From Methylobacter sp. (GTDB lineage Bacteria; Pseudomonadota; Gammaproteobacteria; Methylococcales; Methylomonadaceae): a DNA stretch of 46,252 nt. A program made the translations under genes and the position numbers. The notes beneath the pieces are model-generated. The model was not told the origin of the DNA and made no database searches. It worked only from the letters and a program-made list of their open reading frames with translations. Where the stretch lies: assembly GCA_030653175.1 (NCBI GenBank), contig JAURZV010000017.1, positions 1 to 46,252 on the forward strand, given 5' to 3'. Every line of letters starts with the position of its first letter. The first letter of the stretch is position 1. Positions 1 to 46,252 of this stretch are shown piece by piece.

Positions 1-936
1 ATCTTGTGAGCTGTAGCAACCGTCGTTAATTTTTGCATTCCCCGGCATAACGCCGGGGCCTCATTGAAGCAACCTAACCCCGCCATCAAGAAACGACGAT
101 GACGCGCATTCCCCGGCATAACGCCGGGGCCTCATTGAAGCAAACGTGATAACTCGAAAGTAAAAGCCTTTTCCCAGGGCGCATTCCCCGGCATAACGCC
201 GGGGCCTCATTGAAGCCGCTGCCAGCTCGTTGTTATGGATCTCTGCGGCTTGGCATTCCCCGGCATAACGCCGGGGCCTCATTGAAGCAACAGTAGATAA
301 ATGCAGTCCTGCAGGTCTTCTATTGCATTCCCCGGCATAACGCCGGGGCCTCATTGAAGCAATCGCCGCGCGAGAAACAAATCCACCGAGCATAAGCATT
401 CCCCGGCATAACGCCGGGGCCTCATTGAAGCATCAGTGCAGAGGCGCTATGGCTGACATATTACCAGCGCATTCCCCGGCATAACGCCGGGGCCTCATTG
501 AAGCATCAATTATGACGAGAGTTATCTGCAAAACGGCATGATGCATTCCCCGGCATAACGCCGGGGCCTCATTGAAGCAGTGCTGGGCTTTTTTGGGGTG
601 TTGACGTGCCCAAGCATTCCCCGGCATAACGCCGGGGCCTCATTGAAGCAGGAGAAACGCGTTCGGTCTGATTGTGAAGTGGCGAAGGCATTCCCCGGCA
701 TAACGCCGGGGCCTCATTGAAGCAATGTAAAAAGAATCAAGCGAATCATAACGATGGTCAAGCATTCCCCGGCATAACGCCGGGGCCTCATTGAAGCCAT
801 TGAAGCAGGATGACATGAATCGGGAATTCATGTCCGACAGTGCATTCCCCGGCATAACGCCGGGGCCTCATTGAAGCCCCAATAACAGGGTCAGGCCGCC
901 TCAGCAAAATATAGCATTCCCCGGCATTACGCCGGG
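1..936 (+). CRISPR. CRISPR array, 12 full repeats plus a decayed terminal repeat
   Basis: Twelve near-identical 36-nt repeats begin at 35, 106, 181, 253, 325, 396, 469, 543, 614, 688, 762 and 842. A decayed copy at 914-936 has one mismatch (928) and then diverges. Repeats start GCATTCCCCGGC and end CCTCATTGAAGC, and a 7-bp stem (CCCCGGC/GCCGGGG) closes a 5-nt loop. Spacers are unique, 35-39 nt, except the 11th, which measures 44 nt. Repeats ending in ATTGAAGC fit the usual 8-nt crRNA handle, and the decayed repeat lies at the right end, so transcription is probably on the + strand with the leader left of the window. Positions 1-34 are a (probably partial) spacer. No cas gene is present, so the subtype cannot be fixed. 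Spacers of 35-39 nt argue against I-E and I-F, which use about 32. Confidence 0.97.
789..806 (+). repeat. Tandem duplication of the repeat 3' end
   Basis: The last 9 nt of repeat 11 (CATTGAAGC, 789-797) are repeated directly at 798-806. If the second copy is taken as the repeat end, spacer 11 becomes 807-841, 35 nt like its neighbours, instead of 44. This looks like slippage or imprecise integration. Confidence 0.85.
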
Positions 937-957
937 ATCACCTTGTTGGCAAGAGTA

Positions 958-988
958 GCCTATTATCTGAACACACTTTATAATAGGC
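958..988 (+). promoter_or_regulatory. Inverted repeat with a TATAAT box upstream of fbaA
   Basis: A perfect 9-bp inverted repeat (GCCTATTAT at 958-966, ATAATAGGC at 980-988) lies between the end of the CRISPR array and fbaA. It contains a TATAAT hexamer at 979-984, about 100 nt before the fbaA start. I see no good -35 at the right spacing, so it is only a candidate promoter or operator. Confidence 0.35.
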
Positions 989-1084
989 GGCAGACCGCAT
1001 TGGGCTGTGGGTATTTGTATCTACAGCCGCAATGACTCTCGGCTTGATTATCCTCAACGTAACAGATTGAAACAGGAACCCTTA

Positions 1085-2164
1085 ATGTCACAGAAAATTT
1101 TAGATGTAGTAAAACCCGGTGTTGTAACCGGCGATGACGTGCAAAAAATCTTTGCGATTTGCAAAGAAAACCATTTTGCATTGCCTGCGGTAAATGTCAT
1201 TAACACTGATTCGATTAATGCAGCGTTGGAAGCGGCAGCAAAAGTAAAATCGGCTATTGTTATCCAGTTTTCCAATGGCGGCGCGGCATTTGTTGCCGGT
1301 AAAGGCCTTAAAGCGGAAGGTCAGCAAGCTGCAATCTTGGGTGCTATCTCCGGTGCTCAACATGTACATGCGATGGCTGAAGCTTACGGCGTACCGGTTA
1401 TTTTGCACACCGACCACGCCGCTAAAAAACTGCTGCCTTGGATTGACGGGCTGTTGGATGCCGGTGAGAAACATTTTGCGGCAACCGGCAAGCCGTTATT
1501 CAGCTCGCACATGCTCGACTTGTCTGAAGAAAGCCTGAAAGAAAATATCGAAATTTGCGGCCAATATTTAACGCGCATGTCCAAAATGGGTATGACGCTG
1601 GAAATTGAATTGGGTGTTACCGGCGGTGAAGAAGACGGCGTCGATAACAGCGATTTGGATCATTCTTTGCTGTACACCCAGCCTGAAGATGTGGCTTACG
1701 CCTATGACGAGTTAAGCAAAATAAGCCACCGCTTCACGATTGCCGCTTCGTTCGGCAACGTTCACGGTGTTTATAAGCCGGGTAACGTTAAATTGACGCC
1801 CAGCATTTTGGCTAATTCACAAAAATATGTTTCTGAAAAATTCGGCGTTCCGACCAATACCCTGAATTTTGTATTCCACGGCGGCTCAGGCTCAACGCCT
1901 GAAGAAATCAAGGAATCGATCAGCTACGGCGTGATCAAGATGAACATCGATACCGACACCCAATGGGCAACCTGGGAAGGCATCATGAACTACTACAAGC
2001 AAAACGAAGGTTATTTGCAAGGCCAAATCGGCAACCCGGACGGTGACGACAAGCCCAACAAAAAATACTACGATCCACGCGTTTGGCAACGTGCCGGTGA
2101 AGTCGGCATGGCGACTCGTTTGGAACAAGCTTTTCAGGAATTGAACGCAGTTAATACCCTGTAA
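1085..2164 (+). CDS. fbaA: Class II fructose-1,6-bisphosphate aldolase
   Basis: Cleaves fructose 1,6-bisphosphate to glyceraldehyde 3-phosphate and dihydroxyacetone phosphate, and runs the reverse reaction, in the cytoplasm. In a RuMP methylotroph it serves both the cleavage branch of the cycle and gluconeogenesis. The 359-residue length equals that of E. coli FbaA. Visible class II signatures are HTDHAAKK near residue 108 (catalytic Asp and zinc His), LEIELGVTGGEEDGVD in mid-protein, NVHGVYKPGNVKL with a zinc His, the FHGGSGS phosphate loop and NIDTDTQWA. The frame is open from 1007, but the first 26 codons there do not resemble the family; ATG at 1085 gives the canonical MSQKIL-like start after an AGGAAC motif. 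It stands alone, followed by a terminator, and is not beside the RuMP genes of this window. Confidence 0.96.
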   Translation: MSQKILDVVKPGVVTGDDVQKIFAICKENHFALPAVNVINTDSINAALEAAAKVKSAIVIQFSNGGAAFVAGKGLKAEGQQAAILGAISGAQHVHAMAEAYGVPVILHTDHAAKKLLPWIDGLLDAGEKHFAATGKPLFSSHMLDLSEESLKENIEICGQYLTRMSKMGMTLEIELGVTGGEEDGVDNSDLDHSLLYTQPEDVAYAYDELSKISHRFTIAASFGNVHGVYKPGNVKLTPSILANSQKYVSEKFGVPTNTLNFVFHGGSGSTPEEIKESISYGVIKMNIDTDTQWATWEGIMNYYKQNEGYLQGQIGNPDGDDKPNKKYYDPRVWQRAGEVGMATRLEQAFQELNAVNTL

Positions 2165-2180
2165 ACTGACGAGCTGAGTA

Positions 2181-2213
2181 AAAGGCCGGTGTATATGCAT
2201 CGGCCTTTTTTTT
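2181..2213 (+). terminator. Rho-independent terminator of fbaA
   Basis: AAGGCCG and CGGCCTT arms enclose a 12-nt loop and are followed by a run of eight T, beginning 16 nt after the fbaA stop. Confidence 0.88.
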
Positions 2214-2303
2214 GTCCGGCAGGTGGCGGCAGGATAACTCCGAAAACCGTAACGTCTCATTAATCCTAAAAAAATCAGTTGGATTTGATATTCCCGAGCT
2301 ACC

Positions 2304-2331
2304 GTAGGGGCGACCGGCCGGTCGCCCCTAC
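2304..2331. repeat. Perfect 28-nt palindrome, dispersed-repeat type
   Basis: The half-site GTAGGGGCGACCGG is followed directly by its exact complement. It sits in the 500-nt gap between fbaA and ubiG (2214-2713), where I see no gene. The GTAGGGGCG edge recurs in the pair at 6987-7061, which points to a dispersed REP-like family. Confidence 0.8.
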
Positions 2332-2713
2332 AATGTCCGCACCATTTAGGTGAATAACTTTGGCCGGCAATACCATGGCTCAATGCACGTCATTCAGGTA
2401 TTTCAATTCACAACACTTTGGTTAACTGATTTTTTAGGTTAATAACAGGTAAATCCAAAAATCGTTTAAAAAACTTAAAAAATTATCACCACGAAGGCTT
2501 TTAATCGCCTGTTTTACCAGCTTCCGCGCTTAACCGATTTGATTCTGAATGCTACCTGTGAGTAATGAGAAGTTACCGAAAATCAAGGGATGAATGATGC
2601 GTCGTTATGATGGATAATGGCCTTACTCAATCAGGGAGCGTAAAAACAGTTCACGATAGAACAACGTATGACGAATAACCCAGTAATATAGTAAACTATA
2701 TCAACCTCAAATT

Positions 2714-3433
2714 ATGGTTAGCACGATGACAGCAACAGACAATGTACACCCGCACGAAATCCATAAATTCGGCTCGATGGCGGAACGCTGGTGGGATACT
2801 CAGGGCGAATTCAAAACCCTGCACGATATTAACCCGCTACGACTCCAGTTTATCCGGCGTTATGCGGATATTGCAGGTAAACGCATCGTTGATGTCGGTT
2901 GCGGCGGGGGCATTTTAACCGAAGGCCTGGCTAAACACGGCGCTGATGCGTTGGGTATTGATCTTAGCGAAGACCTGATTGATATTGCCGATCTGCACGG
3001 GCTTGAGTCCGGCGTTAACGCGCATTATCAAAAAATCAGCGCCGAAGCCTTGGCCGAACAGCAGCCGGAAAGTTTTGATCATGTGACCTGCATGGAAATG
3101 CTCGAGCATGTGCCTGACCCCGGTTCGATAATCTCCGCTTGCGCCAGAATGGTTAAGCCCGGCGGCATGGTGTTTTTCTCGACGCTCAATCGTAAACCCA
3201 AGACGTATTTGCTGGCTATTCTCGCGGCGGAACATCTGCTGCAAATGCTGCCTAAAGGCACTCATGATTTTAAAACCTTTATCAAGCCGTCGGAGCTGTG
3301 CCGGTCGGCGCGCGCGGCAGGTCTTGAATTGCAGGGCATGGTAGGCATTGAGTACAATCCGTTCAGCAAACGTTTCAGCCTTGGCAAAGACATTGATGTC
3401 AATTACATCGCTGCCTTTAAGCGCGTCGAATAA
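2714..3433 (+). CDS. ubiG: Ubiquinone biosynthesis O-methyltransferase UbiG
   Basis: SAM-dependent methyltransferase that performs both O-methylations of the ubiquinone ring at the membrane. The 239 residues match the family length. The N-terminus FGSMAERWWDTQGEFKTLH is the typical UbiG opening; the SAM-binding motif I is VDVGCGGGILTEGLA near residue 61, and the acidic loop is GIDLSEDLI. Two starts are possible, ATG 2714 and ATG 2726; neither has a strong ribosome site. It heads a tight group (2 nt to the next gene) with the phosphatase and dehydrogenase genes, the order known from Pseudomonas (ubiG-mupP-yciK). Confidence 0.94.
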   Translation: MVSTMTATDNVHPHEIHKFGSMAERWWDTQGEFKTLHDINPLRLQFIRRYADIAGKRIVDVGCGGGILTEGLAKHGADALGIDLSEDLIDIADLHGLESGVNAHYQKISAEALAEQQPESFDHVTCMEMLEHVPDPGSIISACARMVKPGGMVFFSTLNRKPKTYLLAILAAEHLLQMLPKGTHDFKTFIKPSELCRSARAAGLELQGMVGIEYNPFSKRFSLGKDIDVNYIAAFKRVE

Positions 3434-3435
3434 AC

Positions 3436-4113
3436 ATGACTGCCGATTTCAAATTATCCTGCGTATTATTCGACCTTGACGGCACCTTGGTAGATACCGC
3501 GCCGGATTTGATTTCATGCCTGAATCGGGCGCTCAACATCCACGGTTTTGATACCGTTGCGCCCGAAATCATCAAGCCGTTTATTTCGTACGGCGCGGCG
3601 GCAATGATCAACGCCGGCCAGCCTGAACTTGACGATCGGTTAAAGGTCGCTATTCTGGAAACCATGCTTACTCACTACCAGAACAATATTGCCGAACACA
3701 CGGTCTTTTTCTCGGGTATGGCCGATACGCTGGCTGCGATTGAAGCGCAAGGGTTGAAATGGGGTGTAGTCACCAACAAGCGCGAACGCTTCACCAACCC
3801 GCTGATGGCGGCGCTAAAGCTGACCGAGCGCGCCGCCTGCATCGTCAGCGGCGACACCACCGCCAACCCCAAGCCCCATCCGGAACCGATGCTGCTAGCC
3901 TGCAAGCAGGCGGACGTCGATCCGCAGGAATGCGTCTATATCGGCGATGCCCTGCATGACATTACTGCCGGTAAAAATGCGCAAATGAAAACACTGGCTG
4001 CACTTTACGGCTACATTAACCCCGGCGATACTCCGGAAACCTGGGGCGCTGATGCGTTAATCGAGTCGCCCGATCAAATATCAACCTGGATAGCATCACT
4101 GTCATGCCGCTAA
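3436..4113 (+). CDS. mupP: N-acetylmuramic acid 6-phosphate phosphatase (MupP), HAD family
   Basis: HAD hydrolase of 225 residues with motif I FDLDGT (nucleophile Asp13, Asp15), a WGVVTNK motif II, a Lys in NPKPHPEP (motif III) and GDALHDI (motif IV). By sequence alone it would be annotated phosphoglycolate phosphatase (Gph). Two things favour MupP, the MurNAc-6-phosphate phosphatase of the Pseudomonas-type cell-wall recycling route: its place between ubiG and a YciK-like gene, as in Pseudomonas, and the C-terminal YGYINPGDTPETWGAD region, which I recall as close to Pseudomonas MupP. It starts 2 nt after ubiG and overlaps the next gene by 10 nt. Gph remains the alternative. Confidence 0.8.
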   Translation: MTADFKLSCVLFDLDGTLVDTAPDLISCLNRALNIHGFDTVAPEIIKPFISYGAAAMINAGQPELDDRLKVAILETMLTHYQNNIAEHTVFFSGMADTLAAIEAQGLKWGVVTNKRERFTNPLMAALKLTERAACIVSGDTTANPKPHPEPMLLACKQADVDPQECVYIGDALHDITAGKNAQMKTLAALYGYINPGDTPETWGADALIESPDQISTWIASLSCR

Positions 4114-4832
4114 CAAATCAAGTCATCTTAATCACCGGCGCCGGCGGAGGTCTTGGCAGCACTGCTGCTCTGGCGCTGGCCAAACACGGTGCGCACATCA
4201 TTTTGCTGGATAAAAACATCCCCAAACTGGAAGCGGTTTATGATGCGATTTTGACAATCAAGGCACCCGAGCCGATCATTTATCCGTTTGACTTGGCGGG
4301 CGCCAATGAAAACGAGTATCAGGAATTGGCCGACAAGATTGGTGAAAAATATGGTTCCCTGCAAGGTATTTTGCATTCAGCGGTAGAGTTCAGCGCCTTT
4401 TCCCCAATCGCCACGCACAAAACCAAAGATTGGGGGCATACTTTAAACGTCAATCTGAATGCACCTTTTCTACTGTACAGGGTCTTGTTGCCGGTGCTGC
4501 AAAAGAGCGAACATGCTTCTATCGTATTCACGTCCGATTCTTCCGCCAGAAAAGCCCCTGCCTATGCAGGCGCGTACGGCGTTTCAAAAATAGCCCTGGA
4601 AGGCTTGGCAAACATACTGGCCGATGAACATGAAGCCTTCGGCAAAATCCGGGTTAATACCCTGATACCGGGGCCGATAGACTCCCCGTTAAGAAAACGG
4701 GCCTATCCGGCTGAAGATAAAAGCAAACTGCCATCAATGAAATCACTGGCTCCCATTTATCTGTATTTATTCGGCTCGGAAAGTATAGGCGTAACCGGCC
4801 AGGCTATCGATGCACGAACCTTCTATCTATAA
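4104..4832 (+). CDS. YciK-like short-chain dehydrogenase/reductase
   Basis: A 242-residue SDR oxidoreductase with the Rossmann glycine motif TGAGGGLG (residues 11-18), the NVNLNAPF structural motif, a catalytic Ser in FTSDSSARK and the YGVSK catalytic Tyr/Lys pair. Length and neighbours match E. coli YciK and its Pseudomonas counterpart beside ubiG and mupP. The substrate is not known from sequence. It overlaps mupP by 10 nt and precedes sufT by 10 nt, so the four genes are probably one transcript. Confidence 0.85.
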   Translation: MPLTNQVILITGAGGGLGSTAALALAKHGAHIILLDKNIPKLEAVYDAILTIKAPEPIIYPFDLAGANENEYQELADKIGEKYGSLQGILHSAVEFSAFSPIATHKTKDWGHTLNVNLNAPFLLYRVLLPVLQKSEHASIVFTSDSSARKAPAYAGAYGVSKIALEGLANILADEHEAFGKIRVNTLIPGPIDSPLRKRAYPAEDKSKLPSMKSLAPIYLYLFGSESIGVTGQAIDARTFYL

Positions 4833-4842
4833 CTGAACTATT

Positions 4843-5391
4843 ATGGCTGAAAGAGAAGACGTTGTTTTAACCCGAGATGTCAACATTGTTACTATCCCTG
4901 ACGGCAATACCGGGACTTTAAGTCAAGGCCAGATAGTCACCATTCATCAGGCGCTCGGCGACAACTATACCGTGGTCACCGAACACGGTCACATGGTGCG
5001 GATTGCCGGAGCGGATGCCGATGCTTTGGGTAGGGAAGCGCATCAGCTGCATACGCTGGTATCGGAAACCGATGCGGCGGCGGTTGAACAAAACTGTTGG
5101 GAAGTGATGAAAACGGTTTACGACCCCGAAATCCCGGTCAACATTGTTGACCTCGGGCTGGTTTATCAGTGCGAGGTAACCCCTACAGATGAAGGCCTGA
5201 ATGATGTTCACGTCATAATGACTCTGACCGCCCCAGGTTGCGGGATGGGGCCTGTTATTCAGAGCGACGTGGAAAAATGCATCCGCGCACTGCCCGGCGT
5301 TGCCGGCGTTAATGTCGAAGTGGTGCTTGACCCGCCCTGGTCGCGGGAAATGATGTCGGAAGTGGCCCAATTACAATTGGGTTTGTATTGA
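4843..5391 (+). CDS. sufT: SufT-type Fe-S cluster assembly protein (DUF59/MIP18)
   Basis: A 182-residue protein with an N-terminal beta-rich extension (about 1-80) and a C-terminal DUF59 domain: VYDPEIPVNIVDLGLVY, then MTLTAPGCGMG with the conserved Cys, and LDPPWSREMMSE. This arrangement is SufT, a non-scaffold maturation factor for Fe-S proteins. In many bacteria sufT lies in a suf operon; here it closes the ubiG-mupP-yciK group instead. A lipoyl synthase gene, encoding a known Fe-S client type, lies 8 kb away. Confidence 0.88.
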   Translation: MAEREDVVLTRDVNIVTIPDGNTGTLSQGQIVTIHQALGDNYTVVTEHGHMVRIAGADADALGREAHQLHTLVSETDAAAVEQNCWEVMKTVYDPEIPVNIVDLGLVYQCEVTPTDEGLNDVHVIMTLTAPGCGMGPVIQSDVEKCIRALPGVAGVNVEVVLDPPWSREMMSEVAQLQLGLY

Positions 5392-5562
5392 AGTTGTTGT
5401 GTGTGTAGATTCTATGCCTGATAGTCAGCAGGGTAGAGTGTACCCTTTCTAGTTTAGCCGCTCCCACTAATGTTAGAAAACTTTTGCTCAACTGCTTAGG
5501 TTAATGGTATCAATTCGATATCATGATCTGGCGTGACGATGCCTTATAAGTGAAATATTAGT

Positions 5563-6558
5563 ATGGCTGCCAATGAAAATGGCGATTGCATGAATGAAGA
5601 AACACAAACCGGAATAATTCCACGCGAATACGGCCAGCCTTGGCCTGATTACGAGCTGCTTGATGCAGGCGACGGCAAGAAGCTCGAACGCTGGGGAAAG
5701 GTCATTACCATCCGTCCGGAAATCCAAGCCAATTTCAAACCGGGATGGTCTTACGCCCAATGGCAAGACATGGCGCATTGGGAATTTGAAGAACAATCCT
5801 CAACCCAAGGCAACTGGAAAAACATCAAGCCGCACGCTCCCGAGCAATGGCTTATTTCCTACGGAAACTTAAACTTCGGTTTGAAGCTGACCAAATTCAA
5901 GCATGTGGGATTGTTCCCCGAACAACAGGCAAACTGGCGTTTTATTAAAGAACGGGTTAACGTCGGTCAAAAGATTTTAAATTTATTTGCCTACACCGGC
6001 GCGGCATCGCTTGTTGCCCGTGATAATGAGGCGGAAGTGGCGCATGTGGATTCGGTCAGGCAAATGATCACCTGGGCCAACGAGAATATGGAACGCACGA
6101 CTGCAGGGATGCAGGACGACTGCATGGATGCAGGAGGTAGAGCAACGCAGGGAGCAGTTGCCGAGGTAGAGCAATGCATGGAGCAATTGCCGAGAAATCT
6201 TTCCGGCATCAAATGGGTGCTTGAGGATGCGTTAAAATTTGCCCAACGCGAATTGAAGCGGGGCAATAAATACGACGGCATCATCATGGATCCGCCCGCC
6301 TGGGGATTAGGCGTCAAAGGCGAAAAATGGAAATTGGAAAATCACCTGTCCGGCTTGATAGAAACGGCTTATGGGTTAATGAATCCGGGGGCTTTTTTAA
6401 TTCTTAACACCTACTCACCCAAAGTGGAGTTGGCGGATTTGGCAGCGTCCGCCGGGCAGTATTTTTCTGCAAATCAACTGGAAATAAAACAACTGTGGAT
6501 GCCGACAAAAACCGGTAAAGAGCTGTATTGCGGCAATTTATTGCGGGCGATCAAGTAA
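5563..6558 (+). CDS. Class I SAM-dependent methyltransferase, RlmI/RlmK-like core, with a 32-codon repeat insertion
   Basis: 331 residues. Motif I is ILNLFAYTGAASLVA (near 140), the acidic loop is HVDSVRQMITWANENM, motif IV is YDGIIMDPPAWGLG, followed by LILNTYSP. This resembles the catalytic half of 23S rRNA (cytosine-C5) methyltransferases of the RlmI group, but there is no N-terminal PUA domain, so the target is uncertain. Between ANENM and IKWVLEDA, where relatives have a short loop, about 32 extra residues are encoded by tandem repeats (6099-6194). The insertion is exactly 96 nt, so the frame survives. Start 5563 is the first ATG; ATG 5590 is an alternative, and neither has a clear ribosome site. 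Confidence 0.8.
   Translation: MAANENGDCMNEETQTGIIPREYGQPWPDYELLDAGDGKKLERWGKVITIRPEIQANFKPGWSYAQWQDMAHWEFEEQSSTQGNWKNIKPHAPEQWLISYGNLNFGLKLTKFKHVGLFPEQQANWRFIKERVNVGQKILNLFAYTGAASLVARDNEAEVAHVDSVRQMITWANENMERTTAGMQDDCMDAGGRATQGAVAEVEQCMEQLPRNLSGIKWVLEDALKFAQRELKRGNKYDGIIMDPPAWGLGVKGEKWKLENHLSGLIETAYGLMNPGAFLILNTYSPKVELADLAASAGQYFSANQLEIKQLWMPTKTGKELYCGNLLRAIK
6099..6194 (+). repeat. Tandem repeats inserted in frame in the methyltransferase gene
   Basis: Two 19-nt units (6099-6117 and 6118-6136, both starting GACTGCA and containing GGATGCAGGA) are followed at once by two 29-nt units (6137-6165 and 6166-6194, both starting GTAGAGCAA and ending TTGCCGAG). The total is 96 nt, exactly 32 codons. 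The GCAGTTGCCGAGG piece also occurs on the minus strand near 12220, so this is a dispersed repeat family. Confidence 0.88.
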
Positions 6559-6610
6559 GGTGGATTGGGAATGCTCGCCAAATGGGGGGGCGTGGAAGCC
6601 TCTGACAGCT

Positions 6611-6654
6611 GGAGTGCAGGCTTCGCCTGCAAGCACAAGCAAAGCTTGTACTCC
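6611..6654. repeat. Cloverleaf-like hairpin cluster
   Basis: An outer pair GGAGT/ACTCC encloses two hairpins, GCAGGC-TTC-GCCTGC and ACAAGC-AAA-GCTTGT. It lies just after the methyltransferase gene and may act as an mRNA 3' end, although no T-run follows. Confidence 0.7.
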
Positions 6655-6793
6655 CGTTGCAGTGCGTTGTCTTCAATACTTAACGATGGCATAGCTGTAT
6701 GAAAAAGCTCCATTTATTTCCAAGATTGTTCGCAGAGAACTGAGTTTCGGTTGTCGGCTCTTCCCATCCTTATCCATCCGACTACCCGACGAT

Positions 6794-6979
6794 ATGGCGG
6801 AAAGGCTCAAAAACATCGCCAAAGTACACGGCATCAGTCTGAATAAGCTGATGTTTGAACTATCCACTCAAGCATTGGCGGAAGAAGAGGCGAAGCAGCG
6901 TTTTATGACTACCCAACTGCGCGGCAACCCCAAGCGGGCGGCGCAATTGTTGGATGAACTGGATGCGTTAGGGCTTTGA
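6794..6979 (+). CDS. Ribbon-helix-helix DNA-binding protein, 5' end unclear
   Basis: The frame from ATG 6794 gives 61 residues (MAERLKNIAKVHGISLNKLM...). Codons just upstream, without a stop, read SLSIRLPDD (6767-6793). That is the beta-strand opening of Arc/CopG-type ribbon-helix-helix proteins, so the domain starts before the first ATG. The frame is open back to 6695 but has only CTG and ATT as possible starts. Either a rare start is used or the gene has lost its start and is decaying. No partner toxin gene lies beside it; the next gene is the opposite-strand chemoreceptor. RHH proteins usually act as antitoxins or small repressors, and the target here is unknown. Confidence 0.5.
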   Translation: MAERLKNIAKVHGISLNKLMFELSTQALAEEEAKQRFMTTQLRGNPKRAAQLLDELDALGL

Positions 6980-6986
6980 AAGTTCG

Positions 6987-7061
6987 GTAGGGGCGCATCG
7001 CGCCCCTTTTCGATATCCAATCGTATTGGCGCTCATAAATGGTGCGCGATGCGCCCCCTAC
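6987..7061. repeat. Inverted repeat pair of the GTAGGGGCG family
   Basis: Arm GTAGGGGCGCATCGCGC (6987-7003) pairs with 7041-7061, which reads GTAGGGGGCGCATCGCGC on the other strand. The right arm lies inside the 3' end of the chemoreceptor gene and supplies its last codons. Confidence 0.8.
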
Positions 7062-9759
7062 TTGGCTGAAAAAAGGTGTTGTTTGAATTATCCACTTTAA
7101 AGCTTCCTACTGTGATCACTAAGCTTTGCGCTTGTTCTTCCAGCGATTCTGCTGCCGCTGCGGCTTGTTCTACCAAAGCTGCATTTTGCTGGGTTACATC
7201 ATCCATTTGGGTGATGGCTTGATTGACTTGTTCGATGCCGGAGGTTTGTTCAACTGAGGCAGCGCTGATTTCAGACATTATGACCGTCACTCCGCGAATG
7301 GAACTAACGATTTCTTCCATGGTTTTTCCCGCTTGGGCGACCAGTTTAGTGCCGTCTTCAGCCTTTTCTACCGAATCGTCAATCAGGCTTTTAATCTCTC
7401 CTGCGGCGGCAGCGGCACGTTGCGCCAGGTTACGCACTTCTAACGCTACCACAGCAAAGCCCCGGCCTTGTTCGCCAGCACGGGCGGCTTCAATTGCGGC
7501 ATTGAGGGCAAGAATGTTGGTCTGGAAAGCGATATCGTCAATTACTGAGATAATATCGACAATCTTGCGTGAAGCTTCGTTGATATCATCCATTGTCGTG
7601 ACGACTTGACCGATCACCGTGACACCTTTGCTCGCGATGTCTGACGCGCTGACGGCAAGTTCGTTGGCGTGTCTCGCGTTTGTGCTATTTTGCTGCACGG
7701 TAGAGGTCAGCTCTTCCATACTGGCAGCGGTTTCTTCCAGGCTTGCGGCTTGCTCTTCGGTGCGGTGCGACAGATCATTGTTGCCGGTTGCTATTTCTTT
7801 AGCTCCGGTATTAATGTTGTCAGTGACATCTTTGATGTTATTGACGATTTCTTTCAGTTTTTCCACTGTGGTATTGGCGTCATCCTTGAGCTGCCCAAAC
7901 GTGCCGGAATAGTCATTGGTAATTGTTTCCGTCAGGTCACCACGGGCGAGGGCGCCGAGTACGCGCGCAACCTCATTAAGAGCGGTTTCGCTGGTTTCCA
8001 GAAGCTGGTTCATGCCCTCGCCCAGTTGCAGTATGAAGCCTTCTTTGTCTTGCAAATCCAGGCGCTTGGTGAGATCGCCCCTGACAGAGGCAGCCACAAT
8101 AGCGGCCACCTCTTTTTCCACCGCTACTTCGGTGGTTCGATCCAGCCATTCGGCCACCGTGCCCAGCCGCTGGCCTTGTTCGTTAACCATCGGATTGGCA
8201 GTCACCACCATGGTACGGTTGCCCAGCAACATGCTGGCTTTATAGGTGCCGGTTAAGGATGAGAGCAGCTGAGCCTGATGCGCTGGATTTTTATGAAAAC
8301 CATCAATATTAGTGCCCACCAAATTGGCAACAGAGAAATTCGGCAATTGCTTGCGAATCTCCGCTTCGGTCTTGCCAAGAATATCGACCACCGATTTATT
8401 GACATAAATGATGTTGCGGGCGTTGTCGGCGATCATCACGCCGGTGCAGATGCTGTCCAGCGCAATCTTGATGCGCATATTCTCATCAGAGATACGTTTG
8501 ATTTCTGCGACATCAAAACCGAGCTTGGTCTGCATGGATTTGATGGCTTCCAGTACCTTGCCGATTTCATCCTGGCGTTCAATGTCAATGGTGTTGCTGT
8601 AATTGCCCTGGGCGATCTGACCGAAGTGACCGACAGCGGCATCAAGCGGGCGCACGATGGTTCGGATCAGGGCTATGCCCAGCCATAGAATCAGCGCGAT
8701 ACCCGCCGCGATCAAGCCAATGGCGATATTGCGGATGTTGTCATAGCGTGAGTGGGCTGTCTCGAACTCCTGCTTGGCGACGTCGAGCTGCAATTGTAAA
8801 AGATTCTGAATATCCTCGACTAGCGGCTCGTAGAGGGGCCGAACTTTTTCCTCAATGACCCTCTTAGCCAGTGCAAGGTCATTAACACGCAGTGCTTCGA
8901 TAGACTGTTTCAAACCCTCCACCCCAAAGTGTTTTCTATTCTCGGCGAACTTGTCCGTTAAAACCTTTTCCTTTGGCATCAAATACAGGGTCATATAAGC
9001 ATCCCAAGCCTTATCGATTTCGGCGATGTTGTGTTCCACTTCAGTCATATTTTTCTGAATCTCCTCGAGTGTTGATGTGGAGAGGCTGGCGGTAATGCGC
9101 AGCCGGTTGGTCAGCAGCAGTTTCTGGATAGAGGCAATCTGATTTATTGAAACTGTGCGATTCTCATATACCGTTCTCAGGCCTTCATTGGCCAACATTT
9201 CCATGCTGCCAATGACCAACAACAGAATCGACATGCTTGCTATGACTGTTGTTACTCGGGATTTGATGTCGAGATTCTTAAATAGGTTAAGTTTCTTCAA
9301 CAAAGTTGATTTGATGACTTTTCCGTCCTGTATTTTCAGATTGCCGGCCTTGCCTTCGCGGAACAGTTTATAGGCAGCGCTTGCCGCTTGAATTTGCTCA
9401 ACACGTGGTTTGTTGCGAACCGACATATAACCGACCAGCTGATCATTTTCGTAAATAGGCGTGGCGTTGGCTAACACCCAGTAATAATCGCCATTTTTGC
9501 AACGATTTTTGACCAGTCCTGTCCATGGGCGACCCACTTTTAGCGATTGCCACATATCCTCGAACGCTTCCGGTGGCATGTCGGGATGGCGTACGATATT
9601 GTGCGGCGCACCGATGAGTTCTTGCCGGGTAAATCCGCTAATCCGGAGAAAGTCGTCGTTGACGTAGGTAATTATTCCCTTTAGATCGGTCTTGGAAACA
9701 ACAGAGTCATGCTCTGTGAGGGCATATTCCACATTAGTTACCGGCATATCGATTTTCAT
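7033..9759 (-). CDS. PAS-containing methyl-accepting chemotaxis protein (Aer-like N-terminus)
   Basis: A 908-residue inner-membrane chemoreceptor. In order: an Aer-type PAS domain ([41 protein letters not shown], a pattern linked to FAD binding and redox sensing); a first membrane span near residue 175 ([17 protein letters not shown]); a four-helix sensor region; a second span ([19 protein letters not shown]); HAMP; a second PAS-like domain ([19 protein letters not shown]); a second HAMP-like linker; and the signalling hairpin with tip [17 protein letters not shown]. The start is ATG 9759, because AAGGAA stands 8 nt upstream; the frame runs 13 codons further. The last nine or so residues are encoded by a dispersed repeat arm. 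Likely role: energy or redox taxis. No che genes are nearby. Confidence 0.9.
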
Positions 9760-9885
9760 GGCAGATTCCTTTTTTATTATTGTTGGTGGATTTAACACCG
9801 AAGTGCAATCCTAGTGCTCATGAGGCTTCTTGCAAGGGTGCAGCAAAAATATCCGTATGAGGTAATCTTAAAATTTAGTCCGCGA

Positions 9886-11898
9886 TTATTTTTCTTCAGG
9901 CGTAGTGCTGGTTAGCATGACAATTCGGTTTCTCCCTTCATTTTTTGCTCGATACATAGCTTGATCGGCGATTTCGATCATTTGGGTGTAACTTGTATGC
10001 TGCCGACTATACATGGCCACACCGATACTTACGGTCAGTGCATGATTGTGAAACTTGTGGCTCATAATTTTACCGCAGCGCTCAATTTCAGATCTGATGC
10101 GTTCGGCATAATGATAGGCGCCGGCTTCATCAGTATTTTGCAGAACAAATATAAACTCTTCACCTCCATAGCGGCCAATAAAGTCTCCGGGGCGGGTCAA
10201 GCTACGCAGAATATCGGCAACAGTCCTTAAAACACTGTCCCCCGCCAGGTGTCCACAGGTATCGTTAAACAGTTTGAACATGTCTATATCGACAAAGCCG
10301 GCGGCAACATTGGCCAGTTTGGACTCATCCCCTTGAAAAATATCAGTCAGGAAACGGTTGATCATGCGTTTATTGAAAAGTTGCGTTAAAGGATCAAGCT
10401 GCGCGCGTTTTTTCTCCATGTCATATTGTTTTGCATTAAACAGGGCAATACCCAGTTCATGTGCAATAGGAGCAATTTCCGATGGTAATTGTTCATGCAG
10501 TGGTTTTTCTGATATCGAATTATCGGCATAAAGCACACCGACGAGACGGTTATGGCGTAACACAGGAATAATGATAAATTCAGACACTTTCAGTTGTTGA
10601 AGTATTTTATCGTTGCCCTTTATTTTATCGTTGATGATGACTGCTTTTTTTTCACGAAAACATTTTAATAACGACCCGGAAAGAGTACTGATATTTATTT
10701 CAAAAGGTTGCAGCTTAATCGGTAACAGCGGTTGTGGCCGCCAGTGAGATGCAGTAAGACAGCGGCGTTTAGGATCTATCATTAGCATAATGACCCGATC
10801 GAAAGCAAAATCGCGCTGTATTGCGTCCAGTGTCCAGGGCAGAAACTCATCGGGATCCAGGCTATGATGAGGCGCGATTAAACTGGATGAAATTGTACGG
10901 CTGGATTTGTTATCAGCGGGCAAAGGGTTGTCTACGCTTAGTTGACTCAGGTTAATAGTCGTTTTTATTACGGTCGCCCGTAGCTTGGCCAGACTGGGGA
11001 ACTGAATGTTATAGAACTGCCGGGTATTTTGGATGTCCTGATCGACCTGTTGCAGCAGATCTTCAAGATCCAGCTGGTCCGTAGCAATGGTTTCCAGAAC
11101 AGCGCGCTGCAACATAGGATGGCTGTCGTGGGTGGCTGAACTAATGCCCTGCATCCAGGCAATGTAGTTTGCAAATGAAACGATAGCGGTTTCCGTTTTA
11201 AATTCAGCGTACGGCGATGCTTCAGTCGGCTGCTTATGATGATGTGCGACGATTGCCGTGATTGATGCCGGTAATTGCCATTCCAAACAAAAGACATGAC
11301 CCATTTCGGAATGCGTTATTCCAAAAAAATTGCGTTCTTCTTCTATTGTTGAATGTTTGTTATTGCCAAGGGAAGAAATGAAATCACTGTAGGTCATACG
11401 TCCGTATGTTTCCAGGACCACTTTGCCAATATCGTGCAGAAGTCCTCCGGTATAAAGCATATCCGGATCCGGATGCTTGAGCGCGACGGCAATTCTTCTG
11501 CTTAATGTTGCGACATACAGGCAATGCTGCCAGAAAAACAAGAAGTCAAATAGCTGCTGTCGGTTATTTTTTATCAGTTTGTCATAAAGCAGCAGGTTTA
11601 GAGCAAGCTGACGCACGGTAGAAAATCCCAACATGCTAACTGAATGTTTAATGGAGGTTATTTTATTAGGCAAGGCATACGCAGCAGAATTAACGTTCTT
11701 CAGGATTGTTGCCGCCAGGGTTGGTTCTGTTTCTATGATTCGGGATAAGTCTTCGATTTTGGCGCTGTCATCGCTGGCCAGGTTTAATAGTTTGATGGCA
11801 ACAGGGGGCACGAGTTGAAGATGCCTGATTTCATCCTTCAGAATTAAGCGGGCTGCTTTTTTTATTGTTTCGGTATTGTCCCCGTTTTCGTTAGCCAT
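9886..11898 (-). CDS. HDOD-GAF-GGDEF protein (probable diguanylate cyclase)
   Basis: About 670 residues. An HDOD domain comes first (LQLVPPVAIKLLNLAS, then the SIKHSVSMLGFSTVRQLAL core and LLHDIGKVV), then a GAF-like domain (residues about 350-500, ending in LVGVLYADNS), then a C-terminal GGDEF domain with an intact GGEEF active site. An RPGD motif five residues before GGEEF is an RxxD inhibitory site, so the enzyme is probably a product-inhibited diguanylate cyclase making c-di-GMP in the cytoplasm. Start: ATG 11898 with GGGGAG about 9 nt upstream; the open frame extends to 11985 but without family resemblance. It lies next to the chemoreceptor on the same strand, 126 nt apart. Confidence 0.88.
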   Translation of the reverse strand: MANENGDNTETIKKAARLILKDEIRHLQLVPPVAIKLLNLASDDSAKIEDLSRIIETEPTLAATILKNVNSAAYALPNKITSIKHSVSMLGFSTVRQLALNLLLYDKLIKNNRQQLFDFLFFWQHCLYVATLSRRIAVALKHPDPDMLYTGGLLHDIGKVVLETYGRMTYSDFISSLGNNKHSTIEEERNFFGITHSEMGHVFCLEWQLPASITAIVAHHHKQPTEASPYAEFKTETAIVSFANYIAWMQGISSATHDSHPMLQRAVLETIATDQLDLEDLLQQVDQDIQNTRQFYNIQFPSLAKLRATVIKTTINLSQLSVDNPLPADNKSSRTISSSLIAPHHSLDPDEFLPWTLDAIQRDFAFDRVIMLMIDPKRRCLTASHWRPQPLLPIKLQPFEINISTLSGSLLKCFREKKAVIINDKIKGNDKILQQLKVSEFIIIPVLRHNRLVGVLYADNSISEKPLHEQLPSEIAPIAHELGIALFNAKQYDMEKKRAQLDPLTQLFNKRMINRFLTDIFQGDESKLANVAAGFVDIDMFKLFNDTCGHLAGDSVLRTVADILRSLTRPGDFIGRYGGEEFIFVLQNTDEAGAYHYAERIRSEIERCGKIMSHKFHNHALTVSIGVAMYSRQHTSYTQMIEIADQAMYRAKNEGRNRIVMLTSTTPEEK

Positions 11899-12100
11899 TG
11901 CGTCCACTCCCCACTCCTTAGCCAGAATTCGATGACTTATACTATCGACAAAACATAATAATTTCTTGGAAATAAATGCGGGCAAATCACAGAATCATTA
12001 TGTTTTTGTTGATAGGGCAATATGTATAGGAAAAGAAAAGGCCTGAAATTTGTCGATTTTACGGGATTATTATCAGCTGATGTTACGCAGTAATTCTAAA

Positions 12101-12490
12101 AATTCACCACGAAGGTACGAAGAACACGAAGTTTTACAACTATTCAACCCTTTCCTCGTTGAGTAACTGCCCACACCACACGCTCGTGATGCCTGACCGA
12201 AATCGAAAAGCTTCCGCTCCTCGGCAACTGCTTCTGCAATATCTGCATAACCCACATGGACGTGGGGAATGCAGATATTGCAGGAGCAAATATCTGTCCA
12301 TGTAGGCACAGTCGATATTAAACGGCCAAAGCAAGCTTTGGACTCCAAAAAAACAAGGATGTTGGAGTTCAAAGCTTGCTTTGTAATTCTAAAGATCACG
12401 TTTTTGTATCGAGAGCACAGGAACGCGTACCGGCAAGGGTGAGCGGTTACTTTTTTCTTCGTGCTCTTCGTGGCCTTCGTGGTAAAAATT
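12101..12490. repeat. Composite repeat element with inverted ends and two internal hairpins
   Basis: The ends (12101-12131 and 12457-12490) are imperfect inverted copies built on CCACGAAGG and GAACACGAAG / GAGCACGAAG. Inside are two strong inverted repeats: 12234-12248 with 12269-12283 (CTGCAATATCTGCAT), enclosing CCCACATGGACGTGGG; and 12327-12348 with 12362-12383 (21 of 22 positions match, CAAAGCAAGCTTTG...). The 540-nt stretch 11986-12522 holds no gene that I can support. Confidence 0.7.
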
Positions 12491-12507
12491 CCTTAGCTAT
12501 TGCGTAA

Positions 12508-12768
12508 ACTTCAGTTTTCAGGATGTTTTTGATTGATCGTGAACATCCACCGCGCCATATTCATATCAAATATGGCGAACATGAAGCGGTGATGGTTGGT
12601 GATACGCTGTTTATGCCCGACATTGCAATATTCCAATATGCGACGGATTTTGGTTTTGCTCACCGCATCATCGAACATCCATATTGCCTTTTATTTATTC
12701 TCGACTTCCCAACCCTTGCAGGCCAGGGCAATGTGATACGGAACGGGGCGGGCGCCGGTTCCGTATGA
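12508..12768 (+). pseudogene. DUF4160 N-terminal fragment
   Basis: From the stop at 12505 the frame reads TSVFRMFLIDREHPPRHIH and then IKYGEHEAVM, the conserved first half of DUF4160 proteins (FFxDxxxPPHxHV...YGEyeA). The normal extreme N-terminus is missing, and after about 12600 the resemblance ends; the frame then runs antisense through the end of the DUF2442 gene. The break lies directly beside the composite repeat at 12101-12490, which may have destroyed the 5' part. ATG 12523 could in theory start an 81-residue product. Confidence 0.5.
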
Positions 12769-13128
12769 GCTCATGGTGCGAGTCGTCATGCCCAGTGCTT
12801 GGGCGGCATCGGCCAACGACAGTCCGTTACGCAGCCGCCAGGCGAGGAATGTGCGGGTGTTTTCGTCGGTGGCAGTTTGAAGCAGCGCTTCCAGCCACAA
12901 GGTATCGGCTCCGATTTGAATGTCAAAGTCTGTCCATTCGATCGTCCAACCTATGCTGTTTGTGAGCCGAACCCTGGCAAAGGCGGCCGGGTCGCGCAAA
13001 GGCGTGAGGCCCGGTTTGGCGAAAATAGCTTCACCCTTATCCACGGTCATTATGCAGCCGTTAATAAAGGTCATTTTTAGCTGATAGTTTGGTAAAGGTT
13101 CAACCGCTGCTAGGCGGGGGCGTTTCAT
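12691..13128 (-). CDS. DUF2442 protein with C-terminal helix-turn-helix
   Basis: About 145 residues. The N-terminal half is DUF2442 (NYQLKMTFINGCIMTVDKGE, then TIEWTDFDIQIGADTLW). The C-terminal part (LSLADAAQALGMTTRTMSSY) is a helix-turn-helix like that of Xre proteins. It is encoded just after a DUF4160 gene, whose 3' end it overlaps by 29 nt. DUF4160-DUF2442 pairs are widespread and have a toxin-antitoxin-like layout; the HTH would suit an autorepressing antitoxin. That role is inference. The start is ATG 13128; the longer frame begins with TTG at 13152. Confidence 0.7.
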   Translation of the reverse strand: MKRPRLAAVEPLPNYQLKMTFINGCIMTVDKGEAIFAKPGLTPLRDPAAFARVRLTNSIGWTIEWTDFDIQIGADTLWLEALLQTATDENTRTFLAWRLRNGLSLADAAQALGMTTRTMSSYGTGARPVPYHIALACKGWEVENK

Positions 13129-13351
13129 TGATGCCACAATTCCATTCCTCAATCAATTCATCACGGTTTTCCGTAACCCACGCCATTACCTCTTTGCGCA
13201 ATCCGCGCGGGAAGGTGCCGGTGCAGTTCAGGGTCTCCAGGTTAATCAATACATCAAAATTGCCTCCGACCAAGTGCGCATGCATCGGCGGAGAATCGTC
13301 TTCTCTTATTTCAAGTCGGTATTTGTTGCGAAAGAGATGTTTCGTAGCCAT
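13100..13351 (-). CDS. DUF4160 protein
   Basis: 83 residues. YRLEIREDDSPPMHAHLVGG matches the DUF4160 pattern (acidic-PPxHxH), followed by FDVLINLETLNC and a C-terminal helix (LRKEVMAWVTENRDELIEEW). It is first in the pair, and its end overlaps the downstream DUF2442 gene, which implies translational coupling. Function unknown; a toxin role is only suggested by gene pairing. Confidence 0.7.
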   Translation of the reverse strand: MATKHLFRNKYRLEIREDDSPPMHAHLVGGNFDVLINLETLNCTGTFPRGLRKEVMAWVTENRDELIEEWNCGINETPPPSSG

Positions 13352-13504
13352 GTTGTAATGGTATGGAATAATTTGAATAAGTCAACCGCCTAGTTGTGAG
13401 AGGGGTTTCGGTAGGCGCTATACTGCAAACGATCATGAATTGCGCTTTTTAGAACCCACTCACCCCAGCCCTCTCCCGCAGGGTATAGGTATCTGCACAA
13501 GTGC

Positions 13505-13600
13505 CGGCCTCTTGTCTCGTTCCCACGCGCTGCGTGGTAATGCAGTTCAAGGCGCAGCGCGCCGAAATGCAGAGTATATCAACGTAGGACGCAGCGCGTC
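13505..13600. repeat. GC-rich palindromic repeat cluster
   Basis: The 275-nt gap between the DUF4160 and lipA genes holds short palindromes (CCACGCGCTGCGTGG, CGCAGCGCG, GACGCAGCGCGTC) of the kind found in dispersed intergenic repeats. The open frame here has no protein-like features. Confidence 0.5.
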
Positions 13601-13627
13601 GCGATGTAGAGTACAAATTAGCGATGA

Positions 13628-14614
13628 TCAGTACGATTTAGCATTGGAATTGTCATCCTGCATTACAGCTTTAGCCTGAAGGTCAGCATGGTAGGACGAC
13701 CTGACCATTGGCGCGCTGGCGACTTGCTTAAACCCTAGAGCCTTGGCAACTGCGCCGTATTCATCGAATTGTTCGGGAGTGATGTAGTTTTCAACCGGCA
13801 AATGGGCTTTGCTGGGTTGCAGGTATTGGCCTATGGTCAGCATTGAGCAACCGTGGGCTAATAAATCTTTCATGACTTGATGGACTTCATGCGGTTGTTC
13901 GCCTACGCCGAGCATCAGGCCGGATTTGGTCGGTACTTGCGGTTGGGTCTGGTGGAATTGTTGCAATAAATTCAGCGAGCCTTGGTAGTCGGAACCGGGG
14001 CGGACTTGTTTGTACAGCCTGGGCACGGTTTCCAGGTTGTGGTTGAATACGTCGCAGGGTTGTTCGGCTAATATGGCTACGGCTTTTTCGATGCGTCCGC
14101 GAAAGTCGGGAACCAGGATTTCTATTTTGGTGGCGGGTGTTTGCCGGCGGATTTTTTCGATGCACTCGGCAAAATGTCCGGCTCCGCCGTCTCTTAAATC
14201 ATCACGGTCTACCGAGGTGATGACCACGTACTTCAAGGCCATTGCCTGTATCGCATCGGCCAGGCGTTGGGGTTCGTCCTTGTCCAGCGCCAGCGGTTTG
14301 CCGTGCGCGACATCGCAAAAAGGGCAGCGGCGGGTACACAAATCGCCCATGATCATGAACGTGGCGGTGCCGTGCTGGAAACACTCCCCCAGATTGGGGC
14401 ATGCGGCTTCTTCGCAAACGGTATGCAGGTTGTTTTCGCGTAACAGTTGCTTGATGCGGGTGACTTCGTCGCCGGCCGATATTTTTATGCGTATCCACTC
14501 GGGTTTGCGCAAGGTCGTTTCGGCAGGCTCCACTTTGATCGGGATTTTTGCCAGTTTTTCGGTGTTGCGCTGGTGAGATTCGGGAGTGGAACGGGAGGGC
14601 GCTTGATAAGTCAT
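13628..14614 (-). CDS. lipA: Lipoyl synthase (radical SAM)
   Basis: Inserts two sulfurs into protein-bound octanoyl groups to form the lipoyl cofactor of 2-oxoacid dehydrogenases and the glycine cleavage H protein. 328 residues, the usual size. The auxiliary-cluster motif [12 protein letters not shown] and the radical SAM motif CTRRCPFCD are intact, and the C-terminal RSSYHA provides the conserved Ser ligand of the auxiliary cluster. The start overlaps the lipB stop by 4 nt (ATGA), so the two are co-translated. It is the last gene of the long minus-strand block. Confidence 0.97.
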
Positions 14615-15216
14615 TTTTGTAATGCCGTAATGATAGCTTGGGTAACAGGAATGGCGAGTTCAGCATTGCTGACAGTCACGCCCAGATCGGCCAGTTGGGT
14701 AACCTCAAGTCCTGAATAACCGCAGGTATTGATATGGTCGAAAGGGCGCAAATCCATATGGTTGTTGATACTCAGGCCATGATAGCTGCAATTTCTTTTA
14801 ATGCGTAGCCCGATGGAACCGATTTTTTTGTTATCCACATAAACGCCGGGGGCATCGGCTCTGGCTACGGCGATAATGCCGTGTTGCGCCAAGGCGAAGA
14901 TCATGGCTTGTTCCAGTGTTGTGACCAGTTGGCGGACGCCGAGATTCAGCCGTTTAATATCGATCAGGGTGTAAATAATCAGCTGGCCGGGGCCGTGATA
15001 GGTCACCTGTCCGCCCCGGTCGGAATTAATGACGGGTATGGCGCCGGTATCCAGCAGATGCTCACGCTTGCCGTTTAAGCCCAGCGTATAAACGGGGGGG
15101 TGTTCTGTAATCCAGATTTCATCGGCGGTTTGGGTATTGCGATTTTGGGTGAATCGCTGCATGTCCTGCCAGGTGGATTCATAATCTTGCAATCCTAAGT
15201 TACGTATCGCTGCCAT
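14611..15216 (-). CDS. lipB: Lipoyl(octanoyl) transferase
   Basis: Transfers octanoyl from acyl carrier protein to lipoyl domains, the step before LipA. 201 residues. Motifs: [33 protein letters not shown], with the catalytic Lys in the KIGSIG segment; and the catalytic Cys in [10 protein letters not shown]. Gene order ybeD-lipB-lipA matches E. coli. A 265-nt gap with an inverted repeat separates it from ybeD. Confidence 0.96.
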
Positions 15217-15333
15217 TAAGATGATTTATCCTAGAAAAATTATTTCGCGTCCACGAAAAGCACGAAAATATTCAGAGAGATGCCTAACTGTAGGTCGTTA
15301 CTCAAAGGTGAGTAGCTAAATATAAACACAATG

Positions 15334-15420
15334 GAACGCAGATGACGCTGATAAATATGATGAACGCGGATAATTCAAAAAAATCTTACTTAATCATAAC
15401 TATCAGCGTCATCTGCGTTC
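15334..15420. repeat. Inverted repeat between ybeD and lipB
   Basis: A perfect 20-nt arm (GAACGCAGATGACGCTGATA, 15334-15353) pairs with 15401-15420, and an internal partial copy (GAACGCGGAT) lies at 15362. The arms resemble a common dispersed intergenic repeat. The gap 15217-15481 shows nothing else. Confidence 0.8.
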
Positions 15421-15481
15421 TATTTTAATAGTTGTTGGGTTAATCGAATATTTACGATTACCGTGTTGTAGGCAATCCCCC

Positions 15482-15745
15482 CTACAAAGCCATCAACACA
15501 TGCGGATGGTCGGTTAAATCCTGATAAATAGCATCCAATTGCTGCTTGCTGGATGCTTCTATAATCACGGTCACGGCGATGTAATTGCCGTCTTTGCTGG
15601 GGCGTGTGGTCACCGCGCCTTCGTTAATGTCGGGAACATGGCGCCGGACGATTTCTATGACCAGCAGGTCAAGTTCAAGATCGGATTTTCCCATGGCTTT
15701 GATCGGAAATCGGCAGGGAAATTCTAAAAGGGTTTCTTCACTCAT
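15482..15745 (-). CDS. ybeD: YbeD/DUF493 protein
   Basis: 87 residues with the family pattern LEFPCRFPIKAMG, a central VTTRPSKDGNYIAVTV and a closing HPHVLMAL. YbeD is a small ACT-like fold protein lying between dacA and lipB in E. coli; its function is unproven. The same neighbourhood is kept here, with a dat gene added between dacA and ybeD. It overlaps dat by 8 nt. Confidence 0.9.
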   Translation of the reverse strand: MSEETLLEFPCRFPIKAMGKSDLELDLLVIEIVRRHVPDINEGAVTTRPSKDGNYIAVTVIIEASSKQQLDAIYQDLTDHPHVLMAL

Positions 15746-16583
15746 GGCAAGATTGCTTGTAAGCCTGGAATAATTGATTCATGGTTTGCCATATGGGGCC
15801 GGGTTTGCCGTTTGCAATGGTTTCATTATCGAGTTGAACAACCGGTACGATTTCGCGTGTAGAGCTGGTTAACCAGATTTCGCCGGCTGTTTTTAAGGCA
15901 TCCAATGAAATGATGTCTTCACTATAGGGAATGTTGTTTTCCCTGGCGATTTCCAGAATGACGTCGCGGGTTATGCCCGGCAGTATTTCGTGGCCGATGG
16001 GCGGTGTAATCAGGATGCCGTCAATGACGGCAAATATATTGCTTGCGGCTCCTTCGGTCACATAGCCGTCTTTAACCAGGATGGCTTCCGCACAACCTTT
16101 TTCTACAGCCTGTTGTCTGAGCAAAATATTGGCCAGCAGCGTGGTGGCTTTAACATTGCACAGTTCCCAGCGGCTGTCATCAACGCTGATGGCCTTTACT
16201 CCGGAATCCAGGTTTTCAAGCGGCACGATGTTTGAACACATCGCGAACACAGTAGGCGTAACGTTTTCCGGAAAAGCATGATCTCTTTTGGAAGCAACGC
16301 CACGGGTAATTTGCAGGTAAATAGACTGATCCAGATTTTTATCCAGCAAAGGCGTCAGGATTTTCAGCCATTGCGCCCGGTCATGCGGATTAGCTAAGCG
16401 TATGGAAGACAGGCTGTTTTCCAGCCGCTTCATGTGTTCTTGAAAGTGAAACAGATTGCCGGAGTAGGACGGGATTACTTCATAAATCCCGTCGCCAAAC
16501 AAAAAGCCGCGATCCATAACCGATATTTTGGCGTCGCAAAGCGGCAGATACTGCCCATTTAAATAGACAGTTTTATTGTCCAT
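15738..16583 (-). CDS. dat: D-amino acid aminotransferase (PLP fold type IV)
   Basis: 281 residues, class IV aminotransferase. It begins VYLNGQYLPLCDAKISVMDRG and has FGDGIYEVIPSY, a Lys in CNVKATTLLANILL consistent with the PLP Lys, EAILVKDGYVTEGAASNIF and a C-terminal EIWLTSSTREIVPV. This is the D-alanine/D-glutamate transaminase group rather than IlvE. Its 11-nt overlap with dacA places it in cell-wall metabolism: it could recycle D-alanine released by the carboxypeptidase or supply D-glutamate. Confidence 0.85.
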   Translation of the reverse strand: MDNKTVYLNGQYLPLCDAKISVMDRGFLFGDGIYEVIPSYSGNLFHFQEHMKRLENSLSSIRLANPHDRAQWLKILTPLLDKNLDQSIYLQITRGVASKRDHAFPENVTPTVFAMCSNIVPLENLDSGVKAISVDDSRWELCNVKATTLLANILLRQQAVEKGCAEAILVKDGYVTEGAASNIFAVIDGILITPPIGHEILPGITRDVILEIARENNIPYSEDIISLDALKTAGEIWLTSSTREIVPVVQLDNETIANGKPGPIWQTMNQLFQAYKQSCHE

Positions 16584-17742
16584 CCGGTTTCTCCAGCATC
16601 ATCATTGCGCTGTCATAGATCCGCTGAAAAATATTGCCTTGCTCTACCGATTTAAGAGCTATCAGGTCTTTGTTGGCGACCACTTCATCTTTAAGCGTGA
16701 CGTTGACGGTACCCAGTTTTGTGCCTTCTTTAACAGGCGCGGTAATTTTTTTATCAATGGTGATAACGGCTTTCAAGTCAGCGTAATGACCACGGGGAAT
16801 CGTGACATAAAGATCTTCCGCCAAGCCAAGTTGCAGATTTTTAGTGTCGCCTTTCCAAACTCTCGCTTCGGACAGGGAGGTTTTTCCTGAATACAGTTTA
16901 TGTGCTTCAAAAAAACGAAAGCCGTAGTTGAGCAGGTTTTGGTTTTCGTTAGCCCTGGCGTTGGGGCTGCTGGCGCCCATCACTACGGAAATCAGGCGCA
17001 TGTCATTTCTTAACGCAGAGGCAACCAGGCAATAGCCGGCTGCATCGGTAAATCCGGTTTTAATGCCATCTACCGTCTCATCACGAGAAAGTAGCTGATT
17101 GCGATTATGCTGAACGATATTGTTGAAAGTGAATTCTTTTTGTGAAAACCAGCGATAGTAGTCAGGAAATTCTTTGATTAAAGCCTGGCTGAGTATGGCC
17201 AGATCGCGAGCGGTGGTGTAATGATTGTCGACGGGTAGCCCATTGCTATCTTCAAAATGGCTGTTTTTCATGCCCAGACGTTCGGCATGTTGATTCATCA
17301 TGTTGGCAAAAGTGGTTTCATCACCGGCGATATGTTCAGCCAAAGCAACGCTGGCATCGTTACCGGATTGAATGATGACTCCCATTAACAGGTCTTCAAC
17401 CTTAACCTGCTTGCCGACTTCGACAAACATGCGGGAGCCGGGCGTTTCCCAGGCTTTTTGGCTGATGGTGACCAGATCGTCTAAGTGTAAGTGACCATTG
17501 CTGATTTCCCGAAACACCACATAAACAGACATAATCTTGGTGAGACTGGCGGGGGCAAGCTTAACATCGGCATTGTTTTCTGCCAGTACTTTACCTGTGT
17601 CATAGTTCATTAATATGTAGCCGCTGGCAGCAATAGTGGGTGCTGCCGGGGTCGTGATTTCGGTGCTTTCTGCGCTTGCCGGAGTCGTGGCAATCAACAA
17701 GCTAAAAAATAATAAAACGGGAAAACTTTTAAAAAAGATCAT
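16573..17742 (-). CDS. dacA: D-alanyl-D-alanine carboxypeptidase, PBP5/6 type
   Basis: Trims the terminal D-Ala of peptidoglycan pentapeptides in the periplasm. 389 residues: signal peptide about 1-24 (FFSLLIATTPASA), the SLTK active site, the SGN motif in QSGNDASVALAEH, the KTG motif in DGIKTGFTDAAGYC, a C-terminal beta domain, and a terminal amphipathic helix (GNIFQRIYDSAMMML) that anchors PBP5 to the membrane. It sits 90 nt downstream of rlpA, with a palindromic repeat in between. Confidence 0.95.
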   Translation of the reverse strand: MIFFKSFPVLLFFSLLIATTPASAESTEITTPAAPTIAASGYILMNYDTGKVLAENNADVKLAPASLTKIMSVYVVFREISNGHLHLDDLVTISQKAWETPGSRMFVEVGKQVKVEDLLMGVIIQSGNDASVALAEHIAGDETTFANMMNQHAERLGMKNSHFEDSNGLPVDNHYTTARDLAILSQALIKEFPDYYRWFSQKEFTFNNIVQHNRNQLLSRDETVDGIKTGFTDAAGYCLVASALRNDMRLISVVMGASSPNARANENQNLLNYGFRFFEAHKLYSGKTSLSEARVWKGDTKNLQLGLAEDLYVTIPRGHYADLKAVITIDKKITAPVKEGTKLGTVNVTLKDEVVANKDLIALKSVEQGNIFQRIYDSAMMMLEKPDGQ

Positions 17743-17760
17743 TGCTCTATAACGGTGGAC

Positions 17761-17828
17761 ATAGGATGGGCTAAGGCACGAAGCCCATCAATCGCGAACG
17801 ATGGGCTTCCTTCGTCAACCCATCCTAT
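17761..17828. repeat. Long inverted repeat between rlpA and dacA
   Basis: Two 29-nt arms (17761-17789 and 17800-17828) have perfect 10-bp outer (ATAGGATGGG) and inner (GAAGCCCATC) ends and mismatched middles. It is REP-like and is the only real break in this operon between mreB and ybeD apart from the mreC-mreB gap. Confidence 0.85.
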
Positions 17829-17832
17829 AGCT

Positions 17833-18627
17833 TTATTGTATCATGGAGATTTGTTTTTGATCTGTTTCAGTAACAAATTGGGTTGCTGTTATACCCAGCT
17901 TTGCCAGCTGTATATTCAGCTTGTGGACACTCTCCGGTGATTCGATAGGCCCCATTTGAACCTTGTAGAGCGTAGAGCCTTGGTGCGTTGAGGGTAATAT
18001 TTCAGGCTGAGGTAATTGATGGGCGGCAATTTTGTTTTGCAATTTTAGCGCCTTCTTTTTGTTGCCGAACGTGCCTACTTGCAAATAGACGCTCTTATCT
18101 TGTTTTTCCGCGGTGTTTTGCAGTTGTGCTAAAGCCTGATCGGGCGCTATAGCCTTGATTTCAACGGCCCCTGTTCCCGTCTGTTGAATATCCAGTTTCC
18201 GGGCGGCAGCGTAAGACAGATCCATAACCCGGTTACCATGATAAGGGCCCCTGTCATTGATACGAACAATAACGCTACGATGATTTTCCAGATTGGTGAC
18301 GCGAGCGTAAGATGAAATCGGCAGTGTTTTGTGAGCGGCGGTCATGGCATACATGTCGTATATTTCGCCGGATGCGGTTTTTTTGCCGTGAAAATCGGAG
18401 CCGTACCATGAGGCTATACCCTGTTTCAGGTAGCGGGCGATACGGGGTAATAGATTTTCTTCGTCGGAGGTGTTGGCGGTATCAGAGCTACCAATGTTCA
18501 ATCTTGAATGATGTCTGGAGGGGGCAGTTGTAACCGATGTTTGGCTTGAGATGTCGCTGGTTTTTACTTGTTCGGTGGTACAACTGCATAAAACAAAAAT
18601 CAGAAGTATCGGTATGATCTTATTCAT
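17833..18627 (-). CDS. rlpA: RlpA-type septal/elongation lytic transglycosylase with SPOR domain
   Basis: 264-residue lipoprotein: lipobox LCSC near Cys16. The double-psi beta-barrel covers about 70-160 (QGIASWYGSDFHGKKTASGE, AAHKTLPISSYARVTN, RINDRGPYHG), and a C-terminal SPOR domain (about 185-260, VYLQVGTFGNKKKALKLQNK) binds denuded glycan. It is transcribed with mltB, whose stop overlaps its start by 4 nt. In the family it cleaves glycan strands lacking stem peptides, which fits a place next to the carboxypeptidase and MltB. Confidence 0.93.
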   Translation of the reverse strand: MNKIIPILLIFVLCSCTTEQVKTSDISSQTSVTTAPSRHHSRLNIGSSDTANTSDEENLLPRIARYLKQGIASWYGSDFHGKKTASGEIYDMYAMTAAHKTLPISSYARVTNLENHRSVIVRINDRGPYHGNRVMDLSYAAARKLDIQQTGTGAVEIKAIAPDQALAQLQNTAEKQDKSVYLQVGTFGNKKKALKLQNKIAAHQLPQPEILPSTHQGSTLYKVQMGPIESPESVHKLNIQLAKLGITATQFVTETDQKQISMIQ

Positions 18628-19616
18628 GGGAATGAGCCTTTTTTATTTAAAATAGATAGGCTTAACTGATAAACGGCCATGGCATATAAAGGACTGTGGT
18701 TGTAGCGGGTAATGACATAAAAATTGTCTAATGCCGCCCAGAGTTCTTCGCCTTGTTGCTGTTCAAAGCTAAGCAGTTTCACTTTACTGTTTAAAGGTAA
18801 TTGCCTCGGTATAATTAAGTTAAGCGATTCTAACTCAGCAACACTTAAGTTCGGCTTAAGGTCATTATTGAGAACTGGTTCATAGTTTTTATATTTAGCT
18901 GTAACGGGAACAGCAATAGCTTGACCGGTCTGCCAATGATGCTTGGCGAAATAATTGCCGATACTGGCGATGACATCGCTGTTGTTGTGCCAGATGTCGC
19001 GGCGATTATCGTTGTCAAAATCAACGGCGTAAGCTCTGAAACTGCTGGGCATAAATTGCGGCAACCCCATGGCGCCGGCATAAGAGCCTATTGGATCGGC
19101 CGGGTTAATGTGCTCGTCGCGGCAGAGCAGCAGGAAGTTTTCAAGTTCACCGAGAAAGAATTTGCTGCGCGGTGGATAGGCAAAAGCCAGTGTAGACAGG
19201 GCGTCGATTACGCGGTGGTTTCCGGTGTTTTTTCCGAACAGGGTTTCAACGCCGATAATGGCAATAATAATTTCGGCCGGAACGCCGTATTGTTTTTCCG
19301 CAGCGGCGAGCGTTGCTGCATTGTCCTTCCAGAATTGTACGCCGGCGTCGATGCGCGCTTCGGTCAGGAATATTTTGCGATATTTATACCAGGGCAAGCC
19401 TTCCGAGGGTGAAGCAATCCTTTTGAGTATGTCTTGCTTAATCTCGACTGTTTCAAACAAGTCATCAAGTTCTGATTCATCGAACTGGTGCTTGGTTGCC
19501 ATTTGTTCGATAAATGCATTCATCGACTCCTTTTCTCTTATGTCAGAAACGCAGGAGATGGCGGATAAACAAGCGCAACCAAGCATGATACGGGTTAATG
19601 TGCTTTTTAATTTCAT
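18624..19616 (-). CDS. mltB: Membrane-bound lytic murein transglycosylase B
   Basis: 330 residues. The N-terminus has a lipoprotein-like signal (CLSAISC; the lipobox is not ideal). The catalytic Glu lies in IIAIIGVETLFGKNTG, followed by DALSTLAFAYPPRSKFF and SYAGAMGLPQFMPSSFRAYA, all typical of MltB. It cuts MurNAc-GlcNAc bonds with 1,6-anhydro formation. It overlaps both rodA (4 nt) and rlpA (4 nt). Confidence 0.94.
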   Translation of the reverse strand: MKLKSTLTRIMLGCACLSAISCVSDIREKESMNAFIEQMATKHQFDESELDDLFETVEIKQDILKRIASPSEGLPWYKYRKIFLTEARIDAGVQFWKDNAATLAAAEKQYGVPAEIIIAIIGVETLFGKNTGNHRVIDALSTLAFAYPPRSKFFLGELENFLLLCRDEHINPADPIGSYAGAMGLPQFMPSSFRAYAVDFDNDNRRDIWHNNSDVIASIGNYFAKHHWQTGQAIAVPVTAKYKNYEPVLNNDLKPNLSVAELESLNLIIPRQLPLNSKVKLLSFEQQQGEELWAALDNFYVITRYNHSPLYAMAVYQLSLSILNKKGSFP

Positions 19617-20746
19617 GAGTGCGGTAGAAATTTTTTATGGGTATGAATTGACATAAGAATGCCGAAACCGGCCAGCAACGTTACTATCGAGGTGCCGCCG
19701 TAACTGATTAAGGGCAATGGAACGCCGACCACAGGGAGTACGCCGATGACCATGCCGATGTTGACAAAAACATAAACAAAGAAGGTAAAAGCCAGGCTGC
19801 CGGCTAGTAGACGGCTGTAGGTATCCTGAGTCTGCGAGGCAATATACAGGCAGCGGCTGATGATCAGCAGGTACAAAGTCAGCAGACCTAAGCAGCCGAA
19901 TAGCCCGAACTCTTCGGCAAAGACGGCAAAAATAAAGTCGGTGGAGCTTTCCGGTAAAAAATCCAGTTCCGACTGGGTACTGCCCAGCCAGCCTTTGCCA
20001 TAGATGCCGCCGGAGCCGATAGCGATTTTCGATTGGATAATATGGTAGCCCCTGCCCAGCGGGTCGGCTTCCGGATTTAAGAAGGTGAGTACCCGGTCGC
20101 GTTGATAAGGACGCATAAAATGCCAGAGTATGGGCGTCAGTCCTGCCAGTACGGCGGAGATTGCCAGCATGAAGCGCCAGGAGAGACCGGCAAAAAACAG
20201 TACCGCAGCGCCGGAGCTGGCAACCAGTAATGCGGTGCCCAAATCAGGTTGTTTGGCGATCAATAGGGTTGGAATAATGATTAGTATGCCGGCTATCAGC
20301 AATTGTTTTGTTTTGGGCGGCAATGCATGTTCCGCCAAATACCAGGCAACCATCATAGGCGTGGTGATCTTGATCATTTCCGAGGGCTGGAAACGAAAAA
20401 AACCAAGATCCAGCCAGCGTTGCGCACCTTTTCCGAATTGCCCCATAACCAGTACCGCAACGAGCAGCAAGATTCCCAGGCCGAACAGCAGTGCGGAATA
20501 GCGCTTGAACTGATAAGGATCAACATGAGCCAGCGCGGTCATTAACAGAAAAGCCAATCCGACCCGCGCCGCTTGCCGCATAAGTACATCCATATCCTGA
20601 CTGCCCGCACTGTAAAGAATAACAAAGCTCAACAGGGAGATAAGCAACAAGCCGATAAATAAGGGGATGTCTATGTGCAGTTTTCTGAGAATATTACCGA
20701 TAACTGACGGCGGATGAAATTGTTCGCTACGGGTTTCGGTTTTCAT
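19613..20746 (-). CDS. rodA: Rod-shape peptidoglycan glycosyltransferase RodA
   Basis: SEDS-family polytopic membrane protein of 377 residues, the glycan polymerase of the elongasome working with PBP2. Typical pieces: IDIPLFIGLLLISLLSFVILYSAG, KGAQRWLDLGFFRFQPSEM, PDLGTALLV, the AIGSGGIYGKGWLGSTQ extracellular loop, LPESSTDFIFAVFAEEFG, and the C-terminal GVPLPLISYGGTS. It overlaps mrdA by 20 nt and mltB by 4 nt. Confidence 0.96.
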   Translation of the reverse strand: MKTETRSEQFHPPSVIGNILRKLHIDIPLFIGLLLISLLSFVILYSAGSQDMDVLMRQAARVGLAFLLMTALAHVDPYQFKRYSALLFGLGILLLVAVLVMGQFGKGAQRWLDLGFFRFQPSEMIKITTPMMVAWYLAEHALPPKTKQLLIAGILIIIPTLLIAKQPDLGTALLVASSGAAVLFFAGLSWRFMLAISAVLAGLTPILWHFMRPYQRDRVLTFLNPEADPLGRGYHIIQSKIAIGSGGIYGKGWLGSTQSELDFLPESSTDFIFAVFAEEFGLFGCLGLLTLYLLIISRCLYIASQTQDTYSRLLAGSLAFTFFVYVFVNIGMVIGVLPVVGVPLPLISYGGTSIVTLLAGFGILMSIHTHKKFLPHS

Positions 20747-22580
20747 TATTGCTCCCTAAATATTGCTTGATGACTTGCCCGGCGATGGGCGCTGCGACCG
20801 AGCCGCCGTGACCGCCGTTCTCAACGATGACGGCAACCGCAATTTGGGGATCATCAGCCGGGGCGAAAGAAATAAATAAGGCATGGTCGCGTAATTTGAA
20901 GTCGATGTCGTTTTCGTTGTATTTGGCATCCTGCTTAATGTTAAAAACCTGTGCGGTTCCGGTTTTGCCGGCGATTTGATAGTTAATGTCTTTGCTGATG
21001 CCTTTGGCTGTACCGTGCGGATCATGAATAACATTGACCATGGCTGAGATGATGCTATTAATGTTTTCAGGTTTAAGCGTAATATTACTCGTGGGATGTT
21101 CCATGTCAGGCTCGATGGGGTTCGGGTTGACGGTGTTTTTCACCAGAAAGGGGGTGACAACGTTACCTTTATTTGCCAATGTAGCCGTAGCTTTGGCAAG
21201 TTGTATCGGCGTAACCTGAAGGAATCCCTGGCCTATCCCGGTTATCAGCGTTTCTCCCGGATACCAGGACTGATTGCGTTGACTGCGTTTCCATTCGCGC
21301 GAAGGCAATAATCCCGGCTTTTCCCCGGTCAGATCAATGCCGGATTTTTCACCAAAGCCAAAGTGCTGCAGAAAATTATGCATACGGTCTATACCCAGCA
21401 TTGACGCCAGACTGTAAAAATACACGTCGCAGGATTGAGTAATGGCCTCGGTAATATTAACTGAGCCATGGCCGCCTTTTTTCCAATCCCGATAGTGGTG
21501 GCTGACATTCGGCAGCTGATAATAACCGGGACAGAACAGTTTGTGCTCGGCGCTTATCGCATTGTATTCAAGCCCGGCCAGTGCGATAAACGGCTTAATA
21601 GTTGATCCCGGCGGATATATGCCACGCAGTGCGCGATTATAGAGAGGTTGATTCTCGGAGGATTGCAGGGCCTGATACGCGTCATTGGCGATGCCGATAA
21701 CAAAAGGATTGGGATCAAAGCCGGGGCGGCTGGCGAAGACCAGTACGCCGCCGGTTTTAATGTCAATAGCGACTACCGCGCCGTTGAAGCCGTCCAATGC
21801 ATCATAGGCGGTTTTTTGTAAATCTATATCCAGGGTCAGATAAAGATTTTCACCCGGTACGGGAGGGACTGAGTTCACCGTATTGATGGCGCGTGCCTGG
21901 ACATTGGTTTCTATTTCCGCATAGCCGGTCTTGCCGTGCAGCTCTGTTTCATAGGTATTTTCTATGCCTATTTTTCCGACATGCGTCGAGCCCCGATATT
22001 CGGCGATGGGCAGAGATTTCATTTCCGCTTCGTTGATACGGCCTACGTAACCGACAACATGAGAGGCTAACTCGGCGTAGGGGTAGTGTCGAACCAGGCG
22101 CGCCTGAATATCAACGCCGGGAAAATAAGGTCTGACTACGGCAAATTTGGCAATTTCTTCGTCGGTCATGCTTATTAATAAAGGGGTGCTGACGAAGCGT
22201 TTTTGTCGTTTGCGTTGTTTCTGGTATTGGTCGATTTTTTCGTCGGAGATATTAAGTAGCTTTTGTAAGCGCAGCAGCGTGTCATCAAGATCGCTGATTT
22301 GCTCAGGGATTAACTCAAGGCTGAAGGATTGCGTATTGTCGGCCAGGACTTTACCGTGTCTGTCGTAAATAATACCTCTCGTCGGTACCAGGGGCTCGAT
22401 TTTTATGCTGTTGTCTTTTGCCAGTGTCGCGTAATGTTCGTGCCCGACAATTTGCAGGTAAACCAGACGGACAATCAGCCCGGAAGTTAATAACAGTACG
22501 ACAATAAATGCGGCAATAATACGGTTGAGAAATAGACGGCTCTCTACTAGCTTATTTTTAATAGTATAGATACGGGACAT
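20727..22580 (-). CDS. mrdA: Penicillin-binding protein 2 (elongasome transpeptidase)
   Basis: 617 residues: cytoplasmic N-tip, one membrane anchor (IIAAFIVVLLLTSGLIVRLVY), a dimerisation/pedestal domain with the VPTRGIIYDRHGKVLADN motif, and a transpeptidase domain with STIK (PPGSTIKPFIALAGL), SCD (TQSCDVYFYSLASML) and KTG (AGKTGTAQVF). It is the RodA partner in side-wall synthesis. It starts 17 nt after mreD. Confidence 0.97.
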   Translation of the reverse strand: MSRIYTIKNKLVESRLFLNRIIAAFIVVLLLTSGLIVRLVYLQIVGHEHYATLAKDNSIKIEPLVPTRGIIYDRHGKVLADNTQSFSLELIPEQISDLDDTLLRLQKLLNISDEKIDQYQKQRKRQKRFVSTPLLISMTDEEIAKFAVVRPYFPGVDIQARLVRHYPYAELASHVVGYVGRINEAEMKSLPIAEYRGSTHVGKIGIENTYETELHGKTGYAEIETNVQARAINTVNSVPPVPGENLYLTLDIDLQKTAYDALDGFNGAVVAIDIKTGGVLVFASRPGFDPNPFVIGIANDAYQALQSSENQPLYNRALRGIYPPGSTIKPFIALAGLEYNAISAEHKLFCPGYYQLPNVSHHYRDWKKGGHGSVNITEAITQSCDVYFYSLASMLGIDRMHNFLQHFGFGEKSGIDLTGEKPGLLPSREWKRSQRNQSWYPGETLITGIGQGFLQVTPIQLAKATATLANKGNVVTPFLVKNTVNPNPIEPDMEHPTSNITLKPENINSIISAMVNVIHDPHGTAKGISKDINYQIAGKTGTAQVFNIKQDAKYNENDIDFKLRDHALFISFAPADDPQIAVAVIVENGGHGGSVAAPIAGQVIKQYLGSNNENRNP

Positions 22581-22597
22581 AGCAACTACGAAGTCTT

Positions 22598-23080
22598 TTA
22601 TTTAGTGCGACGCGACAAACGGACGCGGCGCAGTGCTGTATAGATCAGGGGCCAGCATAGTGTGCCGGTAAAAACAGGCAGCCAGAAAGAAGTATGCAGT
22701 TGAGCGGGGTGTTGAATATTTTTTAACCAGAAAAGCAGTATTTGGGAAAACAGCAGGCAAAAGAAAATAAACAAGCCCTGTTGAGGCAATGGAAATTGGC
22801 GCAAACGTTTATGCAGTATCAGGCAAAAATAGATAATTAATGAATAGGCCAGTGCATATTGACCGAATACTCTCCCGGTCAGCACATCGGTCAGTAATCC
22901 GACTGTCCATGCATGAAAGATACCGATGCGTTCAGGTACGGCAATTGTCCAGTAGATAAGCACCAGAAGCACCCAGTCCGGATTTATGCCGGCCAAAAAA
23001 CTGGGCCAAGGCACAATCCTTAAACACATCGCCATGATAATGGTCAACATAATGCGGCCAAAGCCGGGATAGCTATTCAT
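22598..23080 (-). CDS. mreD: Rod shape-determining protein MreD
   Basis: 160 residues with five or so hydrophobic segments (YWTIAVPERIGIFHAW, QYALAYSLIIYFCLI, GLFIFFCLLFSQILLFWL). The pattern NPDWVLLVLIYW and VGLLTDVLTG is characteristic of MreD. It is an integral membrane partner of MreC in the elongasome and overlaps mreC by 8 nt. Confidence 0.94.
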   Translation of the reverse strand: MNSYPGFGRIMLTIIMAMCLRIVPWPSFLAGINPDWVLLVLIYWTIAVPERIGIFHAWTVGLLTDVLTGRVFGQYALAYSLIIYFCLILHKRLRQFPLPQQGLFIFFCLLFSQILLFWLKNIQHPAQLHTSFWLPVFTGTLCWPLIYTALRRVRLSRRTK

Positions 23081-24062
23081 CCCGGGCTGTCCCTGCCCGT
23101 GCCCCTTCGGGCGCCTCGGGCGTTTTTTCGTGCGATGTGGGCGGTGAGCTGAGTGATACGGGGGATGAGTCGCTCCAGACGATCAGCAGTTCCCTGTTTC
23201 GATCCAGCATGGCTTTAGGGGTGGCGGTAATGTTGACGAAAGGCTTGTTAGACATCGGGGTAAAATCATCGACAATGGCAACCGGATAACCCGACGGAAA
23301 AGTACCGCCCAAACCCGATGTTATCAGTAAATCGCCAGGGCGAATATCCGCATTATTAGGTAAAAAAGGCAAGTTAAGCCGGTTCAGTTGACCGCTGCCT
23401 ACAGCAATAGTCAGCAGGCCGTTACGATTGACCTGGACGGGGATGGCATGATTCGGATCGGTAATTAACATGATTTCGGAACTGAACGGCAACGCACGAA
23501 AAACCTGCCCGACCACGCCGTTCGCATCCAGTACCGGTTGTTGGGGGTGGACGCCGAAGCGGGTGCCTTTGTTGACCACCACTATATTTTCGTAGGGCGC
23601 GGTATTGATCGACAATAATTCCGCAATCAGCAGTTGTTCGCCGAGTTTAAAAGAGTTTTCCAATAAAGCTCGCAAACGAATATTTTCTTTTTCCAAAGAG
23701 TCGAATTTAAGCAATCGGGTTTTGTCGATGAATTGTTCTTCGCGTAATCGGGTGTTTTCTTTTTTTAAGGTCGAATATGAGCTGACAGAATCGGCGGTTT
23801 GCCCGATCAGTACTGTCGGTAAATCGACCAGATATTTTAGCGGGTCGACAATAACTGATAATGTGGCTCGAAGTGCGTCCAGTCGATGGCTTTGGTGTTC
23901 AGTTATCAGTAAAGCAACTGAAGCAATTATCGCCACAAGCAGACGAGTGTTAATAGAAGGACCGGTAGCAAATAAAAGTTTTATAGCGGGATGCCTCTTT
24001 ATCCAGTTAAAAAATGTTGGTAACGCGTAGATCGAGTTAGCGTAGCGTATGTAACTCGACAA
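23073..24062 (-). CDS. mreC: Rod shape-determining protein MreC, N-terminus altered by a repeat
   Basis: Periplasmic scaffold of the elongasome: one membrane span (TRLLVAIIASVALLITEH), a coiled coil (about 80-120), then the beta domains (VNKGTRFGVHPQQPVLDANG, GQVFRALPFSSEIMLITDP, LITSGLGGTFPSGYPVA). The first 14 codons of the frame are encoded by a palindromic repeat (24031-24060) and do not look like MreC. Family proteins usually open with MKxLF just before the GPS motif; here that point reads ATA-AAA-CTT (IKLLFATGPS), preceded by AAAGAGG. So either the repeat supplies a new ATG start or an ATA start is used. The C-terminus is a Pro/Glu-rich tail of about 30 residues. Confidence 0.92.
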   Translation of the reverse strand: MSSYIRYANSIYALPTFFNWIKRHPAIKLLFATGPSINTRLLVAIIASVALLITEHQSHRLDALRATLSVIVDPLKYLVDLPTVLIGQTADSVSSYSTLKKENTRLREEQFIDKTRLLKFDSLEKENIRLRALLENSFKLGEQLLIAELLSINTAPYENIVVVNKGTRFGVHPQQPVLDANGVVGQVFRALPFSSEIMLITDPNHAIPVQVNRNGLLTIAVGSGQLNRLNLPFLPNNADIRPGDLLITSGLGGTFPSGYPVAIVDDFTPMSNKPFVNITATPKAMLDRNRELLIVWSDSSPVSLSSPPTSHEKTPEAPEGARAGTARDE

Positions 24063-24200
24063 ACCATTGCCGCACCTGTTGAGTTACGGCGCAAAATGAT
24101 GCGCCTCGGGACACCGCTGCGCGGCTACTGCATTCTCCACAAGGATGTGGGGAATGCAGTTCTTGCATGGAGCAAAACATCTGTCCGTGCAGTCGTAACT
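24031..24200. repeat. Palindromic repeats in the mreB-mreC junction
   Basis: 24032-24059 is a TCGAGTTA...TAACTCGA hairpin reaching into the mreC frame. 24128-24159 is a hairpin CTGCATTC-TCCACA-AGGA-TGTGGG-GAATGCAG. The sequence after it (GGAGCAAA..ATCTGTCC) matches the element at 12250-12300, so both belong to one dispersed family. The 192-nt gap 24063-24254 holds no gene. Confidence 0.75.
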
Positions 24201-24254
24201 TAACCTATGGACTTTGTTGCTGCCAAAATAAATGATTTTAAAGAATGAACATCA

Positions 24255-25337
<1,083 letters not shown>

Positions 25338-25426
25338 TTATCAATCAAGCGAGTGTTTGAGCAAGATATAAAGTATTATAAACACAATAATATTTAGAAT
25401 CGCTGAAATTTTATTGGGAGTTAAGA

Positions 25427-25714
25427 ATGTCTTTAACGGCGGATGATGTGAAGAAAATAGCGCATTTGGCGCGACTGGGAATCGAGGAGCAAGATGTTGT
25501 TTCTTATGCAAAAGATTTGTCCGGGATGCTGGATTTGATGGCGCGGATGAGCGATCTTGATACCGGCGGCGTCGAGCCTATGGCTCACCCGATGGATCAG
25601 GCGCAAAGATTACGGGCCGATGCAGTCACCGAGCAGGACAACCGCGAAAAATTCCAAGCCATTGCGCCACAAGTAGAAGCGGGACTTTATCTAGTGCCCA
25701 AAGTAATTGAGTAA
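25427..25714 (+). CDS. gatC: Asp-tRNA(Asn)/Glu-tRNA(Gln) amidotransferase subunit C
   Basis: 95 residues: [16 protein letters not shown] at the N-terminus, and [18 protein letters not shown] with the conserved HP motif. GatC wraps the GatA-GatB interface. ATG follows TGGGAGTTAAGA. It heads gatC-gatA-(uma2)-gatB, divergent from mreB. Confidence 0.96.
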
Positions 25715-25731
25715 AGGGAACAGTAACAACT

Positions 25732-27183
25732 ATGCATAATAAAACAATTGCGGAATTAGCCAAGGGTCTGCGTTCCGGCGAATTTTCAAGCGTGGAATTG
25801 ACCACGGCTTTTTTAGGCAGAATCAAGCAACACAGCTCACTTAATGCTTATATCACTGTTACCGAAGATCTGGCCTTGCAGGAAGCCGAAGCAGCCGACG
25901 CCAGGCTGGCAAAAGGCAAGGCGGAGCTCTTAACCGGCATCCCGATTGCCCAAAAAGACATTTTTTGTACGGAGGGCGTTAAAACAACCTGCGGTTCAAA
26001 AATTCTGGATAATTTTATTGCACCCTACAATGCAACAGTGGTGGATAAATTTAACAGCGCCGGTGCGGTGATGCTGGGCAAGCTGAACATGGACGAGTTT
26101 GCGATGGGCTCATCCAACGAAACCAGCTATTACGGCGCAGTCAAAAATCCCTGGGATATTAATACCGTTCCCGGCGGTTCGTCAGGCGGTTCGGCGGCGG
26201 CTGTTGCGGCGCGACTTGCTGTTTGCGCGACAGGCACCGACACCGGCGGATCGATACGCCAACCCGCCGCCCTCTGCGGCATTACCGGATTAAAACCGAC
26301 CTATGGCCGAGTGTCCCGTTACGGCATGATTGCTTATGCCTCCAGTCTGGATCAAGGCGGACCGATGACCCGTAGCGCCGAAGATGCGGCGATCATGCTG
26401 CAAACCATGGCCGGTTTCGATGAAAAAGATTCAACCAGCGTCGATTTGCCCGTCCCTGATTATATGGCCGGATTAAGCAACAGCCTCGAAGGTTTAAAAA
26501 TCGGTCTGCCCAAAGAATTTTTTGGCGAAGGACTAAACAGCGATGTGGCGGCAGCGCTTGAAGCGGCTATCAACGAATATCGAAAATTGGGAGCCCAAGT
26601 AACGGAAATATCCATGCCCACGCTTAAGCTGGCCATTCCCGCTTATTACGTCATTGCTCCTGCCGAGTGCTCCGCGAACCTGTCGCGTTTTGACGGTGTG
26701 CGTTTCGGTTACCGCTGTGAAAATCCGGTGGATTTAACCGATCTTTATACCCGCTCGCGCGGCGAAGGCTTTGGCAAGGAAGTTAAGCGTCGCATTTTGA
26801 TGGGGACTTATGCGCTGTCGGCAGGTTACTACGACGCTTATTATATTAAGGCGCAAAAAATCCGCCGCCTGATCAGCGAAGACTTTAAAAAAGCGCTGTC
26901 GGAAGTCGATGTGATTATGGGGCCGGTAACACCGTCAACCGCGTTCGGTATCGGCGAGAAAATAGGCAATCCGATTGAAATGTATTTATCCGATATTTAC
27001 ACGATTGCGATCAATCTTGCCGGCGTTCCTGCAATGTCGGTTCCCGCAGGGTTTGCAAAAGGCATGCCCGTGGGCTTGCAAATCATCGGCAATTACTTTG
27101 CGGAAGGCCGGTTGTTGAATATCGCCTATCAGTATCAACAAGTCACCGATTGGCACCAACAAGCGCCAAAAGGTTTTGAATAA
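25732..27183 (+). CDS. gatA: Asp-tRNA(Asn)/Glu-tRNA(Gln) amidotransferase subunit A
   Basis: 483 residues. Amidase-signature protein that releases ammonia from Gln for transamidation. The Ser-cisSer-Lys triad is visible: Lys in IPIAQKDIF, cis-Ser in [14 protein letters not shown] and the nucleophile Ser in [13 protein letters not shown]. It lies 17 nt after gatC. Confidence 0.97.
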
Positions 27184-27195
27184 GGAGAAACTGTC

Positions 27196-27801
27196 ATGAC
27201 CACTATTACGCAGCTTTCACAGTTAGATTTAAATGCCACCTACAGTTATGCCGATTATATGACTTGGCAGCTGGAGGAAACCGTTGAACTGATACGCGGC
27301 AAAATCATGTTGATGGCCCCCGCGCCGAACGTGAAACATCAACGTCTTTCGCGCAATCTATTGCGTGTTATCAGTAACTATTTGCATAAAAAACCTTGCC
27401 AGGTTTTCCATGCGCCGTTTGATGTGAGCCTATACAACAGCCGGAAATCGACATTAGCCGACCGGGAGATTTACAGCGTAGTGCAACCCGATCTATGCGT
27501 AATTTGCGATCCTGAAAAACTGACAGTTCAAGGTTGTAGTGGTGCGCCGGATTGGGTGATTGAAGTGTTATCTACCGGTAACAGCAAGAAAGAAATGCGC
27601 CTTAAATACGATCTTTATCAGGAAAACGGCGTCACCGAGTACTGGCTGGTTTATCCCTACGAACAAGCGGTCTATCAGTTTCTGCTGGATAAGGACACCG
27701 AAAAATACCAACTATTCGCCATGCACGCGGGTGACGACATCGCAAACCCTTATCTTTTCCCTGAGCTGGACATCGATCTGGCCGACGTTTTTGCCGAATA
27801 A
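27196..27801 (+). CDS. Uma2-family (DUF820) putative nuclease
   Basis: 201 residues. PD-(D/E)xK-fold features: ELIRGKIMLMAPAPNVKHQ at the N-terminus, VQPDLCVICDPEKLT (metal-binding Asp), GAPDWVIEVLSTGNSKKE (the E-V-x-S segment) and MRLKYDLYQENGVTEYWLV. Uma2 proteins are scattered, often multicopy, and poorly understood. This gene lies 12 nt after gatA and 15 nt before gatB, with its own strong site (AAGGAGAAACTGTC before ATG), so it must be co-transcribed with the amidotransferase. I infer a late insertion, not a role in tRNA charging. Confidence 0.88.
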   Translation: MTTITQLSQLDLNATYSYADYMTWQLEETVELIRGKIMLMAPAPNVKHQRLSRNLLRVISNYLHKKPCQVFHAPFDVSLYNSRKSTLADREIYSVVQPDLCVICDPEKLTVQGCSGAPDWVIEVLSTGNSKKEMRLKYDLYQENGVTEYWLVYPYEQAVYQFLLDKDTEKYQLFAMHAGDDIANPYLFPELDIDLADVFAE

Positions 27802-27816
27802 CACGGAACTACTAAA

Positions 27817-29253
27817 ATGAATACACAATGGGAAACAGTAATCGGCTTGGAAATTCACGCCCAACTCGCCACCAAATCAAAAATTTTTTCCGGAGCGTCC
27901 ACCGCTTACGGCGCGGAACCCAATACCCAGGCCTGCGCGGTCGATTTAGGCTTGCCGGGCGTATTGCCGGTCTTGAATGAGGAAGCCGTGCGCATGGCGG
28001 TCATCTTCGGCATGGCAATCGAAGCGCATATCGCACCGTATTCGGTGTTCGCCAGAAAAAATTATTTTTACCCGGACTTGCCTAAGGGCTATCAAATCAG
28101 TCAGATGGATTTGCCTATCGTCGGTGTCGGGCATTTGGATATTGACGTCGATGGAGTAGTCAAACGCATCGGCATCACTCGTGCTCATCTGGAAGAAGAT
28201 GCGGGCAAATCGTTGCATGAGAACTTTCACGGCTTGACCGGAATCGATTTAAACCGTGCCGGTACGCCGTTGCTGGAAATCGTTTCCGAGCCGGAAATGA
28301 GTTCGGCTAAAGAAGCCGTGGCTTACATGAGGAAAATGCACGAACTGGTGCGCTATCTGGGTATTTGCGACGGCAATATGCAGGAAGGCTCGTTCCGTTG
28401 CGATGCCAACGTATCGGTGCGTCCCAAGGGCCAGAAAGAATTCGGCACGCGGGCCGAAATCAAAAATATCAACTCGTTCAAGTTTGTCGAAAAAGCCATC
28501 AATCACGAAATCGAGCGGCAAATAGAGGTGATAGAAGGCGGCGGCATCGTGGTTCAGGAAACCCGTTTGTACGATTCGGTCAAGGATGAAACCCGCTCCA
28601 TGCGCAGCAAGGAAGAAGCCAATGATTACCGGTATTTCCCCGATCCCGACCTGTTGCCTGTGCTCATCGACGAAGATTTTAAAGCGCAAATAAAAGCCCG
28701 ATTGCCGGAATTGCCCCAAGCGAAAAAACAGCGATTTAAAGATGATTATGCGCTGGATGAAGAGAACGCCACCCTGCTGACATCTTCCCGTCGGCTGGCT
28801 GATTATTTCGAAATCGTGGTTAAAGAATCGGCTTGTGAAGCAAAAATCTGCGCCAACTGGGTGACCGGCGATCTTTTAGCCGCGCTTAATAGAGCCGACC
28901 TGGAAATTGCCGACTCGCCGGTCAGTCACGAACGCTTGGCCGGGTTGTTAAAGCGCATCAGCGACGACACTATTTCCGGAAAAATCGCCAAACAGGTGTT
29001 CGAGGAGCTGTGGCAGGGCACGGCGACAGCCGATGAAGTTATCGAAGCGAAAGGCTTGAAGCAGATCACAGACACCGGCGCGATAGAAGCTATTATCGAT
29101 AAAATTATTGCCGACAACCAGGACCAGGTTGAGCAATACCGTAGCGGTAAAGATAAAGTCTTCGGTTTTTTTGTCGGACAGGTGATGAAGGAGATGCAGG
29201 GCAAGGCAAACCCCGGCGAAGTCAACAAAATGCTTAAAGCCAAGTTGAAGTAA
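27817..29253 (+). CDS. gatB: Asp-tRNA(Asn)/Glu-tRNA(Gln) amidotransferase subunit B
   Basis: 478 residues: [20 protein letters not shown] start, [16 protein letters not shown], the [13 protein letters not shown] motif, [13 protein letters not shown], and a C-terminal YqeY-like tail domain ([20 protein letters not shown]). It activates the misacylated tRNA and transfers the amide. The 15-nt spacer after uma2 carries a weak GGAACT ribosome site. Confidence 0.97.
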
Positions 29254-29323
29254 GCGTAGAGGGTGGGCAAAAATGCGCTGTCCACCTCTATGCGCTGAAC
29301 TATCAAAAAACAGAGGAGTAACC

Positions 29324-29644
29324 ATGTCAACCATCACGTTCGACACCCACGAGTTTATCAAAGAGCTAAAGAATGCCGGGTTCAGTGAAGAGCAGGCCGA
29401 AATTATTACCAAGCTACAAAAGGCGGCGGTAACTTCGACGCTTGAGCAAGCGCGGCATGATTATGATCTTGATAATCTGGTCACTAACCAATCACTTGAT
29501 AGCCGATTTCGGGAGACTGAATTAAAAAGCGAGGTTAGGCTTGCGGAAACCAAAAGCGAGCTTATTCGCTGGATTGTCAGTGTCGGCCTGTTACAAACTG
29601 CGCTGATTACGGCGTTGTTGATTAAATTGAGTGCGATTGTTTAA
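29324..29644 (+). CDS. DUF1640-type coiled-coil protein with C-terminal membrane anchor
   Basis: 106 residues from ATG 29324, chosen because GAGGAGTAACC precedes it (the frame is open 17 codons further up). FDTHEFIKELKNAGFSEEQA is the DUF1640/CCDC90-like opening, followed by a charged coiled coil (LDSRFRETELKSEVRLAETK) and one C-terminal span (WIVSVGLLQTALITALLIKL). Function unknown in bacteria. A shorter paralogue lies at 34453. Confidence 0.82.
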   Translation: MSTITFDTHEFIKELKNAGFSEEQAEIITKLQKAAVTSTLEQARHDYDLDNLVTNQSLDSRFRETELKSEVRLAETKSELIRWIVSVGLLQTALITALLIKLSAIV

Positions 29645-29681
29645 CTATCTGGTAATTATTCAGACTCTCCGAATTTTTATG

Positions 29682-29734
29682 TTTGTGGGAGGGGCTTTAG
29701 CCGCGACAATCGGGGCTAAAGCCCCTCCCACAAA
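29682..29734. repeat. REP-like hairpin after the DUF1640 gene
   Basis: A perfect 21-nt inverted repeat (TTTGTGGGAGGGGCTTTAGCC, 29682-29702, with 29714-29734) around an 11-nt loop. The motif has the look of common gammaproteobacterial REP sequences. The gap 29645-29861 shows nothing else. Confidence 0.88.
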
Positions 29735-29861
29735 TCATAAATTACTGCTGGGGTTGAATACTTACACTATCTGAAATACCCAAACTCAATAAAGATGATT
29801 AATGCCTATCTCGCAAGTTTTATTTTTATCGTCCCCGCGCCGGAGCGTCACTAGCTGCATC

Positions 29862-30179
29862 TCAGAAGCCATAAAACAGAAAATCCAACGCCGCTGTAAT
29901 TTCAAACTGCCTGGACGCAAGCGATGCGACTGGCGTTTTTAACAAACGAAGCGGCACGGCGGCCAGCTTGGGTGTTTCCAGCAGGCATTCGACGCCTTCA
30001 ATTTCGAACGTCGGGGTAAGGTTGGCGGGAAGATTGACGGCAGGAAAACAATCGCATCTGCGTAGCGGCACGACGATGCGGGTATCCAGGCCTTGTAATA
30101 AATCACTTTGAACATCCAGAAGGTACGGCGTTGCTTCAGCATGTTCGCCACCATTTCGATAGACATCAAAACGCGACAT
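29862..30179 (-). CDS. ccdB: CcdB-family toxin
   Basis: 105 residues from ATG 30179. SRFDVYRNGGEHAEATPYLL, DVQSDLLQGLDTRIVVPL and LPANLTPTFEIEGVECLL follow the CcdB pattern. CcdB poisons DNA gyrase through its C-terminal Trp-Gly-x; here the end reads LDFLFYGF, with Tyr in place of the usual Trp, so activity against gyrase may be changed. The start lies 1 nt after the ccdA stop. Confidence 0.88.
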   Translation of the reverse strand: MSRFDVYRNGGEHAEATPYLLDVQSDLLQGLDTRIVVPLRRCDCFPAVNLPANLTPTFEIEGVECLLETPKLAAVPLRLLKTPVASLASRQFEITAALDFLFYGF

Positions 30180-30180
30180 A

Positions 30181-30420
30181 TTAAAACGACCGCCATGAGT
30201 CCAATGGCAAACCTTCATCCGCTACAGTTTGATTGTAGGCGGCGATAAAGTCGGCGTTATCCTGCTGCCAGCGCCGTTCCCGCTCATTACGCACCAGTTC
30301 GCGCAAGAATTGGTCGCAAGACTGCGAAATATTGATGCCCAATGCCTTTGCTTCGGCCAACACATCAGACGAGAGGGTAATGTTGGTTGCTTTCTTGGTG
30401 GTGTTGTTTAGAGCTTGCAT
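30181..30420 (-). CDS. ccdA: CcdA-family antitoxin
   Basis: 79 residues. The N-terminal ribbon-helix-helix (ATNITLSSDVLAEAKALGI, then SCDQFLRELV) is followed by a C-terminal toxin-binding tail (ERRWQQDNADFIAAYNQ, VADEGLPLDSW). It is directly upstream of ccdB, the standard autoregulated order. Confidence 0.9.
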   Translation of the reverse strand: MQALNNTTKKATNITLSSDVLAEAKALGINISQSCDQFLRELVRNERERRWQQDNADFIAAYNQTVADEGLPLDSWRSF

Positions 30421-30594
30421 TGTTTGAATCCGGTTAATGTTGGATTGGTATGCGCATTTTATAGCAACATATGGCCGGTTTGCACCTGTAAAGTATTTAT
30501 TTTTTATAACTGCTCAGCAAAGTAGGAGTGGCTTAGCCTCGGCACACCGCTACGCTACTTTTGTATCCATGCAGTTGGAAAGTGCCTGCTTTTT

Positions 30595-30657
30595 TAAGTC
30601 AGACGTATCGACTGAATCTGTGCGAGCGCGATCGGATGACCCATCGAAGCCGCTTTT
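30595..30657 (-). pseudogene. Remnant of a second Sel1-type gene (last 20 codons)
   Basis: On the minus strand this reads KAASMGHPIALAQIQSIRLT and a stop, which equals the C-terminus of the intact Sel1 gene at 31166 except for the last residue. No upstream coding sequence remains. The two copies are direct repeats about 570 nt apart and bracket a pair of tiny membrane-protein genes. Confidence 0.85.
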
Positions 30658-30833
30658 GTTATTACCCGTTGAAGCTGATTATTTAACCGCAAAGGAGTGC
30701 CTACTGTTGGTGTCCCCACTGCTTTCGGGGTAGGGCAATTTTTTGGGCGCGTGGTATAATTGAGTTGGTTTTATGAATGAAGTACTTAAAATGCCAAAAA
30801 TAGAACGAATTAAAGCCGAAATTTCATGAAAAA

Positions 30834-31013
30834 ATGTTTTTTGCTGCGTTAGCCGTGGTTATGGCGTTAGTGGGATGGGCGGCAGAACATTATTTAACGA
30901 TTAGTTTCTGGATATTGCTGCTATGTGCATCAGGCTTTTTTTGTAGTTTAGCTTTTGCGTTGTGGAGTTACAAACAAATAAAACGATTATTGGAGGATTT
31001 GGAAAATGAATAG
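30834..31013 (+). CDS. Small two-span membrane protein, probably 5'-frameshifted
   Basis: 59 residues from ATG 30834: two hydrophobic segments (MFFAALAVVMALVGWAA and FWILLLCASGFFCSLAFALW), then a charged tail (YKQIKRLLEDLENE). A short frame just upstream, 30773-30829, reads MNEVLKMPKIERIKAEIS and a stop. In a family I recall, KIExIKAEIxFxEKMFF is continuous, and the codons before 30834 in this frame read FHEK, so a small deletion near 30820 probably split one gene of about 80 codons. The gene may restart at 30834, but without a good ribosome site. It overlaps the next gene by 8 nt. Function unknown. Confidence 0.55.
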   Translation: MFFAALAVVMALVGWAAEHYLTISFWILLLCASGFFCSLAFALWSYKQIKRLLEDLENE

Positions 31014-31113
31014 TATTTTGCTTGCTGTGATGATGATTGGTTTTGTAGGTTTTCTGGCGTATCTTGCTTACGATACATGGTTAGATATAAAAAAAAGCCA
31101 GGGAAAGCTGTAA
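31006..31113 (+). CDS. 35-residue single-span membrane protein
   Basis: MNSILLAVMMIGFVGFLAYL followed by AYDTWLDIKKSQGKL: one membrane span and a short basic tail. GGAGG at 30992 stands 9 nt before the ATG, a strong site. It overlaps the upstream small gene (ATGAATAG), typical of translational coupling. Function unknown. The same two-gene layout recurs at 34861-35197. Confidence 0.6.
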   Translation: MNSILLAVMMIGFVGFLAYLAYDTWLDIKKSQGKL

Positions 31114-31165
31114 GTCTGGATTTAATGTTTCCCACACTCAGACGTGGGAAACATGCTGCAAACTT

Positions 31166-31624
31166 TTAACTCAGGCGTATCGACTGAATCTGCGCGAGCG
31201 CGATCGGATGGCCCATCGAAGCCGCTTTGGCAATCCACATAATGGCAAGATTGTCGTCTTTAGGTAAGCCATTGCCTTCCAAATAACAACGCCCCAGCAA
31301 GTGCATCGCATCGGTAAGATTTTGTTTTGCAGCCAATTCCAGCCAATAAACAGCACTTTTGGGCTTATTTTTTCCTAAAAAAAGCAACGCCAAATCATTT
31401 TGAGATTTCGCATCGCCGTCGTCGGCATTCTTAATCAGCTCTATATCATCAGGATCAAGAGCAATGCAAGTGTCGTGTCTGATCGAATCGAAACAGATCA
31501 TTGTTTTATAACGAGCCTCATTACCGGTAGCGCATTTTAAAGTGCCGTCGGCAATGCGGCGTCTTAGGGTGCGCTCGCTCCATTCGGTTAGTGTGGCGGC
31601 GGCTTGCAGGCTGAGGTGTTGCAT
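31166..31624 (-). CDS. Sel1-repeat protein with N-terminal helix-turn-helix-like segment
   Basis: 152 residues. LSLQAAATLTEWSERTLRRR resembles a MerR/excisionase-type helix-turn-helix; the rest holds Sel1 repeats (AKSQNDLALLFLGKNKPKSA, NLTDAMHLLGRCYLEGNGLP, NLAIMWIAKAASMGHPIALA). Such proteins are usually adaptors. A remnant of a second copy lies at 30595. Target unknown. Confidence 0.7.
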   Translation of the reverse strand: MQHLSLQAAATLTEWSERTLRRRIADGTLKCATGNEARYKTMICFDSIRHDTCIALDPDDIELIKNADDGDAKSQNDLALLFLGKNKPKSAVYWLELAAKQNLTDAMHLLGRCYLEGNGLPKDDNLAIMWIAKAASMGHPIALAQIQSIRLS

Positions 31625-31815
31625 GTTGCATCCCTAAGTTCAAATGAGCACAATGTGTTTGGCAGGGCTTTTTGAGGGGCATTCTATCATGGCAGGGCTT
31701 TATGACAGGCAATTCTGTCGCGACCGGTTTTTAGCTTAGCTTATTTTTGTTGAATAAAGGCAATTCCTTTGTTTTAACCGTGAGCATAGGCTGCTCTGAG
31801 GATCGGGTGGCCATT

Positions 31816-31831
31816 TGGCATGGATCCTGCT
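31816..31831 (+). promoter_or_regulatory. Sigma-54 promoter of the pilin gene
   Basis: TGGCATGGATCCTGCT has the invariant GG (31817-31818) and GC (31829-31830) ten nucleotides apart, matching the -24/-12 consensus. It lies 44 nt before the pilin ATG. pilA genes of many gammaproteobacteria use RpoN with PilR. Confidence 0.75.
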
Positions 31832-31874
31832 TATATCTTGTTGTAGTTTATTTTAATTTAAAGAGGATTGACTC

Positions 31875-32315
31875 ATGAATTCATTGTCTATGAAAAAAGC
31901 ACAACAAGGTTTCACCTTAATCGAATTAATGATCGTGGTGGCGATCATCGGTATTTTGGCGTCGATTGCACTGCCAGCCTATCAGACTTACACCACTAAA
32001 GCGCGTTATACAGAGGTTGTTATGGCGGCGACTGCACCAAAATCCGCAGTCGAGGTTTGTGCTCAAACAAATCTGTTACCTACAGCGACTACAATAACCG
32101 GTTGTGCCGGTGGCTCTAATGGCGTACCAGTAAATATATCAGGTGTGACCGTTGGTGCTGTTGCGTCTGTTACAACATCAGACGCTGGTGTGATTGTGGT
32201 TACTCCTGTTGGCGGAAGAGGTATTGCAACTACAGATCTATACACACTGACGCCTGCATTAAGTGCTGGCAAGTTAACTTGGACACCCACCTGTACAACT
32301 GCTGCACTTTGCTAA
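31875..32315 (+). CDS. pilA: Type IV major pilin
   Basis: 146 residues. A short basic leader ends in G, then [20 protein letters not shown] is the conserved prepilin helix; cleavage is expected between G and F, with Glu5 present. The C-terminal globular part has Cys in ITGCAGG and a terminal Cys pair in [10 protein letters not shown] for the D-loop disulfide. ATG 31875 has AGAGGA 7 nt upstream; ATG 31890 is an alternative with a shorter leader. It forms surface fibres for adhesion, twitching or DNA uptake. Its own terminator follows, so the next gene is separately transcribed. Confidence 0.94.
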
Positions 32316-32357
32316 TAGTCGGCTAGGTTGGTTCGTAACCCAACAATAATCGCTAAC

Positions 32358-32390
32358 AAACCGCCCTTGGGAAACTGGGGCGGTTTTTTT
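32358..32390 (+). terminator. Rho-independent terminator of the pilin gene
   Basis: AAACCGCCC and GGGGCGGTTT arms with seven T follow the pilA stop by about 40 nt. Confidence 0.9.
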
Positions 32391-32401
32391 ATGCCCCAAG
32401 C

Positions 32402-32662
32402 GGAACGGGGTTTGCAACCCCGTTCCTAACGTTTTTGCGATGCCTGAGCTAAGTGGCTACACTCTAACCAACGCAAAACGTTTCTGACGGGGCAACATGC
32501 CCCGTCCGGCTGTGATTTGTAAGTAGGTAGGCAAAAGTTTTCCAGAATTTTGCATCCAGCCAGATCAATATCAAAGCGCCTTTTGCGATGCCTGAGCTAA
32601 GTGGCTACACTAACCAACGCAAAACGTTTCGGACGGGGCAACATGCCCCGTCCGGCTGTGAT
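32402..32662. repeat. Palindrome and two direct repeat copies between pilA and the GT-C gene
   Basis: 32402-32426 is a palindrome (GGAACGGGG/CCCCGTTCC). Direct copies of an 82-84 nt unit follow at 32433-32516 and 32581-32662, differing by a 2-nt indel and one base change; each ends in a hairpin GACGGGGCA-ACA-TGCCCCGTC. The 397-nt gap 32316-32712 contains no gene. Confidence 0.85.
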
Positions 32663-32712
32663 AGACATTGATCTCCCCGCGGTAACGCACCGGACTTAAA
32701 CAAGGCAATACC

Positions 32713-34374
32713 ATGAGAACCGTTTTTTCCCTACTTGCTTTATGTTTGCCGGTCGCCTTCCTTTACGGGCAATTTTTCTGGAACCCCGTCGTCTTTGACG
32801 ACATCTATTTTTTCGATGGCTCGATACACGAGCAGTACCTGGATAAGGCATTCAGCTTCGATTTGCGCTGGTTGCCTTATGCTACCCTGGAGTGGACTCG
32901 TTCGTTGTTCGGTTTGGATCTGATCGGGTTTCGCCTGGGTAACTTGGCGCTGCACCTTGCCACGACGGTTACCCTGTTTTTATTTTTGCGCCGACTGTTT
33001 GAACAGATACTTCCCGATAATGTCGAAAGCGGCGAGACCCTGTCGCCGCACTGGCTGGCCTTTTTTGGCGCATTGATCTTTGCGCTGCATCCTGCTTCGG
33101 TTTATGCGGCTGCTTATTTAGTCCAGCGTTCCACTCTGATGGCGACATTGTTCGCCTTGCTAACCTGGCGTTTGTTTCTGGAAGGTTTGATTAGAGACAG
33201 CCGGCGTTGGCTACTGACCTCTGCAGCCACCTATTTTCTGGCGGTGTTCTCGAAAGAACATGCCGTTATGGTTCCTGCAGTAACGATAGCACTGCTGTTG
33301 CTGGTCGACAACCAGTCTCTCCGGCAACGATTGATGCTGATTTGGCCAACTTTCGTACTCTATGGATTGATTGGCGGGTTCGTAGTTCTCCAGATCAAAT
33401 CACGACATGTTTTGGGGCAGGCTTATGAGCCTATAGCCGCAAATTATATATCCTTGCTGGGTCCCGACTTCAATGTGCGCCTTGCCTATCCTTTGTCGAT
33501 ACTGACACAGTCTTCCCTGTTTTTTAAATACCTGTGGATATGGATTGCGCCAAGTCCCGTATGGATGTCTGTTGATATGCCTCAAGTTTTTGCCAGGAGT
33601 CTGTGGTCTTGGCCGGAAACTGCCGGTTTGATCGGCTTTATAGTTTACCCGGTTGTTGCAATTCGCCTGCTGCTGCAAAGAGGGTTAAAAGGCTTGCTGG
33701 GCTTCGCCTTGCTTTGCCCGTGGCTGTTGTTTGCGACCGAACTTTCAACTATCAGAATTCAGGAATCTTTTGTGCTTTATCGCAGTTATTTGTGGATGGT
33801 TGGCGCTTTCGCCGCGTTGCCTTTTTTATGCCAAAAATTGAGCGCAAAACAGGCGGCTATCACATTGACCTGCGTTGCAGTATTCATGATGCCTTTATCA
33901 TGGCTACGCCTGACCACTTTTTCTCATCCGCTGCTGCTGTGGGATGATGCAGCCTTGATGATAGAGAATACTGAAGATACACGTTTGGGCATTGATAGAA
34001 TCTTATACAATCGAGGCACAGAATTAGTTAAGGCGAAACACTATGCCGAAGCGATAGAGGATTTAAGTAAAGTAATCGAACTAAAAGGCTACTATGAGGG
34101 CTATGCTTATCAAAATCGCGGTTCGGCCTATTTGGAAAGCGGAAAATATCTCCAGGCTCTAAACGACATTAACAAAGCCATCGAATTACTACCAACGAAT
34201 AAAACAAAACTTTATCTGGGTAAAGCGCGCGCCCTGGATGGGCTTAATGATTCGACTTCCGCTATGCAGGCCTATAAACAAGCTTGTTTGCTGGGAGTGC
34301 CAAGCGCCTGTCAAAAAACGGGACAATCCGTGGCTCCGGTCAAGTCAATGACCGAATTCCTCCTGAGTCCATAG
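32713..34374 (+). CDS. GT-C-type membrane glycosyltransferase-like protein with C-terminal TPRs
   Basis: 553 residues. About ten hydrophobic spans fill residues 1-400; an acidic pair in PVVFDDIYFFDG (about 29-30), in the first loop, is where GT-C transferases keep their catalytic Asp. HPASVYAAAYLVQRSTLMAT and FSKEHAVMVPAV resemble TMTC-like and related bacterial proteins. The last 120 residues hold tetratricopeptide repeats (YNRGTELVKAKHYAEAIEDL, YQNRGSAYLESGKYLQALND). Its place after pilA suggests a pilin glycosyltransferase, as with TfpO/TfpW next to pilA elsewhere; that is inference from context. Donor and acceptor are unknown. Confidence 0.75.
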   Translation: MRTVFSLLALCLPVAFLYGQFFWNPVVFDDIYFFDGSIHEQYLDKAFSFDLRWLPYATLEWTRSLFGLDLIGFRLGNLALHLATTVTLFLFLRRLFEQILPDNVESGETLSPHWLAFFGALIFALHPASVYAAAYLVQRSTLMATLFALLTWRLFLEGLIRDSRRWLLTSAATYFLAVFSKEHAVMVPAVTIALLLLVDNQSLRQRLMLIWPTFVLYGLIGGFVVLQIKSRHVLGQAYEPIAANYISLLGPDFNVRLAYPLSILTQSSLFFKYLWIWIAPSPVWMSVDMPQVFARSLWSWPETAGLIGFIVYPVVAIRLLLQRGLKGLLGFALLCPWLLFATELSTIRIQESFVLYRSYLWMVGAFAALPFLCQKLSAKQAAITLTCVAVFMMPLSWLRLTTFSHPLLLWDDAALMIENTEDTRLGIDRILYNRGTELVKAKHYAEAIEDLSKVIELKGYYEGYAYQNRGSAYLESGKYLQALNDINKAIELLPTNKTKLYLGKARALDGLNDSTSAMQAYKQACLLGVPSACQKTGQSVAPVKSMTEFLLSP

Positions 34375-34452
34375 TGCTTGGAAAAACCTGGAGGCGATTT
34401 TTTTTGTCTATATGTTAAGCTGCCAGACATATTGAATTTGATGGAGAGAGTC

Positions 34453-34752
34453 ATGGGAGCAATTACATTTGATACATTAAGGTTTGCCAATAAATTAAAA
34501 TCTGCCGGGGTGCTTCCTGAGCATGCAGAAGCTGAGGCGGAACTATTTGAGGTTAATCTTAAGGAAGTTGCGACCAAGGAAGATATTAAACATCTTGAAG
34601 AGCGGTTCGATGGAAAATTTATTCAACTGGAACAGCGTATGACCATTAAATTAGGCGCATTGATGGTAGTAGCTGTTAGCGCTGTTGCAGCTTTGGTTAA
34701 GTTATTGCAGCCGACAAAACATCTCATATCCGTCCAAGCACACAACGCATAA
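34453..34752 (+). CDS. Short DUF1640-like protein with membrane anchor
   Basis: 99 residues from ATG 34453 (GGAGAGAGTC just before it). MGAITFDTLRFANKLKSAG parallels the opening of the 29324 gene. A coiled coil (ATKEDIKHLEERFDGKFIQL) and a hydrophobic span (LGALMVVAVSAVAALVKLL) follow. The last codons (HNA-stop) begin a sequence that is repeated at 35209. Function unknown. Confidence 0.75.
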   Translation: MGAITFDTLRFANKLKSAGVLPEHAEAEAELFEVNLKEVATKEDIKHLEERFDGKFIQLEQRMTIKLGALMVVAVSAVAALVKLLQPTKHLISVQAHNA

Positions 34753-34828
34753 CCCTTATTTCTCGTACACTCCAACACAAACCATTCAGTTCTACATGGG
34801 GTTGGGAGGGGTTGGATGGTTTTTTTGT
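34741..34828 (+). terminator. Terminator-like repeat, copy 1
   Basis: It starts in the last codons of the DUF1640-like gene (CACAACGCATAA) and ends in an AAACCAT...ATGGTTT stem followed by seven T. Copy 2 is at 35209-35282. Confidence 0.65.
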
Positions 34829-34860
34829 AGGGTTAAAATGTTTTATGCTATATTCTTTGC

Positions 34861-35064
34861 ATGAAACTAAAGTTTGATCGTGAAGTCAGAAAATCAATTG
34901 CTGACGAATTAAAAAAAATTTCTAATTTCGGCGGCGTCGGATTGGGTTTCATGGGCTATTCAAGTAACAGTCCAGTAATCCTGTTGGGTGCGTTTATCTG
35001 GTAGATAGTTTGCCAAACTATCTCGCATTTGCTCATGTCTATTCAAGACGAAGAAGGGGAATAA
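34861..35064 (+). pseudogene. Small membrane protein with an in-frame TAG
   Basis: From ATG 34861 the frame reads MKLKFDREVRKSIADELKKI, then a hydrophobic part ending ILLGAFIW, then TAG at 35002-35004. The same frame continues without another stop as IVCQTISHLLMSIQDEEGE to TAA at 35062, which fits a continuous membrane segment plus acidic tail. One base (TAG from TTG Leu) would restore a 67-codon gene. Either a recent nonsense mutation or readthrough. The next small gene starts 1 nt after the distal stop, which supports the longer frame as the ancestral one. Confidence 0.65.
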
Positions 35065-35065
35065 A

Positions 35066-35197
35066 ATGACTATTGAAATAGCCGCACTTTTAGGAATGGG
35101 GCTTATTGCTTTATGGGGTTTGATTGCTTTGTTGTTTGCTATTAAATCAGCCAAAATTCATCATCACATTGATACTGGCGCGATTCATTCTAATTAA
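35066..35197 (+). CDS. 43-residue single-span membrane protein
   Basis: MTIEIAALLGMGLIALWGLI and ALLFAIKSAK form one membrane span; the tail IHHHIDTGAIHSN is His-rich. The gene starts 1 nt after the distal stop of the interrupted gene, with AAGAAGGGGAAT as ribosome site. Function unknown. The layout matches the pair at 30834-31113. Confidence 0.6.
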   Translation: MTIEIAALLGMGLIALWGLIALLFAIKSAKIHHHIDTGAIHSN

Positions 35198-35208
35198 GCC
35201 AGGTAGGC

Positions 35209-35282
35209 CACAACGCATAATTCTTATTTATCGTACCTCAACACAACCATCCAATTCTTTACGGGGTTGGGTGGTTTTTTGT
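35209..35282 (+). terminator. Terminator-like repeat, copy 2
   Basis: It begins with the same CACAACGCATAA as copy 1. The stem AACCATCCAA/TTGGGTGGTT is followed by a T-run. It duplicates the 3' end of the DUF1640-like gene plus its terminator after the small-gene pair. Confidence 0.75.
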
Positions 35283-35327
35283 TTGTGTCCTTTGGATATT
35301 CAATCACGTAATGGCATTGGCTGGACA

Positions 35328-36092
35328 TTACATCAGCGGAAGTAACTGGTTAAGAATCTTCCTGTTGGTGACCAGGATATTTTTCGGGAAGAGCCCTTTA
35401 TTTCCCTGGAAATCGGTAACCGTGGCTCCAGCTTCGCCAGCAATCAATGCTCCGGCGGCAACGTCATACAGGTTTAACTCCTGCTCCCAAAAAGCATCGA
35501 CTTGGCCGTCCGCAACGAGGCATAGATCGATTGCCGCCGATCCGAAGCGGCGTTGCCCGGTTGTTATCTCGGCGATCCTGCAAAATCGTTGCAGGTTGTT
35601 TTCTTTTAAGTAGGAGCGCAAGCAGGCGAATCCGGTCGCGACCATCGCGTCGGCAAGGTTGCTTTCGTTGGAGACGGTAATAGGTTGGCCGTTTTTCCAG
35701 GCTCCCTTGCCCTTTTCGGCTGCATAGTAATCATCCAATGCGGGCGCGTAGACAGCTCCGAATATGAGTTCTTGATCAATCTCCAGTGCGACACTGATAC
35801 CCCAAAAGTACTGACCTCTTGAAAATGAGTGGGTTCCATCAATCGGATCGACAATCCAGCGGCTGGATTGATTGGCGCTTTGCCCGCTTTCCTCTCCCCA
35901 AAAACCGAATTGCGGATAATGCTTGGCAAGGGATTCTTGTAGAAAAGCTTCAACCGCCACGTCGGCATCGGTGACTAAGTCACGTGGGCTTTTTTTAGTG
36001 ACTTCTAAGTTTTTCAGGTCCTTAAAATGAGTCATGGCAATCAATCCGGCTTCACGGATCACATTTTCAAGAACGGCAAGCGAAATGGGCAT
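35328..36092 (-). CDS. Inositol monophosphatase family protein (SuhB/CysQ-like)
   Basis: 254 residues. Metal-binding motifs: DLVTDADVAVE, FWGEESG, IVDPIDGTHSF and ELNLYDVAAGALIAGEAG. The family dephosphorylates inositol phosphates, PAP or related compounds with Mg2+. The usual W-D-x-D near the C-terminus is replaced by WEQELNLYD, so the substrate may differ. Substrate not assignable from sequence. Confidence 0.88.
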   Translation of the reverse strand: MPISLAVLENVIREAGLIAMTHFKDLKNLEVTKKSPRDLVTDADVAVEAFLQESLAKHYPQFGFWGEESGQSANQSSRWIVDPIDGTHSFSRGQYFWGISVALEIDQELIFGAVYAPALDDYYAAEKGKGAWKNGQPITVSNESNLADAMVATGFACLRSYLKENNLQRFCRIAEITTGQRRFGSAAIDLCLVADGQVDAFWEQELNLYDVAAGALIAGEAGATVTDFQGNKGLFPKNILVTNRKILNQLLPLM

Positions 36093-36334
36093 TTATAGTA
36101 ACCTTGTAAGAGGATGAGGGCGACGTTTGATAAAGTCAGGTGCGTAACCGGAGTTCAACGTAAAGCCTGAGTGGTTTTGCGCACCACAAGAATCAATCTT
36201 CTAAAATCAGGCACGTTCGGGATGCTGTGATCAGGAAATGAGAAACTTAAATGTAATGCGTTATTATTTTGCGCGAACCATATCTTTTGTTGATGATTTT
36301 TTCAAGATATATTAGTTAGCAGGCTAATACGGCC

Positions 36335-36487
36335 TTATATACGAATAAGAAAAATAATGATGACTACAAATAATAGGGACGTTGCAAATTCCTCCAGTCG
36401 TTCGGCGAACGGCGGTTTGCCATCCCCCATAATTATTTCAACTCGATTGGTCACTTGGTCACGCATGTGTATCCGTTGTTGCAACAT
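36335..36487 (-). CDS. 50-residue C-tail-anchored membrane protein coupled to lexA
   Basis: MLQQRIHMRDQVTNRVEIIM, GDGKPPFAERLEEFATS, then a 13-residue hydrophobic end (LLFVVIIIFLIRI). It begins 10 nt after the lexA stop, and its ribosome site (TAGGAG) overlaps that stop codon, so translation is probably coupled. A tiny one-span protein beside lexA recalls SOS-induced division inhibitors (SulA is encoded beside lexA in some bacteria; SidA and YneA are small membrane proteins), but there is no sequence match to them that I can see. SOS control is inference from position. The rest of the 36093-36497 gap shows nothing. Confidence 0.6.
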   Translation of the reverse strand: MLQQRIHMRDQVTNRVEIIMGDGKPPFAERLEEFATSLLFVVIIIFLIRI

Positions 36488-36497
36488 GATATTTCTC

Positions 36498-37133
36498 CTA
36501 ATGATTTTTAGTATAACTACGCATTTGGCCCACTAATACGCCTTGAATTTCCACTTGTTCCGGGGTGTAGCGCATCGCTTCCATTGTTGAATTAGCGGGG
36601 ATAAGTAATGTTTCGTGCGGGTATTGCTCAATAAATTTCAACGTGGCTTCGGCTTTATTGACCAAGGCCACAACAATTTCGCCATTACGGGCATGGCAGC
36701 GTTGTTCAATAATCACCCAGTCGCCATCATAGATGCCTTGTTCAAGCATGGAATCGCCTTTTACCTTAAGAACGTAGCAGGGTTTTTGCGTTTTCAGCTG
36801 CTCAGGGATGGCCATATAAGTAATGTTTTCGACGGCTTCGATGGGTTTTCCGGCGGCAATAAATCCGACAAACGGCAGTGAGCTTTGATCATCGAAATGG
36901 TTGGTCATTTCTTTTGCGTATTCTGTCAGGCGAATACCGCGTTGCTTGCGTTCCGGAGCTTCGATCAGGTTTTCTTTAATCAAGGCCTTAATGTGATTAT
37001 GCAAAGAACCGCGAGACTTTAAGCCCATGCTCGCACAAAGCTCTTCCAGAGTGGGCGGATGGGGAAAGTTGTTCTGATTTTGCAACAGGAAATCGAAAAT
37101 TTCCTGTTGCTTTCTGGTAAGTGATTTAGTCAT
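36498..37133 (-). CDS. lexA: LexA repressor
   Basis: 211 residues. Winged helix-turn-helix (SLTRKQQEIFDFLLQNQNNF, then PPTLEELCASMGLKSRGSLH); self-cleavage site Ala94-Gly95 in FIAAGKP; Ser128 in KGDSML and Lys166 in ATLKFIEQ form the dyad. The DNA-reading helix (KSRGSLHNHIKAL) differs from E. coli LexA (RSPNAAEEHLKAL), so the operator should differ too; direct GTTC-type repeats stand upstream. It represses SOS genes until RecA triggers cleavage. Confidence 0.95.
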   Translation of the reverse strand: MTKSLTRKQQEIFDFLLQNQNNFPHPPTLEELCASMGLKSRGSLHNHIKALIKENLIEAPERKQRGIRLTEYAKEMTNHFDDQSSLPFVGFIAAGKPIEAVENITYMAIPEQLKTQKPCYVLKVKGDSMLEQGIYDGDWVIIEQRCHARNGEIVVALVNKAEATLKFIEQYPHETLLIPANSTMEAMRYTPEQVEIQGVLVGQMRSYTKNH

Positions 37134-37138
37134 AATTT

Positions 37139-37186
37139 GTTCTCAATTTGTTTTTTAAAAATATAACAGCAGAACAAATAAAGAAC
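37139..37186. promoter_or_regulatory. Candidate LexA operator: GTTC-N7-GTTC direct repeats
   Basis: GAAC at 37172-37175 and 37183-37186 are separated by 7 nt; on the lexA strand this is GTTC-N7-GTTC. A second, near-matching set in the opposite orientation (GTTC at 37139, GTTT at 37150, again N7) lies next to the lexA ATG. The spacing equals one helical turn. The form equals the known alphaproteobacterial LexA box and not the gammaproteobacterial CTGT-N8-ACAG, which I do not find here. Confidence 0.5.
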
Positions 37187-37300
37187 AAGAGAATAATTAA
37201 AGTTATTTTTTAACTTAACTTATGGAGCGCTGCTTGGGGTATGATTCGTCAAACGGGTGAATTACACATCACCTAATTACTTTTTGAATAGGAGGATGCC

Positions 37301-37948
37301 ATGCAACTCGTTCCTGCATTATTACCCGGCCTGATTCAGGCAATAGATCACGCAATCGAGACAAATGCCGAGGAAGTGACGGCTCTGGATCAAGCTATCG
37401 GCGACGGCGATCATGTGACTAATCTGCAACGCGGTATTAAGGCGCTGATGGCTCAAAGCGATGAATTGGCGACGCTTGATTGGGCGGCGGCCTGGCAGAA
37501 AATCGGTATGACCTTGATGACGGCGGTGGGGGGTGCATCAGGTTCTTTATACGGTACGTTGTTCGTTGCAATGAGCAAAGCGGCTCGCGACCGGCCTTTG
37601 GATTTGCAGGCTTTTGCCGAGATTTTCACCAGCGGCGTGGGCGCGGTAAAGCAGCGGGGCAAGGCAGATGCAGGCGAGAAAACCATGCTGGATGTGCTGA
37701 TTCCGGTCGCGGCAAGCTTGCGGCAGGCGGCAGCGGATTCGGTTGCGTTACCTGTAGCATTGGAAAATGTCACGCGGACAGCCATTGCGGGTATGGAGTC
37801 TACCCGGGATATGCTGGCGACTAAAGGGCGCGCTTCTTTTCTGGAGGAGCGCAGCCGGGGGCATATCGATGCGGGGGCTAAAACCAGTCAGCTAATGATT
37901 TGTGCGCTGGTCGATGTACTGGCGAAGCATTTAACAGCCCCAGCGTAA
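37301..37948 (+). CDS. dhaL: Dihydroxyacetone kinase subunit DhaL
   Basis: 215 residues, the ADP-binding subunit. The three Mg-binding Asp are in LDQAIGDGDH; GGASGSLYGTLF is the nucleotide loop, and GEKTMLDVLIP follows. AGGAGG precedes the ATG at ideal distance. With DhaK it phosphorylates dihydroxyacetone; in the PTS-type system the phosphate comes from DhaM, which is not in the window. Its 3' end overlaps the convergent dhaK by 18 nt, an unusual arrangement. Confidence 0.93.
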   Translation: MQLVPALLPGLIQAIDHAIETNAEEVTALDQAIGDGDHVTNLQRGIKALMAQSDELATLDWAAAWQKIGMTLMTAVGGASGSLYGTLFVAMSKAARDRPLDLQAFAEIFTSGVGAVKQRGKADAGEKTMLDVLIPVAASLRQAAADSVALPVALENVTRTAIAGMESTRDMLATKGRASFLEERSRGHIDAGAKTSQLMICALVDVLAKHLTAPA

Positions 37949-38920
37949 GGCCGCGGTATGGACGGGCGCATCCCACAGGCGGAGCAGTTCTTCATCAAGC
38001 AAACTTAGGGTAATCGAGCAGCCCGCCATATCGAGTGAGGTGGTGTAGTTGCCGACCAGAGAGCGGCAGATGTTAACGCCGCGTTTTTCCCAGAACCGGG
38101 ATGCCAGCTCATAAATAAGATGCAGTTCCATTAAAGGCGTCGCTCCGAAGCCGTTTATATGTAATAAAGCCGATTGGCCTTTTTGCGGCTTCAGATCGTC
38201 ATCAATAATGCCGGACAGGTAGTCGACAATTTCGGTGGCGCTGCTCATGGCTATGCGCTCGCGCCCTCGCTCGCCATGAATGCCCACGCCCATTTCGATT
38301 TCGTTCTCGCCAATGTCGAAAGTGGGCTTGCCCAGAGCGGGTACCGTGCAACTGCTTAATGCCACGCCCATGGACGCAGTGGCAAGGTTGACTCGATCGC
38401 CTAATACCTTGCAAGTTGCCAAATCTGCGCCTGACTCTGCCGCCGCGCCGACGATTTTTTCCACAATCAGGGTGCCTGCAACGCCGCGTCGCCCGGTGCT
38501 GTGGGTTTTGGGAAAGGAAACATCATCGCTGACCAGGATGGTTTCGTGCGGACAATCAAGCATTTCAGCGGCGATTTCGAAGTTCATCACATCGCCTGCA
38601 TAGTTCTTGACGATGAATAAAACTCCTCCGCTATTTTCCACGGCTTGTGCCGCAGCCAGCATTTGATCGGGAGTAGGGGAGGTGAATACTTGGCCCGGAC
38701 AGGCGGCATCCAGCATGCCTGAACCGACAAAGCCCGTATGCAAAGGTTCATGGCCTGAGCCGCCGCCGGAAATTAGCGCAACTTTGCCGGGTGTGGTGGG
38801 CTTTATGCGTCTGATGAAGTGAGGCTGGGCGTTGAGTTGAATTATATCTGCATGGGCTTTGGCAAAGCCCAGCAGGCTTTCGTCAAGCAGATTATCAATG
38901 CTATTGATGAATTTTTTCAT
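37931..38920 (-). CDS. dhaK: Dihydroxyacetone kinase subunit DhaK
   Basis: 329 residues, substrate-binding subunit. LISGGGSGHEPLHTGFVG carries the first active-site His, IVKNYAGDVMNFEIA the catalytic Asp, and MGVGIHGERG the His that binds dihydroxyacetone covalently. There is no C-terminal ATP domain, so this is the PTS-type DhaK requiring DhaL. It is convergent with dhaL (18-nt overlap) instead of co-oriented. The upstream neighbour on the same strand is a HAD phosphatase, 80 nt away. Confidence 0.93.
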   Translation of the reverse strand: MKKFINSIDNLLDESLLGFAKAHADIIQLNAQPHFIRRIKPTTPGKVALISGGGSGHEPLHTGFVGSGMLDAACPGQVFTSPTPDQMLAAAQAVENSGGVLFIVKNYAGDVMNFEIAAEMLDCPHETILVSDDVSFPKTHSTGRRGVAGTLIVEKIVGAAAESGADLATCKVLGDRVNLATASMGVALSSCTVPALGKPTFDIGENEIEMGVGIHGERGRERIAMSSATEIVDYLSGIIDDDLKPQKGQSALLHINGFGATPLMELHLIYELASRFWEKRGVNICRSLVGNYTTSLDMAGCSITLSLLDEELLRLWDAPVHTAALRWGC

Positions 38921-39000
38921 TGCAGCGGCTCCGGTGAGTGTGGGTTTTTTGATGATAGCGCGGGCAGTGAGCCTGATCTATTAGCTTTAATACGTAGCGG

Positions 39001-39828
39001 TCAGTTTTTCAATGCTTGTGTCACGGCGCGGATGTCCGGCATAACCCAGGTTGGTCGATAGTCTGTCGTTTTGAAATCGTCTTCGGTAGACACGCCCGAT
39101 AAAACCATAAGGCTGCGTATGCCGGTGCGAACTGCGCCAAGAATATCAGTCTCCAATCGATCGCCGATAGCCACTGTTTGGGCCGGATCAACGTCTAGCA
39201 ACGCTAGAGCTTGCTGGTATATGATAGGTTCGGGCTTGCCGATGATGGTTGGCGTTATGCCGGTAGCCGCCTGTAGTGCCGCCAGAATTGCGCCGTTGCC
39301 GTGGGTGAGGCCGCGTTCTGTGGGTAATGTGGTGTCGGCATTGGTGCCAATGAATTGGGCTCCGGCGCGAATATTCAACGTAGCAGTCGCCAACTTGTCC
39401 CATGACAAGGTGCTATCTTTACCGCAAACAACAATGTCAGCTCCCATATTGGGGTTGTCTTTGTCATCATTTAGTTCATACAGCTTGGTCAAGGTAAAGC
39501 CGTGATCAAGAAGCGGCTGTTTAGCGCCATCTTCGCCGATGACGAATACGCGGCTTTCCGCGGGATTGTTATGCTTGCTCAGGTACAATGCGGTTGCCAT
39601 GCTGGAGGTCAGAATTTCATCGCGAGTTACCTGTACGCCCATCTGCGCCAGTTTGATCACATACTGCTCTTGAGTCAGGCTGGCGTTGTTGGTTGCCAGA
39701 ATAAAGCGAATTTGTTGCTCACGTAAGGTTTGAAAAAAGTCTGTCAAGCCGGGCATTGGCTGGTCGCCGTGCCATAAAACGCCATCCATGTCGATGATCA
39801 GTGCGCGTATATTGATAAAAGGTTCCAT
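39001..39828 (-). CDS. HAD-IIA (NagD/PNPPase-like) sugar phosphatase
   Basis: 275 residues. Motif I LIIDMDGVLWHGD (nucleophile Asp), motif II LATNNAS, a C2a cap, motif III Lys in IGKPEPIIYQQAL and motif IV AIGDRLETDILGA. The family removes phosphate from small sugar or glycerol phosphates. Being just upstream of dhaK and on the same strand, it could act on triose or glycerol phosphates; the substrate is not fixed by sequence. Confidence 0.87.
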   Translation of the reverse strand: MEPFINIRALIIDMDGVLWHGDQPMPGLTDFFQTLREQQIRFILATNNASLTQEQYVIKLAQMGVQVTRDEILTSSMATALYLSKHNNPAESRVFVIGEDGAKQPLLDHGFTLTKLYELNDDKDNPNMGADIVVCGKDSTLSWDKLATATLNIRAGAQFIGTNADTTLPTERGLTHGNGAILAALQAATGITPTIIGKPEPIIYQQALALLDVDPAQTVAIGDRLETDILGAVRTGIRSLMVLSGVSTEDDFKTTDYRPTWVMPDIRAVTQALKN

Positions 39829-40726
39829 CGGGTTGTTTCTCTCTTAATTGGGTTTATTATTTTAATTTACATGGAATTACATATGCATTCCGTTGGGTTT
39901 CAGTTGAGCATAGTTGCCGGTTTTGGGTGCAAGACAGCGGATAATGCGAATTGAATCCGCCAGTGCTTATAAGTTACGCGGGTATCGATACGCAAAATCT
40001 TGGTCAATAGGTTATCTAATCAATGGGAAGTAAAGGTTGAGCTGGATTTCGTTTGAAGCTTGACACAAAAAGCTTAATTTTGTCCAGATACACATCATAA
40101 CGATTAACGATTTATGAATCGATTCAGTAGTGTGCGAATGGCTGTATTAAATGTAATGTTATAGGGCCTGAAGTTGTTAAGGCAACAAAGTCCCCTCTCC
40201 CCTCGGGAGAGGGCATTTCAAATGTCGCTTTACCAGCTTCGGCTACTACATACAAGCGCTGTGACTGTGACGGAGCGGGCTTCGTGACTCAATGTATGAC
40301 TATTTCCTAAGGTTGCCTGATTATTGATGTATTGAAAGCTGTTCAAATATATCATTGTAAAAGGAACAAGATTGGGCTATTGCAGCATGAGTATATTCTG
40401 AACAAAAACACCTTGCTGGTGTTTGCGATTGTTTGAATAAAAAGGTCGGTCATATTGCTTTGGTAGTGATTAATAGGCATTTTTGCCGGCAAAAAGAAAC
40501 GTTATACTAATGTTATGGAGGAGGTCGGATTGTCTCGGATGTATAAAATTAAGCCTATAACATTTTACTTGTATATTTCCCTCATTCAGCTGTTATCGAT
40601 GTATCAACGCAGAACATTGAGCATTGGGCATTGACATCGATCCCCTTTCTACTTTAAAGTTGCATTCGCATAAAGAGTAAGTAACTAAAATTATAACTAT
40701 TACTATAACCCATCGGAGCACGCATC
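39829..40726. other. 900-nt intergenic region upstream of hps
   Basis: No gene is supported. It contains a CCCTCTCCCCTCGGGAGAGGG hairpin-type element near 40192, an AAACACC-TTGCT-GGTGTTT hairpin (40406-40424) and the promoter-like palindrome described separately. A 39-codon frame at 40515-40634 lacks a ribosome site. The size suggests regulation or a small RNA, without direct evidence. Confidence 0.5.
40480..40508 (+). promoter_or_regulatory. Candidate hps promoter with operator-like palindrome
   Basis: A perfect 16-nt palindrome TTTTTGCCGGCAAAAA (40480-40495) is followed by a TATACT hexamer (40503-40508). The palindrome covers the -35 region, where a regulator could bind. A start near 40515 would leave a 5' leader of about 210 nt before hps. 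Confidence 0.45.
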
Positions 40727-41368
40727 ATGGCAAAACCATTAATACAAATGGCATTAGATTCATTGGATTTCGACCAAACAGTAGGCCTTGCTACCTTAGT
40801 AGCTCCTTACGTTGATATATTTGAAATCGGAACCCCATGCATCAAATATAATGGACTTAACTTGGTTAAAGAATTAAGAGCAAGATTTCCAGAGAAACTA
40901 CTGTTAGTAGATCTTAAAACAATGGACGCAGGCGAATACGAAGCAACACCTTTTTATGCAGCAGGCGCTGATATTTGTACAGTTTTAGGCGTATCCGGCC
41001 TTGCAACTTGTGCAGGTGTTATCAAAGCGGCAAATGCATACGGCGCAGAAGCTCAAATCGATCTGATTAATGTTGAAGATAAAGTCGCCTGTGCAAGAGC
41101 TACTGCTGAAGCCGGTGCTCATATCATGGGTATTCATACAGGTCTTGATGCACAAGCAGCAGGTCATACTCCTTTTGCTGATTTGAATGATATCGCAAGA
41201 TTGGGCTTAAACGTCAGGATTTCTGTTGCCGGTGGTATTAAACCGTCAACTGTACAAGATGTGGTTCGCGCAGGTGCAAACATCATCGTGGTTGGTGCAG
41301 CAATCTATGGCGCTGCCTCACCTGCTGATGCAGCGCGTGAAATTCGCGAATTGGTTGACGCGGTATAA
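40727..41368 (+). CDS. hps: 3-hexulose-6-phosphate synthase
   Basis: 213 residues. Condenses formaldehyde with ribulose 5-phosphate, the fixing step of the RuMP cycle, in the cytoplasm. OMP-decarboxylase fold: QMALDSLDFDQTVGLA start, VDLKTMDAGEYEA with the Asp-Lys-x-x-Asp metal and catalytic set, GADICTVLGVSG, and a phosphate loop in RISVAGGIKPST and IIVVGAAIYGA. GGAGC stands 9 nt before the ATG. The codons look A/T-ending and uniform, as in a strongly expressed gene. Confidence 0.96.
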   Translation: MAKPLIQMALDSLDFDQTVGLATLVAPYVDIFEIGTPCIKYNGLNLVKELRARFPEKLLLVDLKTMDAGEYEATPFYAAGADICTVLGVSGLATCAGVIKAANAYGAEAQIDLINVEDKVACARATAEAGAHIMGIHTGLDAQAAGHTPFADLNDIARLGLNVRISVAGGIKPSTVQDVVRAGANIIVVGAAIYGAASPADAAREIRELVDAV

Positions 41369-41370
41369 TT

Positions 41371-41904
41371 ATGCATCAGCAACTTATCATAGAAAAGATT
41401 TCAGGTGTTCTTGAAGCTACAGATGATACGTATGATGTAAAGTTGACCCAATTGCTTGATAGCGCCAAACGTATATTTATCGCGGGCGCGGGACGTTCCA
41501 AGCTTGTTGGCAATTTTTTTGCAATGAGGTTGGTTCACGGCGGTTACGATGTAAGTGTCGTGGGTGAAATTGTGACGCCGAGCATTAAAAGCGGTGACTT
41601 ATTGGTCATTATTTCCGGATCAGGAGAGACTGAGCAATTAATAGCATTCACTAAAAATGCAAAAAAAATAGGTGCTAACATTGTCTTGATCTCTGCGAAA
41701 GGCAGTTCAACCATTGGCGATCTGGCAGATGCAGTATTCCAAATAGGTAGCCCGGAACAGTATGGTAAGGTTCTAGGGATGCCCATGGGGACTGTGTTTG
41801 AACTATCTACTTTGTTATTTTTGGAAGCAACCATTTCTCATATTATCCATGAAAAAGGAATTCCCGAAGAAGTGATGAGAGAAAGGCACGCTAATTTAGA
41901 ATAG
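41371..41904 (+). CDS. phi: 6-phospho-3-hexuloisomerase
   Basis: 177-residue SIS-domain isomerase that converts hexulose 6-phosphate to fructose 6-phosphate. IFIAGAGRSKLVGNFFAMRL, VISGSGETEQLIAFTKNAKK and GMPMGTVFELSTLLFLEA match the family. It starts 2 nt after the hps stop, so the two enzymes are made together; coupling helps keep formaldehyde low. A hairpin follows before tkt. Confidence 0.95.
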   Translation: MHQQLIIEKISGVLEATDDTYDVKLTQLLDSAKRIFIAGAGRSKLVGNFFAMRLVHGGYDVSVVGEIVTPSIKSGDLLVIISGSGETEQLIAFTKNAKKIGANIVLISAKGSSTIGDLADAVFQIGSPEQYGKVLGMPMGTVFELSTLLFLEATISHIIHEKGIPEEVMRERHANLE

Positions 41905-41912
41905 CGGCACCG

Positions 41913-41938
41913 GAACGAGTGGTTATGACCACTCGTTC
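41913..41938 (+). other. Strong hairpin between phi and tkt
   Basis: Perfect 11-bp stem GAACGAGTGGT/ACCACTCGTTC with a TATG loop, 9 nt after the phi stop. No T-run follows, so it is more likely an mRNA-stability or attenuation element than a full terminator. Confidence 0.65.
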
Positions 41939-42042
41939 TAATCCTTGTAAGGTATGAAATGCCGAAAGAACATTTCGTGACAGAGTCAATCAGACTAATA
42001 AAGGTCACCATTTAGTAATCTATCAATAGTAAGGAGAAGAAT

Positions 42043-44028
42043 ATGACTTCGCGTCGAGAATTAGCGAACGCCATACGCGCTTTGAGCATGGATGCCGTGC
42101 AGAAAGCAAACTCTGGGCATCCAGGCGCACCTATGGGCATGGCGGACATTGCCGAGGTTTTATGGAATGATCACCTGCGCCATAATCCGTCCAATCCGAA
42201 ATGGTCAGATCGTGACCGCTTTGTTCTTTCCAATGGTCACGGTTCAATGCTGATTTATTCACTATTGCATTTGAGTGGCTATGATTTGCCCATGAGCGAA
42301 TTGGCTTCTTTCCGTCAACTACATTCAAAATGTGCGGGGCATCCTGAATACGGTTATGCACCAGGCGTTGAAACAACGACCGGACCGTTAGGGCAAGGTC
42401 TTGCCAATGGTGTAGGTTTTGCAATGGCTGAAAAGCTGCTTGCTGGCCAATTCAACCGTCCAGGTCATAAAATCGTTGATCACCATACCTATGTATTCAT
42501 GGGCGATGGCTGTTTGATGGAAGGTATTTCTCATGAAGCCTGTTCATTAGCGGGTACTTGGGGTTTAGGCGGCTTAATCGCTTTCTGGGATGATAACGGT
42601 ATTTCTATCGATGGACATATTGAAGGCTGGTACACGGATGATACAGCAAAACGTTTTGAAGCTTACGGTTGGCATGTTCTGTCAGTAGACGGACATAATC
42701 CTGAAGAGATTAATAAGGCAATTGTCATGGCTAAAGCGATGACAGATATGCCTTCATTAATATGCTGCAAAACAACCATTGGTTTTGGATCGCCAAACAA
42801 AGCAGGCACTCATGAATGTCATGGTGCGGCTTTAGGTCAGCCTGAAATTAATTTAACTAAAGCGGCTTTAGGCTGGGACCACGAAGCGTTTATTATCCCA
42901 GAAAATGTTTATGCAGGCTGGGATGCTAAAGCAAAAGGCGCAAGAGCCGAAGCGGCATGGGATACTAAATTCGCAGCCTACGAGGCAGAGTATCCGGAAT
43001 TAGCAGCAGAATTCAAACGTCGTATGGCGGGTGATCTACCGGCTAATTGGCAAGCAGCGACTGACGCATTGATTGCTGAAACCAACGCAAAAGCGGAAAA
43101 TCTTGCCACACGTCAATCTTCACAAAAAGTAATTGGCGGATTAGCTCCCACATTACCTGAATTTTTAGGTGGTTCTGCGGACTTAACAGGTTCTAACTTA
43201 ACCAGTTGCAGCAGCTTCAAACATGTCAGCGGTAAAGAGATGGGTAATTACATCTCCTACGGTGTGCGTGAGTTTGGCATGTACGCTATTATGAACGGTA
43301 TGGCGTTACATGGTGGTTTATTGCCTTTCGGCGGAACATTCCACATGTTCTCTGATTATGCGAAAAGTGCTTTGCGTATGGCAGCGTTAATGAAAATTCG
43401 CACTATTGCTGTTTTAACTCATGACTCTATTGGTCAAGGGGAAGACGGTCCAACGCATCAGCCGATTGAGAACACTTCTGCTATGCGTTACATTCCGAAT
43501 ATGGATGTTTGGCGACCTGCCGATGCCACAGAAACAGCGGTTTCCTGGGTAATGGCAATTGAACGTATGACAGGGCCTACAAGCTTAGTGTTAAGCCGTC
43601 AAGGTTTGCCTTTCATAGTGCGTACAGATGAACAAATCGCAGCTATCCGTAAAGGGGCGTACGTTGTTTCTGAAGCAGCAGGCAATGCCCAAGTTATCCT
43701 CATTGCAACCGGTTCAGAAGTTGATTTAGCAATAAAATCACAAGCAGCCTTAGCAGAAAAAGGTATTCAAGCGCGTGTTGTTTCAATGCCGTCAACAAAT
43801 GTATTTGACCGTCAAGACCAGACTTATAAAGACAGCGTATTAACACCAGGTGTAAAACGTGTTGCGATTGAGGCAGGTATTACTGATTTTTGGCGTAAAT
43901 ATGTTGGTTTGGAAGGCGCAGTTGTCGGTATTGATACTTTCGGCGAATCTGCGCCTGGCGGCATACTGATGAAACACTTCGGCTTTACTGTTGAAAACGT
44001 TGTCAAAAACGTAGAAGCGGTACTTTAA
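42043..44028 (+). CDS. tkt: Transketolase
   Basis: 661 residues. TPP enzyme that regenerates ribulose 5-phosphate acceptor from fructose 6-phosphate and triose phosphate in the RuMP cycle. [51 protein letters not shown] and [10 protein letters not shown] form the TPP site; [16 protein letters not shown] lies in the pyrimidine domain. AAGGAGAAGAAT precedes the ATG. It follows hps-phi by 138 nt. Confidence 0.97.
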
Positions 44029-44069
44029 TTTTAAAGGTCATATTTGCGTTAGTGAGACGACTGAATATA

Positions 44070-44098
44070 TTGATTGGGTGTGTTTAACTCGTTGATAA
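44070..44098 (+). promoter_or_regulatory. Candidate sigma-70 promoter of the repeat-protein pair
   Basis: TTGATT (44070-44075), a 17-nt spacer and TGATAA (44093-44098), 74 nt before the GTG start of the first repeat-protein gene. It could let the pair be expressed apart from tkt. Confidence 0.4.
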
Positions 44099-44171
44099 TT
44101 AGTATTATTAAGTCAAAGATACAACGCAGATATGGCTACTCTAAAAACAACGCATAGAGGGGGATTCACAC

Positions 44172-44843
44172 GTGAAAATAAATAATTTGACGAATGGTTT
44201 AGTTGCTACGCTGTTATTGGCCAGTCCCATAGTAGGGGCAGAAACAGAATATCCGGCAGCGGACTTCAAGCCAAAAGTAATTTATCAAGATATTGACAGC
44301 AGCAAGCCTGCGCCGGCACCGGCCAAACAGGCCAAGTCTGTTGAGTCGGCAGAGTCTGATTCAAAATATCCAGCGGCAAACTTTGAGCCAAAAGTTCTAT
44401 ACAAGGACGCTGACTATAAGCCAAGTAAGTTTGCCGGGACATCATCAACGGCTGAGCAGGCTACAGCAGGTGACACAGAGATAAGCGCAACGGTAAAAGT
44501 CGAAGAAGAATCAATGATGAGTTACTTGTTGGGATTGGCTGTTTTTGCTGTGGCTGGATATATCTTTTTAGGTAAGCGCGAGTCAAAAGCTAAAGTTAGC
44601 AAACCTTCAGTTTATTCCGGCCATGTTAGTGGGCTTTCCGGAGTCGCTCGATATCTGAGAAAGCATAATATGGCTGCTGCGACTGGTGTTGCAAGATATT
44701 TGGAAAGTCGGGTTGTGTCTGAAAAAGAAACAGCTGCGGCGAGTGGAGTTGAAAAATACCTTGAAAAACAGGCTAGATCTGCAAAAGAAACAGCAGCTCA
44801 AGCAGGAACTGGAGTTGAAAAGTACATGCGCAACCGGGGGTGA
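44172..44843 (+). CDS. Membrane-anchored protein with periplasmic YPAA repeats and four cytoplasmic GVxKYL repeats
   Basis: Unrecognised. 223 residues from GTG 44172 (AGAGGGGG upstream). Parts: signal peptide (1-23, LVATLLLASPIVGA); two copies of YPAADFKPKVIYQD-type sequence (27-42 and 66-80) with a Pro/Ala/Lys linker; an acidic stretch; one membrane span (about 118-134, YLLGLAVFAVAGYIFLG); a basic stop-transfer segment (KRESKAKVSK); then repeats SGVARYL (156), TGVARYL (171), SGVEKYL (191) and TGVEKYM (213). With a cleaved signal the repeats face the cytoplasm. The next gene, 3 nt on, encodes 17 more repeats. The two proteins surely work together; anchoring a cytoplasmic assembly is my inference. 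Confidence 0.85.
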   Translation: MKINNLTNGLVATLLLASPIVGAETEYPAADFKPKVIYQDIDSSKPAPAPAKQAKSVESAESDSKYPAANFEPKVLYKDADYKPSKFAGTSSTAEQATAGDTEISATVKVEEESMMSYLLGLAVFAVAGYIFLGKRESKAKVSKPSVYSGHVSGLSGVARYLRKHNMAAATGVARYLESRVVSEKETAAASGVEKYLEKQARSAKETAAQAGTGVEKYMRNRG

Positions 44844-44846
44844 TAA

Positions 44847-45971
44847 GTGGATCAAAATTACTTGATCGATTTAGTGTCTGGATTTTTTGGTTTCAAAAGA
44901 GCAGTTGAAACACGAACCAGTCCTCGCGCATATGTTAGAGGTCCTGGTGAGCTTACTGGAGTTGCCAGGTATTTGAAAAGCCAAGAAGTTGAGCCGGTTT
45001 TAAGCGGAGTTGAGAGATATCTGAAAAATCTGGAAGAGCTGTCGGCAAGTAATGAAGTTGCTGATTTCTTGGAAAGTCAGGAAGAGATATCTACAGCGGG
45101 TGAAGTTGTTGATCTCTTAGAAAAACACGAAGAAGTAGTATCAGTGAGTAGTGTTGCCAAGTACTTGGAGAAACTGGATCAGTTTCCTGTAAGCAGTGTT
45201 GCCAAGTATATGGCAAGACAGGCTATACTCGCAAAAAAAGCACCGAAAATAAGCGGTGTTGCTAAGTACATGACCAAGCATGCTGTCGTTGCAAAAAAAG
45301 CGCCCGTAGTCAGTAGCGTTGCCAAGTATGTGGAAAATCAAGCGAAGTCACCTGTTATAAGCAGTGTTTCTAAGTATTTAATAAAGCAATCCATATCCGC
45401 CAGGAATACTGCAGCAGCAACCGGAGTTGCTAAATATCTTGAAGACGAATCTATCGCCGAGAGAAAAGCTGCTGCTGCAGCTATAGTTGCCAGATACTTG
45501 GAAGAACAACGTATGTTTGCAAAAGAGCAAGAAAAAGAAAAAGAAAAAGAAGAGCGGTTGGCAATGGAAAAGGCGAAGGCAAAAGCAAAGGAAAGGGAGA
45601 CCGCGGCGGCCGCGGCAACTGGAGTGGCTAGATATTTGGAAGAGCAGGCAATTTTGTCGAAAGAAAAGCCACCGGTAAGCGGTGTTGCCAAGTATGTGGC
45701 AAAACAAATTTTGTCTAGCAAGGAAGCTCCTATTTTAAGTGGGGTTGCAAAGTATGTAGCGAGACAAACAATAAACGTAAAAGAGGCACCGATTGTGAGT
45801 GGAGTCGCAAAGTATATGGAAAGAGAAGCGATGGCAGCAAAAACAATGCCCAAAATAAGTGGAGTTGCGAAGTATATGGAAAAGCAATCTGTATTGCCGA
45901 GGGCAAGTGGTGTTTCTAAGTACGTGACAAGGCAAGCTATTTCTGCAAGAGAAAATCCAGAAAAAGTATGA
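44847..45971 (+). CDS. Cytoplasmic protein of 17 tandem GVxKYL repeats
   Basis: Unrecognised. 374 residues from GTG 44847, with GGGGG about 9 nt upstream. After a hydrophobic N-tip (YLIDLVSGFFGF) come repeats with core S/T-G-V-A-K/R-Y-L/M/V-x-x-Q at residues 37, 53, 69, 85, 101, 116, 136, 156, 172, 192, 212, 258, 278, 298, 318, 338 and 354. The first five step by 16 residues, most later ones by 20. Copies at 69 and 85 have drifted (NEVADFL, GEVVDLL). A highly charged helix (about 222-252, KEQEKEKEKEERLAMEKAKA) splits the array. No signal peptide or catalytic motif. Many identical weak binding units suggest a scaffold or linker. Partner unknown; the RuMP enzymes next door are the first to test. 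Confidence 0.85.
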   Translation: MDQNYLIDLVSGFFGFKRAVETRTSPRAYVRGPGELTGVARYLKSQEVEPVLSGVERYLKNLEELSASNEVADFLESQEEISTAGEVVDLLEKHEEVVSVSSVAKYLEKLDQFPVSSVAKYMARQAILAKKAPKISGVAKYMTKHAVVAKKAPVVSSVAKYVENQAKSPVISSVSKYLIKQSISARNTAAATGVAKYLEDESIAERKAAAAAIVARYLEEQRMFAKEQEKEKEKEERLAMEKAKAKAKERETAAAAATGVARYLEEQAILSKEKPPVSGVAKYVAKQILSSKEAPILSGVAKYVARQTINVKEAPIVSGVAKYMEREAMAAKTMPKISGVAKYMEKQSVLPRASGVSKYVTRQAISARENPEKV

Positions 45972-46132
45972 CTGAGTAGTATTAGTGAAAGTGCAGATGC
46001 CTTGTTCAAGCATGATCCGGGCTATCTGTACACGAGATAGTTATCATCGTTGTAATTAAAGCGACGCCTATAAGTCGCTAGCATGATCAGTTAAGGTTGT
46101 GTGAGATGAAGATACAGGTGGCATTGTTTAAT

Positions 46133-46252
46133 TACTCCCATCTTACTCAGAAAACGTTCAACTTATGGTACGTAAAAACTGATTAAGCTAATGAATAACA
46201 ATAACTTTATCTGCTTTTAAAAAGTAGACGTTTTTTCGCTCAGATGGGAGTA
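46133..46252. mobile_element. MITE-like element with 11-bp terminal inverted repeats
   Basis: TACTCCCATCT (46133-46143) is the exact inverse of 46242-46252 at the window edge; further in, CAGAAAACGT and ACGTTTTTTCG continue the similarity. The 120-nt unit has no frame of note. A target duplication cannot be checked because the window ends. It could also be the start of a larger insertion element. The stretch 45972-46132 holds only weak hairpins (46022-46040 and 46060-46079). Confidence 0.45.

Follow-up and report, generated by a model that had tools for sequence, protein, structure and literature searches.

Type I methanotrophs fix the carbon of methane via formaldehyde, a toxin produced on the outer side of the inner membrane and consumed in the cell. 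In a genome of Methylobacter sp. (GCA_030653175.1), the RuMP genes hps, phi and tkt are followed by two open reading frames whose products, here called REP1 and REP2, contain many copies of a short motif. What do two repeat proteins do beside the genes that fix formaldehyde? We analyzed the whole contig that carries them (JAURZV010000017.1), a stretch of 46,252 nucleotides referred to below as the window, together with related genomes at the level of the family, order, class and phylum. The initial annotation of this DNA had described two adjacent genes starting with GTG directly downstream of hps-phi-tkt, which is confirmed by the coordinates of the open reading frames (Table 1). The contig, and with it the window, ends 281 bases 3' of REP2, so that tal, the gene following REP2 elsewhere, is out of view. 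At the opposite end of the window from REP1 and REP2, a gene at 1007-2164 clusters by similarity with the fructose-bisphosphate aldolase found after tal in other genera.

Table 1. Features of the RuMP locus and of its repeat proteins in the window.
Feature	Position	Strand	Basis or remark
hps, hexulose-6-phosphate synthase (HPS), proposed client	40727..41368	+	Pfam OMPdecase/HUMPS; closest solved chains are HPS
HPS codons 58 (Leu), 108 (Glu) and 164 (Arg), candidate docking residues	40898..41218 (outer limits)	+	row comparison
phi, phospho-3-hexuloisomerase (PHI)	41371..41904	+	SIS domain; TIGR03127 above cut-off
tkt, transketolase	42043..44028	+	66-69% identity to a transketolase recognized by Pfam and to relatives of it
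REP1, membrane-anchored repeat protein, 223 aa, GTG start	44172..44843	+	profile matches across own family
REP1 signal peptide MKINNLTNGLVATLLLASPIVGA	44172..44240	+	sequence; putative cleavage site
YP motif 1, YPAADFKPKVIYQD, presumably periplasmic	44250..44291	+	columns mostly invariant in alignment A1
YP motif 2, YPAANFEPKVLYKD, presumably periplasmic	44367..44408	+	conserved columns in alignment A1
REP1 membrane helix, then basic residues (approximate limits)	44520..44576	+	sequence and hydropathy
Four GVx[KR]Y[LM] repeats of REP1, presumably on the cytoplasmic side	44637..44840	+	motif count
REP2, 17-repeat protein, 374 aa, GTG start	44847..45971	+	3 bases 3' of REP1
Hydrophobic/basic N-terminal segment of REP2, putative membrane foot	44847..44900	+	hydropathy; putative
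REP2 repeat array, 17 copies	44955..45968	+	spacing mostly 15, 16 or 20 residues
K/E-rich linker in REP2	45516..45602	+	within the region of the Pfam U1snRNP70_N match

We counted the repeats with two motifs and compared the counts with 5000 shuffles of each protein. The strict motif, GVx[KR]Y[LMVI], occurs four times in REP1 and ten times in REP2 (shuffle means of 0.0024 and 0.0018, maximum of 1), and has no match in the six frames of the window outside 44172-45971. A looser motif, [TS][GS]Vx[KR]Y[LVMI]xxQ with degenerate copies allowed, which was chosen after the sequence had been seen, gives four and 17 copies (shuffle means of 0.05 and 0.14, maxima of 2 and 3). The 17 copies of REP2 include the degenerate EVADFL and EVVDLL and one further copy, IVARYL. 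Hence, the 4 and 17 copies reported initially are right if degenerate ones count.

To describe the repeat beyond this genome, we surveyed by script 78 sources, i.e., the window and 77 loci, some of them from closely related or identical genomes, and obtained 639 repeats from 102 distinct proteins. The search pattern accepted V or I, Y or F, and one of K, R and Q as the fourth residue, and left the residue before G unconstrained. V rather than I was found in all 639 repeats and Y rather than F in 638; 630 have K or R as the fourth residue, 639 of 639 have T or S before G, and Q is the commonest residue eight positions after G (348 repeats). The linkers between repeats are variable, and so is the copy number. 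The resulting consensus of around ten residues, [TS]GVAKYLxKQ, would be consistent with a helix capped by T/S in which V, Y, L and Q share one face. Relative to four Methylobacter relatives, the dN/dS of REP1 and REP2 is 0.16-0.30, against 0.02-0.09 for HPS.

The two proteins differ in their N-terminal parts. REP1 has a signal peptide, two copies of YPxxDFxPKVxY, a membrane helix followed by basic residues, and then its repeats; hydropathy profiles place a hydrophobic stretch within the first 45 residues in 54/54 proteins sorted as REP1-like. This layout suggests an N-out/C-in topology. REP2 had been described as soluble and almost all repeat. The repeats stand, but at its N-terminus, MDQNYLIDLVSGFFGFKR, a moderately hydrophobic part gives way to a basic one, and in several genera the corresponding segment has a strong hydrophobic character, so REP2 is perhaps not plainly soluble.

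Neither protein could be assigned to an accepted family by Pfam or NCBIfam searches, in line with the initial annotation, which had recognized none. The Pfam family U1snRNP70_N (PF12220) matches REP2 at 30.7 bits against a cut-off of 23, only over residues 181-249 and model positions 25-79 of 92, around a K/E-rich linker. REP1 scores 10.4 and one repeat protein of g12 is over the cut-off with 37.4 bits. We judge this to be a match of composition and do not regard REP2 as a member. The Pfam family ATP_synth_reg (PF14960) gives 31.8 for the g12 repeat protein (cut-off of 25) and 20.6, below the cut-off, for a repeat protein of family f4, a group presented below, and does not list REP1 or REP2; with around 20 of the 50 model positions matching, we assigned no membership there either. 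In NCBIfam, REP1 has no match and REP2 has three, all far below the curated cut-off, and neither matches the CsoS2 family. We found no description of REP1 or REP2 in the literature searched, including the accessible parts of PMC5802761 and PMC7750189. The duplication of RuMP genes in Methylococcus is described in PMC517821 and PMC8527097, whose available text names no repeat protein.

How widespread are these proteins? A profile of REP1 matches 149 of the 151 genomes of the family, in 29/29 genera, and all 127 genomes with a completeness of 90% or more and a contamination of 5% or less. The two genomes without a REP1 match are also devoid of a phi match, among the matches listed. In the order, 169 of 201 genomes match at an E-value of 0.1; among those listed, 13 genomes of family f176 have no match, and 12 further genomes are without one. 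In the class sample, the profile matches 5 of 274 genomes, and all five are among the six genomes, of 369, that exceed the cut-off of the phi family. The sixth of these (G609) has repeats too. In G599, the phi match is below the cut-off and repeats were not found. In the phylum sample, a repeat profile matches two of 398 genomes at an E-value of 0.01: the genome of the window and G906, whose match (E-value of 0.008, in an open stretch of 45 residues) was taken as chance. Within the genome of the window, searches with the REP1 profile (E-value of 0.01) and the REP2 protein (E-value of 10) returned REP1 and REP2, one small secreted protein with YP motifs, and one weak hit at 28% identity, and nothing else. 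In the samples searched, the outcome that the initial annotation had named as refuting, homologues mostly in non-methylotrophs or repeats matching a known domain, did not turn up.

Some genomes have the RuMP genes and no repeats. Four genomes of family f2 are without repeats and all four have phi; in family f175, seven genomes are without repeats, and phi is present in 4/4 of those searched for it. RuMP fixation can therefore run without the repeat proteins. The f175 proteins that matched the REP1 profile and were examined have the signal, the YP and membrane part, and a basic tail in place of the repeats. We excluded genome G437 from the f175 count, since its repeat hits are on a contig (L202, contig C1 of G437, 11.2 kb) that we take for contamination, apparently by a relative in f173. 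Besides the repeats, this contig carries tkt, tal and fba, and the identities obtained for the latter two equal those of a locus of family f173 (L134).

We then asked whether the repeat genes are linked to the RuMP genes. For each genome of the family, we compared the best listed place of REP1 with the places of phi among the matches listed, excluding 13 genomes that have a REP1 match at an unlisted place. Among the matches listed, REP1 is found in 136 genomes and phi in 118 of these. The two are on one contig in 102 genomes, and always 2170-2442 bp apart. They are on different contigs in the other 16 genomes (again among the matches listed), where at least 10 of the REP1 copies are no more than 0.5 kb from the end of their contig. 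We also mapped 46 stretches (39 fetched ones, six loci and the window), several of which are cut by contig ends. The prevailing order across genera is hps-phi-tkt-REP1, often REP2, then tal and often fba; in several genera there is no REP2 beside REP1. For three genes upstream of hps in the window (37301-39828), among which a dihydroxyacetone-kinase-like and a phosphatase-like gene were recognized by eye, relatives are present in 17-19 of the 46 stretches mapped.

Variants of this order are found in several groups. In f2, REP1 precedes hps-phi in 6/7 repeat-bearing loci, and in the seventh (G431) the fuller REP1 is around 560 kb away from hps. In the latter genome, a short anchored protein is encoded between tkt and tal (L133, about 11840-12190); it has two repeats but lacks a YP motif. 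In G010 and G002, blocks of hps-phi-tkt-REP2 occur in tandem; one stretch of G010 (L085, 199-13942) has three hps-phi-tkt blocks in tandem, and the two REP2 copies between them encode identical proteins. A second RuMP locus was sampled in seven g12 genomes (L188-L194), picked because each had a YP hit. All seven stretches hold genes for a small secreted YP protein and for a repeat protein of 15-18 copies, and the four stretches that reach far enough have hps-tkt upstream and lack phi. A relative of a DUF2782 protein is found downstream in five of these seven loci.

Family f4, from the same class and another order, has a different small protein with 4-7 repeats, encoded within the RuMP cluster in the order hps-REP-tal-hps-phi in 3/3 genomes. 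The repeats are linked to RuMP genes in gammaproteobacterial RuMP methylotrophs, and REP1 and REP2 form a part of the RuMP cluster that is conserved widely.

Is this association with formaldehyde fixation or with methane oxidation? In the three f4 genomes, phi and hps are present and the copper monooxygenase was not found. Conversely, the phi-negative genomes of the order (seven of f176, two of f177 and three of f172, the latter 85-92% complete) have no repeats, except for two scores near an E-value of 0.09. In these three families phi was not found, with just weak hits at 24-26% identity in three f176 genomes, and the copper monooxygenase is present in 5/7, 2/2 and 2/3 of these genomes, respectively. 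Since repeats occur in f4 without the monooxygenase and are absent from nine phi-negative members of the order that have it, the repeats follow RuMP fixation, and neither methane oxidation nor its membranes.

These proteins have the features expected of a scaffold: many copies of one short motif, variable linkers, selection, and a genetic linkage to the RuMP cluster, in which more than one gene is a candidate client. We lean, with some reservation, towards REP1 and REP2 being a membrane-tethered multivalent scaffold of the RuMP pathway that putatively docks HPS. Each motif of around ten residues would dock a RuMP enzyme. HPS is the likeliest candidate, and the motif would then bind to the side of the HPS barrel that points away from the active site (Leu58/Glu108/Arg164). 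REP1 would keep its repeats just below the inner membrane, and REP2 would supply many more docking sites and link the enzyme oligomers to one another in a cluster at the membrane. Formaldehyde produced by the periplasmic methanol dehydrogenase would then meet concentrated HPS on entering the cell. A membrane-tethered scaffold clustering RuMP enzymes or organizing intracytoplasmic membranes had been proposed initially; the anatomy (an anchor and many short motifs with variable linkers) and the RuMP linkage favor the former part, and the latter is not supported.

Why HPS? We compared distinct sequences from repeat-bearing and repeat-lacking genomes (58 vs 7 for HPS, 59 vs 8 for PHI), and called group-specific the positions conserved in at least 93% of the repeat-bearing and at most 35% of the repeat-lacking rows. 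The comparison covered HPS and PHI; the repeat-lacking loci hold no TAL or TKT. Ten positions of HPS are group-specific, and one of PHI. Among the former, Leu58, Glu108 and Arg164 are each present in 52/52 repeat-bearing Methylococcales and in 0/7 repeat-lacking genomes. From the barrel fold, we take strands 3, 5 and 7 to begin at these residues, on the side facing away from the active site, but the residues might equally form a contact within the barrel. Three solved relatives of HPS have G, Q and K at position 108 in alignments. In f4, the hps copy adjoining the repeat gene has L/E/R in 3/3 genomes and the other copy, next to phi, has K/E/K in 3/3, so that Glu108 alone is no marker of a client. 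The hps of four g12 second loci has L/E/R. The same signature is carried by HPS-PHI fusions encoded outside the cluster, in all 18 usable sequences of the 20 fetched (L163 and L170 were dropped because wrong open reading frames had been taken). Both forms being recruited would account for this, but so would plain common descent. In the HPS tree, the repeat-lacking rows are in two places, two of them on very long branches. As a tree with all repeat-lacking HPS in one clade is not rejected by the AU test (p = 0.102), the signature may reflect one evolutionary event, and independent losses of it are not supported. Overall, these comparisons point with moderate confidence to HPS among the RuMP enzymes.

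A scaffold of the same kind might have another client: PHI, transketolase, transaldolase, or several of them. We consider this unlikely, though it is the strongest competitor of a scaffold docking HPS. Its appeal lies in the gene order, as tkt and tal are the usual direct neighbors of REP1 and REP2 in the family, tal follows the f4 repeat gene, hps, phi and tkt were copied jointly with REP2 in G010 and G002, and the second locus of g12 has tkt as well as hps. However, phi is missing from that same g12 locus, there is no tkt beside the f4 repeat gene, and two f2 loci (L130 and L139) consist of REP1-hps-phi with no tkt within the mapped stretch. The single group-specific position of PHI, against ten in HPS, also argues for HPS.

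The periplasmic part of REP1 raises a further, rather doubtful possibility, that of a two-sided coupler. The YPxxDFxPKVxY motifs would hold the methanol dehydrogenase, or a complex associated with it, in the periplasm, while the cytoplasmic repeats, with REP2, would hold HPS, and formaldehyde would be relayed through one membrane patch. The YP module is found alone as a small secreted protein in the second hps loci and with another tail in f175, which would suit a separate periplasmic partner. A search for such a partner among the f175 neighbors of the YP protein, which sits near mutS, gave none. The f175 proteins concerned (L195-L199) combine the YP part and membrane helix with a basic tail (such as KTKRSRRR), have no repeats, and are encoded near mutS. 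The genome of the window encodes a secreted protein of 80 residues that has two YPAANFxPKVxY motifs but neither membrane helix nor repeats (L187, 7968-8207, contig C91). It adjoins ABC transporter and flagellar genes, which is uninformative on its partner.

Could the motif instead dock a non-metabolic hub, such as a membrane or polar site, common to the RuMP-linked repeat proteins and a chemosensory kinase? The idea comes from f4, where ChpA-type kinases of all three genomes carry the motif in their linkers, with five copies in G310 (L101, 5683-11787), three in G609 (L214) and six in G152 (L213); in this family the motif thus extends beyond the RuMP proteins. The Hpt, CheW, ATPase and receiver domains were identified by Pfam in the G310 kinase, and those of G609 and G152 were assigned by similarity. 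Yet, in the genome of the window the matches are limited to REP1, REP2, the small secreted YP protein and the weak 28% hit, and the linkage to the RuMP cluster is strict wherever it could be scored, which makes a hub of this sort improbable. Much less probable still is a role of REP1 and REP2 in shaping or organizing intracytoplasmic membranes. A membrane anchor, presumably cytoplasmic repeats and a family of methanotrophs would suit it, but the repeats are present in f4 (3/3) without the copper monooxygenase, absent from the nine phi-negative genomes that have it, and linked to phi in the family, and the monooxygenase of the genome of the window is on another contig. Finally, that the repeats are functionless low-complexity by-products is hardly credible: variable copy number and linkers, and the genera without REP2 beside REP1, would allow it, but chance or low complexity as their origin is rejected on the basis of the shuffles, the residue constancy (V in 639/639, Y in 638/639 and T/S before G in 639/639 repeats) and a dN/dS of 0.16-0.30, and the profile match in 149/151 genomes of the family also speaks against it.

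A scaffold docking HPS would resemble several known systems. EPYC1 and other pyrenoid linkers of Rubisco are disordered proteins whose spaced short motifs gather one carbon-fixing enzyme by multivalent docking (see also PMC11570498); for REP1 and REP2, docking is proposed. Unlike EPYC1, they are bacterial, have another motif and would have HPS instead of Rubisco as client, and REP1 is fixed in the membrane with a presumably periplasmic side. CsoS2 of alpha-carboxysomes is, like them, a bacterial repeat linker whose gene lies beside that of the enzyme it gathers (see also PMC10614612); in contrast, REP1 has a signal peptide and a membrane helix, and the identified neighbors are RuMP genes. Engineered Mdh-Hps-Phi assemblies serve the purpose proposed here, that of joining formaldehyde and HPS, and such fusions are reported in a review to improve methanol conversion (PMC8879981); those are artificial, whereas REP1 and REP2 would be natural. 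The HPS-PHI fusion enzyme of methanotrophs, found in many of the same genomes, is another natural joining of RuMP enzymes (accessible text of PMC8527097). It is two enzymes in one, unlike REP1 and REP2, and is encoded elsewhere in the genomes sampled. By analogy, the kind of mechanism would already be known from Rubisco linkers, and a two-sided coupling, if shown, would be a new category.

If HPS is docked under the membrane, this would help explain how these bacteria safely handle their flux of formaldehyde. The HPS of Methylococcus capsulatus was reportedly found to be particulate in old studies, and docking, if true, would give a reason for it. The RuMP cycle would then gain a scaffold of a kind known for Rubisco, and engineered methylotrophy a natural part.
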